Assembly: GCF_016123485.1 (NCBI RefSeq)
Contig: NZ_JADCKQ010000006.1
Coordinates: 1-64,000, forward strand
Reading direction: 5' to 3'
Length of the DNA: 64,000 bases
From: Halocynthiibacter styelae
Lineage (GTDB): Bacteria; Pseudomonadota; Alphaproteobacteria; Rhodobacterales; Rhodobacteraceae
A program made the translations under genes and the position numbers. The notes beneath the pieces are model-generated. The model was given only the letters and a program-made list of their open reading frames with translations. It had not been told where the DNA came from and searched no databases. Positions 1-64,000 of the stretch are shown in pieces. How positions within the stretch are numbered: position 1 is the stretch's first letter; every line of letters begins with the position of its first letter.

Positions 1-253
1 CCAAAGCCCCACACATCATCACACCGCAAATCACCCGAGTCACACCAGAATCCAAATCACCCCGCAAAGATTCCCCCGAAAAAACCTCCCGATTCACAAA
101 ATGAATCACCCGGTGAATCGCAAAAACCCTCAAATCAAATGAAAAACACCCAATAATACCCCAGAGTATGGAGGCATCCTCAGAATCCCCGGAATCAACC
201 CGAATCCAGATACACAAACCATGCACAATCTATGCACTCTTCAGGCATACAAA
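1..253. other. Non-coding edge region with repeated AATCACCC words
   Basis: I see no convincing gene here. The stretch is poorer in GC than the rest of the window and repeats the word AATCACCC three times (29-36, 55-62, 104-111); the last copy lies in an imperfect inverted repeat at 103-119. At 210-248 it holds an 11-bp-phased array, listed separately. Because the msrQ terminator lies immediately to the right, the most likely role is the promoter and untranslated leader of a minus-strand gene that starts to the left of the window. That is inference from layout only. Confidence 0.4.
210..248. promoter_or_regulatory. Four-copy 11-bp-phased ATGCAC-type array (first copy)
   Basis: Hexamers start at 210 (ATACAC), 221 (ATGCAC), 232 (ATGCAC) and 243 (AGGCAT), exactly 11 bp apart. 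The spacer after the 221 copy (aatct) is almost the same as in a second array at 50569-50607. Helically phased direct repeats are typical of sites bound by cooperating regulator dimers, as in OmpR/PhoB-type boxes. The factor is unknown. The array lies just beyond the msrQ terminator, so it probably serves a minus-strand gene left of the window. Confidence 0.55.
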
Positions 254-279
254 CAAAAAACGCGGCCAAAATGACCGCG
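254..279 (-). terminator. Rho-independent terminator of msrPQ
   Basis: Read on the minus strand, a CGCGG/CCGCG stem (261-279) is followed by six T (255-260). It lies 25 bp past the msrQ stop codon, so it should end the msrP-msrQ transcript. Confidence 0.8.
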
Positions 280-303
280 CTTCTTAAGAAAGGGTGAAAT
301 CGA

Positions 304-921
304 CTATCTGAAACGCCGTAAAAACAGCAAAACCAGAATCGCTCCCAACCAGAGAAGCGGTTCAATCTGCCAGCCTTTGACAATCATTATATAGTGCACT
401 GCCCCCAGCGGCACAGCGACATATGTCAACTTGTGAAGATTGCGCCAGGCCTGCGAGCCGAGTTTGCGCACAGACGCATTATTCGAAGTTAACGCGAGCG
501 GCAGAAGCGCAAGAAAGCTGAGCATGCCGATCGTGATATAAGGACGCTTAAGGATGTCATCCCAGATTTCACCCCAGCGCAACTGAATATCCAGAACCAG
601 CCAGACAGCCAGATGCGTCGCCACATAGAAGAAAGACAGCACACCAATCGCTCGGCGGTATTTGATCAGGTTCAGGCCCAGGAATTTGCGCGCAGGCGTA
701 ATCGCCAGACCGCCTACAAGAAAGTAGAGACCATAGAGGCCCAGCGCATGTTCAATCGCCTTCACAGGATCAACGCCCAGCTGACCGGTGAACAGCTGCA
801 CCACAAGCCAGACAAATGGCAGCACGCCAAGCAGGTAAACAGCCCAGACCGGCAGGCGGCGGGTGGCGCTGTTGAGGGGCATGAAAATCTGCTGCATATT
901 TGGGGCAAAAACCTGTTGCAT
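304..921 (-). CDS. msrQ: MsrQ, haem membrane subunit of periplasmic methionine sulfoxide reductase
   Basis: Inner-membrane b-haem protein that passes electrons from the quinone pool or a flavin reductase to MsrP. About six membrane helices span the protein, with ferric-reductase-like transmembrane character and conserved-type histidines in the helices (YVATHLAVW, NLHKLTYV, GAVHYIM). I place the start at the ATG at 921, which has AGGA eight bases upstream and gives 205 residues, close to family size. The open frame runs 17 codons further up, and later ATGs (MQQIF, MPLNS) are possible. It follows msrP by 70 bp and is surely co-transcribed with it. A terminator lies directly downstream. Confidence 0.9.
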   Translation of the reverse strand: MQQVFAPNMQQIFMPLNSATRRLPVWAVYLLGVLPFVWLVVQLFTGQLGVDPVKAIEHALGLYGLYFLVGGLAITPARKFLGLNLIKYRRAIGVLSFFYVATHLAVWLVLDIQLRWGEIWDDILKRPYITIGMLSFLALLPLALTSNNASVRKLGSQAWRNLHKLTYVAVPLGAVHYIMIVKGWQIEPLLWLGAILVLLFLRRFR

Positions 922-991
922 ATATATAGTGTCCTGCGGCGTGTTTTGCGGCCAGGATACATCCCCGGCCACAGATACTATTGTAAGTGGA

Positions 992-1906
992 TCAGAACTC
1001 TGCGCTCAGATCCATGTCAGCGTACATGTCGGCGACATATTCGCCATAGCCGTTAAACATCAGCGTATCCTGACGGCTGGCGAAGAAGCCACCGATTTTA
1101 CGTTCAGAAGCCTGGGACCAGCGGGGATGGCTGACCTCGGGGTTCACATTGGAATAGAAACCATATTCACGTGGGTTCTGCATATTCCAGGATGTTTCCG
1201 GCTGTGTGTCGGTCAGGGTAATGCGCACAATGGATTTGATAGATTTGAAACCATATTTCCACGGCACAACCAGACGCAGGGGCGCGCCGTTCTGATTTGG
1301 CAGGTCTTCACCATACAGGCCGGTCGCCATCAGGGTCAGGGGGTTCATCGCCTCATCCAGGCGCAGACCTTCGCGGTAGGGCCAGTCAAGGATCGGGCTG
1401 CGCTGACCATGCATTTCTTCCGGACGCACGAGTGTTTCAAAGGCCACGTATTTCGCAGAAGACTGCACACCGGCACGTTCCAGCAGCTGGCGCAGTTCAA
1501 ATCCGTTCCACGGGATAACCATGGACCAGGCTTCGACACAGCGGAAACGGTAGATGCGTTCTTCAATATCAACATTGGCCAGAATGTCCGCCAGATCATA
1601 ATCGCCAGGATTGTCCACCAGACCATCAATCTTCACCGTCCAGGGATCAGTTGTCAGCGCATGGGCGTATTGGGCAGGGTCACCTTTGCCGGTGCCGAAT
1701 TCATAGAAGTTATTGTAGCTTGTGATATCTTCGAGGCTGTTGACCTCATCAATCCCTTCAACCGCATATTGGCCTTTGGCATGCGCAGCCCCACCGATGC
1801 CGCCCAGCGCAAGCGCGCCAGCCGCACCTTTGATCAGCTGGCGACGATTCAGGAAATCCGCCTTAGGGGTAACATCGGACCATTTAAGATCAGGTTTGAA
1901 ACGCAT
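992..1906 (-). CDS. msrP: MsrP, periplasmic molybdopterin methionine sulfoxide reductase
   Basis: Catalytic subunit of the MsrPQ system, which reduces methionine sulfoxide in periplasmic proteins after oxidative (for example hypochlorite) damage. The 304-residue protein has a twin-arginine signal (RRQLIKG at 21-27, hydrophobic stretch to about 43), so it is exported folded with its cofactor. The sulfite-oxidase-like molybdopterin fold follows, and the expected molybdenum-ligand cysteine is C123 in YRFRCVEAW. The C-terminal [18 protein letters not shown] segment is typical of the family. The first gene of the pair; msrQ follows 70 bp downstream. The gene to its right (1980-3485) is on the same strand and could supply read-through. 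Confidence 0.95.
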
Positions 1907-1979
1907 GTGTTTTGCTCCGTCAAATTGGGTGTTGCCCTATATGTAAGGCAGCACCCCTTAAGCGCCAAACAACGTTCAC

Positions 1980-3485
1980 TCACATTTGCGTTGGTTTTTT
2001 GTAACTTCCGAAGATTTCATCCATCGGGGTAGACCGCCCGTTACCCCCGACAATGCGCACATGTTTGCGGCGAATCTGACGGGGTTCACTGACGCCAACG
2101 GAATGGGCGATGGTTTCGACTTCTTTGATCATGCCTTTGGCGTAATCCGCGAATTTTTCATATTTCGCCTGCGGGACAAGGCCTTTCTGAAAGCGTTCAT
2201 CATGGGTGGTGATGCCGGTGGGGCAGGTGTTTTTGTTGCACTTCAGGGCCTGAATACAACCAAGTGAGAACATGAAACCACGCGCAGAGGTGACAAAATC
2301 TGCACCCGCCGCCAGCGCCCAGGCCACATCACCGGGATTGATCAGCTTGCCGGACGCAATCAGACGAATGCGGTCTTCCAGCTGTGCGGCACGCAGAAGG
2401 TTTGCGACCAACGGCAGGGCTTCGCGGATGGTCATGCCAACCAGATCCATCAGGGGCATGGGCGCGGCACCCGTGCCACCTTCGCCGCCATCAATGGTGA
2501 TAAAGTCCGGCGCGCTTTCTGGCCCACGGGCGTTGATTGCCTCAAGGAAATCTTTCATCGGCTCAAGTTCACCAATCACGGTTTTGATGCCAACGGGCTT
2601 TCCGGTGACTTCACGCACATGATGGATGAAGTCCAGCAGATCTTCCCAGCTGTCCACGCCTTCATGACGGTTGGGGGAAATAGAGGCTTTGCCTTCAGAG
2701 ATCCCACGGATCGCCGCGATTTCAGCCGTGACTTTTTCGCCGGGCAGAATGCCGCCCTTGCCGGGTTTTGCACCCTGGGCCAGTTTAATTTCGAACATGC
2801 GTACCTGTTCATGCCCGGCAACTTCACGCAGCTTGTCATCCGACAGATTGCCATCACAATCGCGCACGCCATATTTCGCGGTGCCGATCTGAAAGACGAT
2901 GTCGCAGCCGCCTTCCAGGTGATAAGGCGACAGACCGCCTTCGCCGGTGTTCATCCAGACGCCGGCTTTCTTTGCGCCACGGGACAGGGCCTGAACGGCG
3001 GGCTTGGACAGGGCACCAAAGCTCATGCCGGAAATGTTGTAGATAGACGGGGCAAGGAAAGGCGTCGGGCAATCGGCGCCAATCACCAGAGGTTCGGTCT
3101 TTGCCACCTGATCATCCAGCGGCGGGAAAGCGGCGTTCACAAAAACAGGGGTGCCGGGAACAGACAGGTTGCGGGTAGACCCGAAAGCGATGGTGTTGCT
3201 TTTACCACCGGCGGCACGAGACACCCAGTCTCGCTGCGCCCGGTTAAAGGGCAGTTCTTCCCGATCCATGGCAAAGAAATACTGACGGAAGAATTCACCA
3301 AGCTCGGTAAAGATATGCCGGAAGCGTCCGATCACCGGGTAGTTCCTGCGCACGGCATCGCCCGTTTGCGTACGGTCAATGATGAAAAGCACCACAGCAA
3401 ACGCCGCCGCCAGACCAATCACCACAACAAAAAGAAGCGCCATCAGTGAAAGCACCTGACCGGCCCACTGCATATAAATCATCAT
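1980..3485 (-). CDS. Membrane-anchored FMN-binding glutamate synthase family protein
   Basis: A stand-alone homologue of the FMN/Fe-S synthase domain of the glutamate synthase large subunit. Residues 8-37 form one N-terminal membrane helix, and the rest is a TIM barrel with the glycine-rich FMN regions (SGMSFGALS, TIDGGEGGTGAAP). The expected 3Fe-4S cysteines are present at C410, C416 and C421 (CIQALKC..TCPTGI). There is no glutaminase domain, so it cannot be a classical GOGAT alone. The physiological reaction of these short proteins is unknown; an amine- or glutamate-linked redox role is a guess. Two adjacent start codons precede Tyr; either fits. It diverges from the MttB-like gene across a 209-bp region that carries a LysR-type box. 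Confidence 0.85.
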   Translation of the reverse strand: MMIYMQWAGQVLSLMALLFVVVIGLAAAFAVVLFIIDRTQTGDAVRRNYPVIGRFRHIFTELGEFFRQYFFAMDREELPFNRAQRDWVSRAAGGKSNTIAFGSTRNLSVPGTPVFVNAAFPPLDDQVAKTEPLVIGADCPTPFLAPSIYNISGMSFGALSKPAVQALSRGAKKAGVWMNTGEGGLSPYHLEGGCDIVFQIGTAKYGVRDCDGNLSDDKLREVAGHEQVRMFEIKLAQGAKPGKGGILPGEKVTAEIAAIRGISEGKASISPNRHEGVDSWEDLLDFIHHVREVTGKPVGIKTVIGELEPMKDFLEAINARGPESAPDFITIDGGEGGTGAAPMPLMDLVGMTIREALPLVANLLRAAQLEDRIRLIASGKLINPGDVAWALAAGADFVTSARGFMFSLGCIQALKCNKNTCPTGITTHDERFQKGLVPQAKYEKFADYAKGMIKEVETIAHSVGVSEPRQIRRKHVRIVGGNGRSTPMDEIFGSYKKPTQM

Positions 3486-3559
3486 CGGTACATCATTCCC
3501 TATATGTTTGACCGGATACTGCCCGTCGCAGCAGATCAGGGCAAGGCCACAGCGCGTGG

Positions 3560-3596
3560 CTCACGCAATTGTCGGCATTCGTGAGCAACACTCACG
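3560..3596. promoter_or_regulatory. Probable LysR-type operator between divergent genes
   Basis: CGTGAG (3580-3585), five bases, then CTCACG (3591-3596) form a 17-bp palindrome whose core fits the T-N11-A LysR box. A further CTCACG half-site lies at 3560-3565. It sits about 100 bp upstream of the MttB-like gene and a similar distance from the divergent glutamate-synthase-like gene. The LysR protein at 6766-7662 is the natural candidate to bind it. Confidence 0.5.
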
Positions 3597-3694
3597 CAGC
3601 CATGACTCAAACTCACCTGACAGACGATAAACATAGTTTTGCCAACACAGGGGTTGCCGCCTAACCTGCCCGCAAGGCTCGTTAAGGAAATGAC

Positions 3695-5245
3695 ATGTCA
3701 GCAAGCACTTCACGGCGTCGCGGACGCGGCAAACGTATTGAAACTGCGGAAAACCCGGAAACTGAAAAGCCACCTGTCTGGCCCGGGGTGTCTGGCGGAC
3801 GTATGCAGCCGTTGACGCCGCATGAAATTGAACAGGTGAATGAAGCTGTTCTGTCACTGCTTGAAACCCTTGGTCTGTCACAGGCCACCCCATCCATGAT
3901 CGAAAAGGTCACGGCCGAGGGCGGCACATATACCGATGACAAACGCCTGCTGTTTCCCCGCGAGTTGGTTCTGAAGACCATCGCAGAAGCCCGCCGCGAC
4001 ATTGTTCTTTACGGGCAGGAAGAAGGCCGTGAGATTGATCTGTCCGGTGCCCGCGTTCACATGAGTTCCGGTGGCGGTGCCCCGGGGGTGTTTGATCTGG
4101 AAACCGGCGGTTATCGCGACGGCAATGTTCAGGATCTTTATGATGCGGCCCGGCTGTGTGACGCGATGGAAAACATCCACCATTTCAGTCGTTCTATTAT
4201 CGCGCGTGAAATAACGGACAATCTGGATCTGGATCTGAACACCGCCTATGCCTGCCTGTCCGGCACATCTAAGCATGTATCCATCAGCGTGACTGAACCT
4301 GAATTCGTCGAACATATCGCGCAGCTTTGTTATGATATCGCAGGCAGCGAAGAAGCCTTCCGCGCTCGCCCCTTCCTGACGGTGATGGTGTGCCATGTGG
4401 TTCCGCCGATGCGTTTCGCAGAAGAAGCGGTGGACACGCTGGAACTGGCGATCAAAGCAGGTTTCCCTGTGCAGCTTATCTCGGCCGGACAGGCCGGTGC
4501 CACAAGCCCCGCCACCATCGCGGGCTCTCTGACCCAGGCGGTTGCCGAAACTCTGGCGGGTCTGGTGTTCGCACGCCTGGTTGATCCGAATGTCGCCGCA
4601 ATCTTTGGCCCCAAACCTCTGGTCGCTGACCTGCGCACAGGGTCTATGTGCGGTGGCGGTGGCGAACAGGCGATCCTGATGGGGGCCGCCGCGCAGATGG
4701 GGCGTTATTACAACCTGCCCACCACATCCATTGCCGGGATCACCGATGCAAAAACCCATGACGCGCAATATGGGGCTGAGAAATGCCTGGCGGTATCCAT
4801 GGCGGCGCATGCGGGCAGCAACCTTGTCACCCAGGCCTGCGGCATGCAATCCAGCCTTCTGGGCGTGTCTCATGCGGCTTACGTTATTGATAATGACATG
4901 CTGGGAAATATCCTGCGCACCATTCGCGGCGTTGAAGTCACCGCAGAAAACATCGGGGCAGAGGTGATCGCAGAGGTGTGCAAAGGCGAAGGGCATTACC
5001 TTGGGCATATGCACACATTTTCACGGATGAAATCGGATTACTTCTATCCGCATCTCGGGGACCGGCGCACGCCTGCCGACTGGGAATCCGACGGATCCAA
5101 AGCAATAGGCGACACCGCCAAAGAGAAAACCAGAGAGTTGTTGAATTCCCATTTTCCCGGGCATATTTCTGACGAAACGGATCGTCGTATCCGGGAGAAA
5201 TTCAACATCCACCTGACACGACAGGGGATGGGACGCGGAGCCTGA
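3695..5245 (+). CDS. MttB-superfamily methyltransferase (non-pyrrolysine)
   Basis: Related to the trimethylamine methyltransferase MttB, but with no in-frame amber codon, so it belongs to the non-pyrrolysine branch. Characterised members of that branch move a methyl group from quaternary amines such as glycine betaine to a corrinoid protein. The protein has 516 residues, with a basic N-terminal tail and then a TIM barrel throughout. The start at 3695 has AAGGA seven bases upstream. No corrinoid protein or corrinoid-folate methyltransferase is encoded beside it, so its methyl acceptor is unknown. The aldehyde dehydrogenase follows after five bases and is clearly co-transcribed. A quaternary or N-methylated amine is the likely substrate; which one cannot be read from sequence. 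Confidence 0.85.
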   Translation: MSASTSRRRGRGKRIETAENPETEKPPVWPGVSGGRMQPLTPHEIEQVNEAVLSLLETLGLSQATPSMIEKVTAEGGTYTDDKRLLFPRELVLKTIAEARRDIVLYGQEEGREIDLSGARVHMSSGGGAPGVFDLETGGYRDGNVQDLYDAARLCDAMENIHHFSRSIIAREITDNLDLDLNTAYACLSGTSKHVSISVTEPEFVEHIAQLCYDIAGSEEAFRARPFLTVMVCHVVPPMRFAEEAVDTLELAIKAGFPVQLISAGQAGATSPATIAGSLTQAVAETLAGLVFARLVDPNVAAIFGPKPLVADLRTGSMCGGGGEQAILMGAAAQMGRYYNLPTTSIAGITDAKTHDAQYGAEKCLAVSMAAHAGSNLVTQACGMQSSLLGVSHAAYVIDNDMLGNILRTIRGVEVTAENIGAEVIAEVCKGEGHYLGHMHTFSRMKSDYFYPHLGDRRTPADWESDGSKAIGDTAKEKTRELLNSHFPGHISDETDRRIREKFNIHLTRQGMGRGA

Positions 5246-5250
5246 AGACG

Positions 5251-6708
5251 TTGAAATACAGCTACCCCACCGATACGGAACAATTTGATTTTCACCTTAT
5301 CGACGGGCAGCGTATCCGCCAGGCCGGGGTGAAATCTGAAATCCGTGACCCGGCAAACGGCCAGTTGGTGGCGCAGCTGCCTGTCGGGACGGCTGAGATT
5401 GTTTCTGATGCGGTGGCCTCTTCTGCGCAAGCGCTGAAGGGGAACTGGGGGCAGCTTGCGCCTTATGACCGGGCGCAGCTGATGTTCAGGCTGGCGGATC
5501 TGATTGATCAGAATGACGCAGAACTGGCCGCACTTGAAACCGTGAATGTCGGCAAACCTTACAGCCAGGCCCTGCGCGACGTGGGCCGGACCGCGAAATA
5601 TTTCCGCTTTTACGCAGGGGTCTGTGACAAGCTGAACGGAGAAACCGTCAGCCTTGGCCCGGATCAGACCGGCTGGGTTCAGCCGGAACCTGTGGGTGTC
5701 ACCGCACATATCCTGCCCTGGAACTATCCGATTTCCACCTTTGCCCGCGGTGCGGCCCCAGCGCTCGCCGCCGGCGCGACTGTTGTGGCCAAACCGGCAG
5801 AGGAAACCCCGATATCCGCGCTGGCGATTGCCGAGCTGGCCCTGAAAGCAGGCATCCCAGCGGGTGTTCTGAACGTGGTTTGTGGTGACGGAAGCACCGG
5901 CGCAGCGCTTGCCTCGCACCCGGATGTGGCACAGGTGACTTTCACCGGATCCACCGCCACCGGACGCAAAGTGATGCAGGCCGCGTCGAACCCAATCGCA
6001 GGCGTCACCCTGGAGCTTGGCGGGAAATCACCAGTTGTGGTGCTGGATGGGACCAATGTGGATGATGCGGTTGCCGGGCTTGCGCGCGGGATCTTTTTTA
6101 ACGCAGGGCAGATCTGCACCGCCGGATCACGCCTGATTGTCAGCCCGTCCCTGCACGATGAGGTGGTTGAGAAACTGTCTGCCTACGCACGCGGCATGTC
6201 GGTTGATCACGGATTGAATGATCCGGACCTTGGACCGTTGATTTCCCTGAAACATCGGGACCGCGTGTCTGGATTTGTGGAACGCGCCCGCGCTGACGGG
6301 TTGGAATGCGTGTTGGGCGGTCAGGAAATCATCCCTGAAACCTGCCCCAGTGGTGCGTTTTATGCGCCAACGATCTTTACCCATGTTCCGGTGGATGCCG
6401 AGATCGCCCAGGCCGAGGTCTTTGGTCCCGTCCTGACCACGCATATCGCGCATGACGCGGATGACGCCCTGCAGATCGCCAACGCCACGCGCTATGGTCT
6501 GGTCGCCGGGATTTACACGCCGGATATCACCCAGGCCATGCAGTTCGCCCGCAATGTCGAGGCTGGTCAGGTCTTTATCAATGGCTTTCTGAAAGGCGGC
6601 GACACCCTGCCTTTTGGCGGCGTGAAGGAAAGCGGGATTGGACGTGAAAAAGGCCTGGCGGCGATGGCCAGCTATACGGCGCAGAAATCTGTGGTCATCT
6701 CTCATTGA
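5251..6708 (+). CDS. NAD(P)-dependent aldehyde dehydrogenase (betaine-aldehyde-dehydrogenase-like)
   Basis: Oxidises an aldehyde to a carboxylic acid. All hallmark residues are present: N158 in PWNYP, E255 in LELGGKSP and the nucleophile C289 in FFNAGQICTAG. Its 485 residues match the family. The start appears to be a TTG at 5251, with GGAG ten bases upstream, overlapping the end region of the preceding operon partner; there is no ATG in a better place. The sequence resembles betaine/amino-aldehyde dehydrogenases, which fits a place next to an N-methyl-compound methyltransferase, but the substrate is inferred from context. The LysR gene starts 57 bp downstream on the same strand. Confidence 0.9.
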   Translation: MKYSYPTDTEQFDFHLIDGQRIRQAGVKSEIRDPANGQLVAQLPVGTAEIVSDAVASSAQALKGNWGQLAPYDRAQLMFRLADLIDQNDAELAALETVNVGKPYSQALRDVGRTAKYFRFYAGVCDKLNGETVSLGPDQTGWVQPEPVGVTAHILPWNYPISTFARGAAPALAAGATVVAKPAEETPISALAIAELALKAGIPAGVLNVVCGDGSTGAALASHPDVAQVTFTGSTATGRKVMQAASNPIAGVTLELGGKSPVVVLDGTNVDDAVAGLARGIFFNAGQICTAGSRLIVSPSLHDEVVEKLSAYARGMSVDHGLNDPDLGPLISLKHRDRVSGFVERARADGLECVLGGQEIIPETCPSGAFYAPTIFTHVPVDAEIAQAEVFGPVLTTHIAHDADDALQIANATRYGLVAGIYTPDITQAMQFARNVEAGQVFINGFLKGGDTLPFGGVKESGIGREKGLAAMASYTAQKSVVISH

Positions 6709-6765
6709 CCTGAACAGCGCATAAATTCCCTTGCCTTCGGGTAAGAAAAACTCATCTATACGCTT

Positions 6766-7662
6766 ATGCGCCGTAAGATCCCAAACCTGCACGCCCTGCG
6801 TGCCTTTGAAGCTGCCGCCCGTCTTGGCAGCTTCAAACTTGCCAGCCAGGAATTGCTGGTCACCCCCACCGCTGTCAGCCATCATATCCGACGACTGGAA
6901 GACAGCCTGGGCCTGCCTTTGTTCATTCGTGGCACGCGCAAGGTGGAACTGACCGAACGCGGCGAAACCCTGATGCAAACCTGCAGTCAGGCCTTTGATA
7001 TGATCCATAAAACAACGGCTGAGATCACAGAACAAGACGATCTGAGCGTGCTGACAATTGGTGTTGGTCCCTCATTCGCGTCGCGCTGGCTGACCCCGCG
7101 CCTGTCACAATTCTGGCTGGATTTTCCCAATGTTGAACTTCGCCTGACGCGGGTGGCCGCGGAAGACGAAATCGCACAAACTCAGGCCGATCTTTTCCTG
7201 ATGTGGGGGCCGCAGGACTGGCCCGATATGGATATTTATCCGATTCTTCCCGTTCATGCTGTTCCCGTGGCAAGCCCTGATCTTGTTGAAAAACTGGGCC
7301 TTCCACAGACGCCTGAAGACTTTCTTAACTATAATCTGCTGTTTCACAGGAACCACAGTGAATGGAACCTCTGGCTGAAATCCCTAGGCGCTAAAAAGCC
7401 GGTGATGGGTGGCGGCATCATTATGGATGATGAAAATGTTCTTCTGCGCAGTGCCGCAGAGGGCCAGGGTGCGGCTTTGTCCTGGGCCCCGCTGATTGAT
7501 GAGGAAATCAAAAACGGCCGCCTGATCGCCCTGTCTTCCCACCGTGCAGATCATATCCGCGGGTATTATCTGATCGTGAACCAGAATACCCCGGTCACGC
7601 CAAAGCTTCAGGATGTCATTGACTGGTTCCTGCAACAGGGCAACCCAAACCCAACAGGTTAA
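6766..7662 (+). CDS. LysR-family regulator (GcvA-like)
   Basis: A 298-residue LysR-type regulator. The N-terminal winged helix (residues 6-65, with FEAAARLGSFKLASQELLVTPTAVSHHIRRLE) is followed by a type 2 periplasmic-binding-like effector domain. The wording of the helix-turn-helix is closest to the GcvA group, which often controls amino-acid or amine catabolism. There is little Shine-Dalgarno sequence before the ATG. Its position inside the catabolic block and the LysR-type palindrome at 3580-3596 suggest it controls the MttB-like operon and perhaps the aminotransferase operon starting 120 bp downstream. Confidence 0.9.
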   Translation: MRRKIPNLHALRAFEAAARLGSFKLASQELLVTPTAVSHHIRRLEDSLGLPLFIRGTRKVELTERGETLMQTCSQAFDMIHKTTAEITEQDDLSVLTIGVGPSFASRWLTPRLSQFWLDFPNVELRLTRVAAEDEIAQTQADLFLMWGPQDWPDMDIYPILPVHAVPVASPDLVEKLGLPQTPEDFLNYNLLFHRNHSEWNLWLKSLGAKKPVMGGGIIMDDENVLLRSAAEGQGAALSWAPLIDEEIKNGRLIALSSHRADHIRGYYLIVNQNTPVTPKLQDVIDWFLQQGNPNPTG

Positions 7663-7782
7663 TTTGACTCATCTATCAGGTGCTTATTTCGCTGTTGTCG
7701 CATCCATCTGAATTCGCTGTAACGGATATCAACCTGCAGGCCTTTGCCTGCCAGGACGGATATGCAGCGAAGGTAGTCCAGG

Positions 7783-9090
7783 ATGTCAGAAAATCCGACA
7801 AATGCTTCCCTCTCGGCGTGGGCACATTCTGTGATGCCCGGCGGAGTCAGCCATGAACTGCGATTTCGCAAGCCCCATCCCATCTATATCGAACGCGCGC
7901 TTGGGGCTGAGAAATGGGATATCGAAGGACGCCGCTATATTGATTTCAAACTGGGCGCGGCCAGCCAGCTTCTGGGGAACAGCCACCCGGCGGTGATGGA
8001 AGCCGTCGCGCAACAGCTGACAAAAACACCCTATTCCGGCGATTGTCATGCACTGGAAATCACCTGGGCGGAATGGCTGCAAAAGCTGTTTCCTTCCGCC
8101 GATCTTGTGCGTTTCACCGGGTCCGGCACGGAAAGCACCATGCTGGCCCTGCGCCTGGGGCGGGCGTTTTCCGGCAAAGATAAAGTCCTGCGCATTGATG
8201 GGCATTTTCACGGCTGGCATGACATGCTGTTGAAAGGGTCCAAACCCGGTGCCAATACGCCCCCTTCCCTGGGCGTTTCCGCTGCGATCACCGATCTGAC
8301 AGTGGTTGCCCCACCAGCGATTGACGCGATCCGGGACTACCTGGAACAAGACCCGCAGATCGGCACAATCTTTGTCGAAGCTTCGGGCGCGAATTATGGT
8401 TCTGTGCCCTTGCCCGATGGTTTCCTGCAGCAGATCCGCGATCTGGCGACTGAAACCGGAAAGGTTCTGATCTTTGATGAGGTCATCACAGGCCTGCGCT
8501 GGTCCCCTGGCGGACGTCAGGCCCGCGATGGTGTGACACCGGATCTGACCACGCTTGCAAAAGTTGTCACAGGTGGCCTGCCCGGCGGCGCTGTTGTGGG
8601 GCGCGCTGACATCATGGCACTGCTGGATCCGGGAAAACCGATCGACGGCCTGGCCCCGCCTGTCAGCCACAAAGGCACGTTTAATGCAGCCCCTATGGTG
8701 GCTGCCGGGGCGATTGCCGCGATGGAACTTTTGTCCACCGGAGAACCCCAGAGACAGGCCGACGCCATGGCAGATCGCCTGCGCAACGGGATCAATGAAA
8801 AGATGGGCAAACATGGGGTGAAGGGCTTTGCTTATGGCGACAGTTCCACCTGCCATATGTTCTTTGGTGGCACGTCCATTGACGGAATGTCCGCCGCTGA
8901 AATCCGCACCCAGCCTGCGACGTTGGTATCAGGTTTGCGCAACGGATTGCTGGAGCGTGGTGTTGACCTGATGTCCTTCACATCCTGCGTGACATCCAGC
9001 GCGCATACGCCGGAGCTGATCGATGAAGCACTTGAGATATTTGACGAAACTTTCGCCGATCTGGCGCATCAGGGGATCCTGTCCACATGA
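7783..9090 (+). CDS. Class III aminotransferase (glutamate-1-semialdehyde aminomutase-like)
   Basis: A PLP enzyme of the HemL/class III group, 435 residues. The PLP lysine is K260 in TTLAKVVTGGLPGGA and the ring-nitrogen aspartate is D232 in FDEVITGLRW. It is unlikely to be the housekeeping HemL for haem synthesis, because it heads an operon of catabolic flavoproteins; it more likely transaminates an amine freed by demethylation. Its stop codon overlaps the start of the next gene (ATGA), showing translational coupling. The 120 bp upstream could hold its own promoter. The substrate is unknown. Confidence 0.85.
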   Translation: MSENPTNASLSAWAHSVMPGGVSHELRFRKPHPIYIERALGAEKWDIEGRRYIDFKLGAASQLLGNSHPAVMEAVAQQLTKTPYSGDCHALEITWAEWLQKLFPSADLVRFTGSGTESTMLALRLGRAFSGKDKVLRIDGHFHGWHDMLLKGSKPGANTPPSLGVSAAITDLTVVAPPAIDAIRDYLEQDPQIGTIFVEASGANYGSVPLPDGFLQQIRDLATETGKVLIFDEVITGLRWSPGGRQARDGVTPDLTTLAKVVTGGLPGGAVVGRADIMALLDPGKPIDGLAPPVSHKGTFNAAPMVAAGAIAAMELLSTGEPQRQADAMADRLRNGINEKMGKHGVKGFAYGDSSTCHMFFGGTSIDGMSAAEIRTQPATLVSGLRNGLLERGVDLMSFTSCVTSSAHTPELIDEALEIFDETFADLAHQGILST

Positions 9091-11486
9091 GTAATCTGCC
9101 CACACAGGCCCGCACCGTGATCATCGGCGGTGGCGTTATCGGCTGTTCCATCGCCTACCATCTGGCCCGCGAAGGCCGCAAAGATATCGTTGTGCTGGAA
9201 CGCTCAAAACTGACATCCGGCACCACCTGGCATGCTGCTGGTCTTGTGCGCCGTCTGCGCCCGTCCGCGACCCTGACAAAGCTGATCAATTACTCGATTG
9301 ATCTTTATACCGAACTGGAAGTCGAAACCGGTCAGGCCACCGGCTGGACCCAGACCGGATCGCTGACACTGGCGACGAATGAAGACCGGCTGACCAATAT
9401 CAAACGCCAGGTGTCCCTTGGCCGTGCCTTCGGGCTTGAAGCCGAAGTTGTGGACGCCAAACGCGCAAAAGAGCTTTGGCCGCTGATCGAGGTCGATGAT
9501 GTGATCGGCGCGGTCTGGTCCCCAGCCGACGGGCGCGTGAATCCGTCTGACGTCGCGCTGGCCCTGTCAAAAGGTGCCAAATCGCGTGGCGTTCAGATCT
9601 TTGAAGACACCCGTGTCACCGGATTGCAGAAGAAAGGCGGACGGATTTCTGGCGTTGAGATTGGCGAACATGTCATCGAAGCCGAGGAAGTCATCGTGGC
9701 TTGCGGCCTGTGGTCACGCGAAGTGGCGGAAATGGCGGGCGCACATATGCCGCTTTACGCCTGTGAACATTTCTACATGCTGACCAAACCCCTGGAAGAA
9801 GTTCAGGCCCTGGGCAAAGGTGCGCATCTGCCGACGCTGAATGATCAGGATGCGTTTCTATATGCCCGCGACGATGTGGAAGGGCTGCTTGTTGGCAGCT
9901 TTGAGCCCCACGCAAAAGGCATTTCCACCAAGGACCTGCCTGCTGATTTCAGTTTTGATCTGCTGGATGAAGACTGGGATCACTTCATGCCGATGATGGA
10001 AAACGCCCTGAAACGCATCCCGGCGCTGGAAAAAGCAGAGGTGCGGATGCTGTTGAACGGGCCGGAAAGTTTCACGCTGGACAGCCAGTTTATGATGGGT
10101 GAAAGCCCCGAAGTGCCTGGTCTGTTCCTGATGGGCGGGATGAATTCCACAGGGATTGCGCTGGCCGGTGGCGCGGGCAAAGCCATGGCGGAATGGGTCA
10201 TCGCGGGTGAACCCACAATGGAGCTGAACGAGGCAGACATTCGCCGGTTCAGCCCTGAAATGAACGTTGTTAGCGCGCTTGAGGCACGCATTCCAGAAGT
10301 TCTGGGGCGACATTACGACAACCCATATCCCGGACGATCCATGGAAACAGCGCGCGGTCAGCGTCGTTCACCCATTCACGCCGGGCTGGTCGCGGCGGGC
10401 GCACGTTTTGAAAGCAGGGGGGGCTGGGAACGTGCCGTGCATTTCGGTGGTGAGGGCGCTCATCTTCCTCTGACATTTAGCGCGCCTGCATGGCGTGATC
10501 AGGTCGGGGCGGAAGTTGACGCGTGCCGGAATGGTGCCGCGATCTTAGATCAATCCGCCTTTGGCAAAATCATGGTGCAGGGGCCGGATGCGGTGGCTTT
10601 CCTGAACCATCTTTGCGCGGCGCAAATGGATGTGCCGGTGGGGCGCATTGCATACAGTCAGATCCTGAACGCGCGGGGCGGTGTGGAAAGTGACGTCACT
10701 GTGCAACGGCACGCCCCCGACCAGTATCTGGTGATCTGTGGCGCGGGGGAGGTCGTGCGCGATATGAAACGTATGCGCGAAACCCGCGGTGATCTGCGTG
10801 TTGAATTCACGGATGTCACAAGCGGCTATGCGGTGATCGGCCTTGCCGGTGCAAAAGCACGTGACGTTCTGCAGGCCACCACAAACGCAACGATCCCCGA
10901 TCTGAAACGTTTCCATTTTGCGCCGGTTGAAATCGGCCTGGCCCGTGGCTTTGCCGGACGGTTAAGCTTCACCGGCGAAGAAGGCTATGAACTCTGTATC
11001 CCCGCCGATATGGCAATGGCCGCCTATGAAGCGCTGATTGAAGCAGGCGCAACACATGCCGGGCTATACGCCAGTGGTTCTCTGCGGATTGAAAGCGGGT
11101 TCCGCGCCTTTGGGCACGAGTTAACACCAGGCACCACACCGATGGAAGCCGGGCTTGGCAATTTCTGCGCCTTTGGCACGGGGTTTGTCGGCGAAGAGGC
11201 CCTGCAAGGGGCCGATGCGCCAACGCGCCAGATCGTTTCGCTGTTGTTTGATGATCCGGACGCCCTGCCGATCCATGACGAACCGATTTACTTCAACGAC
11301 AGGGTTGTCGGGCAGGTCACATCTGCCGCCTGGAGCCACCGTTTTGGTCGTTCTGTCGCGCTGGCGATGATCACGGGCAAAGACGTTTTCACCGCAGACA
11401 GCTGCACCGTCGAAGTTGAAATCGCCTGCACCCGGTTCACTGCAAAAACATCCCAGAAGCCCGCAAAGGATGCCTTCCATGTCTGA
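9087..11486 (+). CDS. Dimethylglycine/sarcosine dehydrogenase-like flavoprotein 1
   Basis: 799 residues: an N-terminal DAO-type FAD domain (GGGVIG at 14-19), then the FAO middle region, then a GcvT-like aminomethyltransferase domain from about residue 430 to the end. The motif SGTTWHAAGL, with H49, matches the site where FAD is covalently attached in dimethylglycine and sarcosine dehydrogenases. Known relatives oxidise N-methyl groups and hand the one-carbon unit to tetrahydrofolate in the C-terminal domain. It starts inside the stop codon of the aminotransferase and overlaps the following paralogue by eight bases. The substrate is probably an N-methylated amino acid or amino acid analogue. 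Confidence 0.88.
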   Translation: MSNLPTQARTVIIGGGVIGCSIAYHLAREGRKDIVVLERSKLTSGTTWHAAGLVRRLRPSATLTKLINYSIDLYTELEVETGQATGWTQTGSLTLATNEDRLTNIKRQVSLGRAFGLEAEVVDAKRAKELWPLIEVDDVIGAVWSPADGRVNPSDVALALSKGAKSRGVQIFEDTRVTGLQKKGGRISGVEIGEHVIEAEEVIVACGLWSREVAEMAGAHMPLYACEHFYMLTKPLEEVQALGKGAHLPTLNDQDAFLYARDDVEGLLVGSFEPHAKGISTKDLPADFSFDLLDEDWDHFMPMMENALKRIPALEKAEVRMLLNGPESFTLDSQFMMGESPEVPGLFLMGGMNSTGIALAGGAGKAMAEWVIAGEPTMELNEADIRRFSPEMNVVSALEARIPEVLGRHYDNPYPGRSMETARGQRRSPIHAGLVAAGARFESRGGWERAVHFGGEGAHLPLTFSAPAWRDQVGAEVDACRNGAAILDQSAFGKIMVQGPDAVAFLNHLCAAQMDVPVGRIAYSQILNARGGVESDVTVQRHAPDQYLVICGAGEVVRDMKRMRETRGDLRVEFTDVTSGYAVIGLAGAKARDVLQATTNATIPDLKRFHFAPVEIGLARGFAGRLSFTGEEGYELCIPADMAMAAYEALIEAGATHAGLYASGSLRIESGFRAFGHELTPGTTPMEAGLGNFCAFGTGFVGEEALQGADAPTRQIVSLLFDDPDALPIHDEPIYFNDRVVGQVTSAAWSHRFGRSVALAMITGKDVFTADSCTVEVEIACTRFTAKTSQKPAKDAFHV

Positions 11487-13890
11487 TACAATCCGTACAA
11501 CGCAGGTCGCCATTATTGGCGGCGGGATCATGGGCGTGGCCGCGCAGTTTCAGCTGGCTGAAAATGGCTGGACCGATACCATTCTGTTTGAAAAGGCAGA
11601 ACTGACGTCTGGTTCCACCTGGCACGCCGCCGGGCAAATCGCCCATGCTGTCGGGTCACGTGTTGCGGGCTGGATCAATAAAACCTCGCTTGAAACCTAT
11701 AAACGCGTTGAAAAAGAAACCGGGCAAAGCATTGGCTGGCACGAAGTTGGCGGCTTTCGCATTGCGACCACCGATGACGAAGTTGACTGGATGAAATCCA
11801 TCATGGGCGTTGGCAAATTGCTTGACCTGCCGATGGATCTTGTCGGGCCGGATGAGGTCGCCAAAGGCAACCCGTTTTACAAGGTTGATGACGTCAAAGC
11901 CGCCATTCAGACTTTTGAAGACGGGCATATTGATCCAAGTTCTGTCACCATGGCGCTGGCCGCGGCCACCCGTGCACGGGGCGCAAAAATTGAACGTCAC
12001 AACCAGGTGACAGGCGCGTCCCGCAAGGGCGATATGTGGCTGCTGCAAACCGAAAAAGGCGAAGTTCTGGCAGAACATATCGTCATTGCGGCCGGGTCTT
12101 ATGCAAACCAGGTTGGCGAATGGTTCGGGCTGAAAATTCCGTCTGTTTCCTGCCTGCATCATTACCTGGTGACCGATACGGTATCTGAATTTGCGGACCG
12201 TCCGGAACTGCCTGTGATGCGCGACAATTCCTTTGGGGGTTACATTCGCCAGGAACAAAAATCCGGTCTGATTGGTATTTACGAAGGCCATGTCTGCCCC
12301 ACCGTCTGGACCATGCCGCAGGGCGCGCCCTGGAAGGCTGAGAACGAGTTGTTTGAGGCGGATTACGACAGCATCGGTGATTTCCTGATGGTCGCTTTTG
12401 ACAAAATGCCGATCCTTGCGGAATTGGGCATCAAACGTGTGGTGCGCGGCGCAATCACCCACACCCCGGATGGGGGCATGCTGGTTGGGCCAAGCGGGGC
12501 GCCGAATGTCTGGCTGTCCTGCGGATCTTCCATTGGTCTGGCCTGGGGCGGTGGCGCAGGTAAAGTGCTTGCGGATTGGATGGTGCATGGGGAAACCCCG
12601 ATCAACACCCGCAGCATGGATCCGCGTCGTTACGGAAATTTTGCGTCTGACAATTATATCGTTGAGCGCACGAAAGACGAATTCATGCGTCGCCATGATA
12701 CGCCTTGCCCCGGCAAACAGTTCCACTCTCTGCGTCCGCTGAACCGCCATGTGCTTTATGACCGTCTGGCGGCAAAAGGCGCTGTCTTTGGTGAGGTCGC
12801 CGGATGGGAACGTCCGCGTTATTTCGGTGAGGTCGGTGAGGTTGAGCAGATCGGCTGGGGCCATCAGAACTGGCACGCAAATGCGCAGGCCGAAGCCAAA
12901 GCAACCCGCGAAGCCGCTGGTGTGATTGATCTCTGCGCTTTTGCGCAGTTTGAAATCACCGGTAAGGATGCGGGCAAAGTGCTGGATCGTCTGTCTGCCA
13001 ATAAGATCCCGGCGAAAGATGGCCGGATGAGCCTGAACCACCTGCTGACAGACAAAGGCCGGTTTGAAACGGAAATCACCATCTGGCGGATTTCAGAGGA
13101 TCGCTATTTCACGGGCTCCCCAATTGCGCGTGCAACCCCGGATTTTGACTGGATCAAAAGCCATATTCGCGCAGGCGAAGATGTGCAGATGGTGAACTTG
13201 TCACATGACTGGGGCATGCTCGCCATGTCCGGCCCCGCGTCACGCCAGATCCTGTCTGAGCTGACCGATACGGATCTGTCAAACAAAGCTTTCCCATGGT
13301 TGTCCGGCCAGAAAATCACCGTGGCAGGCGTGAACTGCCATGCCCTGCGCGTCAGCTTTGTTGGCGAATTGGGCTGGGAGCTGCACGCACCGCTGGACCA
13401 GATGGGCGCGCTTTATGATGCGCTGTTTGAGGCTGGCGAAAAACATGGGCTGCGCGATCTGGGCAGCTATGCGTTCAACGGCATGCGGATGGAAAAAGCC
13501 TATCGCGCAAGCGGAGAGTTGACCACAGATGTCGGGCCGTTTGATGTGGGGCTTGAACGTTTTGTTGTGTCAGACGCGCGTGATTTCACCGGACGCGATG
13601 CTCTGCTGGAACGCACCCCGGAGTGGGAGCTGTTTTATGCTGAATTGCATGACGACAAAATTGACATCCACGGCGGAGAACCGGTGCTGTTGAATGGCGC
13701 GCCCGTCGGTCTGACGACCTCTGGCGGCTACGGTTACAGCATCGGTAAATCCCTTAGCTGGCTGTTTGTCAGAAAGGGCACGCCACGCGATGGGCTGAGC
13801 GTGCAGATCCTGAACCGTGAGATCCCTGTCACCGTGCATGATGATGCCCTGTTTGATCCACAGAATCTGCGACCTAGGCAGGATGTATAA
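11479..13890 (+). CDS. Dimethylglycine/sarcosine dehydrogenase-like flavoprotein 2
   Basis: A paralogue of the preceding gene with the same domain order (FAD domain, FAO middle region, GcvT-like folate domain), 803 residues from the ATG at 11479. That start has AAGGA eight bases upstream; the open frame extends 21 codons further but into the preceding gene. H49 in SGSTWHAAG again sits at the covalent-FAD position. Two such enzymes in tandem suggest two successive N-demethylations, or one complex with two related subunits. The 162 bp downstream, before the TPP enzyme, contain no clear terminator. Confidence 0.88.
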   Translation: MSDTIRTTQVAIIGGGIMGVAAQFQLAENGWTDTILFEKAELTSGSTWHAAGQIAHAVGSRVAGWINKTSLETYKRVEKETGQSIGWHEVGGFRIATTDDEVDWMKSIMGVGKLLDLPMDLVGPDEVAKGNPFYKVDDVKAAIQTFEDGHIDPSSVTMALAAATRARGAKIERHNQVTGASRKGDMWLLQTEKGEVLAEHIVIAAGSYANQVGEWFGLKIPSVSCLHHYLVTDTVSEFADRPELPVMRDNSFGGYIRQEQKSGLIGIYEGHVCPTVWTMPQGAPWKAENELFEADYDSIGDFLMVAFDKMPILAELGIKRVVRGAITHTPDGGMLVGPSGAPNVWLSCGSSIGLAWGGGAGKVLADWMVHGETPINTRSMDPRRYGNFASDNYIVERTKDEFMRRHDTPCPGKQFHSLRPLNRHVLYDRLAAKGAVFGEVAGWERPRYFGEVGEVEQIGWGHQNWHANAQAEAKATREAAGVIDLCAFAQFEITGKDAGKVLDRLSANKIPAKDGRMSLNHLLTDKGRFETEITIWRISEDRYFTGSPIARATPDFDWIKSHIRAGEDVQMVNLSHDWGMLAMSGPASRQILSELTDTDLSNKAFPWLSGQKITVAGVNCHALRVSFVGELGWELHAPLDQMGALYDALFEAGEKHGLRDLGSYAFNGMRMEKAYRASGELTTDVGPFDVGLERFVVSDARDFTGRDALLERTPEWELFYAELHDDKIDIHGGEPVLLNGAPVGLTTSGGYGYSIGKSLSWLFVRKGTPRDGLSVQILNREIPVTVHDDALFDPQNLRPRQDV

Positions 13891-14052
13891 AGATGTTTGC
13901 AACGCGAAAACCCGTACTACTGCAGCAGCCTTCTCATCAATCCTCCCCGCAACAAACTGCGGAAAAACCATTTCTGGGCGAAAACCACGGGGCGCGCATC
14001 TGGCGTCCACGCAAACGCCTAACTCTTGTAACCTCAACGAAGGGCAAATCTG

Positions 14053-15723
14053 ATGTCTGATCTGATCACCGGCGGTGAAGCCGCTTACAATGTGCTGAAA
14101 GCCAACGGAATAGACACTGTTTTTGGCCTTCTCGGCGGCTCGATGCTGGAACTATATGACGCCATGTATAAGGACGGGGCCATTGATTATGTCGGCGCGC
14201 GAGATGAACGCGCAGCGGGCCATATGGCGGATGCCTGGGCACGTATGACAGGCAAACCGGGCATTGTTCTGGGGGCGCAGGCAGGTCCCGGTGTGGTGAA
14301 CATCGTCACCGCCGTTGCCGAAGCGCAGCTGGCCTATTCGCCGCTGGTTGTTATTGCCGGGGCGATCAGCCGCTGTGACCATGCCAAAGATACATTTCAG
14401 GAAGTCGATCAGGTGGCCCTGTTTGCCCCGATCTGCAAGAAATCCGTTTTGTGTACCGATGCGAATCGCCTTGCAGCCATGCTTGAAGATGCGATTCGCC
14501 TGGCCAATTCCGGGCGCAAAGGCCCGGTGGTTCTGCATGTACCCCGTGATCTGTTTTCCGACATGGTGCCCGCCAATGACGCGAAACCTGTGAACATCGC
14601 CCGCCCCGGCCCTGCGGCGCCGGAAGATGTGGATGCTATCGCGACTTTGCTCTCTCAGGCGAAGCGTCCGGTCATCTTTGCGGGCGGTGGCTTTAAGTGG
14701 GGCAAAGGGCGTGATGCGCTGACCGCCCTTGCTGAAAAGCTGGAAGTGCCTGTTGTGGCCTCAACCGGGCATGCCGATGTGATGCGTCATGGCCACCCCT
14801 GGTTTGCAGGTCAGGCAGGCCCGCGCGGCAACCGTGTGGCCAGTCGCCTGACGAAAGAGACCGATGTGATGGTTGTTCTGGGGGCACGGCTTGGGTTCAA
14901 TTCGACCTTCCATTCCAATGATTATGTGGGCGCGGATACACGTATCGCCCATGTGGATCTGGAAGGGTCCGCCGTTGGGCGGTATTTCCCAGCGGAAATC
15001 GCGGTGCAAGCCGATGCGCGTCTGACGGCAGAGGCTGTCACAGGCAAAGCGAGGCGCCCGGATGCCGATGCGTGGCGTGATACGTTTAAGGCGGATATGG
15101 CGTCTTTGCTTGCGGAACGCGCAGAAGAAGCCCAAATCGCAACCCTGCCAATGCACCCCCGCCGTGCGCTTGCTGAAATGCGCGAGGCTCTGCCTGAAAA
15201 CGCGATTGTAACGTTGGACACCGGCAACACTTGTCTGCAAGGCGCGGATCGTCTGGCGCATTATGAACCGCTGTCCCTGATCACCCCGCTTGATTTTGGC
15301 CTGGTTGGTTTTGGTCTTGCCGCCGCCATTGGCGCCAAAGCTGCCGCCCCTGATCGTCCCGTTGTTGCGATGATGGGGGATGGTGCGGTTGGCTATACGA
15401 TGATCGAAATCCAGACGGCTATTCAACACAGTCTGCCGATTGTGGTTGTTGTGCTGGATAACGAAGCCTGGGGGGCTGAGAAAGCCTACCAACAGGAATT
15501 CTATGGTGGTCGTCTGCTGGGCGCTGAGATCCAGTCGCCGCGTTATGATAAGTTCTCAGAACTTTGCGGTGGCAAAGGCATCTGGGTTGATGGCCCGGGC
15601 GAACTTGGCGACGCGCTGACCGCTGCGATCAACAGCAATGAAACCACAATCATTCAGGCGAAAATTGACCCGAAAGCCCTGATGACATTGCGCAAAGACC
15701 TGTTCAAAGCCAATGATGAATGA
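14053..15723 (+). CDS. Thiamine-diphosphate enzyme, Xsc/acetolactate-synthase-like
   Basis: A TPP-dependent enzyme of 556 residues with the three expected domains. The cofactor-activating glutamate is E52 in ARDERAAGH, and the TPP/metal motif runs from GDG at 442 to N470. The WGAEK segment just after it (473-477) resembles the matching region of sulfoacetaldehyde acetyltransferase (Xsc), which cleaves a C-S bond, but the protein is shorter than typical Xsc and no phosphate acetyltransferase gene lies beside it. It could equally be a decarboxylase or carboligase for a 2-oxo acid. TcuA overlaps its end by 11 bases. Confidence 0.78.
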   Translation: MSDLITGGEAAYNVLKANGIDTVFGLLGGSMLELYDAMYKDGAIDYVGARDERAAGHMADAWARMTGKPGIVLGAQAGPGVVNIVTAVAEAQLAYSPLVVIAGAISRCDHAKDTFQEVDQVALFAPICKKSVLCTDANRLAAMLEDAIRLANSGRKGPVVLHVPRDLFSDMVPANDAKPVNIARPGPAAPEDVDAIATLLSQAKRPVIFAGGGFKWGKGRDALTALAEKLEVPVVASTGHADVMRHGHPWFAGQAGPRGNRVASRLTKETDVMVVLGARLGFNSTFHSNDYVGADTRIAHVDLEGSAVGRYFPAEIAVQADARLTAEAVTGKARRPDADAWRDTFKADMASLLAERAEEAQIATLPMHPRRALAEMREALPENAIVTLDTGNTCLQGADRLAHYEPLSLITPLDFGLVGFGLAAAIGAKAAAPDRPVVAMMGDGAVGYTMIEIQTAIQHSLPIVVVVLDNEAWGAEKAYQQEFYGGRLLGAEIQSPRYDKFSELCGGKGIWVDGPGELGDALTAAINSNETTIIQAKIDPKALMTLRKDLFKANDE

Positions 15724-17095
15724 ACCTGATCTTGTGATTGTTGGGGGCGGCAATGCCGCCCTTTGCGCAGCCATCACGGCGGTGGAAGCTGGCGCGCGGG
15801 TCCTCATTCTGGAAGGCGCGCCAAAGGATTATCGCGGCGGAAATTCCCGCCACACCCGGAATTTCCGCTGTATGCATGATGGGCCATTGTCCGTGCTGAC
15901 CGGCAGCTACGGCGAAGACGAATATTACGACGATCTGCTGCGCGTGACCAAAGGCAACACGGATGAAAAACTGGCCCGCATGGCGATCCGGGGCAGCCAG
16001 GACAGCCAGCCCTGGATGGAAGCCCATGGCGTGCGGTTTCAGCCGTCTCTGTCCGGCACCCTGTCGCTGTCGCGCACCAACGCGTTTTTCCTGGGCGGTG
16101 GCAAGGCGCTGGTGAATGCTTATTATCGCACGGCTGAAAGCCTTGGCGTGCAAGTTTTATATGATGCCCCCGTGACGCATCTGGAACTGGTACACGATAA
16201 AATCACCCGCGTGGATTACACGTATCAGGGTAAAGATCTTTCCCTGTCGCCCAGGGCCGTTGTCGTGGCGTCCGGCGGATTTCAGGGCAATATCGAGCGA
16301 TTGGTTGCTGCCTGGGGGCCAGAGGCCGAAAATTTCCTGATCCGTGGCACGCCGTATAATCGCGGTGATGTGCTGTTTGATCTGCTGGATCAGGGGGTGC
16401 AATCCATTGGTGATCCGACTCAATGTCACGCGGTGGCGATTGATGGGCGTGCGCCGAAGTTTGACGGCGGCATCGTCACGCGACTGGATTGTGTGCCGTT
16501 TTCTGTGGTCGTGAACAAACACGCGAAACGGTTCTACAACGAGGGCGAAGATGTCTGGCCGAAACGCTATGCCATTTGGGGCCGTTTGGTGGCGGCACAA
16601 GATGATCAGGTCGCTTACTCGATCATTGACAGCAAATCCAAAGACCTGTTCATGCCCTCTGTTTTCCCACCCATCACCGCGGACAGCATTGGCGCGTTGG
16701 CTGTAAAACTTAACCTTGATGTCAACGCTTTAGAGAAAACCATCACTGATTTTAACGCCGCTTGTCAGCCCGGTGACTTTCATCCGACGGAACTTGATGG
16801 CGTGACAACAGACGCGCTGACCCCGCCCAAAACCAACTGGGCACGTCCAATTCAAGATGGCCCATTCTACGCCTATGAATTGCGCCCCGGCGTGACGTTC
16901 ACCTACCTTGGCTTCAAAGTCGATGAGACGGCACAAGTCCAAGGCCCCAATGGTGCAATCCGCAATCTTTGGGCCGCGGGCGAAACCATGGCCGGGTCCA
17001 TCCTCGGGCAAGGCTATCTCGCCGGATTTGGCATGTCCATCGGAACAGTTTTTGGCCGCATCGCCGGCAAGGAGGCCGCAGATTATGTCCGCTGA
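15713..17095 (+). CDS. tcuA: TcuA-like FAD-dependent dehydrogenase
   Basis: A 460-residue flavoprotein of the fumarate reductase/succinate dehydrogenase flavoprotein family, closest in pattern to tricarballylate dehydrogenase TcuA. The N-terminal dinucleotide-binding motif is VIVGGGNAALCAAI, followed by E33 for the ribose, and the C-terminal FAD loop is around LGQGYLAGFGMSIGTVFGR. TcuA oxidises tricarballylate to cis-aconitate with TcuB as its electron partner. Here the companion genes make tricarballylate unlikely as the sole substrate; a related dicarboxylate or cyclic product of N-methyl-compound breakdown is possible. It overlaps both neighbours. Confidence 0.82.
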   Translation: MMNEPDLVIVGGGNAALCAAITAVEAGARVLILEGAPKDYRGGNSRHTRNFRCMHDGPLSVLTGSYGEDEYYDDLLRVTKGNTDEKLARMAIRGSQDSQPWMEAHGVRFQPSLSGTLSLSRTNAFFLGGGKALVNAYYRTAESLGVQVLYDAPVTHLELVHDKITRVDYTYQGKDLSLSPRAVVVASGGFQGNIERLVAAWGPEAENFLIRGTPYNRGDVLFDLLDQGVQSIGDPTQCHAVAIDGRAPKFDGGIVTRLDCVPFSVVVNKHAKRFYNEGEDVWPKRYAIWGRLVAAQDDQVAYSIIDSKSKDLFMPSVFPPITADSIGALAVKLNLDVNALEKTITDFNAACQPGDFHPTELDGVTTDALTPPKTNWARPIQDGPFYAYELRPGVTFTYLGFKVDETAQVQGPNGAIRNLWAAGETMAGSILGQGYLAGFGMSIGTVFGRIAGKEAADYVR

Positions 17096-18140
17096 CACCA
17101 TCCAGGACGCCCGCCGCCAGATCGAAATCTGCAATGCTTGCCGCTATTGCGAAGGCTATTGCGCGGTCTTTCCCGCTATGACCCGACAAAAAGCCTTTGC
17201 GGATGGGGACATCACCCAACTGGCGAACCTCTGTCACAACTGTCGCGGATGTTATTACGCCTGCCAATACACAGAACCACACGAATTTGCGCTGAACCTG
17301 CCCAAAGCCCTTGCCGAAGTCCGGCAGGACAGTTGGCAGGATTTCGCATGGCCCCCGCAGTTTGGAAAAGCCTTTCACACATCCGGTGTGGCGATCACTG
17401 TGCTGATCGTGCTGTGTTTCAGCCTGCTGTTCGCCCTGTCCCGTACGGTTATGCCTGTTGGTGGCGAAGGGTTTTACGCAACCCTGTCTCATTCCATGAT
17501 GGTTGCGATCTTTATGCCCGCGTTTTTGCTGCCTCTGGGCAGTCTCGCAATCAGCCTGCGTCGCTATTGGCAACATGTGAACGGCGGGCGTTTGACAATG
17601 ACTGCGGTTAAGGCCGCTTTTGTGGATGCCGGACGCATGAAGAACCTGTCCGGCGGTCATGGGGAAGGATGCAATTTCGAAGACGAAGACCGGTTCACAA
17701 AACTGCGTAAAATCGGTCACCAACTGACGATGTGGGGGTTTCTTCTGTGTTTCGCCGCGACATCATCCGGCACGATCCTGCACTATGGTTTTGATATCAA
17801 AGCACCTTATTCCCTGATCAGCCTGCCAAAACTGTTTGGCGTGACGGGTGGCATCATGTTGACATTGGGTACGCTGAAACTGGCCTGGCTCAAGACAAAT
17901 GCGGATCGCAACCTGGGTGACACGCGTGTCTGGGGCGGGGAAATGGCATTTGTGCTGCTGCTGTGCGCGGTCGCAGTAACCGGCCTGGGGCTTTATGCAG
18001 CGACAGGTTCCACCCTGGTCCCTGCCCTGTTGGCGACCCATCTTGGTACCGTTCTGGCGTTTTTCCTGCTGATGCCGTTTTCAAAGATGGCACATGGATT
18101 TTACCGGCTGACAGCCCTGATCGCGGATAAAACCCGTTAA
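17085..18140 (+). CDS. tcuB: TcuB/CobZ-like iron-sulfur and haem membrane protein
   Basis: The electron-transfer partner of the TcuA-like flavoprotein. It begins with two ferredoxin-type 4Fe-4S motifs (C16, C19, C22, C26 and C50, C53, C56, C60) and continues with six or so membrane helices that in this family bind b-type haem. It should pass electrons to the quinone pool. The start at 17085 has a perfect AGGAGG nine bases upstream and lies 11 bases inside tcuA; the open frame itself runs further up. Length 351 residues. Its stop codon overlaps the stop of the convergent M56 gene. Confidence 0.85.
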   Translation: MSADTIQDARRQIEICNACRYCEGYCAVFPAMTRQKAFADGDITQLANLCHNCRGCYYACQYTEPHEFALNLPKALAEVRQDSWQDFAWPPQFGKAFHTSGVAITVLIVLCFSLLFALSRTVMPVGGEGFYATLSHSMMVAIFMPAFLLPLGSLAISLRRYWQHVNGGRLTMTAVKAAFVDAGRMKNLSGGHGEGCNFEDEDRFTKLRKIGHQLTMWGFLLCFAATSSGTILHYGFDIKAPYSLISLPKLFGVTGGIMLTLGTLKLAWLKTNADRNLGDTRVWGGEMAFVLLLCAVAVTGLGLYAATGSTLVPALLATHLGTVLAFFLLMPFSKMAHGFYRLTALIADKTR

Positions 18141-19240
18141 GGATTGTTGCGTGAATTCAGACGTTCAAGGTTCACGACCGTACTCATCATGATGCGGTCG
18201 TGACTCCAGCCGGTGGATTTCTGCAGCATCGCAGTGCCCGTCAGAATCATCCCGGCCAGCACCACCAACAGCCCCATATTCAACATCTGGCCAGGCTTGC
18301 CCACCTCGCCTGCCACAAGCACGTTCACCCGCGTTTTCAAACCGCTGCGCGCTGTGCGTGAAAACAGGCGGCTGCGGCCAACGAAGGGCACGGAAAAGGC
18401 AAACATCGTGCGTTGTGGAGCCTGCAGAAAGGCCGCTTCGGCGACTTTCACAAGGCTGCGGGCATAATCGACACGCGCACAACCGGACCGCCGCATATAT
18501 TCGAAATCACAGGCAAATTCACGCAGGCCGCGCAGTTTCTGCGACAGATACCAGAAGGCCGGGTTCAGCACGAACAGCGGTGACAACACAGCGGCCAGAA
18601 TTTCACATTCAAGATCGCGCTGACGAATATGTTGCAGTTCATGACCAATCGCCACTTTCATCAATGGCGCATCCATCAGGATATCCTGCGGTAAGACCAC
18701 GTAAAACCGGCGCAGACCCCGGGTAGAAAACGGCACATGCACGCGATCTGACACCATAACCTGGATACGTCCGATCCGGCGTAAAGTGATGGCACCACGC
18801 ACCAGAGACATGACCTGAAACAGGTTCATCGCCACATAAATCAATCGCGCAAGCGCCGCCCCGATCAGAAGGAACGCCAGCAAAATCAGCAGCGGCGCAC
18901 GCCCTTCAGCGACCATCGCAACAGCAGAGCTGCGCGCGGACAGAAGATCATCAAAAAGAATCGGGTGGATGGAAATATTCCCTTTCAGGAATTGGGCAAT
19001 CATCAGATCGGAAAAGCCCGGAATTTCACCGCCACCATATGTGCGGAAGAAGAACAGAACCAGCGGCGACAAAGCGACAACATAGACCGCCGCCATCACC
19101 AGGCGCAGGCGCGCGGAATAAGCACGGCCGTATCCTGCAAACCTCATGCAGCCTTCGATCAGCGCAAAAGCAAGCGCCGCAATCATCAGCGCCAGGTTTG
19201 CATCAATCAAAAGATTCATCAGGGCTTCAGGGCGTATCAC
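18137..19240 (-). CDS. M56-family membrane metallopeptidase (BlaR1-like)
   Basis: A membrane zinc peptidase of the BlaR1/MecR1 type. Helices lie at about 8-30, 46-66, 116-140 and near the C-terminus, and the zinc motif H200-E-x-x-H204 (GHELQHIRQRDLE) sits in a cytoplasmic loop. The penicillin-binding sensor domain of BlaR1 is absent, so the signal is unlikely to be a beta-lactam. In the family the peptidase inactivates the partner BlaI repressor, whose gene overlaps this one. I use a GTG start at 19240 with AGAGG seven bases upstream; an ATG seven codons later is the alternative. No beta-lactamase is nearby. Confidence 0.85.
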   Translation of the reverse strand: MIRPEALMNLLIDANLALMIAALAFALIEGCMRFAGYGRAYSARLRLVMAAVYVVALSPLVLFFFRTYGGGEIPGFSDLMIAQFLKGNISIHPILFDDLLSARSSAVAMVAEGRAPLLILLAFLLIGAALARLIYVAMNLFQVMSLVRGAITLRRIGRIQVMVSDRVHVPFSTRGLRRFYVVLPQDILMDAPLMKVAIGHELQHIRQRDLECEILAAVLSPLFVLNPAFWYLSQKLRGLREFACDFEYMRRSGCARVDYARSLVKVAEAAFLQAPQRTMFAFSVPFVGRSRLFSRTARSGLKTRVNVLVAGEVGKPGQMLNMGLLVVLAGMILTGTAMLQKSTGWSHDRIMMSTVVNLERLNSRNNP

Positions 19241-19619
19241 GGCCTATCCTCTCTTCGATGATTTTCCGGATTTCATCCAGGTTCTCTTCGCTCAGGTTTT
19301 CGTCTTCAATCAGGCGTGCAACCAGGGCAGACGGCGCACCGCCAAACATGGCATCTGAGGTTTCGCGCAGGAACTTTACCTCATAAGCGGACCGTCCAAA
19401 GGCCGGGCGATATTTCAGCGTGCGATCCTTCTTTTCGCTGCTGGCATAACCTTTGCCTTCCAGAACTTTCAGCACCGTCGCCACCGACGTATAAGCCCTG
19501 GGCGTAACCTGTGGCAGGGCGGCGTGGACTTCACGCACCGTACCTTCCCCAAGATCCCAAAGGGTCTGCATAAATTCCAGTTCAACTTCGGTCAGAAGTT
19601 CGTTTTTACGTCGCGCCAT
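19227..19619 (-). CDS. BlaI/MecI/CopY-family repressor
   Basis: A 130-residue winged-helix repressor. The DNA-binding region covers about residues 8-80 (TEVELEFMQTLWDLGEGTVREVHAAL and TVLKVLEGKGY), followed by a C-terminal dimerisation helix region containing the usual area for proteolytic inactivation. It forms a two-gene unit with the M56 peptidase downstream (14-base overlap). A perfect inverted repeat, 24 bp upstream of its start, is a likely operator for autoregulation. The target genes other than itself are not evident from the neighbours. Confidence 0.9.
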   Translation of the reverse strand: MARRKNELLTEVELEFMQTLWDLGEGTVREVHAALPQVTPRAYTSVATVLKVLEGKGYASSEKKDRTLKYRPAFGRSAYEVKFLRETSDAMFGGAPSALVARLIEDENLSEENLDEIRKIIEERIGRDTP

Positions 19620-19642
19620 TCGGTTTGCCTGTTTAGCCTGCC

Positions 19643-19668
19643 GGACGAGTCTACTAAAAAAATCGTCC
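19643..19668. promoter_or_regulatory. Inverted repeat upstream of the blaI-like gene
   Basis: GGACGA (19643-19648) and TCGTCC (19663-19668) form a perfect six-base inverted repeat around an A-rich centre, between the glpD stop and the repressor start. It may be the BlaI operator. It could also act as a hairpin at the end of glpD, but a T-run is lacking on the correct side. Confidence 0.4.
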
Positions 19669-19679
19669 TGTGAACAGGG

Positions 19680-21266
19680 TCACGCTGTTTCCGATTTTTG
19701 TCGCATGGAATCAAAGATATAGGCTTCGATCTGCGCAACCTGATCCTGATTCACACGCAGGCCAAGCTTTGAACGTCGCCAGAGGAAATCTTCTGCAGAG
19801 CGCACCCATTCATGGGCGATCGCCCAGTCCAGTTCACGCGCAGTGATGTCTTCGCCGAAATGCGCGCCCAGATCATCGCGGGATTGCGCATCTGCAAAGA
19901 TCCCGGCGGCCTCTGTCCCGTATTGACGGATCAGGCGGCGGATTGTGCGGGCCTCAAAGAACGGCAGCTGTTTCAGCAGATCAGCACGCAGCTGTTTCAC
20001 GCCATCCACAGCAAAAACCCCGCCGGGAAGGGCAACGCCAGCTGTCCACTGCGCGGTGTCACGGCCCAGGGTTTCGTCAATATGGCCCAGCGCGGATTCG
20101 GACAGTTTGCGATAGGTTGTGATCTTGCCACCAAAGATGTTCAGAACCGGCCCGCCTGCGGTTTTATTTACCCGCAGAACATATTCGCGCGTGGCCGCCG
20201 TGGCCGAGCTCGCCCCGTCATTATAAAGCGGACGCACGCCGGAATAGGTCCAGACGATATCTTCCGCCGCGATTGATTTTTTGAAATACTGCCCGGCAAA
20301 CGCGCGCAGATAATCTGCCTCTTCCTCGCTGCATTCGGGCTTGGTGAAAGCGTCCGAATGATCCGCATCGGTGGTACCAATCAGGGTGAAATCTTCCTCA
20401 TATGGAATGGCAAAGATAATGCGCCCGTCTTCGCCCTGGAAGAAATAGCATTTGTCGTGATCATACAGTTTTTTCACGACAATATGGCTGCCACGCACAA
20501 GACGAATGCTTTCCTTTGTTTCCAGATTCAGGCGTTGTTTGATCACGTCTTCAACCCATGGCCCGCCCGCGTTGACCAGCATCTTTGCCGTGACCGTCCG
20601 GGGCGTGCCATCGACCCCTTCAACCGTCACCTGCCAATGGGTGCCGTCAAATTCCGCGCCGGTCACTTTGCTGCGCACCATGATCTCTGCACCGCGCGCC
20701 TGGGCGTCGCGGGCATTCAACAAGGTCAGGCGGGCGTCTTCCACCCAGCAATCGGAATATTCATAGGCCTTGTGCAGATGATCTTTCAGGGGCGTGCCTT
20801 CCGGCGCGCTGCGCAGATCCACCTTACTGGTGCCCGGCAGTATTTCCCGCCCGCCCAGATGGTCATATAGAAACAGACCAAGCCGGATCAGCCAGTTCGG
20901 GCGTCGTCCTTTCATCCAGGGCATGACAAAGGACAGCAGGCGCGAGGTCGGCGTGTCGCTTTCAAAGCGCATTTCTTTATAGGTCGGCAAAACAAACCGC
21001 ATGGGCCAGCTGATATGAGGCATCGCACGCAGCAAAGTTTCGCGTTCAATCAGGGCTTCGCGGACAAGGCGGAATTCAAAGAATTCCAGATAGCGCAGCC
21101 CACCGTGAAACAGCTTGGTCGAACCCGAAGATGTGGCGCTGGCAAGATCGTTCATCTCGGCAAGCGCCACGGAATATCCCCGTCCCGCCGCATCCCGCGC
21201 GATGCCACAGCCATTGATGCCACCGCCAATGATAAACAGGTCAAAGGGTTTGTTTTGCTCAGCCAT
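19680..21266 (-). CDS. glpD: Aerobic glycerol-3-phosphate dehydrogenase
   Basis: Membrane-associated flavoprotein that oxidises sn-glycerol-3-phosphate to dihydroxyacetone phosphate and reduces quinone. The N-terminal FAD motif IIGGGINGCGIARDAAGRG (11-29) and the family signature STKLFHGGLRYLE (49-61) are clear, and the C-terminal DAO_C domain is complete. Its 528 residues match the family. Eight bases overlap with the end of glpR upstream, so the two are translated from one message. Both glycerol import (glpVSTPQU) and G3P import (ugp) in this window feed this enzyme. Glycerol kinase is not in the window. Confidence 0.96.
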   Translation of the reverse strand: MAEQNKPFDLFIIGGGINGCGIARDAAGRGYSVALAEMNDLASATSSGSTKLFHGGLRYLEFFEFRLVREALIERETLLRAMPHISWPMRFVLPTYKEMRFESDTPTSRLLSFVMPWMKGRRPNWLIRLGLFLYDHLGGREILPGTSKVDLRSAPEGTPLKDHLHKAYEYSDCWVEDARLTLLNARDAQARGAEIMVRSKVTGAEFDGTHWQVTVEGVDGTPRTVTAKMLVNAGGPWVEDVIKQRLNLETKESIRLVRGSHIVVKKLYDHDKCYFFQGEDGRIIFAIPYEEDFTLIGTTDADHSDAFTKPECSEEEADYLRAFAGQYFKKSIAAEDIVWTYSGVRPLYNDGASSATAATREYVLRVNKTAGGPVLNIFGGKITTYRKLSESALGHIDETLGRDTAQWTAGVALPGGVFAVDGVKQLRADLLKQLPFFEARTIRRLIRQYGTEAAGIFADAQSRDDLGAHFGEDITARELDWAIAHEWVRSAEDFLWRRSKLGLRVNQDQVAQIEAYIFDSMRQKSETA

Positions 21267-22032
21267 TATGGGCCTCTGTGATAATAAGGTTTATGTTTCC
21301 GACGCGCGCAGCCTCGGTAAATGCAGCAGGCGGCGGCGCGTTCAGGATGATATGATCCAGATTCGCGATGTTGCAGATGCGGTAAGGGGCGGCGACGTCG
21401 AATTTCGACACATCCGCCACCAGAATTTTCTGCCGCGCATTGGCAATGATCGCCCGCGCAACAGCCACTTCGCGCGGATCGAAATCCAGAACGGACCCGT
21501 CGGAATCGATAGAAGACGTGCCAATCACCGCGAAATCGACCTTGTACTGGTTGATCGCCGCCACCGCGTCTTCGCCGATCACTGCGCCGTCTGACAAACG
21601 TACTTCACCGCCGATGACGCTTAAGGATTTCAAACGTGTGCCGCGCAAAATACTGATAATATTCATGTTATTGGACACAACCATCAGGTCTTTGTGCAGA
21701 CGCAAGGCCTCGGCCACCTGTTCGGTTGTGGTACCAATGTTGATCGCCACAGAGGCACCGTCCGGGATCAGCTGCGCTGCGGCAGAGGCAACCGATTGCT
21801 TGTCCGCCATGTTGTTCAGACGGCGATCTTCATAAGCCCGCGCCGTGGTGGAGGGCGCACGTTTCGCGCCCCCGTGCATGCGAAGGGCCAGCCCCTGATC
21901 GCACAACTCGCTGAGATCACGGCGCACGGTTTGTGTTGTCACACCCAACTGCTTTGACAAAGCATCCACTTCGACCTCGCCTTCGTGGCGCAGACCTTCA
22001 AGGATCAGTTCCTGACGTTCGTTTAGTGGCAT
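21259..22032 (-). CDS. glpR: DeoR-family repressor GlpR of glycerol genes
   Basis: A DeoR-type regulator of 257 residues: N-terminal helix-turn-helix (VDALSKQLGVTTQTVRRDLSEL) and a C-terminal sugar-phosphate sensor domain (INIGTTTEQVAEAL, IGTSSIDSDGSVLDFDPREVAVARAI). The inducer in the family is glycerol-3-phosphate. I start at the ATG at 22032 because GAGAG lies just upstream; a TTG four codons earlier is open but lacks support. It diverges from glpV, and two sites resembling the E. coli GlpR operator lie between them. It is co-transcribed with glpD. Confidence 0.92.
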   Translation of the reverse strand: MPLNERQELILEGLRHEGEVEVDALSKQLGVTTQTVRRDLSELCDQGLALRMHGGAKRAPSTTARAYEDRRLNNMADKQSVASAAAQLIPDGASVAINIGTTTEQVAEALRLHKDLMVVSNNMNIISILRGTRLKSLSVIGGEVRLSDGAVIGEDAVAAINQYKVDFAVIGTSSIDSDGSVLDFDPREVAVARAIIANARQKILVADVSKFDVAAPYRICNIANLDHIILNAPPPAAFTEAARVGNINLIITEAHNG

Positions 22033-22056
22033 GGGTACTCTCAAATGAATGAATCA

Positions 22057-22073
22057 ATGTTCACATGAACACT
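22057..22073. promoter_or_regulatory. GlpR operator-like site 1
   Basis: ATGTTC-ACAT-GAACA matches the two arms of the E. coli GlpR operator (ATGTTCG and CGAACAT). It lies 25 bp upstream of the glpR start codon, suited to autoregulation of glpRD. Confidence 0.65.
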
Positions 22074-22159
22074 ATTTTCTTCATATACACCAGATAGCAT
22101 CGCAGAATTGTGACAATTCCTCTTCCGTAACGTGATTTTTCGATCTACTATGAAAATAG

Positions 22160-22189
22160 TTGACGTAAAAAGTTGCTCATACGAACATA
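22160..22189 (+). promoter_or_regulatory. GlpR operator-like site 2 over a candidate glpV promoter
   Basis: TTGCTC-ATAC-GAACATA (22173-22189) is a second GlpR-like palindrome with one degenerate arm. A TTGACG hexamer at 22160-22165 could be the -35 box of glpV, in which case the operator would cover the spacer and -10 region. This is a good geometry for repression of the importer. Confidence 0.55.
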
Positions 22190-22233
22190 CCGGAACCGGA
22201 TTCGTCCGGGTATAATCCAAGGGAGGAGACAAG

Positions 22234-23970
22234 ATGCGTAAGTATCTGATGTCCGCTGCAGCAGCATCTGCTGTTTTGGCGGGAACGACATCGGCATATG
22301 CGGATATGGCCGCTGCCGAACGCTGGGTCGACAGCGAATTTCAACCAGCCGCAATCACCCGTGACGAACAAATTGCGGAAATGCAGTGGTTCGTTGATGC
22401 CGCCGCGCCTTATGCAGGCATGGAAATCAATGTTCTGTCTGAAGGCATTCCAACCCATTCCTATGAATCTGAAGTGCTGGCACGCGCTTTTGAGGAAATC
22501 ACCGGCATTAAGGTGAACCACCAGATTCTGGGCGAAGGCGAAGTTGTGCAGGCTGTGCAGACACAGATGCAGACACAACGGAACCTGTATGATGCCTATG
22601 TGAATGACTCTGATCTCATCGGCACCCATTCCCGCCTGCAACTGGCCTATAACCTGACTGATATGATGGCAGGTGATTTCGCTGGCGTGACCAACCCGGG
22701 TCTGGACCTTGAAGATTTCATGGGCATCCAGTTCACAACCGGTCCTGATGGCGATCTCTACCAGCTGCCGGATCAGCAGTTCGCGAACCTGTACTGGTTC
22801 CGCAAAGACTGGTTCGACAATGAAGAATACAAAGCCGCGTTCGAAGCAAAATACGGCTATGAACTGGGCGTGCCTGTAAACTGGTCCGCTTATGAAGACA
22901 TCGCAGAATTCTTCAGCGAAGACGTGCAGGAAATCGACGGCGTCGCAATCTATGGCCACATGGATTACGGCAAACGCGCCCCTGACCTTGGCTGGCGTAT
23001 GACCGACGCCTGGCTGTCTATGGCTGGCGCGGGTTCCGTGGGTGAACCAAACGGTATTCCGATTGATGAATGGGGCATCCGTATGGAAGCGGGCACCTGT
23101 AACCCTGTGGGCGCATCCGTGTCCCGTGGTGGTGCTGCGAACGGCCCTGCGGCTGTTTATGCGATCCGCAAATGGGACGAATGGCTGCGTGCATATGCGC
23201 CCCCCGGTGCGGCATCTTTTGACTTCTACCAGTCTCTGCCGGCCCTCAGCCAGGGCAATGTTGCCCAGCAGATCTTCTGGTACACAGCTTTCACCGCCGA
23301 CATGGTGAAGCCGCAGTCTGAAGGCAACAACACTGTGGATGCCGAAGGCAATCCACTGTGGCGCATGGCCCCAAGCCCGCATGGCCCATACTGGCAGGAA
23401 GGCCAGAAGGTTGGCTATCAGGACGTGGGTTCCTGGACCATTCTGAAATCCACCCCGCTGGATCGTGCACAGGCAGCATGGCTGTATTCCCAGTTTGTGG
23501 TGTCCAAGACCGTTGACGTGAAAAAATCTCACGTTGGTCTGACATTCATCCGGAATTCTTCCGTGAACCACGAAAGCTTTACCGAGCGCGCACCGCGTCT
23601 GGGTGGTTTGGTTGAATTCTATCGTTCCCCTGACCGCGTGGCCTGGTCCCCGACCGGCATCAACGTACCTGACTATCCAAAGCTGGCCCAGATCTGGTGG
23701 CAGCAAATTGGTGACGTGAACTCTGGTGCGTTTACGCCGCAAGAGGCGATGGATCGTCTGGCTGAAGAAATGGACATCACCATGGCCCGTATGCAGGCCG
23801 CTGACGAAGCTGCCAGTGTTTACGGCGGCTGTGGTCCACGTCTGAACGAGGAAAGCACAGCAGAATTCTGGTATGAAAACGGTGGTGCGAAGCCACCGCT
23901 GGAAAACGAGAAACCACAGGGCGTGACCGTCAACTATGACGAGTTGGTTGCGCGCTGGTCTGCGAACTAA
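22234..23970 (+). CDS. glpV: Glycerol ABC importer, substrate-binding protein
   Basis: Periplasmic binding protein of 578 residues, with a Sec signal peptide cleaved near ATSAYA-D (about residue 23) and a long extracytoplasmic solute-binding family 1 fold. The size and the gene order glpV-S-T-P-Q-U next to glpD and glpR match the glycerol importer described in rhizobia, which differs from the GlpF facilitator route. A strong GGGAGGAGA ribosome binding site lies before the ATG. A stem-loop downstream probably allows higher expression of the binding protein than of the transporter subunits. Confidence 0.92.
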   Translation: MRKYLMSAAAASAVLAGTTSAYADMAAAERWVDSEFQPAAITRDEQIAEMQWFVDAAAPYAGMEINVLSEGIPTHSYESEVLARAFEEITGIKVNHQILGEGEVVQAVQTQMQTQRNLYDAYVNDSDLIGTHSRLQLAYNLTDMMAGDFAGVTNPGLDLEDFMGIQFTTGPDGDLYQLPDQQFANLYWFRKDWFDNEEYKAAFEAKYGYELGVPVNWSAYEDIAEFFSEDVQEIDGVAIYGHMDYGKRAPDLGWRMTDAWLSMAGAGSVGEPNGIPIDEWGIRMEAGTCNPVGASVSRGGAANGPAAVYAIRKWDEWLRAYAPPGAASFDFYQSLPALSQGNVAQQIFWYTAFTADMVKPQSEGNNTVDAEGNPLWRMAPSPHGPYWQEGQKVGYQDVGSWTILKSTPLDRAQAAWLYSQFVVSKTVDVKKSHVGLTFIRNSSVNHESFTERAPRLGGLVEFYRSPDRVAWSPTGINVPDYPKLAQIWWQQIGDVNSGAFTPQEAMDRLAEEMDITMARMQAADEAASVYGGCGPRLNEESTAEFWYENGGAKPPLENEKPQGVTVNYDELVARWSAN

Positions 23971-24009
23971 ATCTCCCTGTCGGGCGGTCTTTCTGACTGC
24001 CCGGCGTTT

Positions 24010-24040
24010 CCGGGGCTTACCATACGGCCCCGGATTTTTT
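24010..24040 (+). terminator. Intra-operon stem-loop after glpV
   Basis: CCGGGGC (24010-24016) pairs with GCCCCGG (24027-24033), followed by TTTTTT (24035-24040). Because the transporter genes follow on the same strand, this is best read as a partial terminator or 3'-end stabiliser that raises glpV mRNA relative to glpSTPQU. Confidence 0.75.
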
Positions 24041-24103
24041 CATGTCTCTCAGACATTCACCAATACCAACCTGATACACACCGATACTGGGGGGCTGTGC
24101 TTT

Positions 24104-25177
24104 ATGGCACTGGAACTAAACGAAATTACCAAGGTTGTGGGCGGTCAGACGCATATCAAACCCACAAGCCTGACCCTGCACAGCGGGCACTTTAATGTGC
24201 TGCTGGGGGAAACTGGCGCGGGGAAGACCTCGCTTATTAAAATGATGGCCGGGCTTGATCCGATTGCCTCTGGTCAGGTCGTGATGGACGGCGAAGATAT
24301 CACTGCACTTTCCACACAAAAACGCAACATCAGCCTCGTGCATCAGTTTTTCGTCAATTATCCGCATATGACGGTGTTTGATAATATTGCCTCCCCGCTG
24401 CGGGTTGCAGGCATGGCGAAAAGCGAAATTCAGGGCCGCGTCGAAGAAGCCGCAGACATCATGCAACTGCGCCCCATGTTGAACCGTCGTCCGCATGAAC
24501 TGTCCGGCGGACAACAACAGCGTACCGCACTGGCCCGCGCGATTGCAAAAGAAAGCAAGGCCGTGTTCTTGGATGAACCGCTTGCCAACCTTGACTACAA
24601 ACTGCGCGAAGAATTGCGAGAACAGCTGCCGGAATTGTTCGCAGGCCGGGGTGCCGTGGTGGTTTATGCCACGTCTGAACCGGAAGAAGCTCTGTTGCTG
24701 GGCGGTGAAACAGCCCTGATGCAGGACGGCCGCGTGACACAATTCGGCCCGACCGCCGGGATTTACCGCGACCCTGCAAACCTGAGCGCCGCCCAGGTGT
24801 TTTCCGATCCGCCCATCAACCAGGCGCGGATTGTTAAAGAAGGCACGACAGCGAAAATGGGATCAATCCACTGGCATCTCTCTGGTGCAGCGGCGGATAT
24901 GGCCGATGGGGATTATATCGTTGCGATCCGCCCGAACCACATCCTGCCTTATAAAACCGACACCGCCTTTGTCCCGATCACAGGGCGCGTGGGTGTGACG
25001 GAACTGTCTGGTTCTGAAAGCAGCGCGCATTTCCATTTCGCGGATGAAAGCTGGGTGTCCCTCGCCCATGGCGTTCACCCCTATACCGTTGGCGAAGAAC
25101 ATAAATTCTTCATGGATCCTTCCGCCTGCCTGTACTTCACGCCTGATGGCACACGCATCAAAGAGGAGCGCGCATAA
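24104..25177 (+). CDS. glpS: Glycerol ABC importer, ATPase subunit GlpS
   Basis: One of two different ATPase subunits of the importer, 357 residues from the ATG at 24104 (preceded by a G-rich ribosome binding site). The Walker A motif GETGAGKTS is at 35-43, the canonical signature LSGGQ at 133-137 and Walker B FLDE at 155-158. The switch histidine expected after Walker B (THD in relatives) is replaced: the sequence reads YATSEPEEA, with S191 at that place. The last third is an OB-like regulatory region. glpT starts within its stop codon (TAATG). Confidence 0.92.
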   Translation: MALELNEITKVVGGQTHIKPTSLTLHSGHFNVLLGETGAGKTSLIKMMAGLDPIASGQVVMDGEDITALSTQKRNISLVHQFFVNYPHMTVFDNIASPLRVAGMAKSEIQGRVEEAADIMQLRPMLNRRPHELSGGQQQRTALARAIAKESKAVFLDEPLANLDYKLREELREQLPELFAGRGAVVVYATSEPEEALLLGGETALMQDGRVTQFGPTAGIYRDPANLSAAQVFSDPPINQARIVKEGTTAKMGSIHWHLSGAAADMADGDYIVAIRPNHILPYKTDTAFVPITGRVGVTELSGSESSAHFHFADESWVSLAHGVHPYTVGEEHKFFMDPSACLYFTPDGTRIKEERA

Positions 25178-26259
25178 TGGCGAAAATCACCCTCTCTAAA
25201 CTGCGTCACAGCTATTACCCGAACCCGAAGTCAGCGAATGACTATGCGCTGAAGGAAATTGATCTGGATTGGAAAGACGGCGGCGCTTATGCCCTGCTTG
25301 GCCCGTCCGGTTGTGGGAAATCCACGCTGCTGAACATCATCTCTGGTCTGCTGGTTCCGTCCGAAGGGCAGATCCTGTTTGACGATCAGGACGTCACCCA
25401 TCTGCCGCCGGATCAGCGCAACATCGCGCAGGTTTTCCAGTTCCCGGTGATCTATGACACGATGACGGTGTATGACAACCTGGCCTTCCCCCTGCGCAAT
25501 CGCGGCGTCGATGCCATGCGGGTGGATCAGCGCGTGCGCGAAATTGCTGAGATGCTGGAAGTCACCGATCTGCTGGATCAGCGCGCCGCAGGTCTGTCAC
25601 CGGACAACAAACAAAAGATTTCCATGGGGCGTGGGCTTGTGCGCGATGATGTGAATGTTGTCATGTTCGACGAACCCCTGACCGTGATCGATCCGCATCT
25701 GAAGTGGAAGCTGCGCAGCAAGCTGAAAGAACTGCATCAGCGCGTGAATGCGACGATGATCTATGTGACTCACGACCAGACCGAAGCCCTGACCTTCGCC
25801 GACCAGGTGGTTGTCATGCAGCAGGGCGAAGTCGTGCAAATCGGCACTCCAGTGGAACTGTTTGACCGCCCCGCACATACGTTTGTCGGCCATTTCATCG
25901 GCTCACCCGGCATGAATGTGCTGCCTTGCACGCTGGATGCTGGCATGGCGATGTTCAACGGCACAGCTGTGGAACTGGAAGGGCCGGTGCCGTTAGGTGC
26001 AAGTGGCAACTTTGAGATCGGCATACGCCCGGAATTTGTGACAATCAGCGACAGTGGCATTCCCGCCGTGGTGCGCAAAGTGGCCGATGTCGGGCGGCAT
26101 CTGGTGGTGGAAGCCATGGCGGGCGATCATAAGATCTCTGCCGTCATGAACGGCACGACCCCTGAAAAAGGCGCGCAGGTTCACCTGAACTTCCACCCGG
26201 ATCAGACCCGGCTTTATTCCGACGGCTGGCTTATTTCCAAAGCAGGAGGCAAATCATGA
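25177..26259 (+). CDS. glpT: Glycerol ABC importer, ATPase subunit GlpT
   Basis: The second ATPase subunit, 360 residues. Walker [10 protein letters not shown] is at 42-50, Walker B MFDE at 163-166, and the switch histidine H199 (VTHDQTEA) is present. The ABC signature is degenerate: LSPDN (140-144) in place of LSGGQ. Together with GlpS, which has a normal signature but no switch histidine, this predicts a heterodimer with one working and one degenerate ATP site. It overlaps glpS by one base and glpP by four bases. Not to be confused with the G3P antiporter also called GlpT in enterobacteria. Confidence 0.92.
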   Translation: MAKITLSKLRHSYYPNPKSANDYALKEIDLDWKDGGAYALLGPSGCGKSTLLNIISGLLVPSEGQILFDDQDVTHLPPDQRNIAQVFQFPVIYDTMTVYDNLAFPLRNRGVDAMRVDQRVREIAEMLEVTDLLDQRAAGLSPDNKQKISMGRGLVRDDVNVVMFDEPLTVIDPHLKWKLRSKLKELHQRVNATMIYVTHDQTEALTFADQVVVMQQGEVVQIGTPVELFDRPAHTFVGHFIGSPGMNVLPCTLDAGMAMFNGTAVELEGPVPLGASGNFEIGIRPEFVTISDSGIPAVVRKVADVGRHLVVEAMAGDHKISAVMNGTTPEKGAQVHLNFHPDQTRLYSDGWLISKAGGKS

Positions 26260-27119
26260 AAACCGAAAATCAAAAAGCCTGGTTCTTTGTGCTTCCAGTC
26301 CTGCTGCTGGTCGCTTTCAACGCCCTTATCCCTATGATGACGGTTGTGAATTATTCCGTGCAGGAAACCTTCGGCAACAACCTGTTCTTCTGGCAAGGCC
26401 TTGACTGGTTTGAACAAATTCTGCGGTCTGAACGGTTTCATGCGGCGCTTGGGCGGCAGTTCCTGTTCACCTTCCTGATCCTGATCATTGAAATTCCTCT
26501 AGGCATCATCATCGCACTTTCCATGCCGCGCAAAGGGTTTTGGGTGCCGGTGTGTCTTGTGACAATGGCCCTGCCGATGCTGATCCCTTACAACGTGGTT
26601 GGTGCGATGTGGAACATCTTTGCCCTGCCGGATATCGGCCTGATGGGCTATTTCCTGAACCATGTTCTAGGCATCAACTATGACATGACGCAGGATCCGG
26701 TGGCAGCCTGGGTGACGATCATCACCATGGATGTCTGGCACTGGACGTCGCTTGTGGTTCTACTGGCCTATGCCGGCCTCGTGTCTATCCCTGATGCTTA
26801 TTATCAGGCGGCAAAGATTGACGGAGCCTCCAACTGGTCTGTGTTCCGTTTTATCCAACTGCCCAAGATGAAAAACGTCCTGACCATTGCAATTCTTTTG
26901 CGGTTTATGGACAGCTTCAACATCTACACGGAACCTTTCGTTCTGACAGGGGGCGGGCCGGGCAATTCGACCACGCTTCTGTCTATTGATCTGGTGAAAA
27001 TCGCCCTTGGGCAGTTTGACCTTGGCCCTGCCGCGGCCATGTCCCTGATCTACTTTGCAATCACTCTTTTGGTCAGCTGGCTGTTCTACACGCTGATGAC
27101 CAAAGACGACCTGAACTAA
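26256..27119 (+). CDS. glpP: Glycerol ABC importer, permease GlpP
   Basis: Integral membrane permease, 287 residues with six predicted helices. The cytoplasmic coupling motif is around DAYYQAAKIDGASNWSVFRFIQLP, the EAA-type loop that docks on the ATPases. It overlaps glpT by four bases and is followed by glpQ after 12 bases. The order and subunit composition support the glycerol importer assignment. Confidence 0.92.
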   Translation: MKTENQKAWFFVLPVLLLVAFNALIPMMTVVNYSVQETFGNNLFFWQGLDWFEQILRSERFHAALGRQFLFTFLILIIEIPLGIIIALSMPRKGFWVPVCLVTMALPMLIPYNVVGAMWNIFALPDIGLMGYFLNHVLGINYDMTQDPVAAWVTIITMDVWHWTSLVVLLAYAGLVSIPDAYYQAAKIDGASNWSVFRFIQLPKMKNVLTIAILLRFMDSFNIYTEPFVLTGGGPGNSTTLLSIDLVKIALGQFDLGPAAAMSLIYFAITLLVSWLFYTLMTKDDLN

Positions 27120-27131
27120 GGGGGCCTGATC

Positions 27132-27929
<798 letters not shown>

Positions 27930-27930
27930 C

Positions 27931-28209
27931 ATGTTAACCTGGATGGCATGGACATGGCCCACCGGCCTGTTTTTCATCGGCGTTTTCACCGCCATGGCAA
28001 TCATCACTGTGATCGAAATCAAAAAGCCCGGCACCAGCGCCCGTAAAGGCGCATTGGGCCTTGTGACAACACGCGGTGATCGTCTGTTTCTCAGCCTGAT
28101 GGGCAGTGCCTGGATCTTTCTGGCCTGGCTTGGGATCGTTGGCACTCCCCTGTGGATCCCGTTGGGACTGGCGCTGATCTGGGGCACTTTCTGTTTCCTC
28201 AAAGTCTGA
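27931..28209 (+). CDS. glpU: Small membrane protein GlpU (DUF2160 family)
   Basis: A 92-residue protein with two or three membrane helices (about 3-24, 47-66 and 68-88) and a short basic loop between them. It matches the DUF2160 protein found in glycerol importer operons. It is needed as part of the rhizobial glpSTPQUV set by position, but its precise job is unknown; a role in complex assembly is inferred. The start at 27931 has GGGGAGAG about ten bases upstream and follows glpQ directly. Confidence 0.85.
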   Translation: MLTWMAWTWPTGLFFIGVFTAMAIITVIEIKKPGTSARKGALGLVTTRGDRLFLSLMGSAWIFLAWLGIVGTPLWIPLGLALIWGTFCFLKV

Positions 28210-28221
28210 CCTTATAAACAC

Positions 28222-28252
28222 CTGCGCCAGCGCGAACCAACCGCTGGCGCAG
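28222..28252. terminator. Strong stem-loop at the end of the glycerol importer operon
   Basis: CTGCGCCAGCG (28222-28232) and CGCTGGCGCAG (28242-28252) form an 11-bp perfect stem with a nine-base loop, directly after glpU. No T-run follows, so it may act as a transcript-end stabiliser or a Rho-assisted end. Confidence 0.6.
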
Positions 28253-28339
28253 AAACACGCACCACCCGCGCATTGTCGTTTGAAACAAAGCGTCGCGCAC
28301 CCGATCTCCGGCAAAACCAGCCATGCGACGGAGACCCCA

Positions 28340-28912
28340 ATGACCACAGCAACACATTCCGACAGCCCCGAACGCTACGCCCTGCCCCTGCGTATCCTGC
28401 ATTGGCTTATGGCTGCAGGGTTTATCTTTATGTGGGCCTGCGGCTATGCCATGACAAAACTTGTGCCTGAAGACGGTGCCTGGGAAGAAACCCTGTTCGC
28501 GCTGCATATTTCTGTCGGCGTTACCCTGGTTGCCTTTCTGGCGGCGCGTTTTGTCATCCGCCTGCGTACAAATCACCCTGAACAACCAGACGATATGCCA
28601 GTGGTCGAACGCAAGCTGGCCCATGTCGGGCATATCATGCTGTATCTTGTACCTGCGCTGGTTCTTGCCGCAGGCTGGGCCGAGGTTGATCTGGGCGGGC
28701 ATGGCGTGAAATGGTTCGGCGTGGCCATGCCAGAACTTTTCCCGGCTTCCCTGCTGCCCGGTGTAGCGGAACCCGAAGAACTGGCCGAAGCGGCCCATGT
28801 CTGGCTTGCTTACGGGATGCTTGCGCTTGTCGTTGGGCACATCCTGGCCGTTGTGAAACACAAAGTCATCGACGGGCATAATCTGCTGCCGCGTATATCC
28901 CTGAAAAAATAA
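28340..28912 (+). CDS. Cytochrome b561 family protein
   Basis: A four-helix membrane cytochrome of 190 residues. Histidines suited to bind two b haems lie in the helices: RILHWLMAAG, FALHISVGV, KLAHVGHIM and EAAHVWLAYGMLALVVGH. Bacterial b561 proteins transfer electrons between quinones and partners, for example superoxide oxidation by CybB; which applies here is unknown. I start at the ATG at 28340, preceded by GGAG at seven bases, rather than 20 codons earlier. It stands alone between the glycerol and ugp operons, with hairpins on both sides. Confidence 0.88.
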   Translation: MTTATHSDSPERYALPLRILHWLMAAGFIFMWACGYAMTKLVPEDGAWEETLFALHISVGVTLVAFLAARFVIRLRTNHPEQPDDMPVVERKLAHVGHIMLYLVPALVLAAGWAEVDLGGHGVKWFGVAMPELFPASLLPGVAEPEELAEAAHVWLAYGMLALVVGHILAVVKHKVIDGHNLLPRISLKK

Positions 28913-28919
28913 GCACCTG

Positions 28920-28945
28920 GCGGCCATCACCCCACTGGTGGCCGC
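28920..28945 (+). terminator. Stem-loop after the cytochrome b561 gene
   Basis: GCGGCCA (28920-28926) pairs with TGGCCGC (28939-28945), eight bases past the stop codon. There is no T-run, and the Pho box begins at its last base, so its strength as a terminator is uncertain. Confidence 0.5.
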
Positions 28946-28973
28946 TGTTACACAACTGTCATGCACCCGTCAC
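28945..28973 (+). promoter_or_regulatory. Pho box upstream of ugpB
   Basis: Three heptamers, CTGTTAC (28945), CTGTCAT (28956) and CCGTCAC (28967), repeat every 11 bp. This matches the PhoB binding pattern of CTGTCAT-like direct repeats. It lies about 75 bp upstream of ugpB, so phosphate starvation should induce the ugp operon. Confidence 0.85.
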
Positions 28974-29049
28974 GATAGCGTTAACATCCCCAGGTAGATC
29001 ACCCCCGTTCAGGGCCGCACGCCCGCCATCTACATTTGGGGATACTCCA

Positions 29050-30351
29050 ATGCTTGCACGCACAACTCTTTTGGCAACCGCAACCGTTTTCTGTGGTTCC
29101 GTTGCTTTCGCTGAAACTGAAATCACCTGGTGGCACGCCATGGGCGGTCAGCTGGGCGAAACTGTAAATCAGATCGCTGCTGATTTTAACGCGTCCCAGG
29201 ACGATGTGACCATCACACCAATCTATAAGGGTTCTTATGAAGAAACCCTGACCGCTGGCATCGCCGCCTTCCGTGCCGGCGAACAGCCAAACATCCTGCA
29301 GGTGTTTGATGCAGGCGCTGCCACCGTAATCGCAGCCCAGGGCGCGACCATCCCGGTTGCTGATCTGCTGGCCGAAAACGGCGGCTTCGACATCAATGAC
29401 TACATCCCAGGTGTGCGTTATTTCTACGCCGATTCCGATGGCAAGATGATCGGCATGCCGTTCAACTCTTCCACCCCGATCATGTATTACAACACGCAGG
29501 CCCTCGAAGCGGCTGGCGTTACTGCGCCAAAAACCTGGGAAGAATTCCAGTCCGTGACAGCCCCTGCCCTGAAAGAGGCTGGCTATGAGCCACTGTCACA
29601 ATCCCACCTGCCATGGATTTTCACTGAAAACTTCATGTCCCGCCACAACCTGCCCTTCGCAACCAACAACAACGGTTATGATGGTCTCGACACACAGATC
29701 CTTGTGAACAATGAAGCGATCCGCGATCACTTCACTGCTGCAAAATCCTGGATCGATGACGGCCTGATGGGCTACTACGGTTCCAACTGGTCCGACAATG
29801 CCAAGCCGTTTGAAGAAGGCCGCACAGCGATGTGGCTGGGATCTTCCGGTTCTTTCGGTGGCCTGATGCAGAAAGCGGATTTCGAATTTTCCGCAACCTA
29901 CCTGCCATATTGGGAAGCTGTAACAACCGAGCCAACCCAGACCTTCATCGGTGGCGCATCCCTGTTCGCGATGTCCGGTCAGTCCAATGAAGAAAACGCC
30001 GCGACTGCTGCATTCTTCAACTACCTGACCTCTGAGGAAGTTCAGTACATGTGGCACCGTGAAACAGGTTATGTGCCTGTGACCCAGGCCGCATATGAAC
30101 TGGCACAAACCGACGGTCACTATGATCGCTTCCCGGCCGCAAAAATCGGTGTGGAACAGCTGTCCCTCGCGTCCGGTGACAACACCCGCGGTTATCGCAT
30201 GGGTTTCTACGTTCAGATCCGTGACGTGATGAACCGCGAATATGGCCGCATCTTCTCTGGTGAAACATCCGTGGAAGACGCGTTCAACACAATCGAGACC
30301 GAAGCTAATGAACTTCTGTCCCGCTTCGCACGCACACAAGGCGCCGGTTAA
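29050..30351 (+). CDS. ugpB: sn-Glycerol-3-phosphate ABC importer, binding protein
   Basis: Periplasmic solute-binding protein of 433 residues. The Sec signal peptide ends near SVAFA-E (about residue 23). The sequence ITWWHAMGGQLGETVNQIAADFN at the mature N-terminus is characteristic of UgpB, which binds sn-glycerol-3-phosphate and glycerophosphodiesters. First gene of ugpBAEC, under a Pho box. A stem-loop after the gene separates it from ugpA and probably gives an excess of binding protein. Confidence 0.95.
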   Translation: MLARTTLLATATVFCGSVAFAETEITWWHAMGGQLGETVNQIAADFNASQDDVTITPIYKGSYEETLTAGIAAFRAGEQPNILQVFDAGAATVIAAQGATIPVADLLAENGGFDINDYIPGVRYFYADSDGKMIGMPFNSSTPIMYYNTQALEAAGVTAPKTWEEFQSVTAPALKEAGYEPLSQSHLPWIFTENFMSRHNLPFATNNNGYDGLDTQILVNNEAIRDHFTAAKSWIDDGLMGYYGSNWSDNAKPFEEGRTAMWLGSSGSFGGLMQKADFEFSATYLPYWEAVTTEPTQTFIGGASLFAMSGQSNEENAATAAFFNYLTSEEVQYMWHRETGYVPVTQAAYELAQTDGHYDRFPAAKIGVEQLSLASGDNTRGYRMGFYVQIRDVMNREYGRIFSGETSVEDAFNTIETEANELLSRFARTQGAG

Positions 30352-30370
30352 CCCCACCGCCTGACACGTG

Positions 30371-30400
30371 CCGGGGGCCCTTTGCGGGGCCTCCGGTTTT
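30371..30400 (+). terminator. Intra-operon stem-loop after ugpB
   Basis: CCGGGGGCCC (30371-30380) pairs with GGGGCCTCCGG (30386-30396), followed by TTTT. As after glpV, it probably acts as an attenuator between the binding-protein gene and the permease genes. Confidence 0.7.
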
Positions 30401-30431
30401 ATTCTGACGACACCTTCGAGAAGCCCTGCCC

Positions 30432-31313
30432 ATGAAACGCGCCGGATTTGCGCAGCCCTGGCTGCCTATGCTGTTGCTGCTGCCCCAGCTGACCATCATT
30501 GTAATTTTCTTCTACTGGCCCGCGCTTGAGGCCGTGCGTTCTTCTTTCTACCTTGAAGACCCGTTTGGGTTCGGGTCCAGTTTTGTCGGTCTGGAAAACT
30601 ACCAGATCCTGCTGGAAAGCCGCGAATACCGCCGGGTTGCCCTGTTCACGCTGTTTTTCACCCTTTGCGTCACTTTCTTTTCCCTCGCCATCGCTCTGCT
30701 GCTGGCGGTAAAGGCCGATAAAGTACTGCGCGGCGCAACCAGCTATAAGACGCTGCTGATGTGGGTCTATGCGATTGCCCCACCGGTGGCCGGGCTGATG
30801 GGCGCGATGCTGGTCAATCATTCCAACGGCATGATCACCCATCTGTTCGGGGCCGCCGGGTATGAATTCCGCAATGGTCTGAACTATAGCGACACGGCCT
30901 TCACCATGATCCTGGTTGCGATCTGGAAGCAAATCCCGGTGAATTTCATCTTCTTCCTGTCCGGCCTGCAATCCATCCCGGTTTCCCTGCGCGAAGCGGC
31001 AAAGATCGACAATAAATCCGGCACATCCCGGTTCTGGACGATCACGTTTCCGCTGCTCGCCCCCACCGGGTTCTTCCTGCTGATCACCAATATCACCTAC
31101 GCGCTGTTTGACACATTCGGCATCATCGACGTGGTGATTAAGGGCGAACCGGGGAACAACCCACTGACGCTTGTTTACAAAGTCTACGTCGACGGATTCC
31201 GCGGCAATGACCTTGGCGGATCAAGCGCGCAATCGGTGGTTTTGATGGTTCTGGTCCTGGCCCTGACCGTGTTCCAGTTCCGCCTGATCGAAAAACGCAT
31301 TCACTACACCTGA
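30432..31313 (+). CDS. ugpA: sn-Glycerol-3-phosphate ABC importer, permease UgpA
   Basis: First permease subunit, 293 residues with six predicted membrane helices. The EAA loop (PVSLREAAKIDNKSGTSRFWTITFPLL) docks on UgpC. It follows ugpB by 80 bp across the attenuator hairpin and precedes ugpE by ten bases. Confidence 0.94.
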   Translation: MKRAGFAQPWLPMLLLLPQLTIIVIFFYWPALEAVRSSFYLEDPFGFGSSFVGLENYQILLESREYRRVALFTLFFTLCVTFFSLAIALLLAVKADKVLRGATSYKTLLMWVYAIAPPVAGLMGAMLVNHSNGMITHLFGAAGYEFRNGLNYSDTAFTMILVAIWKQIPVNFIFFLSGLQSIPVSLREAAKIDNKSGTSRFWTITFPLLAPTGFFLLITNITYALFDTFGIIDVVIKGEPGNNPLTLVYKVYVDGFRGNDLGGSSAQSVVLMVLVLALTVFQFRLIEKRIHYT

Positions 31314-31323
31314 GGCGCTGAAA

Positions 31324-32220
31324 ATGACAAAAACAGAGACTAACAGAGGGCAAAGCGCCCCACGTAAGCGCCGATTCAAGCTGGAACATCTGCTGGACCA
31401 CAGCATTCTGATCCTGGGATCACTGTTCATGCTGGTGCCGGTTTATCTGATCATCGCAACGTCCAGCTTTGATCGCATCACTGTGGCGCGCAAAGGGCTG
31501 CAATATACGTTTTCCGACCAGATGGCAGAAAACTTTCACATGGCGATGTTTGAAAGCACAAGCTTCACCGGCACGGTGGATGGGTTCACCATGCTGATGA
31601 ACTCTCTGATCCTGGGCATGGGCTTTGCCATCGGCAAAATCGCGATTTCCATGATGGCGGCCTATGCGATTGTGTATTTCCGCCTGCGGTTCGCAACTTT
31701 TGCTTTCTGGCTGATTTTCACGACACTTTTGCTGCCGCTTGAGGTGCGCATTCTGCCAACCTACGAAATCGTGCAGGGCCTGGGCATGATCAACACCTAT
31801 TCAGGCCTGATCATCCCGCTGATCGCCTCTGCCACGGGCACGTTTTTCTTCCGCCAGTTCTTTCGATCTGTGCCCGAAGAACTGGTCGAAGCCGCGCGAA
31901 TTGACGGCGCAGGGCCGGTGAAGTTCTTCATCGATATTCTGGTACCTCTGTCCAAAACCATGATCGCCGCGATCTTTATCATCATGTTTGTCGTCGGCTG
32001 GAACCAATACCTCTGGCCAACGCTGATCACCACCGATGAAGGGCTGTTTACCCTCGTGCGTGGGATCAAACAGATCATGCTGGTGATCGCCGACAACAAT
32101 AAAATTCCGGAATTTGGCGTGGCAATGGCGCTGGCGATTATCGCCATGCTGCCGCCCGTGCTGATCGTTCTCTTCTTCCAGTCCTGGTTCGTAAAGGGCC
32201 TTGTGGAATCCGACAAATAA
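31324..32220 (+). CDS. ugpE: sn-Glycerol-3-phosphate ABC importer, permease UgpE
   Basis: Second permease subunit, 298 residues. A basic N-terminal tail of about 25 residues precedes six helices; the EAA loop is EELVEAARIDGAGPVKFFIDILVP. GAGGCG lies seven bases before the start. Twelve bases separate it from ugpC. Confidence 0.94.
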   Translation: MTKTETNRGQSAPRKRRFKLEHLLDHSILILGSLFMLVPVYLIIATSSFDRITVARKGLQYTFSDQMAENFHMAMFESTSFTGTVDGFTMLMNSLILGMGFAIGKIAISMMAAYAIVYFRLRFATFAFWLIFTTLLLPLEVRILPTYEIVQGLGMINTYSGLIIPLIASATGTFFFRQFFRSVPEELVEAARIDGAGPVKFFIDILVPLSKTMIAAIFIIMFVVGWNQYLWPTLITTDEGLFTLVRGIKQIMLVIADNNKIPEFGVAMALAIIAMLPPVLIVLFFQSWFVKGLVESDK

Positions 32221-32232
32221 GGAGCCGGTAAA

Positions 32233-33282
32233 ATGGCAAATGTATCCGTCAAAGACGTTGAAAAAATCTACCCGAACGGGTTTCACGCGATCAAAGGGGC
32301 AAACCTGGAAATTGAACCGGGCGAATTCATCGTGCTGGTCGGGCCGTCCGGCTGCGGGAAATCGACCCTATTACGGACGATTGCGGGCCTGGAAGAGGCA
32401 TCTTCCGGTGAAATCAGCATCGGGGATCGCGTGGTCAATGATATCGACCCCGCCGATCGCAACATCGCGATGGTGTTCCAGAACTACGCACTTTACCCGC
32501 ATATGACCGTGTACAAAAACATGGCCTATGGCCTGAAGAACCGCAAACTGCCGAATGATCAGATTGATACGCAGGTGCAAAAAGCGGCACTAATGCTGGG
32601 ACTTTCGGAACATCTGGACCGTAAACCAAGTCAGCTGTCCGGCGGTCAGCGCCAACGCGTTGCCATGGGCCGTGCGATTGTGCGTTCGCCCGATCTGTTT
32701 CTCTTTGACGAACCCCTGTCCAATCTGGATGCCAAACTGCGCAGCCAGATGCGCATCGAAATCCGCAAACTGCAGCGTGAACTTGGCGTGACCTCGATCT
32801 ATGTGACCCATGATCAGGTGGAAGCCATGACCATGGCAGATCGGATTGTTGTACTGAACGGTGGCAAGATCGAACAGATCGGCACACCGGCTGAAATCTA
32901 CAACAGCCCGGCCAGCGTCTTTGTTGCCTCTTTCATGGGCGCCCCCCCCATGAACCTGATGGATGCTGTTGCCGATGGGAACAGCATTGCGCTGCCCGGC
33001 GGCGCATTGCCCCTGAATCATGAAGTACACGGCCCGGTCACCATCGGTATCCGTCCTGAGAAAGCCGTGATCACTGACCAGGCCAATGGGGCGACACTAC
33101 CGTTCACCCATGATTTCACCGAAGAACTTGGCGCGATCCGGCTGGTGCATGGGCATCTTGGGGATACACCTTTTGTCGTGCATCGCCACGACGACGCACC
33201 ACTGCCTGATGGACCTTTATTCGTCTCTGTTGCAGGGGAAAATGTGAATGTCTTTGATCAGGCAACAGGCCAGAAGCGATGA
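32233..33282 (+). CDS. ugpC: sn-Glycerol-3-phosphate ABC importer, ATPase UgpC
   Basis: The single ATPase of the importer, working as a homodimer: Walker [10 protein letters not shown], signature LSGGQRQR, Walker B LFDEP and switch histidine in VTHDQVEA are all canonical, in contrast to the GlpS/GlpT pair. 349 residues, with a C-terminal regulatory TOBE domain. Strong AAGGAG ribosome binding site. It overlaps the phosphoesterase gene by four bases. Confidence 0.95.
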
Positions 33283-34283
33283 AATTGTTCGAAACGGCAA
33301 GCTGCACCGCCCTGCCCGCGGTGCCTGCTGAGCTGCATGACCGGATCCTGGCGGCACCCCGCAATTCAGAAACACACCGTGAACTGATGGAACAGATGGA
33401 GGCCATGCATCTGCTGGAAGAACGCTGGCCCTCTGCCGCCAGCCCCCTGCCCGCAGAATTCACTGTGGCCGCCTGGAACCTGGAACGCTGCCTTGATCCG
33501 GAAGGTTCTACCGCGCTGCTGAAGCAACACAAACCCGACATCATCCTGCTGTCTGAAATGGACGCTGGCATGGCCCGCACCGCCCAGCGCAACACAACGG
33601 CCGATCTCGCCCGGGAAATGGGGATGGGCTATGCTTACGGCGTGGAATTCCATGAAATGGATCTGGGCGGCGAAACCGAGCGTGAATTCTGCAAAGATGA
33701 TTACAACGCCTTTGGCTGGCACGGGAATGCGCTGCTGTCGCGCACGAAGCCCCTGAAGACCGCACTGGTGCGGCTGGATGATCATGGCCACTGGTTTTGC
33801 CCGGAAACCTCCGATGATCCAGCACAACCCCGCGTCGGCGGGCGCATGGCAGTCATGGCGGTAATACCGACCAGAGGCGGCGACATCTGCGCCATTTCCA
33901 CCCATCTGGAAAGCGCCACAGATGCCCCACACCGACAAAGCCAAATGGATCGCCTGATCGCGGCGGCTGACGCTTTCGCGCCCGGCCTTCCGGTGATCAT
34001 TGGCGGCGATCTGAACACCGGTAACCACCTGCCCAACGCAGACTGGCAGCTTGAAACGCTTTTTGACAGCGCAAAACGCCAGGGGTTTTCCTGGGGTAAC
34101 AACCTAGAAGGCATGACCACCCGCAAAAGCCGCATCACCCGCTGGCCGACCCGCGCCATGAAGCTGGATTGGTTTGCCTGCCGGGGCCTGAAAGAACACG
34201 GTGCAGACATCATCCCCGCGCTTGACCTGACAAAGACGCCCCTGTCGGATCATGAACTTATTGTCGGGCAGTTCAGTATCTGA
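33279..34283 (+). CDS. Endonuclease/exonuclease/phosphatase-fold phosphoesterase in the ugp operon
   Basis: A cytoplasmic protein of 334 residues with no signal peptide. From about residue 62 it has the EEP fold (DNase I/sphingomyelinase type): NLER, SEMDAG with the metal-binding Glu, STHLES, GGDLNT, LDWF and the C-terminal catalytic SDHE. The first 60 residues are family-specific. It is translationally coupled to ugpC, in the slot where other bacteria carry the phosphodiesterase ugpQ. I therefore infer that it hydrolyses imported glycerophosphodiesters or a related phosphoester; nuclease activity cannot be excluded. Confidence 0.82.
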
Positions 34284-34424
34284 ACGAAAAATCGGATCAA
34301 ACCTCTTCTCAATCCGGCACAACGGGTTGCCCGGACCGCAGGCAACCCATAATGTGCAGCTATTGTCTGGTAAAACATTGCAACAACAGCGCCGGACAGC
34401 AGTGAACCGTGAAGAGGAACAGGT

Positions 34425-35435
34425 TTGGGCGTTCTTGGAACATATCGTTTGCGCGTACGGCGCAGGCGCTTTCTTTTACGGGCGATCCGAAAACGCCGGG
34501 AATTGCGTGCTGTCGCAAAGCGCACAAAGACGATCAAACGCAATGATATTCTGCTTTTCTCTACTCTGCGCAACGAACGGTTTCGCCTTCCCTATTTCCT
34601 GAAATACTATCGGGATATGGGCGTTCAGCATTTTCTGTTTGTTGACAACAACAGCACTGATGGGTCGCTTGAATATCTTGCGAAACAGGACGATGTGTCT
34701 GTCTGGACAACAAAGCACAGTTACAAGAATTCAAGGTTTGGCGTTGACTGGCTGACATGGCTGCAGATGCGCTATGCACATGATCACTGGGCTCTGACTG
34801 TAGATGTTGATGAATTCCTGGTCTTCCCCTTCTGTGACACCCGTTCTTTACGGGCATTGACCGACTGGCTGGATGCATCTGATGTCACCAGCTTTGGCGC
34901 GATGCTGCTGGACATGTATCCCAAGGGGCCGCTTGACCATTTTCATTACACCGAAGGTCAGAACCCGTTTGAAATTGCGTCCTGGTTCGACAGCGGCAAC
35001 TACACGCTTTCACTAAACCCCATGTATGACAACTTGTGGATCCAGGGCGGGCCCCGTGCCCGTCAGTTCTTCACCGACACACCGGAACAAGCGCCCGCAC
35101 TGAACAAAATCCCGCTGGTACGCTGGAACCGCAGATATGCTTATGTCAGCTCTACGCATGCTCTGCTGCCGCGAGGACTGAACAAAGTCTATGATCAGAC
35201 TGGCGGGGAAAAGGCCTCTGGTTGTCTGCTACACGCAAAATTCCTCGAAGGCTTTGCAGAAAAGGCCGCGGAAGAACTTGTCCGGAAACAGCATTACGCC
35301 GGCAGCCGTGAATATATCTCTTATGCAAGCGGGGATGGTACAGAGCCGGACTTCTGGTGCAAATGGTCTGAACGCTACATCAACTGGCGACAACTGGAAA
35401 TGCTTGGGCTTATGTCGAAAGGGAACTGGGCATGA
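34425..35435 (+). CDS. Family 2-type glycosyltransferase
   Basis: A 336-residue glycosyltransferase of the GT-A Glyco_tranf_2_4 type. A very basic N-terminal stretch (residues 8-40) is followed by LLFSTLRNERFRLPYFLKYYRDMGVQHFLFVDNNSTDGS and the DxD-like DVDEF. The first in-frame ATG lies well inside the domain, so initiation must be at a non-ATG codon; the TTG at 34425 has AGAGGA five bases upstream and lies just after an in-frame stop. It overlaps the next gene by four bases. Probable role: a step in a surface glycan. The 141 bp upstream hold its promoter; no clear box is visible. Confidence 0.8.
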   Translation: MGVLGTYRLRVRRRRFLLRAIRKRRELRAVAKRTKTIKRNDILLFSTLRNERFRLPYFLKYYRDMGVQHFLFVDNNSTDGSLEYLAKQDDVSVWTTKHSYKNSRFGVDWLTWLQMRYAHDHWALTVDVDEFLVFPFCDTRSLRALTDWLDASDVTSFGAMLLDMYPKGPLDHFHYTEGQNPFEIASWFDSGNYTLSLNPMYDNLWIQGGPRARQFFTDTPEQAPALNKIPLVRWNRRYAYVSSTHALLPRGLNKVYDQTGGEKASGCLLHAKFLEGFAEKAAEELVRKQHYAGSREYISYASGDGTEPDFWCKWSERYINWRQLEMLGLMSKGNWA

Positions 35436-37132
35436 GTACTGGCATCGTGATGCTTGCGCATACGGCTTTCAACCGGGCGGCTCAGGTCGCGCGGCACTGG
35501 TCGGAAAAGGGCTGCCCCGTTGTTATCCATGTTGACAATCGCGTACCTGAGAATGCCTTTCTGAAATTCACAAAAGCACTGTCTGACCTTTCCAATGTGA
35601 AATTCTGCGCCCGTCACGCCTGCGAATGGGGGACCTGGGGCATGGTTGCGGCCACACAAAGTGCATCTGAAATGATGTTGGCTGAGTTCCGCGAGGTTGA
35701 TCATGTTCTGCTGACTTCCGGATCATGCCTGCCACTTCGGCCCGTACAGGAACTTGAAAGCTTTCTGAAACGCCATCCGGATACAGATTTCATCGAATCC
35801 GCGACCACCGAAGACGTTCCCTGGACTGTCGGAGGTCTTGATCAGGAACGATTTACACTGCGGTTCCCCTTTTCCTGGAAAAAGCACCGCTGGCTGTTTG
35901 ACCGGTACGTCCGGCTGCAACGTCGCGTTGGCTTCAGACGTAAGACCCCAAACGATCTGACGCCCCATATGGGATCACAGTGGTGGTGCCTGACCCGGCA
36001 TACGCTCGACGCGATCCTGAACAGTCCGGACCGGGCGGAACATGATGCCTATTTCCGTAAAGTATGGATCCCTGATGAAAGCTATTTTCAGACCCTGGCG
36101 CGCGTCTATGCCCGCAAAATCCGAAGCCAGTCCCTGACGCTTGCGCAGTTTGATTATCAGGGAAAACCTTACATCTTTTATGACGACCACCTGCCACTTC
36201 TGAAACGATCCAATTGCTTTATTGCCCGCAAAATCTGGCCAGCCTCCAACACGCTTTACAATACCTTCCTGCGCAAACAGAGTAAGGGAAATTCAGATGT
36301 GGAACCCAATCCGGGTCGCATCGCCCGCCTGTTCAGCAATGCAACAGAACGTCGTATCCGGGGCCGTGCCGGTTTGTATATGCAAAGCCGTTTTCCCAGA
36401 AACACCTGGGACCACCACCTGACGTCTGCACCTTATTCCGTTTTCGAAGGCTTCGGGGACGTCTTTGAAAACTTCGATTCATGGCTTGGTAAAGCCACCG
36501 GGGCGAACGTCCATGGCCACCTGTTTGATCGGGACCGCGTTCAGTTTGCAGGCGATCAGGATTGTTTTTGTGGCGCCATGTCAGGCAATGCAGCCATTCG
36601 GGACTATAACCCGGAAGGTTTTCTTTCCAGCCTGATCTGGAATACCCGCGGGGAACGGCAATGCTTCCAGTTCGGACCTGCTGACAATCAGAAAATCAGC
36701 AAGCAACTGGCCACCGATCCGAACGCCCGGATATCGGTTATTTCCGGTGCCTGGATCATTCCCCTGTTTAAGTCAGGGCGAAGCTTTGGTCAGATCCGTA
36801 CAGAAGCGGCCCGGCTGCAAAAAACTGAAAGCAAACATCTGGATATTTTGCGCGCAAGCTGGGTGAAGGCGCAGGTCCGGATCTGGACGCTGGCGGATTT
36901 CATGGAAGCACCGGTTGAGAACCTGCAAAGCATCGTCGACGAAATGGGCGCGCATCTGCCCCATAAACCCGTCCCTGCTATTAAAGTGACCGAATTGCCC
37001 GGATTTCGGGAGTTTCTGCAAGACCTGCGCGATCAGGGAATGCACCCCTGGCTGACCGGTGACTTCCAGGCACCGACGGCCCCAGGCAAGCCCACACCCC
37101 GTGAACCTCGTTCCTATATGGCAGGCAAATGA
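35432..37132 (+). CDS. Core-2/I-branching-like glycosyltransferase with C-terminal DUF5927-type domain
   Basis: A 566-residue protein. Residues 1 to about 280 resemble GT14 beta-1,6-N-acetylglucosaminyltransferases (IVMLAHTAFNRAAQVARHW, VHVDNR-like VIHVDNRVP, LTSGSCLPLRP). The remaining half fits the DUF5927-type region often attached to these bacterial enzymes; its job is unknown. It is coupled by four-base overlaps to the glycosyltransferase before and the sulfotransferase after. The set of three looks like a cassette for building and sulfating a branched surface polysaccharide. Confidence 0.8.
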   Translation: MSTGIVMLAHTAFNRAAQVARHWSEKGCPVVIHVDNRVPENAFLKFTKALSDLSNVKFCARHACEWGTWGMVAATQSASEMMLAEFREVDHVLLTSGSCLPLRPVQELESFLKRHPDTDFIESATTEDVPWTVGGLDQERFTLRFPFSWKKHRWLFDRYVRLQRRVGFRRKTPNDLTPHMGSQWWCLTRHTLDAILNSPDRAEHDAYFRKVWIPDESYFQTLARVYARKIRSQSLTLAQFDYQGKPYIFYDDHLPLLKRSNCFIARKIWPASNTLYNTFLRKQSKGNSDVEPNPGRIARLFSNATERRIRGRAGLYMQSRFPRNTWDHHLTSAPYSVFEGFGDVFENFDSWLGKATGANVHGHLFDRDRVQFAGDQDCFCGAMSGNAAIRDYNPEGFLSSLIWNTRGERQCFQFGPADNQKISKQLATDPNARISVISGAWIIPLFKSGRSFGQIRTEAARLQKTESKHLDILRASWVKAQVRIWTLADFMEAPVENLQSIVDEMGAHLPHKPVPAIKVTELPGFREFLQDLRDQGMHPWLTGDFQAPTAPGKPTPREPRSYMAGK

Positions 37133-38556
37133 CCAAAGCACTTAACTACTTCGTAATTTTCGCTGAAATGCGCACGGGATCTAACCTGCTGGAAGCCAGC
37201 CTGAACAGCTTTGACGGCATTCAGTGCCATGGCGAAGCCTTCAATCCGGCGTTTATCGGTTATCCGAAAAAGGATGATCTGCTTGGGATTACCGCGCAGG
37301 AACGTGACCAGAACCCGATCAGACTTATCCGCACAATCAAGAATAAATCAGACGGCATTGGCGGGTTTCGCCTGTTTCACAATCATGACATGCGCGCGGC
37401 AGATCACTGCCTGAATGACCCGGCCTGCGCCAAGATCATTTTGTCGCGTAATCCGGTGGAAAGCTATGTGTCCTGGAAAATCGCCCGGGAAACTGATCAG
37501 TGGAAGCTGACCAACCACAGCAAACGCAAATCTGCGCAGATTTCATTTGATGCCGTTGAGTTTGAAAAGATGCTTGCGGCACAACGCAACTTCCGGGCCC
37601 GGATCCAGCAGCAACTGCAGATCTCAGGTCAGACAGGGTTCTATGTCAGCTATACCGATCTTCAAAACCCTGAGATCATCAACGGGCTTGCCCGGTTCCT
37701 GGGCGTTGACAGCCAACAGGAACAGATCCAGACCAACATCAAAAAACAAAACCCCGGCCATCTGAGCGAAAAAGTTCTGAACTTTGATGAAATGGAACAG
37801 GCCCTGGCGCGGTCCGATTTTTTTGAACTTTCCGAACTGCCTGGCTATGAACCTTCTCGCGGTGCGAATGTGCCCTCTTGCGTGACCACCAATGAACCTG
37901 CGCTTCTCTATATGCCTCTGCGTGGCATGGATCATGCGCCAATAGAAAATATGATGGCGCAGAATTGCCCTGACCTCCCGCTTGCCCAGGGGTACACTCA
38001 GAAAACCCTGCGCGAATGGAAGAAAGATCATCCGGGACACATCAGCTTTACTGTGGTGTCTCATCCTGTTGAACGGGCTCATGCCACATTCTGCCGGCAT
38101 ATCCTGAATATCGGGCCTGACACCTACACCGAAACCCGGGATCTGTTGCGTCGTCAGTTTGATCTGCCAATCCCCGTCGGCGCGCCAGGCACAGGCTGGG
38201 ACATCGACCAGCATCGCACAGCATTTATCGCGTTCATGGATTTTGTGCACAACAACCTGACGGGTCAAACCGCCTTGCATGCGGAAAACACCTGGGCCAG
38301 CCAGACATCATTGCTGGAAGGCATCAGTAGTTTCGCCTTCCCGGATCACATCCTGCGCAGCAACCGTTTAACTGAAGGAATGAATGTGATTTTTGGCTCA
38401 GCCGAAAACACAGCTATCCATGCCGAAGCTGATCACCCTTTTTCACTGGTTGATGTTTACAACGGCAAAGTCGAAAGCGCCGTGAAGGCCTGCTACAAAA
38501 AAGATTACATCAATTTTGGTTTTCCACGCTGGGATCGCTGGAACGAACAGGTCTGA
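37129..38556 (+). CDS. Sulfotransferase with two sulfotransferase-like halves
   Basis: A 475-residue protein. The first half has the PAPS 5'-phosphosulfate loop (residues 12-20, EMRTGSNLL) and the 3'-phosphate motif SRNPVESYVSW, as in Stf0/NodH-type carbohydrate sulfotransferases. The second half (from about residue 250) looks like another, degenerate sulfotransferase domain: PSCVTTNEPALLYMPLRG, then SHPVERAHATFCRHI, and ends with YINFGFPRWDRW. Sulfate donor PAPS is inferred from the family. Last gene of the glycan cassette; it ends six bases from the convergent ptsN. Confidence 0.78.
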   Translation: MTKALNYFVIFAEMRTGSNLLEASLNSFDGIQCHGEAFNPAFIGYPKKDDLLGITAQERDQNPIRLIRTIKNKSDGIGGFRLFHNHDMRAADHCLNDPACAKIILSRNPVESYVSWKIARETDQWKLTNHSKRKSAQISFDAVEFEKMLAAQRNFRARIQQQLQISGQTGFYVSYTDLQNPEIINGLARFLGVDSQQEQIQTNIKKQNPGHLSEKVLNFDEMEQALARSDFFELSELPGYEPSRGANVPSCVTTNEPALLYMPLRGMDHAPIENMMAQNCPDLPLAQGYTQKTLREWKKDHPGHISFTVVSHPVERAHATFCRHILNIGPDTYTETRDLLRRQFDLPIPVGAPGTGWDIDQHRTAFIAFMDFVHNNLTGQTALHAENTWASQTSLLEGISSFAFPDHILRSNRLTEGMNVIFGSAENTAIHAEADHPFSLVDVYNGKVESAVKACYKKDYINFGFPRWDRWNEQV

Positions 38557-38562
38557 ACAGGG

Positions 38563-39027
38563 TCAGGCCGCCTGACTGGGCAGCTCTTCCGTCAGGATCG
38601 TATAAAGCGTCGCCGGACCTGTGTTTGCGCGTAGTTTTGCACAAATCCCCGGATCCCGCATTGTTCGGGACACTAGCGCAAGCGCTTTCAGATGTTCAAC
38701 ACCTGCGTCTTCCGGCGCAAAAAGTGCAAAGAACAGATCAACCGGCTGACGATCAACAGAACCAAAATCCAGTGGTGCTTCTGCGCGCAGAAAAACGGTT
38801 GAAACACCGGTCAGCCCGCTCAGACGTGCATGCGGCAGAGCAACACCTTTGCCAACACCGGTCGGACCAAGGTTTTCACGTTCCTGCAAAGCTTCCATCG
38901 CGCGCGATACCGGGATTCCATAGGCATCAGAGGCAACCTCTCCCAAAGACTGGAAGAGGCGTTTTTTGCTGGTCGCACTTCCGATCACCTTGATGGCATC
39001 GGGCTTAAGAATTGTTGTAAAATCCAT
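38563..39027 (-). CDS. ptsN: Nitrogen-PTS EIIA component
   Basis: EIIA-Ntr, the terminal phosphoacceptor of the regulatory nitrogen phosphotransferase system. 154 residues, with the phosphorylated histidine H66 in VALPHARL. It controls potassium uptake, kinases and carbon/nitrogen balance in its family rather than sugar transport. It is the last gene of the rnd-lptCAB-rpoN-hpf-ptsN run, 39 bp after hpf, an arrangement that is widely conserved in proteobacteria. Confidence 0.95.
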   Translation of the reverse strand: MDFTTILKPDAIKVIGSATSKKRLFQSLGEVASDAYGIPVSRAMEALQERENLGPTGVGKGVALPHARLSGLTGVSTVFLRAEAPLDFGSVDRQPVDLFFALFAPEDAGVEHLKALALVSRTMRDPGICAKLRANTGPATLYTILTEELPSQAA

Positions 39028-39066
39028 CGTGCTACCTGATCACAGGCCTGTAACAGCCCCTGCCTT

Positions 39067-39633
39067 TTATTTCGGATCAATCCAGCCGATGTTTCCGTCA
39101 TCGCGCCGGTAGACAACATTTACGCCGTCATGTCCTTCATTACGAAATACCAGCGCCGGAGCACCAGCCAGTTCCATCTGCATCACCGCTTCGCCAACGG
39201 ACAGAGATGGTATTTTTGTTTCCATTTCGGCGATGATCATCGGCTGCAGAGTTTCGGGCTCGTCCGCGTCTGTGTCATCTCCTCCGGCAAGGATATACGA
39301 GGAAGCGCCAAAATGTTCAACCGGCTGCGCCCGCTCATTATGATGGTTTTTCAACCTGCGCTTGTATCGACGCAGTTGTTTTTCCATTTTATCACAGCAA
39401 GAATCGAAGGCTGCGTAGATTTCTGTGGCATGTGCCTTTGCCTGGGCGGTCAGTCCTGTGGAAAGGTGAACAGTTGCTTCACAGACGTATTCATGGGCAT
39501 TGCGCGAGAAAACCACCTGTGCGTCTGTCGGTCGTTCAGCATATTTCTCGACGACAACGCCCAATCCGTCTTTCACGTGCACCTGAAGTGCTTCACCAAT
39601 ATCAATTTGCTTTCCAGTGATCTGGTACCGCAT
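39067..39633 (-). CDS. hpf: Ribosome hibernation-promoting factor, long form
   Basis: 188 residues, with the N-terminal S30AE domain (about 1-100) that blocks the mRNA/tRNA sites of the 30S subunit and the C-terminal dimerisation domain (about 130-185, ETKIPSLSVGEAVMQMELAGAPALVFRNE) that pairs two 70S ribosomes. The length makes it the long form, typical of alphaproteobacteria. AGGAGG lies five bases before the start. The 123-bp gap from rpoN can hold a promoter; I could not fit a sigma-54 one. Confidence 0.94.
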   Translation of the reverse strand: MRYQITGKQIDIGEALQVHVKDGLGVVVEKYAERPTDAQVVFSRNAHEYVCEATVHLSTGLTAQAKAHATEIYAAFDSCCDKMEKQLRRYKRRLKNHHNERAQPVEHFGASSYILAGGDDTDADEPETLQPMIIAEMETKIPSLSVGEAVMQMELAGAPALVFRNEGHDGVNVVYRRDDGNIGWIDPK

Positions 39634-39756
39634 GTAACCTCCTGAAGTTTAAGTATACGGATGCTGCGTTCCCCACAGCCAAACGGATCTGGTTCAGAAA
39701 ATGACTAATCTGTTTGGGTTGTGTTTTTCCGGGCGGTCGCCAAGCCTGACTAAGGT

Positions 39757-41040
39757 TCAGGGCCGCTGGGAAAGGTACTTCCGTTTCCGGTCGTACGATG
39801 TAGGAATCTTCAGACATCCCCTGTATTTGGCGACAGTTCGACGTGCAATGTCAACGCCTTCCTGCAATAATTGATCAACAATTTCTAAATCCGAAAGCGG
39901 ATTGTCCTTATTTTCCGCAGCAATCATAGCCTTAAGCTTGTGCTGAACCGTATAGGCAGACGTAGTTTCCCCGTCGCCACTTTGCACCGAACGCTGAAAG
40001 AAAACAGACAGCGGGTACATGACCCCGTTCACCTGTGCAAACTTTCCTGCAACCGCCCGGGCGACGGTCGAAGGATGCACCTTTAGCTTTCGGGCGATAT
40101 CAACTCGGGTCACGGGCTTCAGTTCGCTCACGTCGCCCACAAAGAATGACCGCTGAACTTCGACAAGCAGATGCGCGATCTGAAGCAATGTTTTACCCCG
40201 GAAGTTAACCGCACGTATCAAGGCATCTGCGCGCCGGCGGCATTCCCGGATATAGTCCTGTGCAGCCTCATCCTTCATCGCCCGACGCATAAGGCCTTCT
40301 TCCAGACTCAGATCTGGCATTACATCCCTGCAAAGATAGGCGATGATTTCGTCGCTGTCGGCCTTCCTGATACAAACATCGGGAAGCACCTCTTCTGCCA
40401 ATGGCCGGAACTGTTCTGCCGGATAAGGCGAAAGCCCCCGGATTTTCACAGCGATAGAACGGGCAAGCTTTTCCCCCATCCCACTGATTTTGCGAAGCTT
40501 TCCCCAGTTCTCGGCTGCAAAAAGATCAAGGTGCTTCAGAACAACATCCACATCTTTTTGTCTCAAACCATTATCAGCCAGCTGAATGCCGATGCATTCT
40601 GCCAGGTTCCGCGCACCAATACCCGAAGGTTCGCACTGCTGGATCAATCTGACGGCATGATCGACCTCAGCCGAAGAACAGCGCAATTCCCCGGTGAGTT
40701 CTGCCACTGAACTGCGAATATAACCTTCTTCCGTCAGATCACCGATCAGATATTGCGCGATGTCTCGTTTGCGACCTGGCGGGTTGTTTGCCATCAACTG
40801 CCTGTGCAGATGCTCTGACAATGAAATCCGGCTTTCCAGTGTCTCTGACAATTCCATCGGATTGACCCGACTGCCGCCACGCACCCGCAACAGGGGGTTT
40901 TCCGCTGCCTCTTCACTGATCCGACGTGCAAGATCTACACTGCTCAGGGACAAGATGCCCAGGGAATAGGTAAGGCCCGCTGACAGTGTCTGACGCTGAG
41001 ACGTTGAAAGCTGTGTGCGGGGCGTGGATGGATTTACCAT
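39757..41040 (-). CDS. rpoN: RNA polymerase sigma-54 factor
   Basis: Sigma-54 of 427 residues. Region I is present in short form (RQTLSAGLTYSLGILSLSSVDLARRISEEAAENPLL), the acidic region II linker is almost absent, and the core-binding and DNA-binding parts are complete, ending with the RpoN box ARRTVAKYR about 25 residues from the C-terminus. I use the ATG at 41040, preceded by AGGG at seven bases; an upstream TTG is possible. It follows lptB by 21 bp. The protein is shorter than enteric RpoN (about 477 residues). Confidence 0.93.
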   Translation of the reverse strand: MVNPSTPRTQLSTSQRQTLSAGLTYSLGILSLSSVDLARRISEEAAENPLLRVRGGSRVNPMELSETLESRISLSEHLHRQLMANNPPGRKRDIAQYLIGDLTEEGYIRSSVAELTGELRCSSAEVDHAVRLIQQCEPSGIGARNLAECIGIQLADNGLRQKDVDVVLKHLDLFAAENWGKLRKISGMGEKLARSIAVKIRGLSPYPAEQFRPLAEEVLPDVCIRKADSDEIIAYLCRDVMPDLSLEEGLMRRAMKDEAAQDYIRECRRRADALIRAVNFRGKTLLQIAHLLVEVQRSFFVGDVSELKPVTRVDIARKLKVHPSTVARAVAGKFAQVNGVMYPLSVFFQRSVQSGDGETTSAYTVQHKLKAMIAAENKDNPLSDLEIVDQLLQEGVDIARRTVAKYRGCLKIPTSYDRKRKYLSQRP

Positions 41041-41061
41041 GCCGCCACCCTGCGACAAAGA

Positions 41062-41820
41062 TCAGGACATACGGAAGCTTTGTCCAAGATACACTTTACG
41101 CACATTTTCATCCTGCACGACTTCATCTGCCGTCCCACTCATCAACACTTTACCGTCATGCAGAATATAGGCCCGGTCCACAATTTCCAGTGTTTCGCGC
41201 ACATTGTGATCCGTAATCAGCACACCAATGCCGCGCGATTTCAGATCAGCCACAAGGTTTCTGATTTCACCCACAGCAATCGGATCAACACCGGCATAGG
41301 GTTCATCCAGCAGAACATATTTCGGACCAGAGGCCAGGCAACGCGCAATTTCCGCACGACGACGTTCCCCACCGGAAAGCGCAAGCGCAGGCGCGCGGCG
41401 CAGATGTTCGATGGAAAACTCAGACAGAAGTTCTTCCAGTTTTTCCATACGCTTACGGCGGTCTTTAATGGAAATTTCCAGGATCGACAGGATGTTATCT
41501 TCGACGCTCATACCACGGAAAATCGACATTTCCTGCGGCAAATACCCGATCCCCAGACGTGCCCGGCGATACATCGGCAATGTCGTGGCATCGGTGCCGT
41601 CAATCACAACCTGGCCGCCTTCGGCGTTCACAAGACCGGCGATGGAATAGAAACAGGTCGTTTTCCCAGACCCATTCGGCCCAAGCAAAGCAACGACTTC
41701 GCCACGGGACAATTCCATCGAAACATCCCGGATCACCACGCGTTTGCGATAGCTTTTGCGCAAATTTCGAATCGACAGACCGCTGCTGCCTTCGGTGACT
41801 TTCAGATCCGGCGCAGCCAT
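41062..41820 (-). CDS. lptB: LPS export ABC ATPase LptB
   Basis: Cytoplasmic ATPase that powers LPS extraction by LptFG. 252 residues: Walker A GPNGSGKTT, signature LSGGERRR and Walker B YVLLDEPYAG, followed by the LptB-typical VLITDHNVRETL. The N-terminal extension of about 12 residues is slightly longer than in E. coli. Start and stop codons overlap those of lptA. Confidence 0.96.
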   Translation of the reverse strand: MAAPDLKVTEGSSGLSIRNLRKSYRKRVVIRDVSMELSRGEVVALLGPNGSGKTTCFYSIAGLVNAEGGQVVIDGTDATTLPMYRRARLGIGYLPQEMSIFRGMSVEDNILSILEISIKDRRKRMEKLEELLSEFSIEHLRRAPALALSGGERRRAEIARCLASGPKYVLLDEPYAGVDPIAVGEIRNLVADLKSRGIGVLITDHNVRETLEIVDRAYILHDGKVLMSGTADEVVQDENVRKVYLGQSFRMS

Positions 41821-42320
41821 CAGTTGCCCCCGGTCTGCAAAATCGTATGCACGCGGCCCGACAATTCGGCCTGCCCGGTGCCCAGATTTACCGTCATCTG
41901 ATTGGCGCCCAGCGCATTATCGCCCTGCGTCAGGATCACACCGCCTTGCATGACAATCTGACCGGACCCGATTGTATAAATCGCAGAGGTTGCTTCGGCC
42001 GCTTCCGCACCATTGGTCAAAACTACGCCATTGGTGGCATGAAGGCGTGAAATTTCACCAGTGGTATTTGCGCCTGTCTGATATTCCACACGCACACGAC
42101 CGGCGGACAGACGCATAGAGCCCTGGCCAATCACCACATTGCCCTGAAAAACAGCACTGCCATCTTCCTGGTTCACCTGAAGCTGATCTGCGGTGACTTC
42201 CACAGGCAGGCTGGCATCATGTTGCAGGCCACCAAATGCAACCTGGGCCTGCCCAAAAGCAGCGCCGGAAAAGCCAACAACAGAAGCGCTTAGAACAATC
42301 GTCTGCAGAAATTTCTTCAT
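41820..42320 (-). CDS. lptA: LPS periplasmic bridge protein LptA
   Basis: Periplasmic OstA-like protein of 166 residues that forms the bridge carrying LPS across the periplasm. A signal peptide covers about residues 1-23 (cleavage near AAFGQA), followed by beta-jellyroll repeats (PVEVTADQLQVNQEDGSAVFQGNV). GAGAGG lies six bases before the ATG. It follows lptC by nine bases. Confidence 0.93.
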   Translation of the reverse strand: MKKFLQTIVLSASVVGFSGAAFGQAQVAFGGLQHDASLPVEVTADQLQVNQEDGSAVFQGNVVIGQGSMRLSAGRVRVEYQTGANTTGEISRLHATNGVVLTNGAEAAEATSAIYTIGSGQIVMQGGVILTQGDNALGANQMTVNLGTGQAELSGRVHTILQTGGN

Positions 42321-42329
42321 ACCAACCTC

Positions 42330-42935
42330 TCAGTTCACCGGTGTGTATACCAGCTTCACCCCGCCCTTGAAAACAAGAACATAGGTATTGCTGTCAGGTT
42401 CTGCCAGTTCCAGCAGCATTGAATCTGCATCAAAGCTTCCGAAACGTCCCGTCACCGATACAGCACCCGGCGCAGTCAGGATTGAACCATCCAGCGCGGT
42501 TTCAATTTCAGACGTCGACATCTGCATGCCTTCGGAACTCTCAATACGCACATCACCGGACAGGGAAAACATCTGATCCGCATTGTTCATCTGCCCACTG
42601 TCAGACACAATTTCAAACCGTGTTCCCCCCGGCGTATCAATTGACGCCTGCAGGCCTTCCGCAGCCAGCCGCCCGGCATCTTCCGGATCAGGGGTGGCCG
42701 TTTCGGCCTGCACAGACAGGGCCGTGCCATTGCCGGTGACACCAGTAAAATTCGGACGAGTCACACGCGGAGTCTGCGCACGTTCTTCGATTTCGCGTTC
42801 GGAAAACGGGATTGCGCCGCCGGTGCCGCTGCCCCGGGAAAACAGGAACAAGGTCGACAACAGCGCAAGCGCCGCCAGGGGCAGAATAACCTTCACCCAG
42901 GCGATAAAACGCGAATATGTGTAGACGTTGTTCAT
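42330..42935 (-). CDS. lptC: LPS export membrane protein LptC
   Basis: Single-pass inner-membrane protein of 201 residues: helix at about 13-34, then a periplasmic LptC domain (IVSDSGQMNNADQMFSLSGDVRIESSEGMQMSTSEIETAL). It links LptBFG to LptA. It is first in the lptC-A-B series, 79 bp downstream of rnd on the same strand. Confidence 0.92.
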   Translation of the reverse strand: MNNVYTYSRFIAWVKVILPLAALALLSTLFLFSRGSGTGGAIPFSEREIEERAQTPRVTRPNFTGVTGNGTALSVQAETATPDPEDAGRLAAEGLQASIDTPGGTRFEIVSDSGQMNNADQMFSLSGDVRIESSEGMQMSTSEIETALDGSILTAPGAVSVTGRFGSFDADSMLLELAEPDSNTYVLVFKGGVKLVYTPVN

Positions 42936-43014
42936 TGCTATACAACCTATCAGATCACCCGTGACAGCAAAGCACCGCTTTCGCTGTCAGCAATGATCCG
43001 CCCGAACATGTGGA

Positions 43015-43626
43015 TTAATGTGCGAAAATATCCTGATCCGGCCAGCCCGCCAGATCCAGCACAGCGCGGGTCGGCAGGAAATCGTAGCAGTTCTGCGCGA
43101 TGTCCATACGTCCTTCGCGTTCCAGCCGTTCATTCAGCTTCTCGCGCAGCGCATGCAGGTACAACACATCAGATGCCGCATAATCCAATTGGGCTTTGGT
43201 CAGTTCCCCGGCGCCCCAGTCGCTCATCTGCTGGTGTTTGGAAATATCCACGCCCAGCATTTCCTGCAGCAGGTTCTTCAGCCCGTGACGGTCAGTGTAA
43301 GTGCGGATAAGCTTAGACGCGATCTTGGTGCAATAGACCGGCGCAGTCAGCGCGCCAAAAGCGTTATACATCGCCGCAATATCAAAACGGCCATAATGGA
43401 ACAGCTTCAGCACATCCGGATCGGTCAGCACAGCGCAAAGGTTCGGCGCCTCAGCCTGACCTTTTTCGATCTGCACAATATGCGTATTCCCGTCCCCACC
43501 AGACATCTGCACCAGACACAGGCGATCGCGATGTGGGTTCAGCCCCATGGTTTCACAATCAATCGCCACAACCGGACCCATTGAAAGCCCGTCGGGCAGA
43601 TCGTTTTTATAAAGATGGTTCGCCAT
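43015..43626 (-). CDS. rnd: RNase D-like 3'-5' exoribonuclease
   Basis: A compact DEDD exonuclease of 203 residues: D23 and E25 in VAIDCETMGL, the second Asp in HYGRFDIAAMY, and Tyr/Asp in DYAASDVLYL. It lacks the HRDC domains of E. coli RNase D, as do many alphaproteobacterial versions that sit ahead of lptC. It probably trims stable RNA 3' ends. A long perfect stem-loop lies just before its ribosome binding site. Confidence 0.9.
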   Translation of the reverse strand: MANHLYKNDLPDGLSMGPVVAIDCETMGLNPHRDRLCLVQMSGGDGNTHIVQIEKGQAEAPNLCAVLTDPDVLKLFHYGRFDIAAMYNAFGALTAPVYCTKIASKLIRTYTDRHGLKNLLQEMLGVDISKHQQMSDWGAGELTKAQLDYAASDVLYLHALREKLNERLEREGRMDIAQNCYDFLPTRAVLDLAGWPDQDIFAH

Positions 43627-43634
43627 AGGGTGTC

Positions 43635-43661
43635 CTGTCAGGAATGCGGGTTTCCTGACAG
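43635..43661. promoter_or_regulatory. Ten-bp perfect stem-loop next to the rnd ribosome binding site
   Basis: CTGTCAGGAA (43635-43644) and TTCCTGACAG (43652-43661) form a perfect stem with a seven-base loop. It lies between the pxpC stop and the rnd start, and on the minus strand its last bases touch the AGGA before the rnd ATG. It could end the pxp message without a T-run, or modulate rnd translation. Confidence 0.55.
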
Positions 43662-43698
43662 TTAGAAGGTCTTGCCATATGGTTCAAGTTAATGGCGC

Positions 43699-44709
43699 TT
43701 AATGATGCGGCGTTCCGTCGGGGCCAACAATGCCGCTGATCAGGTTCACCCGGTTTAGCTTATCCGCAAGGCTGCCCCGATGGGTCGGAATTTCCGCGAT
43801 CCAGTTTGCCACCTGCTGCGCGCGGTCGCGGGTGGTTTTTGTGCCCTCTTCTGCGCTGACTTCTGTGAAACGCACCACATCCCCGGCACGGGCCTGGGCG
43901 GTTGTATCCTGATCGCATGTGATCATCGTGGCAATCTTGGGATAGCCACCGGTCGTCTGATGATCCGCCAGAAGAACAATCGGATCGCCATGCCCCGGCA
44001 CCTGAAGCGATCCGCGAATGATAGCTTCTGATGGAATAGACAGCGCATCTTCCGGCGCAAGAGACGCACCTGACAGTCGCATTCCCATACGGTCAAATTC
44101 GCGCGTTACGGTGAAATTTCCCTGAAACAGAGCCTGTTTTGCACGTTCCGGGAACAGGTGATTCTGCGGACCGGGAACGATACGGGCATTGCCGGAGAAC
44201 CGGCTGAATTCCGGGATTGGCAAAGCACAATTCAGATCTTCGCGCAAAGATGCCGCCGAAGGTGCAAGGATATCTCCGGCCTGCAAATAACCACCGCAAA
44301 GGCCAGACGGTAGGTGTGACGACGTGCTGTCCAGCCAGGCGTCTGTCGCAAAGCCCCCAAGACACGACAGATAGCCCCAGCTGCCACTTGCGCCCGCCCG
44401 GATTGTCAGGGTTTTCCCAGCAGGCAAAGTGAATACACCCCAGGGTAGAAGGGCTTCTCCATCAATCGATAAAGCAAACTCACCCCCGCAAAATCCCAAC
44501 GTTAGAGACTGTTTTGCTTGAACAACCATACCCGCAAGCGAGACTTCAATCGCATTAAATCCCTCTTCCGCCTCAAGCATTGCTGCAAGAATGCGGAAGG
44601 CCTGGCGATCCATCGGCCCGCTTTCTGTTACACCGTAGCGCAGAAACCCCATGCGCCCGCTGTCTTGCAGAGAACACAGCGGGCCGGCGAATTTCACTTC
44701 GAGGCTCAT
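43699..44709 (-). CDS. pxpC: 5-Oxoprolinase subunit C
   Basis: The biotin-dependent-carboxyltransferase-like (AHS2) subunit of the ATP-dependent 5-oxoprolinase PxpABC, which opens 5-oxoproline to glutamate. 336 residues with SLQDSGRMGFLRYGVTESGPMD near the N-terminus and TTGGYPKIATMI near the C-terminus. Four-base overlap with pxpB. Last gene of the three. Confidence 0.92.
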   Translation of the reverse strand: MSLEVKFAGPLCSLQDSGRMGFLRYGVTESGPMDRQAFRILAAMLEAEEGFNAIEVSLAGMVVQAKQSLTLGFCGGEFALSIDGEALLPWGVFTLPAGKTLTIRAGASGSWGYLSCLGGFATDAWLDSTSSHLPSGLCGGYLQAGDILAPSAASLREDLNCALPIPEFSRFSGNARIVPGPQNHLFPERAKQALFQGNFTVTREFDRMGMRLSGASLAPEDALSIPSEAIIRGSLQVPGHGDPIVLLADHQTTGGYPKIATMITCDQDTTAQARAGDVVRFTEVSAEEGTKTTRDRAQQVANWIAEIPTHRGSLADKLNRVNLISGIVGPDGTPHH

Positions 44710-45383
44710 GATTTTTGCCCTTTCATGAAATCATCCGCAGAAACCCGCTGAAACCGGATCGTATCCCCAACCGCAACGGGGAACGGGTTATCTTCAAAGG
44801 GCTGGAACACCTCAAAATCCGTCCGTCCGATCACCCACCAACCGGTGGGCATCACCATGGTTGTGACAATGCACTGCGGCCCGGCGATCATCACTGCGCC
44901 TTTGGGAATATCGCGCACAGGGGCTGTTTTGCGGGGCAGTTGAATGCTTTCCGGCGTACCACCCAGGTAGCCATAGCCCGGAGCAAATCCATACATGAAA
45001 AGCTTGTAGCTGGCAGAGGTATGGGCGTTGATTACCGCGTCAGATGATAGCCCCGTCTGATCACACACCGCCTGAAGATCAGGTGCAAAATCACCTTCAT
45101 AGCAGGTGGGCAGACACCATTCCCGGGCCTCACGCGCATCACCTGATCGCGCAGAAAGGCCTGAAATCGCCCTAATTAGTGTCTGATATTCTGTTTCCAG
45201 TGGATCATAGACCACCAGAAGCCCGGTGAAGGACGGCACAAGTTCACGCACCCCGGGCAATTCGGCGGCGGTGATCGCCTGGTCCATCGCCAGCACGCCT
45301 GCATGGATTTCATCGGTGATCTCATCACCAAAGCGGATCATCACGCCACTGTCGCCAACAGGCTGAAACTGAGGTGCAATCAT
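44706..45383 (-). CDS. pxpB: 5-Oxoprolinase subunit B
   Basis: AHS1/KipI-type subunit of 225 residues; FMYGFAPGYGYLGGTPESIQLPRK is the family hallmark. Works with PxpA and PxpC in ATP-dependent hydrolysis of 5-oxoproline. Both ends overlap neighbours by four bases, so stoichiometric expression is likely. Confidence 0.92.
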   Translation of the reverse strand: MIAPQFQPVGDSGVMIRFGDEITDEIHAGVLAMDQAITAAELPGVRELVPSFTGLLVVYDPLETEYQTLIRAISGLSARSGDAREAREWCLPTCYEGDFAPDLQAVCDQTGLSSDAVINAHTSASYKLFMYGFAPGYGYLGGTPESIQLPRKTAPVRDIPKGAVMIAGPQCIVTTMVMPTGWWVIGRTDFEVFQPFEDNPFPVAVGDTIRFQRVSADDFMKGQKS

Positions 45384-46141
45384 GCGAAAGCCCCGATCTT
45401 CACGCCTGCGGCCTCAAGCCCTTTACGCAGATCCTTCGCCAGTTCCACCGCAGTTGGGCCATCCCCATGCACACAGATTGAACCAGCCTCCAGAGCAATC
45501 GGATCACCACCCACCGTCGGCATCTTCCCAGTCTGCACAAATTCCACCAGACGCACCGTCGCCTCATCCGCGTCATGGATCATCGCGCCGGGCTGGCCGC
45601 GCGGAACCAGCAGGCCATTTGGCTGATACCCGCGATCTGCAAAGATTTCAGAACAATGTTTTACGCCGTTTTCCCGCGCAACAAGTTCAAGCTGCGTGCC
45701 AGAAATGGTTAGCAGAACTGCATCCCCCCCCAGGACAGCGCGGGTTGCACGCACGATGGCGCCAGCAACGTCAGCATTCTCAGCCCCCCAGTTCGCAAGC
45801 GCACCATGGGCTTTGACATAATTCACCCGGGCACCGGCAAGCGCCGCGACACCACACAAAGCGCCGGTCTGATAGGCAACCAGACGTTCGACTTCATCCA
45901 CCGTCAACGGCAGACGACGACGGCCAAAACCTTCCTTATCCACAAACCCCGGGTGCGCCCCGATGGAAACGCCCTTCGCCTGCGCCATCTGCACGGATTG
46001 CCACATCACCGACGGATCACCGGCATGCCCGCCACAGGCGACATTTGCGCTGGTGATCACATCCATCATCTCAGCATCGCTGCCCATCTGCCATGGGCCG
46101 AAGCTTTCACCAAGATCTGCGTTGATGTCGATTGTTGTCAT
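45380..46141 (-). CDS. pxpA: 5-Oxoprolinase subunit A
   Basis: LamB/YcsF-family subunit of 253 residues, starting TTIDINADLGESFGPW, the standard N-terminus of PxpA; this fixes the start at 46141 although the frame opens 20 codons earlier. ANVACGGHAGDP and ALANWGAENADVAGAI-type motifs are present. First gene of the pxpABC unit. It lies 78 bp from the end of waaA on the same strand. Confidence 0.93.
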   Translation of the reverse strand: MTTIDINADLGESFGPWQMGSDAEMMDVITSANVACGGHAGDPSVMWQSVQMAQAKGVSIGAHPGFVDKEGFGRRRLPLTVDEVERLVAYQTGALCGVAALAGARVNYVKAHGALANWGAENADVAGAIVRATRAVLGGDAVLLTISGTQLELVARENGVKHCSEIFADRGYQPNGLLVPRGQPGAMIHDADEATVRLVEFVQTGKMPTVGGDPIALEAGSICVHGDGPTAVELAKDLRKGLEAAGVKIGAFA

Positions 46142-46219
46142 GGGGGCCTCACGCGCTGTTTGTGGGAAAGTCGCACCGGCCTGCATCACCGTCAAGGCCA
46201 TAGACCCTGCGCAGAGGCC

Positions 46220-47488
46220 TTATTCCCTGCCCGCATCCACAACGTCGGACAGCAGATCAACATATCGTGCCAGGGCACCCTGGCCGTCTTCGGTATATTC
46301 CAGCCCCGCCTGCCCCATTTCCCGGACACGCGCACCCTCCATCAGACCGTTCAGCACTGCGCCAAGCTTGTCAGATTCTGGCACCTGGACAGCGGCACCA
46401 ATGTCAGACAGTCCGGCAAAAGCATCCGTAAAATTCTTTACATTTGGCCCATACAAGATCGCCGTTCCAAAGCTTGCGGGTTCATAGGGCGTATGCCCGC
46501 CTTCTTTGCCGATTGACCCCCCCAGAAAGGCCACGGGTGCCTGATCAAACAAACTGCCCATCTCGCCCAGAGTATCCACGATGTATATCTGGGTTTCGGC
46601 GGTCACATCAACCTTCAGACTGCGTCGAGCGACCGTGAATCCCCGTTCACCCGCCATGTTCGCCAGATCATTCCCCCGCCGGGGATGGCGCGGCGCAAGG
46701 ATAAGCAGCGCAGAAGGATGTGATGCAAGAACTTCTGCATGTGCGTTCAGAACAGCGTCTTCATCCGCGGGATGGGTAGAGGCAGCCAACCAGTGCGGTC
46801 TTTCCCCGATAGCTTGTGAAAGCATCCGGGAGAATTCCGGGTTCACCGGTAACTTTGGAAGCGTGGTTCTGAGATCTGGCAGAACATGCACACGATCCTT
46901 CGGAAGTCCCAGCGCAAGCATATCATCCGCGATGCCCTCCGAACGGCAGGTGACACAGTCAAACGATCCCAAAAGCCGGGCAAAGGCCTGTCGGAAGCGC
47001 AGCCGTGTTTTCGAATGTCTGGCATTCAACAGGATCCGGGGAACATCTTGTTTCTCAAGCTCCAGCAACATGCGCGGCCACAAATCACCTTCAACAAAAA
47101 CTGCGGCGGAAAATGACCAGCCACTGATAAAATCTTTGACAGCCGACGGCGTATCAAGCGGCGCATAACGATGAACCGCATATGGCATTGCCTGCGCAAC
47201 CCAGCCTGCACCTGCGACAGTTGTCGTCGTGATCAGCACTCCGGCCTGCGACGCCTGGGAAATTTGCGCTGCAAGAGGGCCAATTTGCCGGACTTCGCCA
47301 AGACTAGCGGCATGAAACCAGATGGTTTCCTCCCGCCCATCCGGCAGATCCTTGCCCAGGCGTTCGGAAAACCGTAATGGATCGGCCCCCATACGCCGAT
47401 GAAAATATGCCGAAAACCATGCAATCGGCCCCGCAAATAAACGGGTCAGCGCAAGCCAGGCTTTCAATATGAAGGGGATTGATGTCAT
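46220..47488 (-). CDS. waaA: Kdo transferase WaaA
   Basis: Inner-membrane GT30 enzyme that attaches Kdo to lipid A precursor. 422 residues from the ATG at 47488. An N-terminal anchor helix (about 8-28) is followed by HAASLGEVRQIGPL with the catalytic glutamate E65, and the C-terminal donor domain carries GGSIGKEGGHTPYEPASFG. The frame opens 34 codons earlier, but the family begins at about MTSIPF; an ATG four codons upstream is the alternative. It diverges from the glycosyltransferase at 47620 over 131 bp. Confidence 0.92.
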   Translation of the reverse strand: MTSIPFILKAWLALTRLFAGPIAWFSAYFHRRMGADPLRFSERLGKDLPDGREETIWFHAASLGEVRQIGPLAAQISQASQAGVLITTTTVAGAGWVAQAMPYAVHRYAPLDTPSAVKDFISGWSFSAAVFVEGDLWPRMLLELEKQDVPRILLNARHSKTRLRFRQAFARLLGSFDCVTCRSEGIADDMLALGLPKDRVHVLPDLRTTLPKLPVNPEFSRMLSQAIGERPHWLAASTHPADEDAVLNAHAEVLASHPSALLILAPRHPRRGNDLANMAGERGFTVARRSLKVDVTAETQIYIVDTLGEMGSLFDQAPVAFLGGSIGKEGGHTPYEPASFGTAILYGPNVKNFTDAFAGLSDIGAAVQVPESDKLGAVLNGLMEGARVREMGQAGLEYTEDGQGALARYVDLLSDVVDAGRE

Positions 47489-47619
47489 TTCAGGGCCCAT
47501 GTAGCGCGACGATTGCAGAAAGTCGACGCAATTGTTATGACGTTGCCTGCTGCGCAAGCGAAAGGCAACGGCCTGTGGAACATCGCGCAAACCCGAAAAC
47601 CGGTTCAGAGGAAGAAGCC

Positions 47620-48441
47620 TTGGAAAAGACTGTAATATGCATGAAATGGGGGCCGGCTTATGCCCCTGATTACGTCAACGTTCTGGCCTCTGCAGTCAAA
47701 CAACACCTGAAGGAACCGCATCGCTTTGTCTGTATCACAGATGATGCCGAAGGGATTTCACCAGATGTGGAAACCTATCCGATCCCGGATATGGGGCTTG
47801 CGCAAAGTGCATATAAGTTCGGAGCATGGCCAAAGATTTCTCTTTTCAAGCCAGATCTTTACGGGCTGAAAGGCCGTGCCTTGTTCATCGACCTGGATTC
47901 CATGATCTGCGATGATCTGGCCCCGATGTTTGATCACCCGGGCAGCCTGTTGATGATCAAAGAATGGCGTCGTCCAATCGATAACCTGCGCGTCAATCGC
48001 CCGGTACGTGGTGCATCCGGTGTGCTGGCCTTCGATTTTGACGAACTCACACATATTTATGACGAACTGATCGCGCGCCCCGATGAATGGCCGAATGAAA
48101 TCCGCAATGATCAGCGTTTCATCTGGAAAATTCATCAGGATGTTTCCTTCTGGCCCGACGAATGGGTGATTTCCTTCAAACGTCACCTGCTGCGCGCGCC
48201 CCTGGTCAACCGGGTTCTGCCCCCGAAATCCCCGCCAGAAGGCACAAAAATTCTGGCATTTCACGGCCGCCCGCGCCCGGCGGAAATTGTGCCGGACTCA
48301 GGTCAGCGCTGGGGCGATTTCTGGCGTTCCGGCAAAGGTGCTGTGCCCTGGTTCCGTGAATACTGGATGAACAATGGCGGACGTGAAGACGTTGAAGGCA
48401 TCGGCCCGATGCGTGACTGGCGCGGTCGTCCGAAAGACTAA
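47620..48441 (+). CDS. Putative glycosyltransferase
   Basis: A 273-residue protein with a GT-A-like look: TVICMKWGPAYAPDYVNVLASAV at the start, KISLFKPDLYGLKGRALFIDLDSMICDD with a DxD-type metal site in the middle, and ILAFHGRPRPAEI near the end. I do not recognise a named member. The start is probably the TTG at 47620, preceded by GAGGAAG; upstream codons would run into the waaA promoter area. The position between waaA and kdkA suggests LPS core assembly. Confidence 0.7.
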   Translation: MEKTVICMKWGPAYAPDYVNVLASAVKQHLKEPHRFVCITDDAEGISPDVETYPIPDMGLAQSAYKFGAWPKISLFKPDLYGLKGRALFIDLDSMICDDLAPMFDHPGSLLMIKEWRRPIDNLRVNRPVRGASGVLAFDFDELTHIYDELIARPDEWPNEIRNDQRFIWKIHQDVSFWPDEWVISFKRHLLRAPLVNRVLPPKSPPEGTKILAFHGRPRPAEIVPDSGQRWGDFWRSGKGAVPWFREYWMNNGGREDVEGIGPMRDWRGRPKD

Positions 48442-48483
48442 GCTTTCGTACATATTACCGCAAAACCTGTTCGGCGTGAGATC

Positions 48484-49227
48484 ATGACAACACAACCCTT
48501 TGTTCAACTAATCAATCTGGATCGTGACACCGAAAGGCTTCGGCAATCTGAAGATGCTCTTTCGGCGATCGGTTTGAAATTTGACCGTTTGTCCGCTGTG
48601 ATCGGCACTGACGTCACAGACAATCATCCTGCCGAATCGCTGAAACTGCTGGGACGTGCGCTGTATCCGGGTGAACTGGGGTGCTACGCCAGCCATCTTC
48701 GCGCCATTGATCTTTTTCTTGAAACAGATGCCCCTTATGGGATCGTTCTGGAAGACGACGCTGTCCCAGGTCTGGACGCCGAACAGCGCCTGAAGGACCT
48801 TGTTCAATCGCTGGACAAGTTACCAGAGTGGGATCTGATTAACCTGGGCAAACCTGCAAAATCTCTGATGACCCCTGTGGACAGTGCGTATTGCGACGCC
48901 TCTCTTGGCCTTTGTCACGCCCACTACCCGCCCGTCACAACAACAGCTATCTTGTGGAGCCGTGCAGGTGCCATAGCATTTCGCCGCCTGCATTCAGAAC
49001 CCGTTTTGCCTGTTGATGTGGCGATGCAAAACTGGGGCTCTCAGACAGATCGTATTCTGGCATTTGAGAACCCTGTCTTCGCGGCCAGAGATGGAGAAAG
49101 CACCATCAAATCCAACAAGAGGAAATCTGGCGGGTCTGGCTTAAAGGGTATTATTTCAAGAATACGCCGCATAGCTACGAACAAACTGAGGGCGCGTAAG
49201 AATTTCAAACTCAGACGTGGTAAGTAA
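48484..49227 (+). CDS. Family 25 glycosyltransferase (LPS core)
   Basis: A 247-residue GT25 enzyme of the LgtB/LpsA type: INLDRDTERL at 10-19, GELGCYASHLRAI and VLEDDAVPG with the metal-binding acidic cluster. Members add galactose or glucose to the LPS core. The tail (residues 205-247) is strongly basic, suggesting contact with the membrane surface. It lies 42 bp after the previous glycosyltransferase and 29 bp before kdkA. Confidence 0.88.
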   Translation: MTTQPFVQLINLDRDTERLRQSEDALSAIGLKFDRLSAVIGTDVTDNHPAESLKLLGRALYPGELGCYASHLRAIDLFLETDAPYGIVLEDDAVPGLDAEQRLKDLVQSLDKLPEWDLINLGKPAKSLMTPVDSAYCDASLGLCHAHYPPVTTTAILWSRAGAIAFRRLHSEPVLPVDVAMQNWGSQTDRILAFENPVFAARDGESTIKSNKRKSGGSGLKGIISRIRRIATNKLRARKNFKLRRGK

Positions 49228-49256
49228 CATTCGCTCCTGATCAAAAATTAGCACCA

Positions 49257-50009
49257 ATGGAAACAGAACTGATGCCGAACACAGGTCAGGGTTTCAAGAC
49301 CCTACAAGATGGAAAGCAGGTTCTCTGGTATGATCCGGCACTGATTTTCACATTTGAAATCAACCTGTTCAATCCGGAATGGCTGCAGGCAAAAGGCAAG
49401 TTACGCGCCACGTCACAAGGGCGCAATGCGGCCTGGTTTGTTCATCACGATGGTGTCGACATGGTGCTGCGACACTATTATCGCGGTGGGTTGATTGGCC
49501 GTGTGAACAAAGATCTGTTCTTGTGTCAGCCGGTTGAGAAAAGCCGGGCCATGGCAGAATTCTCATTGCTTTCATGGATGTACGAACAAGACCTGCCTGT
49601 TCCGCGCCCTGTGGCGGCGCGGTTTGCGCCAGCCGGGTTGTTTTATCGCGCCGATATTCTCACCCAGACAATCCCTGAAAGTGAAACCCTGGCGGATCGG
49701 CTTTTACATGCGCCTTTGGACGAAAACACATGGCATTCTGTTGGGGAAGCTGTTGCGAAAATTCACGATGCGGGCGTTTTGCATTCCGACCTGAACTGCC
49801 GAAATATCCTTATAGATCAATCATCTAAAATCTGGATTATTGATTTCGACAAATGTGAACAACGGGGTGACGGGGCCTGGCGGGATGACAATCTGGCGCG
49901 GTTGCACAGATCGTTTATCAAAGAGAAAACCAAACAGGCTTCTCTGCATTGGGAAGAAGCGGACTGGGAATATTTTATGACCGGGTATCGCAAGTACCAA
50001 AAACAGTAA
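49257..50009 (+). CDS. kdkA: 3-Deoxy-D-manno-octulosonic acid kinase
   Basis: Phosphorylates the Kdo residue of the LPS inner core with ATP. 250 residues; LRHYYRGGLIGRVNKDLF is the family hallmark, HSDLNCRNIL is the catalytic loop and WIIDFDKCE holds the metal-binding Asp. Kinases of this group occur in bacteria with one Kdo on lipid A. Two starts are possible, 49257 and 49272; neither has a strong ribosome binding site. A bidirectional terminator follows directly. Confidence 0.9.
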   Translation: METELMPNTGQGFKTLQDGKQVLWYDPALIFTFEINLFNPEWLQAKGKLRATSQGRNAAWFVHHDGVDMVLRHYYRGGLIGRVNKDLFLCQPVEKSRAMAEFSLLSWMYEQDLPVPRPVAARFAPAGLFYRADILTQTIPESETLADRLLHAPLDENTWHSVGEAVAKIHDAGVLHSDLNCRNILIDQSSKIWIIDFDKCEQRGDGAWRDDNLARLHRSFIKEKTKQASLHWEEADWEYFMTGYRKYQKQ

Positions 50010-50017
50010 GACGCACA

Positions 50018-50049
50018 CAAAAAGGCCCGGAAAACATTCCGGGCCTTTT
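50018..50049. terminator. Bidirectional terminator
   Basis: GGCCCGGAA (50024-50032) pairs with TTCCGGGCC (50037-50045), with TTTT to the right and a run of A to the left. It ends kdkA on the plus strand and the small secreted-protein gene on the minus strand. Confidence 0.9.
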
Positions 50050-50083
50050 GCGATTTATCGAGGTTTTGTTAACCTTTTGCAGA

Positions 50084-50380
50084 TTACTCAGAAGCAACCT
50101 GTTCAGCGAACCATGCGGCGGCCACTGGGTTCACACCGCCCTTAGAGGACAGGGTTGCGCCAACGGATGGGTTTGCTTGTGTTTCGATGCCTGTGCCAGC
50201 TTCTGCAGCCAGATCAGCAAAGATTTCAACAGCTTCTGCAGAAACCGGAGCAGAGCGTTCAACAACAACGCTTTCGATACCTACGTTGTCTTGAGCGAAG
50301 TGAGCTTCAACATCTTTGGCACCAGCAAAAGCAGGAGCAGCAACAGTCAGGGCGAGGATGGATGCGATTACAGTTTTCAT
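50084..50380 (-). CDS. Small secreted protein of unknown function
   Basis: 98 residues. A clear Sec signal peptide (about 1-19, cut at PAFA-G) leaves an acidic mature protein of some 79 residues with no cysteine and no membrane helix; the second half is rich in small residues (GIETQANPSVGATLSSKGG). I do not recognise the family. AAAGG lies nine bases before the ATG, and the gene has its own terminator, so it is a real monocistronic unit. The long upstream region contains an 11-bp-phased array, suggesting tight regulation by an unknown factor. Confidence 0.8.
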   Translation of the reverse strand: MKTVIASILALTVAAPAFAGAKDVEAHFAQDNVGIESVVVERSAPVSAEAVEIFADLAAEAGTGIETQANPSVGATLSSKGGVNPVAAAWFAEQVASE

Positions 50381-50514
50381 AGCGTTAACCTTTCAAGGGT
50401 CTGGGTGTTTTGAATTTTGGAGGAAGTCTTGTTGCTTCCGATGACAGTGATTTGGGGGTAAACCGCCCAACCTTCAAGACACAGAACCGTGATAATCGCC
50501 TTTTTGGTGTTCAT
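50377..50514 (-). CDS. Possible 45-residue leader peptide
   Basis: An open frame from an ATG at 50514 whose TGA overlaps the ATG of the small secreted-protein gene (ATGA). The overlap would suit translational coupling, but the ATG lacks a ribosome binding site and the peptide shows no recognisable features, so it may be chance within the 5' leader. Confidence 0.25.
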   Translation of the reverse strand: MNTKKAIITVLCLEGWAVYPQITVIGSNKTSSKIQNTQTLERLTL

Positions 50515-50568
50515 ATATGCACACACTGATGTGAACAGAAAAATCGACGGAAATCCTTGAATATCCGT

Positions 50569-50607
50569 ATGCACAATCCATGCACTTTCTATGCACATCT
50601 TATGCAT
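50569..50607. promoter_or_regulatory. Four-copy 11-bp-phased ATGCAC-type array (second copy)
   Basis: ATGCAC at 50569, 50580 and 50591 and ATGCAT at 50602, exactly 11 bp apart. The spacers (aatcc, tttct, atctt) are A/T-rich, and the first matches that of the array at 210-248. A fifth, out-of-phase ATGCAC lies at 50517. The array is about 190 bp upstream of the secreted-protein start codon, beyond the terminator of the preceding operon, so it should act on that gene. Confidence 0.65.
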
Positions 50608-50639
50608 ACACACAGAACGGTATGGTAAGATGTGAGCAA

Positions 50640-50666
50640 GAAAAAACCCCGGCGCGAACCGGGGCT
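50640..50666 (-). terminator. Terminator of the aldolase-hydroxylase operon
   Basis: On the minus strand, CCCCGG (50659-50664 read in reverse) pairs with CCGGGG across a six-base loop and is followed by six T (50641-50646). It lies about 30 bp past the hydroxylase stop codon. Confidence 0.88.
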
Positions 50667-50695
50667 TTCAGGAGGGAAATCAGATCTGTTGCAGA

Positions 50696-51691
50696 TCAGC
50701 TGTACATCCGTTTCTTGCGTGCGCGGGTTTCAGAGGTTGCTTCAGAAGATCCATCATGGAATGTCCCGAACCAGCGATCCCATGGCATTTCCTGGTTGCC
50801 ATAGTTGCATTCATAATACCGGTGGTGCAGCTGGTGGTAAAACGTGCCCAGCGCCAGCTTGCGTTTATCTTTGATCAACAGATCCTCATAGCCGGTGTGG
50901 GTCATGGCAGCACCCGGGCCCTGAAAGATGATGTGGAAGTAAAGATGGATCGGGTGGCTTGGCAGGATCCAGTGAATGCACAGCGTCGTCAGGTAGATGA
51001 AATGTTCAATCGGGTGCATGGAAAAGCCGCTCCAGGGGCCGATGTTCACATTGCGATGATGCAGGGCGTGCACACGTTTATACAGGAACGGCTGATGCAG
51101 CAGGCGATGCACCCAGTAGAAGTGGAAAGCGGACCACATTGGAATGATCACAAGGAAGGCGAGGAACCACACCGGGTTTTCCGCAAAAGTGATCATCGGC
51201 ACATAGCCATTTGCCATCAACCACATGCTGATCACCTGGAAGAAGGTCAGTTGAAACACGCCGGACCCAAGGGACCAGAACATATTATCATGTACCTGAT
51301 CCTTAAAATTCCAGAGCGCATTGTTCGTGCCCTGATCCCGGCGTTCAAACTTCAGCTTTTTGCCCTGGCCTTTGCGCATATAAAAATACCAGTGCAGGCC
51401 ACCCGCCACGACAAAGATCATGACAAAGTTCACAAGCCAGACTTGGAAGATCCAGCCAAAGGCAAATGTCTGCGCGGTTTCAATCGCCGGGTAAAAGAAG
51501 AACCAGAACGCAACAGCCGCGATCGCCATCATCACACGTTCTGACAGGGTCAGCCAGTTGCGCGCCAGCCAGCCCGCAAGATAAGCCGGGTTCGGGGGCC
51601 ACTTAAACACCGACGGATTATCAAGCGGCAGATCCGGATGATAATTCCACTCACGGGTCATATCTTCCAGTTGTTCGGTGTTGTCAGTCAT
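50696..51691 (-). CDS. Sterol desaturase/fatty acid hydroxylase family protein
   Basis: A di-iron membrane oxygenase of 331 residues with four or so helices. Histidine boxes are HRLLH, HALHH, HPIEH and HQLHH, spaced as in the FA_hydroxylase family. The substrate is unknown; family members act on sterols, fatty acids, alkylglycerols or carotenoids. It is the last gene of the minus-strand operon after the DddP-like gene (26 bp gap, AGAGGAG ribosome binding site) and has a strong terminator. Its link with soluble aldolases and an M24 enzyme is unusual. Confidence 0.88.
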   Translation of the reverse strand: MTDNTEQLEDMTREWNYHPDLPLDNPSVFKWPPNPAYLAGWLARNWLTLSERVMMAIAAVAFWFFFYPAIETAQTFAFGWIFQVWLVNFVMIFVVAGGLHWYFYMRKGQGKKLKFERRDQGTNNALWNFKDQVHDNMFWSLGSGVFQLTFFQVISMWLMANGYVPMITFAENPVWFLAFLVIIPMWSAFHFYWVHRLLHQPFLYKRVHALHHRNVNIGPWSGFSMHPIEHFIYLTTLCIHWILPSHPIHLYFHIIFQGPGAAMTHTGYEDLLIKDKRKLALGTFYHQLHHRYYECNYGNQEMPWDRWFGTFHDGSSEATSETRARKKRMYS

Positions 51692-51717
51692 TCTGGCATC
51701 TCCTCTTTGCCAAAGGC

Positions 51718-53016
51718 TCAGATTTCGCGCGACAAAAGCGCGTCTTCAAACGGGTAGCGCGACAGGCAAATCGCACCGGTTTCTGTAATGAGATACTGAT
51801 CCTCAAGCTTCACGCCTTCATGGCCGCCCAGCTTGCCGACATAGCTTTCCACACAAATGACCATGCCGGCTTCAAGTTCGTCGTCGTAGTGGAATGCTTC
51901 GTCTTCGGGGTAGTAGATCACCGGATATTCATCCGCCATGCCCAGACCATGCATCATGCAGGGATAGGTCTGATCATTGTAACCATCCGGCTGGCGATAC
52001 CGCCCGTCGATCAGTTCACGGAAGGACGCGCCGGGGCGCAGCAGCTGGGCGTTATGCGTGATTTCATTATGGGCGTATTGATAGAGACGGCATTGTTCAT
52101 CCGTCGGGCGGCCCGGACCGCAATGATAGGCACGGGAAATATCGGCCCCATAAGACCAGGGGCCAACCATGCCGCAATCAAACACCACCAGATCACCGGC
52201 ACGGATGGTGCGCGAAGAGGCTTCCTGCTGCCAGGGGTTCGTACGTTCACCCGAGGCCAGCAAACGGTAATCGATCCATTCGCCACCGCCTTCGATATTC
52301 GCAGCCCACATATGCGACCAAAGCGCCTGTTCCGTCATACCGTTGACCAGGTGATTGCGCATCCGGGTCATCCCGTCTTCGGCCACGGCGATGGTCTGGT
52401 TCATACAAAGGATTTCTTCGGGGGATTTGATCTTGCGGGCATGGGCCAGGGCTTCGCCGGCATCCACCAGTGTCAGCCCTTCGGTTTCCAGCGCCATATG
52501 CGGCAGGGGGGCGGTGCGTTCCACGCCCACACGGGTTTCACCGCCGCAGTGTTCATCCACCAGCGCCTTCATCTGTTTCGCCCATTTCGTGCACCATTCC
52601 TGGTGGCGGTAACCGGCGAACATATAGGACAGTGGCATCAGATCTTCGCGGATCTCATCAATGGTTTCCAGCTGCCCCCCGGTTTCGCGGCCAGGTTCGC
52701 TGTCAAAGTAGATCACCGGGCCTTCTGCGGGCATAAACAGATAGCCCGCGTGAATATGCATCTGAAACAGGGTGCAGTTGCGCACGCCTGTCGCGTAACG
52801 AATGGACAGCGGATCGGTCAGGATCACTGCGGCAAGGCCATGGGCCTTCATCTGTTCGCGCAGGCGGTTCTGGCGATAGCGGCGCATACGGGGCACATCA
52901 ATCATGCCTTCCGTATCGGTCAGCTGCATTGGCGGGGTCTTCCAGGCGGCTTCCGTCAGCGTCATAGGCTGTGGCTTGGCGGCAAAGGCCTTGCTGTAGT
53001 CGGTGGCGTCATTCAT
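51718..53016 (-). CDS. DddP-like M24-family metalloenzyme
   Basis: 432 residues of the M24 (creatinase/aminopeptidase P) fold, closest in pattern to the DMSP lyase DddP; GGEWIDYRLLASGERTNPW is nearly the DddP motif. The metal ligands D280, D292, H356, E390 and E405 are present, and D362 sits where DddP has its catalytic base. Compared with the DddP numbering I recall (295, 307, 371, 377, 406, 421), the spacing is the same to within one residue. The N-terminal third differs clearly from DddP, so the substrate need not be DMSP. The start at 53016 makes a four-base overlap with the upstream gene; an ATG six codons earlier is less likely. Confidence 0.82.
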   Translation of the reverse strand: MNDATDYSKAFAAKPQPMTLTEAAWKTPPMQLTDTEGMIDVPRMRRYRQNRLREQMKAHGLAAVILTDPLSIRYATGVRNCTLFQMHIHAGYLFMPAEGPVIYFDSEPGRETGGQLETIDEIREDLMPLSYMFAGYRHQEWCTKWAKQMKALVDEHCGGETRVGVERTAPLPHMALETEGLTLVDAGEALAHARKIKSPEEILCMNQTIAVAEDGMTRMRNHLVNGMTEQALWSHMWAANIEGGGEWIDYRLLASGERTNPWQQEASSRTIRAGDLVVFDCGMVGPWSYGADISRAYHCGPGRPTDEQCRLYQYAHNEITHNAQLLRPGASFRELIDGRYRQPDGYNDQTYPCMMHGLGMADEYPVIYYPEDEAFHYDDELEAGMVICVESYVGKLGGHEGVKLEDQYLITETGAICLSRYPFEDALLSREI

Positions 53017-53852
53017 TGGTGGGTCGGGCTCCATTTATCGAGGGCTTCCTGCAGTTTTTCCTGCTCACCCGCAGTCATCGGCACAGTGTGGGCGGCATCG
53101 GGAAATGCACCGGATGTTACATCATCGCGGAACCCGCCCAGCGCGCGGCCACGTTCGGCCTGCATCTGTTTGCGAATCGATAGAACATCGCCCCAGGCTT
53201 TGGCGTGGCGTGGCGGGTTTTCAACATCGCCGCAGATGTCTTCCATGAAGGAAAAGATAATATCCCCCCCGGACCCGGCACCGATGGAATGTGTGACGAT
53301 GGATGTGCGCGGGCCGATTTCCTGCAAAGCTTCAACCGCAACGCATTCGACCTCGGCCGCAACGGCCCCTGCATCTTCCAGACGTTTGAAATCCTGAAAA
53401 AGCTGCATGGCTTCTTCTGCCGTCTTGCCAAAGGTACGCAGCCCGCCGATCAGGGTGGATTTGCGCGGCACAAGCCCCACATGCCCCTGCACCGCCAGGC
53501 CTTCGCCAGACAGGCGTTCAATGGTTTTCAGGCCACGCGGCGTAAAAATCGCATCCGCGCCTTTTTCAGCACAGCGGATCGCAGCGGCAAGAGCTTCGTC
53601 CTCTGTCATATATTGCACCATGGTCTGGGACCCGGTGACAAAGGTTTCGGGCGCGGCAGCACGCACATCTTCGATGTCGTGATCTGCGATGGTGATCAGA
53701 TCAATGCCCATGGCTGCACAGGCCCCCGCCTCATCCCCGTTGATCGCCGACACCTGCGTCATCTTACGACCAGCGGCTTTATTCGCCTGAAGGCAGGCAA
53801 TAGTCAGGTTGCGGCGGGCCGGGCGGCCGCCGTATGTGTAGATGTTTTTCAT
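53013..53852 (-). CDS. PanB-like protein with altered active site
   Basis: 279 residues related to 3-methyl-2-oxobutanoate hydroxymethyltransferase (PanB): VQGHVGLVPRKSTLIGG (121-137), with the His of GHxGL, and VECV with E169 at the catalytic position are retained. However, the ADLPF segment with the second metal-binding Asp is replaced by VTGSQT, and the KIEGG segment with the substrate-binding Glu by FTPRG. A true ketopantoate-forming role is therefore doubtful; a related aldolase or lyase reaction is more likely. It sits 17 bp after the class II aldolase and is coupled to the DddP-like gene. Confidence 0.75.
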   Translation of the reverse strand: MKNIYTYGGRPARRNLTIACLQANKAAGRKMTQVSAINGDEAGACAAMGIDLITIADHDIEDVRAAAPETFVTGSQTMVQYMTEDEALAAAIRCAEKGADAIFTPRGLKTIERLSGEGLAVQGHVGLVPRKSTLIGGLRTFGKTAEEAMQLFQDFKRLEDAGAVAAEVECVAVEALQEIGPRTSIVTHSIGAGSGGDIIFSFMEDICGDVENPPRHAKAWGDVLSIRKQMQAERGRALGGFRDDVTSGAFPDAAHTVPMTAGEQEKLQEALDKWSPTHQ

Positions 53853-53869
53853 TGTCAGTCCCGCAGGGT

Positions 53870-54625
53870 TCAGGAGGCGTAGTCAGAGCTTTCGGCGTCA
53901 AGAACAGCCATGATTTCACGCATATGGGCTTCGGCCTGGCCAGGGTAATCGTCCAGTTCCTGCGCGGTTTTCTCTGCAATTTCATCCGACAGAACCCGCA
54001 GCTCTCGACCGGTTTGCAGGGCACGAATGTAGGTTTCAGCCGCGCGTTCAAAATAGTAGAGGCGATTGAATGTATCTGCCGGATTGTCCCCGATGATCAA
54101 AACGCCGTGGTTGCCCATGATCATGGTTTTGACCTTTGGATCGGTCAGCATGGATGCACAGCGCGCGCCTTCGTCACCAAAAGCCAGACCACCGAATTCC
54201 TCGTCAATCACATAGCGGTTGTAAAACGTCGCGGTGTTCTGATCGATCGGTGGCAGGTTGCTGTCGGCAAGGCTGGCCAGAACGGTGGCGTGGATCGAAT
54301 GCACGTGCATCACGCAACGCGCCTGCGGACAGAGACGGTGGATAGACCCATGCAGACCCCAGGCGGTGGGATCCGGTGCGCCGGGCTTGTCCATCGTGTC
54401 CGGATCGTTCGCGTCCAGGAACAACAGGTCAGACGCTTTGATGCGGGAAAAATGCATCTGGTTCGGGTTCATCAGGAATTGTGACCCATCGTCATTCACC
54501 GCCAGGCTGAAATGGTTTGCCACCGCTTCATGCATGTTCAGGCGTTCTGTCCAGCGGAAAGCGGCGGCCATTTCGACCCGCTCCTGCCAGTGATCCATGT
54601 TCTGTTTTAGCTGTGTGACGCTCAT
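53870..54625 (-). CDS. Class II aldolase/adducin family protein
   Basis: 251 residues of the zinc-dependent fuculose-phosphate-aldolase type. Zinc ligands are H107 and H109 (MHVHSIH) and H173 (GNHGVLI). Members cleave or decarboxylate sugar-acid or hydroxy-carbonyl compounds. The start at 54625 has AGGGGA just upstream; the frame opens 37 codons earlier into the promoter region. First gene of the four-gene operon (aldolase, PanB-like, DddP-like, hydroxylase), divergent from a LysR gene. Confidence 0.85.
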   Translation of the reverse strand: MSVTQLKQNMDHWQERVEMAAAFRWTERLNMHEAVANHFSLAVNDDGSQFLMNPNQMHFSRIKASDLLFLDANDPDTMDKPGAPDPTAWGLHGSIHRLCPQARCVMHVHSIHATVLASLADSNLPPIDQNTATFYNRYVIDEEFGGLAFGDEGARCASMLTDPKVKTMIMGNHGVLIIGDNPADTFNRLYYFERAAETYIRALQTGRELRVLSDEIAEKTAQELDDYPGQAEAHMREIMAVLDAESSDYAS

Positions 54626-54703
54626 CGCTGATCCCCTGAATGCTGATAATTCAGCCTGATCACCCCGCGACATCTTTACCAGCAAAAAAAAAGCAGCCAT
54701 GGT

Positions 54704-54718
54704 ATTAGTCCAACTAAT
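54704..54718. promoter_or_regulatory. LysR-type box between the aldolase operon and its LysR gene
   Basis: ATTAGT-CCA-ACTAAT is a perfect six-base palindrome that fits the T-N11-A LysR box. It lies 16 bp before the LysR start and about 80 bp before the aldolase start. A second palindrome, GCTGA-TAAT-TCAGC, is at 54643-54656. Confidence 0.6.
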
Positions 54719-54734
54719 GCATGAGTTATGTGTC

Positions 54735-55619
54735 ATGGAACATCAGAAACTGCCCCCGCTGAACTGGTTGCGCGCGTTTGAAGCGTCCTCCCGGCATCTG
54801 TCTTTCACCAATGCCGCACAGGAGCTGAACATGACGCAATCAGCGGTCAGCCAGCAGATCAAATCGCTGGAAGGCTTCCTGAGCAAACCGCTGTTTTACC
54901 GCCATGTGCGCCGGCTGGAACTGACAGAGGCGGGAAAGCTGTATCTGCCCTGGGTGCAGGACAGTTTTCGGGTGCTGAAACAAGGCACAGGGGCGGTGAT
55001 CGGCCCGGCGCGTAAGAAAACCCTGCAAATCGTGTCTAACCTTGCCTTTACGGTGCATTTCCTGACCCCGCGCCTGCCGGATTTTCACCGCAGAAATCCG
55101 GATATCCGGCTGAATTTCACGACGCCAATCTGGCACCATGATCATACGTCCTCTGCCGCAGATCTTGAGATTCGTTTTGACCGGTATCCGGCGGACACCA
55201 CGCAATGCGAAACCCTGTTCAATCCGCAGTATTTTCCTGTCGCCAAACCCGGCACCGATGTCCGCCTGGACACCCTGTTTGATCACCCGCTGTATGATTG
55301 CGCCGGGCTGACCTGTGGCTGGGAAAGCTGGCTGAATGCGCGCCAGATGGCCCTGCCCAAAACCGCACATCTGACATGGGCCAGCACCTATGTTGTCAGT
55401 TTCGCCGCCGCGATGGCGGGCAGCGGGCTTGCGATTGGTCATGATATTCTGGTGGCAGATCTTGTGCGCGAGGGCCGCATGACGTTGCCGTTTGAGGAAA
55501 GGGAACCCATGACAGAGGCCTATTATCTGATCCATCCGTCCGGTCAGGTGGCAAACCCGGCAGCGGGGATTTTCGCGGACTGGCTGAAAGAACAAATCGA
55601 GGGGTTGCAGCTTTTGTGA
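54735..55619 (+). CDS. LysR-family regulator
   Basis: 294 residues from the ATG at 54735, with the helix-turn-helix at about residues 10-60 (FEASSRHLSFTNAAQELNMTQSAVSQQIKSLE) and a GcvA-like effector domain. The frame opens 12 codons earlier, across the LysR box, so the later ATG is preferred. It diverges from the aldolase-PanB-DddP-hydroxylase operon and is the likely regulator of it. The adenine deaminase gene begins 19 bp downstream on the same strand. Confidence 0.9.
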   Translation: MEHQKLPPLNWLRAFEASSRHLSFTNAAQELNMTQSAVSQQIKSLEGFLSKPLFYRHVRRLELTEAGKLYLPWVQDSFRVLKQGTGAVIGPARKKTLQIVSNLAFTVHFLTPRLPDFHRRNPDIRLNFTTPIWHHDHTSSAADLEIRFDRYPADTTQCETLFNPQYFPVAKPGTDVRLDTLFDHPLYDCAGLTCGWESWLNARQMALPKTAHLTWASTYVVSFAAAMAGSGLAIGHDILVADLVREGRMTLPFEEREPMTEAYYLIHPSGQVANPAAGIFADWLKEQIEGLQLL

Positions 55620-55638
55620 AACCGGGAAATATTGGTAT

Positions 55639-57447
55639 ATGGTAACGCAATCATTCCCTTCATGGCCCGATGTCGCCCCCCGTCTTGTTGCTGTTGCGGC
55701 AGGACGCGAACCCGCTGATACCGTTGTAAAAGGCGGCAAATGGGTGAATGTGCACACCCGCGAGGTGCTGGGAAATCACGATATTGCCATTGCTGAGGGG
55801 CGCTTTGCTTATTGCGGGCCGGATGCCAGTCATTGCATCGGGCCGGACACCGAGGTGATCGAGGCCGATGGCGCCTATATGATCCCCGGGCTGTGTGATG
55901 CGCATATGCACATCGAAAGCGGGATGCTGACGCCTGCGGAATTTGCCCGCGCCGTTGCCCCCCATGGTACGACCACCATGTTCACCGATCCGCATGAGAT
56001 CGCCAACGTTCTTGGGCTTGAGGGCGTGCGACTGATGCATGACGAAGCCATGCTGCAGCCGGTGAATATTTACACGCAGATGCCCTCCTGTGCGCCTTCA
56101 GCCCCCGGGCTTGAAACCACCGGTTACGAAATCACGCCTGACGATGTGGCAGAGGCCATGCACTGGCCCGGGATTATTGGCCTGGGCGAGATGATGAATT
56201 TCCCCGGCGTGATCAATGGCGACCCCAAAATGCTGGCAGAGATTGCCGCAACACAACGCGCTGGCAAAACCGTCGGCGGCCATTACGCCAGCCCCGATCT
56301 GGGCCTGCCCTTCCATGCCTATGCTGCCGGCGGTCCTGCGGATGATCACGAAGGCACCTGTGAAGCCGATGCGATTGCCCGCGCCCGTCAGGGGATGCGC
56401 CATATGATGCGGCTGGGATCGGCCTGGTATGACGTGGAAACACAGATTACTGCCGTGACCGAAAAGGGCCTGGACCCGCGTAGTTTTATCCTTTGTACCG
56501 ATGATTGCCACTCAGGCACGCTGGTCAATGACGGCCATATGAACCGCGTTGTGCGCCATGCGATTGAATGCGGCTGTGATCCGCTGATTGCTTTGCAGAT
56601 GGCCACGATCAACACGGCAACGCATTTTGGTCTGGAACGTGAATTGGGGTCTATCGCGCCGGGGCGTCGGGCGGATATGATCCTGACAACTGATCTGAAA
56701 ACCCTGCCGATTGACACCGTCATTTCACGCGGTAAAGTGATCGCAAAACAGGGACTAATGCGGGCAGAATGCCCACATCTGGCCTGGCCGGACCATGCGC
56801 GGAACACCGTGAATATGGCGCGGGATCTGTCAGCAGGCGACTTTGTGATCACAGCACCTGAGGGTGCAAATCACGTCACGGCCAATATCATTGGGGTCGT
56901 CGAAAATCAGGCCCCCACCAAAGCGTTGCAGATGGAACTGCCTGTGGTGAATGGTGAAGTCAAAGGCGACCCGGCCCAGGATGTTTGCCAGATTTCCCTT
57001 GTGGAACGTCATCGCGCAACCGGGGGCGTAACCAACGCGCTGGTGTCTGGCTTTGGCTATACCGGCAATATGGCGATGGCATCGACCGTGGCGCATGACA
57101 GCCATCATATGATTGTCATCGGCACAAGCCAGGATGATATGGCCCTGGCGGCGAACCGTCTGCGCGAAGTCGGTGGTGGTGTTGTGATCTTTAAGGATGG
57201 TCAGGAATTGTCGCTGGTGGAACTGCCGATTGCTGGCCTGATGTCTGACAGCCCCGCCCACGAAGTTGCCGCGAAAGCTGACGCCCTGGGCGACGCCATG
57301 CGCGCCTGTGGCTGCACGTTGAATAACGCCTATATGCAACATTCACTGTTGGCGCTTGTCGTTATCCCCGAGATGCGGATTTCTGATCTGGGCCTTGTGG
57401 ATGTGCGCACATTTGAACTGATACCGCTGTTTGAAGAAGGAAAATAA
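55639..57447 (+). CDS. ade: Adenine deaminase
   Basis: Converts adenine to hypoxanthine and ammonia. 602 residues of the amidohydrolase fold: metal-binding CDAHMHIESGML, EIANVLG, ILCTDDCHSG, and the C-terminal adenine-deaminase domain with VSGFGYTGNMAMASTVAHDSHHMIVIG. It is just upstream of the AMP nucleosidase gene (four bases between), so the pair turns AMP into hypoxanthine and ribose-5-phosphate. Confidence 0.95.
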   Translation: MVTQSFPSWPDVAPRLVAVAAGREPADTVVKGGKWVNVHTREVLGNHDIAIAEGRFAYCGPDASHCIGPDTEVIEADGAYMIPGLCDAHMHIESGMLTPAEFARAVAPHGTTTMFTDPHEIANVLGLEGVRLMHDEAMLQPVNIYTQMPSCAPSAPGLETTGYEITPDDVAEAMHWPGIIGLGEMMNFPGVINGDPKMLAEIAATQRAGKTVGGHYASPDLGLPFHAYAAGGPADDHEGTCEADAIARARQGMRHMMRLGSAWYDVETQITAVTEKGLDPRSFILCTDDCHSGTLVNDGHMNRVVRHAIECGCDPLIALQMATINTATHFGLERELGSIAPGRRADMILTTDLKTLPIDTVISRGKVIAKQGLMRAECPHLAWPDHARNTVNMARDLSAGDFVITAPEGANHVTANIIGVVENQAPTKALQMELPVVNGEVKGDPAQDVCQISLVERHRATGGVTNALVSGFGYTGNMAMASTVAHDSHHMIVIGTSQDDMALAANRLREVGGGVVIFKDGQELSLVELPIAGLMSDSPAHEVAAKADALGDAMRACGCTLNNAYMQHSLLALVVIPEMRISDLGLVDVRTFELIPLFEEGK

Positions 57448-57451
57448 AAAT

Positions 57452-58933
57452 ATGACAGCCGATCCCGAACTTTCGGTGCAATCGCCACCGACACCCGCCC
57501 CAAAGGTCTTTACCGACGCCAAAGCCGCGGTCGCGCATCTGTGCGATCTTTATACCACGGCCACCAATTTCCTCTGCGAACGCTTTTCATCCTGCGTTGC
57601 CGGTCCGCGCCCGCAGGAACGCTTTCGCGCCTTTTACCCTGAGATCCGGATCAAGACGACAAGTTACGCCCAGGCTGATACCCGTCTTGCCTTTGGACAT
57701 GTCTCTAATCCGGGGGAATATGCCACAACTGTCACCCGTCCCGATCTGTTCCGCGCCTATCTGGAACATCAGATTGATCTGTTGATGTGCAGCCATGATG
57801 TGCCGGTGACAATCGCCGTGTCCGACACGCCGATCCCTGTGCATTTCGCGGTGGTGAACGATGCGAATGTTTCTGTTCCCCAGGGCGGGGCGATGGAATA
57901 TCCGCTGCGCGATATTTTTGACGTGCCGGATCTGTCCACCACCAATGATGACATCGTGAACGGGACCTTTGAGCCGCCTCACGGCGCACCTCTGCCGCTG
58001 GCGCCCTTCACGGCGCAGCGTGTGGATTATTCACTGGCGCGGCTGTCGCACTATACGGCAACCGATCCGGAACACTTCCAGAACCACGTATTGTTCACCA
58101 ACTACCAGTTCTATGTATCGGAATTTGAAGCCTACGCCCGCGAAATGCTGGCAGATCCGGACAGTGGTTACACCAGCTTTGTTTCCACCGGGAATATCGA
58201 GATCACCAAAGCGGATGAAGACTGCCCGCATCCCGCCAAGCTGCCACAGATGCCGACTTACCATCTGAAACGCGCGGATGGCGGTGGCATTACGCTTGTG
58301 AACATCGGGGTTGGTCCGTCAAATGCGAAGACCGCCACCGACCACATCGCTGTGCTGCGCCCGCATGCCTGGCTGATGGTTGGGCATTGCGCCGGTCTGC
58401 GGAACACCCAGGCCTTGGGTGACTTTGTGCTGGCGCATTCTTATCTGCGCGAAGATCACGTTCTGGATGATGACCTGCCCGTCTGGGTGCCAATCCCGCC
58501 GCTGGCCGAAGTTCAGGTGGCCCTGGAACAGGCGGTTGCCGATGTGACCCAGTTGGAAGGCTATGAGCTGAAACGTCTGATGCGGACGGGCACGGTTGCC
58601 ACCATTGATAACCGGAACTGGGAACTACGCGATCAGTCCGGCCCGGTGCAGCGCCTGTCACAATCCAGGGCTGTGGCGCTGGACATGGAAAGCGCAACCA
58701 TCGCGGCCAATGGGTTTCGCTTTCGGGTACCATATGGAACGCTGCTGTGCGTCAGTGATAAGCCCTTGCACGGAGAGCTAAAATTACCCGGCATGGCATC
58801 TGATTTCTACACAACACAGGTGCAAAGACATCTGAAAATCGGAATTCGGGCGATGGAAATGATCCGCGAAATGCCACTTGAACGGATCCATTCGCGTAAG
58901 TTGCGCAGCTTTGAGGAGACTGCATTCCTGTAA
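57452..58933 (+). CDS. amn: AMP nucleosidase
   Basis: Cleaves AMP to adenine and ribose 5-phosphate. 493 residues: N-terminal AMN_N domain (about 20-170, with the RFRAFYPEIRIKTTSYAQADTRLAFGHV block) and a C-terminal nucleoside-phosphorylase-type domain (VNIGVGPSNAKTATDHIAVLRPHAWLMVGHCAGLR, VALDMESATIAANGFRF). The start at 57452 has AAGGA upstream; the frame opens seven codons earlier inside ade. It supplies the substrate for Ade. Confidence 0.95.
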   Translation: MTADPELSVQSPPTPAPKVFTDAKAAVAHLCDLYTTATNFLCERFSSCVAGPRPQERFRAFYPEIRIKTTSYAQADTRLAFGHVSNPGEYATTVTRPDLFRAYLEHQIDLLMCSHDVPVTIAVSDTPIPVHFAVVNDANVSVPQGGAMEYPLRDIFDVPDLSTTNDDIVNGTFEPPHGAPLPLAPFTAQRVDYSLARLSHYTATDPEHFQNHVLFTNYQFYVSEFEAYAREMLADPDSGYTSFVSTGNIEITKADEDCPHPAKLPQMPTYHLKRADGGGITLVNIGVGPSNAKTATDHIAVLRPHAWLMVGHCAGLRNTQALGDFVLAHSYLREDHVLDDDLPVWVPIPPLAEVQVALEQAVADVTQLEGYELKRLMRTGTVATIDNRNWELRDQSGPVQRLSQSRAVALDMESATIAANGFRFRVPYGTLLCVSDKPLHGELKLPGMASDFYTTQVQRHLKIGIRAMEMIREMPLERIHSRKLRSFEETAFL

Positions 58934-58936
58934 ATA

Positions 58937-58972
58937 TCAGGAAATTGGGCGATTTTTCGCCAAAATCCCTGA
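58937..58972 (+). terminator. Probable terminator after amn
   Basis: Outer TCAGG/CCTGA arms and an inner TTGG-GCGA/TCGCCAA stem form a nested hairpin three bases past the stop codon. The following sequence is A-rich with TTTTT at 58984-58988, so termination is likely but not textbook. Confidence 0.5.
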
Positions 58973-59000
58973 AAAAACTGGCTTTTTAGTCGGGAAATCG

Positions 59001-59029
59001 TTGTGTCACCTGACACAATCCCTTTAAAT
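59001..59029 (+). promoter_or_regulatory. Palindromic operator in the hup promoter
   Basis: TTGTGTCA-CC-TGACACAA (59001-59018) is a perfect eight-base palindrome. A possible -35 (TTGTGT, 59001) and -10 (TTAAAT, 59024-59029) with a 17-bp spacer would place it over the promoter, 45 bp before the HU start codon. Confidence 0.55.
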
Positions 59030-59073
59030 GCCTGCAATCACGTCCCAACAGGGCAATAACGAGGAGAACATTA

Positions 59074-59361
59074 ATGACGAAGCCGATGACAAAGACCCAG
59101 CTGGTTGCTGCACTTGCAGAAGAAATGGGTGCAGACAAGAAAGCTGCTTCTGGCGCGCTGGATGCTGTTATTGCAGTTATTACCAATGAAGTTTCCGGCG
59201 GCGGTGCCGTTACTCTTCCTGGCGTTGGCAAAATTTATTGCCGTGAGCGCCCAGAGCGCATGGTGCGCAACCCTGCGACTGGCGAACAAATCAAAAAAGA
59301 TGCGGATAAGGTTGTGAAAATGACCATCGCAAAAGCGCTGAAAGACAGCGTTAACGCATAA
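59074..59361 (+). CDS. hup: DNA-binding protein HU
   Basis: Nucleoid protein of 95 residues. The N-terminal dimerisation helices (KTQLVAALAEEMGADKKAASGALDAVI) and the beta-arm with GVGKIYCRERPERMVRNPATGE, where the Pro kinks DNA, are complete. GAGGAG lies upstream of the ATG. A strong terminator follows, so it is monocistronic, as usual for abundant nucleoid proteins. Confidence 0.95.
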   Translation: MTKPMTKTQLVAALAEEMGADKKAASGALDAVIAVITNEVSGGGAVTLPGVGKIYCRERPERMVRNPATGEQIKKDADKVVKMTIAKALKDSVNA

Positions 59362-59401
59362 TTGATCTTGCAGGCCCCGGGTCTGAGGATAATAGTGAAA
59401 A

Positions 59402-59424
59402 GGTCGCCCATGGGCGGCCTTTTT
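59402..59424 (+). terminator. Terminator of hup
   Basis: GGTCGCCC-AT-GGGCGGCC (59402-59419) is a G/C-rich stem followed by five T (59420-59424). Confidence 0.85.
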
Positions 59425-59443
59425 GCTTTCCGGGGGATATGAC

Positions 59444-60313
59444 ATGGATCTGCGCGCAATTGCGATGGGGCTGGCCTTTGCCTTTATGTGGTCGTCGGCC
59501 TTTACCTCTGCACGGATCCTTGTGGAATACGCCCCGCCCCTGACAGCGCTTGCGGTGCGCTTCGCCACATCCGGTGCGCTGGCGATGATCATTGCCTGGT
59601 TCATGGGGCAGAACTTTCAGCTGACCCGCGGGCAATGGAAAGCGACGATTGTTTTCGGCATCTGCCAGAACGCGCTTTATCTGGGGCTGAACTTTGTGGC
59701 GATGCAGTGGATTGAAGCATCTGTCGCGGCGATCATTGCCTCCACCATGCCGCTGATGGCGGCTTTCCTGGGCTGGATTGTCTTTCGTGAAAAACTTGCC
59801 CCTCTGGCGATCCTGGGCCTTCTGGCCGGGGTCATTGGTGTCGCCATTATCATGAGCGGCCGGATTTCCGGGGATGGCATTGATCTGACCGGCGTGATCT
59901 TCTGCTTTATTGGCGCGCTGGGGCTGGCGATTGCCACGCTTTCTGTGCGCGGGGCGCTGGCCGGTGGCAACATGATGATGATCGTCGGGTTGCAGATGTG
60001 GATTGGCGCTGTGGTGTTGGGTGTCATTGGTCTTGCGACAGAAGAACAGTTTGTGATCTGGAACTGGTCCCTGGTCACGGCCTTTACCTATACAACGCTG
60101 GTGCCCGGCCTTGCGGCAACCTTCATCTGGTTTGCGCTTGTATCCCGTATCGGTGCTGTCCGCGCCTCGGTCTTTCATTTCCTGAACCCGTTTCTGGGTG
60201 TCGCAGTTGCGGCGGTCATTCTGGGCGAAAGCCTGGGCCTTCTGGATGTGATCGGCGTTGCGGTCATTACCGGGGCGATCATTATGGTGCAGCGGGCGAA
60301 GTCCCCGGCCTGA
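59444..60313 (+). CDS. EamA/DMT-family transporter
   Basis: 289 residues with ten predicted helices in two EamA repeats (about 5-135 and 148-285). The family exports amino acids, nucleotide-sugars or other metabolites, or imports carboxylates; the substrate cannot be assigned. The start at 59444 has GGGGGA seven bases upstream. The 68 bp to the next gene may carry a promoter. Confidence 0.88.
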   Translation: MDLRAIAMGLAFAFMWSSAFTSARILVEYAPPLTALAVRFATSGALAMIIAWFMGQNFQLTRGQWKATIVFGICQNALYLGLNFVAMQWIEASVAAIIASTMPLMAAFLGWIVFREKLAPLAILGLLAGVIGVAIIMSGRISGDGIDLTGVIFCFIGALGLAIATLSVRGALAGGNMMMIVGLQMWIGAVVLGVIGLATEEQFVIWNWSLVTAFTYTTLVPGLAATFIWFALVSRIGAVRASVFHFLNPFLGVAVAAVILGESLGLLDVIGVAVITGAIIMVQRAKSPA

Positions 60314-60381
60314 ACAAGGACGTAACCCCGCTAACGGCAACGTGAAATGACATTACAGCCCATGCAGGCCACAACAGGCGC

Positions 60382-61095
60382 ATGGAATTTATCTTTGCAT
60401 ATGGCGCGGGTCTGCTGACCCTGATTAACCCCTGCGTTCTGCCGGTTCTGCCGATTGTTCTGGCCAGCGGGTTACAAAGCCACCGTCACGCCCCGGCAGC
60501 GATTGCCCTGGGCATGTCCATCAGTTTTGTGGTGTTGGGGATGCTGGTGGCGACGCTGGGCTTTTCTCTGGGCATCCGACCCGATGACATTGCGCGTTAT
60601 GGTGCCATGGCGATGATTGCCTTTGGGGTGGTCCTGCTGACACCGCGTCTGAGCGATGTGTTTACCGGGGCAACGTCGGGCCTTGCGGCAAAAGCCGATG
60701 GTCAGCTTGATCAGGTCGCGCAAGGCGGCTTGCGCGGGCAGGTTATGGGCGGTGCGCTTCTGGGCGCAGTCTGGAGCCCCTGTATCGGCCCGACCCTTGG
60801 TGGCGCGATTGCCCTGGCCTCGCAGGGTGAAAGCCTGATGCGGGCGGGCATTATTATGATTTTCTTTGCCCTTGGTGTTTCGACCCTGATCCTTGCCATG
60901 GGCTATGGCGCACGGGCCGCGCTGATGCGCCGTCAGGCAACGCTGCGCCGGATTGCAGCAGTATCAAAACCGCTGATGGGTGTGGTGTTTATTCTGGTCG
61001 GCACCGCGATCCTGCTGAAATGGCATCACATTGCCGAAGCCTGGGCCCTGCAAAACCTGCCGTACTGGCTTACTGATCTTTCCGTCTCTCTTTAA
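60382..61095 (+). CDS. ccdA: CcdA-family thiol electron transporter
   Basis: A 237-residue membrane protein, six helices, that carries reducing power from cytoplasmic thioredoxin across the membrane. The two redox cysteines sit in NPCVLPVLP (helix 1) and SPCIGPTLG (helix 4). CcdA feeds cytochrome c maturation or periplasmic thioredoxins; the next gene encodes such a thioredoxin, 15 bp away, which is probably the direct acceptor. Confidence 0.9.
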   Translation: MEFIFAYGAGLLTLINPCVLPVLPIVLASGLQSHRHAPAAIALGMSISFVVLGMLVATLGFSLGIRPDDIARYGAMAMIAFGVVLLTPRLSDVFTGATSGLAAKADGQLDQVAQGGLRGQVMGGALLGAVWSPCIGPTLGGAIALASQGESLMRAGIIMIFFALGVSTLILAMGYGARAALMRRQATLRRIAAVSKPLMGVVFILVGTAILLKWHHIAEAWALQNLPYWLTDLSVSL

Positions 61096-61110
61096 GAAAA
61101 GGACACTGAT

Positions 61111-61518
61111 ATGAACCGTCGTACTTTCCTGATGACAACTGCTGCTGCCGCTTTGATGCCTGCCCTGGCCTCTGCCACGCAGAATTATACGCCAGGCCTG
61201 GTGGATGAACTGCTGGCAGAAGGCAAAACCGTTTTCATCGATTTCAAAACCGACTGGTGCACAACTTGTGCGGCGCAGGAACGGGTGATTGGCGGCTTGC
61301 TGTCAAACAACCCCGAATATGCGGAAAACATCGCCTTTGTGAATGTCGACTGGGACAATTACGCCGATGACGACCTGTCCATTCGCCTGCGCATTCCCCG
61401 CCGTTCTACCCTTGTGGTGCTGAAAGGCGAGGAAGAACTGGGCCGTATAGTTGCAGGCACGTCGCGCAGCCAGATCCAGGCCCTGATGGACACGGCTCTG
61501 ACTGCTGCAAAGGCTTAA
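61111..61518 (+). CDS. Exported thioredoxin-family protein
   Basis: 135 residues, with an N-terminal RRTFL twin-arginine-like signal (about 1-22) and a thioredoxin fold with the redox motif WCTTC. It resembles the thioredoxin_7/DsbD-gamma group. Together with CcdA it forms a periplasmic reducing couple. The physiological target is unknown; cytochrome c assembly or peroxide/methionine sulfoxide repair are options. It overlaps the convergent gene by four bases. Confidence 0.88.
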   Translation: MNRRTFLMTTAAAALMPALASATQNYTPGLVDELLAEGKTVFIDFKTDWCTTCAAQERVIGGLLSNNPEYAENIAFVNVDWDNYADDDLSIRLRIPRRSTLVVLKGEEELGRIVAGTSRSQIQALMDTALTAAKA

Positions 61519-62480
61519 GTCGCGCGCGCACCGCCCGTGACCCAACCCGCAGCTTTTTCACCAAGGCTGCGGAATTTGCCGGATGTGCTTTCCAGCTTGC
61601 CCATCCAGATCGGATCAGGTGTCTGGCCCTCGGTCACTTTGAAGTACGCCTGAAGAAGACAGGCAATCGCAAAAGGTTCGATCAGCGCGGCTTTCACGGC
61701 CCAGGCAAAGATGATGGCGAAGACAAAGCCGCCCGCAGACCAGGCCCCGGGGATCATGTAGACCACCGCACCCGCTGGCGCGAGCATGATCAGAAACACC
61801 ACAAAGGCCAGAATATAGCTGACGATGGTGATCAGTGCTGCATTCTTCAGCATAGGTTTGGCGTTCTGGGCATACAGCACCAGGGCCTCTTGCGCGCCGG
61901 TCCAGGGGTTCTCGGACTTTTCACGGATCAGATGGGCGAGGATCACCTCGTCAATCAGACCCACGGCGACCTTCAGAAAGGCCCGCACGAATTTCATCAC
62001 GGCATCCAGGCCAGGAATGGGCAGAAGCGATGCGATGCCTTCCACAAGCCCGGTCACCGCGCGGATGACGCCCTTGATCAGCCGATCAATCGCGAACAGC
62101 ACGTTGGCCTGCGCAAACCGTTCCTTCACGATGCCCTGCGCATAGGAAATCTGCCCTTTGCCGCCCGGTATCTCACGCCCTTCCAGGTGTTCGATCATTG
62201 CGGCGATATGGCCTGCCTTCACCATATAAAGAATGTAATCCCGCAGGAAAAACAGCGCAGCACCGGCAAGGCCAAAGCCGCCAAGCCCACCCCAGATGGT
62301 GCTGGAAGCCTGAAAATCGCTGTCACCCATCGCGCCAACACCCCAGCCAATGCCTGCGCCCGTGCCCGTGGCCAGGATCCAGGTAACGGCAATGCCGAAA
62401 TAGACCACCATGCGGAACAAAAGGAAGGGCGCGGTCTTACGCATGACCGCCATAGATGTCGAAAAAGAAAAATCGCTCAT
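61515..62480 (-). CDS. Membrane protein of unknown function
   Basis: 321 residues; I do not recognise the family. Hydrophobic segments lie near 20-45, 62-82, 130-155, 212-238 and 240-268, with an amphipathic, glycine-containing middle (VTGLVEGIASLLPIPGLDAV). The C-terminal 45 residues look soluble. GGAG seven bases before the ATG supports the start. It follows aroC by 107 bp on the same strand, with a weak stem-loop between them. Confidence 0.7.
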   Translation of the reverse strand: MSDFSFSTSMAVMRKTAPFLLFRMVVYFGIAVTWILATGTGAGIGWGVGAMGDSDFQASSTIWGGLGGFGLAGAALFFLRDYILYMVKAGHIAAMIEHLEGREIPGGKGQISYAQGIVKERFAQANVLFAIDRLIKGVIRAVTGLVEGIASLLPIPGLDAVMKFVRAFLKVAVGLIDEVILAHLIREKSENPWTGAQEALVLYAQNAKPMLKNAALITIVSYILAFVVFLIMLAPAGAVVYMIPGAWSAGGFVFAIIFAWAVKAALIEPFAIACLLQAYFKVTEGQTPDPIWMGKLESTSGKFRSLGEKAAGWVTGGARAT

Positions 62481-62587
62481 AGTATTCTCCGATAAAATTG
62501 GATTCAGAATGCAGACACACCCCGGAATAATTCCAGGGTTACAAAAAACGCTTTGTTATTCAAAAACAGGCCAGGGTGGCCGGAAAA

Positions 62588-63688
62588 TCAGCCAATAGTA
62601 CCCTGGTTTTCGCCCACCTGTCCACGGTGCAACAACAGATGGTCCAGCACAACGCAGGCCATCATCGCTTCGCCCACAGGCACAGCACGCACGCCGACGC
62701 AGGGATCATGACGGCCTTTGGTGACGACCTCAATCGGGGTGCCGTCTTTGCGGATGGACTGGCGCGGGGTCAGGATAGACGACGTTGGTTTAACCGCAAA
62801 CCGCACAACCACATCCTGCCCGGTGGAAATGCCACCCAGGATGCCACCGGCATGGTTTGAGGAATATTCCGGGCCATTTTCACCCATGAAGATTTCATCC
62901 GCATTGTCGGTGCCGGTCAGACGGGATGCCGCCATGCCTTCGCCGATCTCAACACCTTTCACAGCGTTGATCGACATCATCGCAGCGGCCAGATCAGTGT
63001 CTAACTTGGCGTAAATCGGTGCGCCAAGGCCCGCAGGCAGGTTTTGCGCGATGACTTCAACCGTTGCGCCAACAGAGTTATGTTCCTTACGGATCTTCTG
63101 CAGGTAATCTTCCCAGGCTGGGGCGGCTTCCGCATCCGGCAGCCAGAAATCATTGCCTTCAATCGCGCCCAAATCGATCTTTGAACGGTCCAGTTCCATC
63201 GCGCCCATGGCGGTCATGTAACCGACGATCTTCACCTCAGGCAGCAGATGGTTCAGAACAGCACGGGCAAGCCCGCCGGCCGCAACCCGCGCAGCGGTTT
63301 CACGCGCGGACGAGCGCCCACCACCACGATAATCGCGATTGCCGTATTTCTGGTGATAGGTGATGTCCGCATGACCCGGACGGAAGGTATTGGCGATGTC
63401 GCCGTAATCTTTGCTGCGCTGATCGGTGTTTTCGATCATCAGCTGAATGGAAGTACCGGTTGTCTTGCCCTCAAACACACCGGACAGAATATGCACCTGA
63501 TCCGGTTCATTGCGCTGGGTCATGTTTTTGTTCTGACCCGGGCGGCGTTTATCAAGGAACTGCTGAATAAAAGCTTCATCCACAGGCACGTTCGGCGGGC
63601 AGCCATCCACAGTCGCACCCAGCGCCGGCCCGTGGCTTTCACCCCAGGTGGTCACACGAAAAAGATGTCCGAAAGTGTTCATGCTCAT
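62588..63688 (-). CDS. aroC: Chorismate synthase
   Basis: Last step of the shikimate pathway (EPSP to chorismate), FMNH2-dependent. 366 residues with the family signatures [29 protein letters not shown] and [19 protein letters not shown] lies eight bases before the start; a second Met two codons later is possible. It is separated from the right-hand gene by a strong terminator. Confidence 0.96.
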
Positions 63689-63751
63689 GGCGCTGCTCCT
63701 GCTCTTCGACTGTCTTTAACGGGAAATGCAGGCACAGAAAAGAGCGGGTAT

Positions 63752-63782
63752 AAAAAAGGCCGCGCAATCTCTTGCGCGACCT
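63752..63782 (-). terminator. Terminator of the right-edge gene
   Basis: On the minus strand GGTCGCGCAA-GAGA-TTGCGCGGCC is followed by six T (63752-63757). It ends the porin-like gene and isolates aroC. Confidence 0.88.
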
Positions 63783-63812
63783 GCTGTCTGTCCTCAGCCT
63801 GAATACAGAAAA

Positions 63813-64000
63813 TCAGACCGGTCCACCAAAGAGCGGCAGCCCGCTGAACAGGTTCGGATTCACACCATGGCGTGTCAGGCCCACACGTGAATTTGCCGGT
63901 TTTCCTCCGAAGGTATAGGTCAGCCCCAGTGTCATGCGATCGACACTATCGCCGTCCAGATCAATGCTGCTGTAAGAGGCGGTCACATAGACCGGCACAT
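63813..64000 (-). CDS. C-terminal end of a probable outer-membrane beta-barrel protein (partial)
   Basis: Only the last 62 codons lie in the window; the frame stays open to the right edge. Alternating residues (VYVTASYSSIDLDGDSVDRMTLGLTYTFGG) look like two beta-barrel strands, as in alphaproteobacterial porins. The protein continues for about 30 residues after the last strand instead of ending in an aromatic residue, which is unusual for a barrel. Confidence 0.55.
   Translation of the reverse strand, partial: VPVYVTASYSSIDLDGDSVDRMTLGLTYTFGGKPANSRVGLTRHGVNPNLFSGLPLFGGPV

Follow-up and report, generated by a model that had tools for sequence, protein, structure and literature searches.

Several described systems resemble parts of the locus analyzed here. 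PanB (ketopantoate hydroxymethyltransferase) uses methylene-tetrahydrofolate (PMC4814558), and in the DMSP lyase DddP the roles of individual residues have been described, including those of the catalytic candidates Y366 and D377 (PMC4108388). The rhizopine genes mocDEF encode an FA_desaturase-type oxygenase (MocD), a ferredoxin (MocE) and a reductase (MocF), and the title of Bahar 1998, as cited in PMC10107442, refers to a model in which a ferredoxin oxygenase complex takes part in rhizopine catabolism. Formaldehyde-activating enzyme (Fae) acts with tetrahydromethanopterin, while formaldehyde and tetrahydrofolate (THF) combine without an enzyme too slowly in vivo to sustain growth on C1 compounds, both as given in PMC7073904. 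A further point of comparison is provided by the NovR/CloR three-His iron oxygenases, which have the aldolase II fold.

The window, i.e., the whole 64,000-nucleotide stretch of DNA analyzed, comprises positions 1 to 64,000 of contig NZ_JADCKQ010000006.1 of Halocynthiibacter styelae (GCF_016123485.1). It contains the following features (Pfam families in parentheses):

50642..50669, minus strand: intrinsic terminator hairpin, then a U run, predicted by folding
50696..51691, minus strand: FAH, membrane di-iron oxygenase of the sterol-desaturase family (FA_hydroxylase)
51718..53016, minus strand: M24, sister of DddP (Creatinase_N + Peptidase_M24)
53013..53852, minus strand: PANB-like, PanB-fold protein (Pantoate_transf)
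53870..54625, minus strand: ALD, class II aldolase/adducin-fold protein (Aldolase_II)
54704..54718, between lysR and ALD: ATTAG-N5-CTAAT box, kept in nine aligned loci
54735..55619, plus strand: LysR-type regulator (HTH_1 + LysR_substrate), divergent from ALD–PANB–M24–FAH

Open reading frame coordinates confirm the four-gene operon with a divergent lysR that a sequence-only reading had described, with a 17 bp gap between ALD and PANB, a 4-base overlap between PANB and M24 (53013-53016) and a 26 bp gap between M24 and FAH. M24 starts with an ATG at 53016 (alternative start of the reading frame, 53034) and lysR with an ATG at 54735 (alternative, 54699). The terminator claimed for the operon corresponds to the hairpin at 50642-50669 (−18.8 kcal/mol, z −2.66), which was not among the results of a pattern scan. 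A palindromic LysR box had also been proposed, and a conserved box does lie between the divergent genes, but in an alignment of nine loci the palindrome ctgaat-N7-attcag (54636-54654) was common to locus L016 only. Better conserved was ATTAG-N5-CTAAT, with one mismatch in two of the nine loci, and it is through this box that LysR would regulate the operon. An exact copy of its core, TTAG-N5-CTAA, lies close to the lysR start in 7 of 24 loci and a copy with one mismatch in 10; the remaining 7 (L027, L128, L132, L163, L167, L168, and L171) lack it there. The nearest subfamily model for the regulator is GcvA (PRK11139), at 217.8 bits (below the cut-off of 288).

The gene order recurs, with module swaps, in related genera (L016, L018, L022, L025, and L129), and a Rieske oxygenase gene is inserted after ALD in three of these loci (L018, L025, and L129). 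A genus-level search around genome G036 (2 genomes) added nothing. The genes thus form one conserved unit without an assigned pathway, as suggested previously; they are neither simply scattered among close relatives nor each placed in a known pathway, although individual genes are also found by themselves or in different combinations. Among the matches listed in literature searches, no paper dealt with the gene set or with a PanB-like demethylase partner, and homarine degradation was dropped as a candidate pathway because nothing fitting came up among the 10 of 823 papers listed on it. Genes for adenine deaminase/AMP nucleosidase adjoin the cluster in many Rhodobacteraceae loci; these were dropped as pathway members, as the FADES-type clusters L137-L139 carry no gene with such a label.

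The PANB-like protein belongs by sequence to the Pantoate_transf fold family (PF02548, 109.1 bits, gathering score 28.7), and its best Foldseek match is 1m3u, indicating a PanB fold. However, it scores far below the cut-off for PanB itself (TIGR00222, 86.3 bits versus 207.55) and lacks a 21-residue stretch of PanB. PanB residues D84, K112, and E114, presumably involved in Mg and keto-acid binding, were lost in 41/41, 40/41, and 41/41 relatives, respectively (S75, F103, and P105 stand at these places in H. styelae). In contrast, PanB H136 and E181 were kept in all 41 (H124 and E169 in the H. styelae protein), and two new invariants, E167 (41/41) and H216 (40/41), characterize the family. The AF2 model was poor near the active-site loops and too uncertain for geometry. 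A role as a second pantothenate enzyme was rejected, since a true PanB (359 bits) is encoded elsewhere in the same genome, beside an open reading frame that by eye resembles PanC, and the PANB-like copy would hence be freed from the PanB role. More generally, because PanB and DddP are both present in intact form in the genome, the operon's PANB-like and M24 proteins are diverged paralogs.

We compared 48 deduplicated PANB-like loci with 195 control genes, taken from 20 regions in genomes that carry the family. An oxygenase, PhyH, or MocE gene lay within 1.5 kb of the PANB-like gene in 30/48 loci (MocE alone in four, PhyH alone in one), compared with none of the 195 control genes. The other 18 loci had no oxygenase within 1.5 kb; in seven of these, an oxygenase or MocE gene came within 2.6 kb, and 11/48 had neither even at that distance (sugar-kinase loci, SAR11, and others). 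The partners fall into three unrelated oxygenase classes (FAH, MocD-type FA_desaturase, and Rieske), and placing the class on the tree requires no fewer than 10 switches (the lowest conceivable number being two), making a common product a simpler explanation than a common substrate. In a second set, all 16 loci carried an FA_desaturase (14) or FAH (2) gene, although 14 of the 16 came from one other family and some were close kin. The most distant PANB relatives (L291 and L292) overlap by 4 bases with VanA-type Rieske genes, of the vanillate O-demethylase family, and L292 also has a GCV_T gene.

Genes for C1-folate metabolism are contiguous with PANB in several relatives, in the orders PANB-folD-purU and PANB-purU-folD, on two plasmids distinct from the rhizobial loci described below, and PANB-purU. 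Within 2.5 kb, such genes occurred in 3/48 PANB-like loci and for 2/195 control genes (P = 0.054), and neither purU nor folD was seen beside PANB-like in the clade of the H. styelae operon. A link to a described pathway is provided by three rhizobial loci (L310-L312) that carry the published rhizopine moc-box with 0, 1, and 2 mismatches, respectively (not found in four other loci at the same threshold). Here, the order is MocR-like, MocD, MocE-type ferredoxin, reductase, PANB, and purU (the desaturase is not listed in L310), placing a PanB-like homolog directly downstream of mocDEF-type genes. The H. styelae operon differs in having FAH for MocD, LysR for MocR, ALD and M24 in addition, and no MocE (no TIGR02377 match in the genome).

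The reading that we favor, at a probability of roughly 0.47, is that the operon serves oxygenative demethylation, with the PANB-like protein putting formaldehyde on THF. FAH would hydroxylate an O-, N-, or S-bound methyl group on some small polar compound; this would yield a product that breaks down to formaldehyde, which PANB-like may capture on THF to give 5,10-methylene-THF. FolD and PurU could then oxidize the C1 unit to formate or supply biosynthesis. Retention of H136 and E181, together with loss of the presumed Mg and keto-acid ligands, fits a formaldehyde-THF enzyme, and the gene context supports an earlier guess of a formaldehyde-like product. Points against this reading are the scarcity of C1-folate genes near PANB-like, also in the clade of the H. 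styelae operon; the loci without a nearby oxygenase; the M24 clusters that lack PANB and the few ALD relatives with FAH, a desaturase, or M24 beside them; and the absence from the genome of a MocE that could serve FAH as electron donor.

An unlikely alternative is that PANB-like acts, whether folate-dependently or not, on the oxygenase product itself, a hydroxymethyl ether (R-O-CH2OH) or hemiaminal (R-N-CH2OH) that it would cleave. This would produce the same genomic context, and an acceptor other than that of PanB would be in keeping with the missing D84, K112, and E114; however, such hydroxymethyl products should collapse spontaneously, and the purU/folD adjacency points to folate. It is also improbable that PANB-like has retained aldol or retro-aldol chemistry, using a remodeled metal site (H124, E167, E169, and H216) to make a skeleton intermediate from some carbonyl compound. 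The PanB fold, the new invariants, and the HIBADH- or ALDH-like dehydrogenase genes that adjoin in some loci are compatible with this, but contexts ranging from sugar/inositol to betaine-like make a single common acceptor hard to name.

Under the favored demethylation reading, M24 and ALD, the latter a three-His metalloprotein, would work on the remaining carboxylate skeleton. ALD matches PRK07490 (NF005689, 406.5 bits, cut-off 260). His92, His94, and His155 of FucA, presumably its metal triad, are kept in 13/13 aligned sequences, whereas Glu73, which we assume to be catalytic, is replaced by Ala in 12/13, including H. styelae, and by Gly in L028. The best PDB sequence match, 9ryg, is of the NovR/CloR type and likewise combines the His triad with Ala at the Glu73 place, although it reaches only 65 bits. 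The notion of two C-C lyase-type enzymes is therefore not supported, ALD having lost Glu73 and PANB-like D84, K112, and E114. FAH, a desaturase, or M24 adjoins ALD relatives in only 6/20 regions.

M24 had been described as DddP-like. DddP-type catalytic residues are indeed present (D280, D292, H356, E390, E405, Y351, and D362 are kept, the last two corresponding to Y366 and D377 of DddP), and identity to DddP is 33-35%, but although NF043017 (DddP) is the best NCBIfam match, the score is 305 bits against a cut-off of 600. Of the six DddP metal ligands, five are kept where readable, whereas D297 is Gly in 14/14 close relatives (G282 in M24); W95 is Phe in the same 14. D297 is reported to be invariant in DddP, and metal-ligand mutants of RnDddP were inactive (PMC4108388). 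A true DddP (888 bits) is encoded elsewhere in the genome, and M24 was rejected as a second DddP on both grounds. Hence, despite the kept catalytic candidates and the family match, we consider quite improbable a DMSP-like lyase route in which M24 would form an acrylate-type product by beta-elimination from a sulfonium or ammonium carboxylate, with FAH and the others processing that product. Beside M24 relatives lie either a desaturase/ferredoxin pair or MttB together with a betaine ABC protein. PANB is missing from some desaturase-M24 clusters that include ALD and/or MocE (L156, L157, and L159), and in four genomes with such M24 orthologs, PanB-like proteins were absent (two) or represented by weak partial matches only (two). 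A scan of 398 genomes of the phylum for M24 at E 1e-130, too strict a threshold, returned only the H. styelae genome.

FAH matches FA_hydroxylase PF04116 (80 bits, gathering cut-off 31) and carries the His motifs HRLLH, HALHH, HPIEH, and HQLHH, in support of the di-iron membrane oxygenase proposed from sequence. The FA_hydroxylase family also includes lipid enzymes, a point against the demethylation reading. Nonetheless, an operon for membrane-lipid or sterol modification, as the family name would imply, is highly improbable, since no lipid genes were seen in the cluster, and in other loci FAH is replaced by a MocD-type desaturase or Rieske oxygenase or adjoins sugar or betaine transporter genes. 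Nor is there support for the suggested lipid-derived substrate, as the genes beside relatives of the operon genes serve the transport and conversion of small polar compounds.

More tentatively, the PANB-like family may be a THF-linked formaldehyde-activating enzyme and a general partner of at least three unrelated oxygenative demethylase families, including MocDEF, with the H. styelae operon as a marine version for a methylated carboxylate. Fae belongs to an unrelated family; the proposed common logic is an enzyme that loads formaldehyde onto a C1 carrier, which here would be THF. If so, an enzyme for formaldehyde fixation on THF would exist, and many "pantothenate biosynthesis" annotations would be wrong, since plasmid records from rhizobia and roseobacters now label the family a vitamin-B5 enzyme. 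One-carbon engineering would gain a candidate enzyme for existing Escherichia coli folate auxotrophs. A C1 step would also be added to rhizopine catabolism, and marine and soil bacteria would have in common a portable, safe route for stripping methyl groups.

Re-examination of the open reading frames and the terminator hairpin bore out the sequence-only reading's description of a four-gene operon, including its gene spacing, divergent lysR gene and terminator. The operon encodes an aldolase-II-fold protein (ALD), which scores over the NCBIfam cut-off for PRK07490; a PanB-like protein, which falls in PF02548 (Pfam) yet lies far under the panB equivalog cut-off (NCBIfam); a DddP-sister protein (M24), whose nearest NCBIfam model is DddP, at half its cut-off; and a membrane di-iron oxygenase of the FA_hydroxylase family (FAH; Pfam). 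The features of the region are as follows:

50084-50380, small protein whose N-terminus resembles a signal peptide, matching no family (Pfam, NCBIfam)
50696-54625, minus strand, four-gene operon; divergent lysR on the plus strand
54704-54718, lysR-ALD gap, regulator box ATTAG-N5-CTAAT, conserved across nine aligned loci
55639-58933, adenine deaminase and AMP nucleosidase genes, head to tail after lysR

The regulator box has one mismatch in two of the nine aligned loci (L022 and L131); near lysR in 24 loci checked, it was exact in 7, had one mismatch in 10 and was not found in 7. In three related loci (L018, L025, L129), a TTAG-N5-CTAA box also precedes a second lysR downstream (3' side) of the cluster, which adjoins genes that by eye encode a sugar-type ABC transporter. 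The adenine deaminase and AMP nucleosidase genes adjoin the ALD cluster in many loci of Rhodobacteraceae (L016-L018, L021, L022, L025, L129, L130, L236, L238), and a functional link to the cluster is possible.

Full-length DddP (887.6 bits) and PanB (359.5 bits) are encoded elsewhere in the window genome; the operon's M24 and PanB-like proteins are paralogues, not the textbook enzymes. We aligned 41 diverse PanB-like ORFs, kept from 147 homologous ones (aligned over >220 residues, near-copies dropped). In E. coli PanB numbering, D84 and E114 were lost in 41/41 and K112 in 40/41, all three of which we take to be metal or keto-acid residues, while H136 and E181 were kept and a new Glu appeared at V179 in every sequence. 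The AlphaFold2 model of the PanB-like protein (pLDDT 74.6) has a PanB fold, with 1m3u as the best Foldseek match.

Compared with the structurally solved DddP, M24 retains D295, D307, H371, E406, E421, Y366 and D377, but D297 is replaced by Gly and W95 by Phe in 14/14 close relatives from these clusters (L020 could not be read at the two C-terminal ligands, nor L159 at one of these). DddP metal ligands are described as invariant, and RnDddP metal-ligand mutants as inactive (PMC4108388). Besides the reference, D297 is kept in seven further sequences (L160-L162, the window genome's own DddP and three more copies). An Alisedimentitalea copy (55% identity) keeps D297 and adjoins a desaturase/ferredoxin pair; a Sinorhizobium (S.) meliloti copy keeps D297 and has Gly at D377. 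In ALD, the metal His triad is kept in 13/13 aligned sequences, with Ala (12/13) or Gly (1/13) at the position of FucA Glu73. NovR likewise has Ala there when aligned with ALD, and the iron of NovR/CloR is reported to be held by three His (PMC13111500).

Oxygenase genes were frequent neighbours of PanB-like genes. Among 48 deduplicated loci with flanks of at least 1.8 kb, 30 had an oxygenase, a PhyH dioxygenase or the rhizopine-type ferredoxin MocE within 1.5 kb, versus 0/195 control genes (from 20 regions taken at round-number positions in genomes carrying the family), with search profiles that favour these oxygenase subfamilies because they were seeded from PanB-like neighbours. The 30 comprised FAH (9), desaturase with MocE (10), desaturase (3), MocE alone (4), Rieske (3) and PhyH (1). 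Seven of the remaining 18 had such a gene within 2.6 kb; 11 did not, among them L285, where purU/folD are present, and two loci from SAR11. Earlier cuts gave 22/35 loci within 1.5 kb versus 4/54 distant genes of the same loci, and 23/35 within 3.5 kb versus 1/17. On a quick 53-member tree (36 labelled; multi-oxygenase loci carrying the nearest label only; 12/50 inner branches weak), the nearest oxygenase class changes at least 10 times, against a minimum of 2. Another 16 loci (14 of them in family f174, one in f28 and one in Rhodobacteraceae; some close kin) paired the PanB-like gene with FA_desaturase in 14 cases, MocE being seen in 13 of these, and with FAH in 2. Sixteen annotated plasmid stretches, hand-picked from 273 records and further match lists, all had FA_desaturase or sterol-desaturase family genes and/or MocE/Rieske ferredoxin beside the PanB-like gene, with ferredoxin and reductase alone listed in L295 and L310. 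An inositol-oxygenase family gene lies upstream of FAH-PANB (PANB, the PanB-like gene) on a Phaeobacter plasmid (L301, 4343-4966), and genes resembling it by eye lie beside FAH in L163 (without a Pfam match) and L168. Many SAR11 (Pelagibacteraceae) genomes (L029, L031-L095) have PanB-like homologues (~45%), some two copies, near PhyH, BVMO-like and GMC-like genes or near PanE-like, DUF1907, HpcH-like and IolD-like genes (several named by eye).

Gene order was compared among the best 80 of 178 PanB-like relatives from a scan of genome contigs. The four-gene order was kept in L016, L018, L022, L025 and L129 (lysR divergent from ALD-PANB-M24-FAH); elsewhere the modules were swapped. A Rieske oxygenase gene follows ALD in L018, L025 and L129, M24 is missing from L130 and L131, and PANB adjoins a MocD-type desaturase in L017, L023 and L137-L139, with MocE in all except L139. 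L017 also has FAH further along, and L024 has Rieske, FAH and desaturase together. Families f65 and f142, also alphaproteobacterial, contain M24 orthologues (64-68%) with no PANB alongside; the neighbours of these orthologues are ALD, desaturase and MocE (L156), desaturase and MocE (L157), ALD (L158), or ALD and desaturase at a contig end (L159). No PanB-like match was found in two of these four genomes at E 1e-15, and the other two each had one partial match (34-35%) that may be true PanB. FAH, desaturase or M24 adjoined ALD relatives in just 6/20 fetched regions; therefore, ALD is not tied to the gene set. These genes are accessory: PANB occurred in 26/295 genomes of the family (E 1e-50), M24 in 8/289 (E 1e-120) and ALD in 35/385 (E 1e-70) genomes of the class. 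The PanB-like gene is tandemly duplicated in L129 (7808-9502; the duplicates are 75% and 63% identical to the PanB-like protein of the window), and the window genome has a second PanB-like/FAH cluster (L128, contig C23, 5737-10192) with a 3-hydroxyisobutyrate-dehydrogenase-like gene and, by eye, an aldehyde-dehydrogenase-like gene.

Folate C1 genes also occur beside PanB-like genes. PANB-folD-purU form a single run on a Neotabrizicola plasmid (the L285/L015 locus), desaturase-MocE-reductase is followed by PANB-purU-folD on an Agrobacterium plasmid, and L275, S. meliloti, Phyllobacterium and R. leguminosarum each have a purU gene that comes after PANB or overlaps it. Of 12 plasmid contexts picked without prior knowledge of purU, only the Agrobacterium one had it; the Neotabrizicola and L310-L312 contexts were picked via queries that contained purU. 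PANB and purU aligned in one piece in 22 of 40 records listed (of 577), the query's own included and many being close strains. C1-folate genes lay within 2.5 kb of 3/48 PanB-like loci versus 2/195 control genes (p 0.054), an enrichment that is suggestive only. GCV_T/DmdA-like genes adjoin the PanB-like gene in L138 and L292; L291 and L292 are the most distant family members on the tree. The moc-box (11-bp direct repeats with 13-bp spacing; PMC10107442) lies before the desaturase position in plasmid loci L310, L311 and L312 (0, 1 and 2 mismatches) and before the sugar-binding gene (3, 3 and 4), and was not found in four other loci at the same threshold; hence, L310-L312 are most likely rhizopine loci. 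No desaturase is listed in L310, but a desaturase-sized gap is present and the plasmid table is incomplete. The main text of PMC10107442 does not mention formaldehyde, purU or hydroxymethyltransferase.

Three unrelated oxygenase classes thus have the PanB-like gene as their common partner, in loci whose transporters and enzymes are for compounds resembling inositol, sugars and betaines, and formaldehyde would be the simplest shared product. Because PanB exchanges C1 with THF (PMC4814558) and the unaided reaction of formaldehyde with THF is described as too slow in vivo (PMC7073904), we infer that the PanB-like protein, including the window copy, may capture formaldehyde in a THF-linked manner; for the window, this draws on relatives of ~31-84% identity, the purU/folD evidence coming from distant ones. 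FAH would be the methyl-oxidising oxygenase. Regarding its electron donor, MocE is absent from the window genome, where the closest match to the cluster Rieske oxygenase shares 32-38% identity with it. M24 may act on an onium or amine carboxylate, since one relative adjoins a desaturase/ferredoxin pair and another adjoins MttB and has a gene for a betaine ABC protein in its vicinity. PanB-like proteins of the plasmid stretches (L294-L306, L310-L312) were annotated as 3-methyl-2-oxobutanoate hydroxymethyltransferase in 16/16 cases, 13 with a pantothenate GO term; this label is probably a widespread misannotation.
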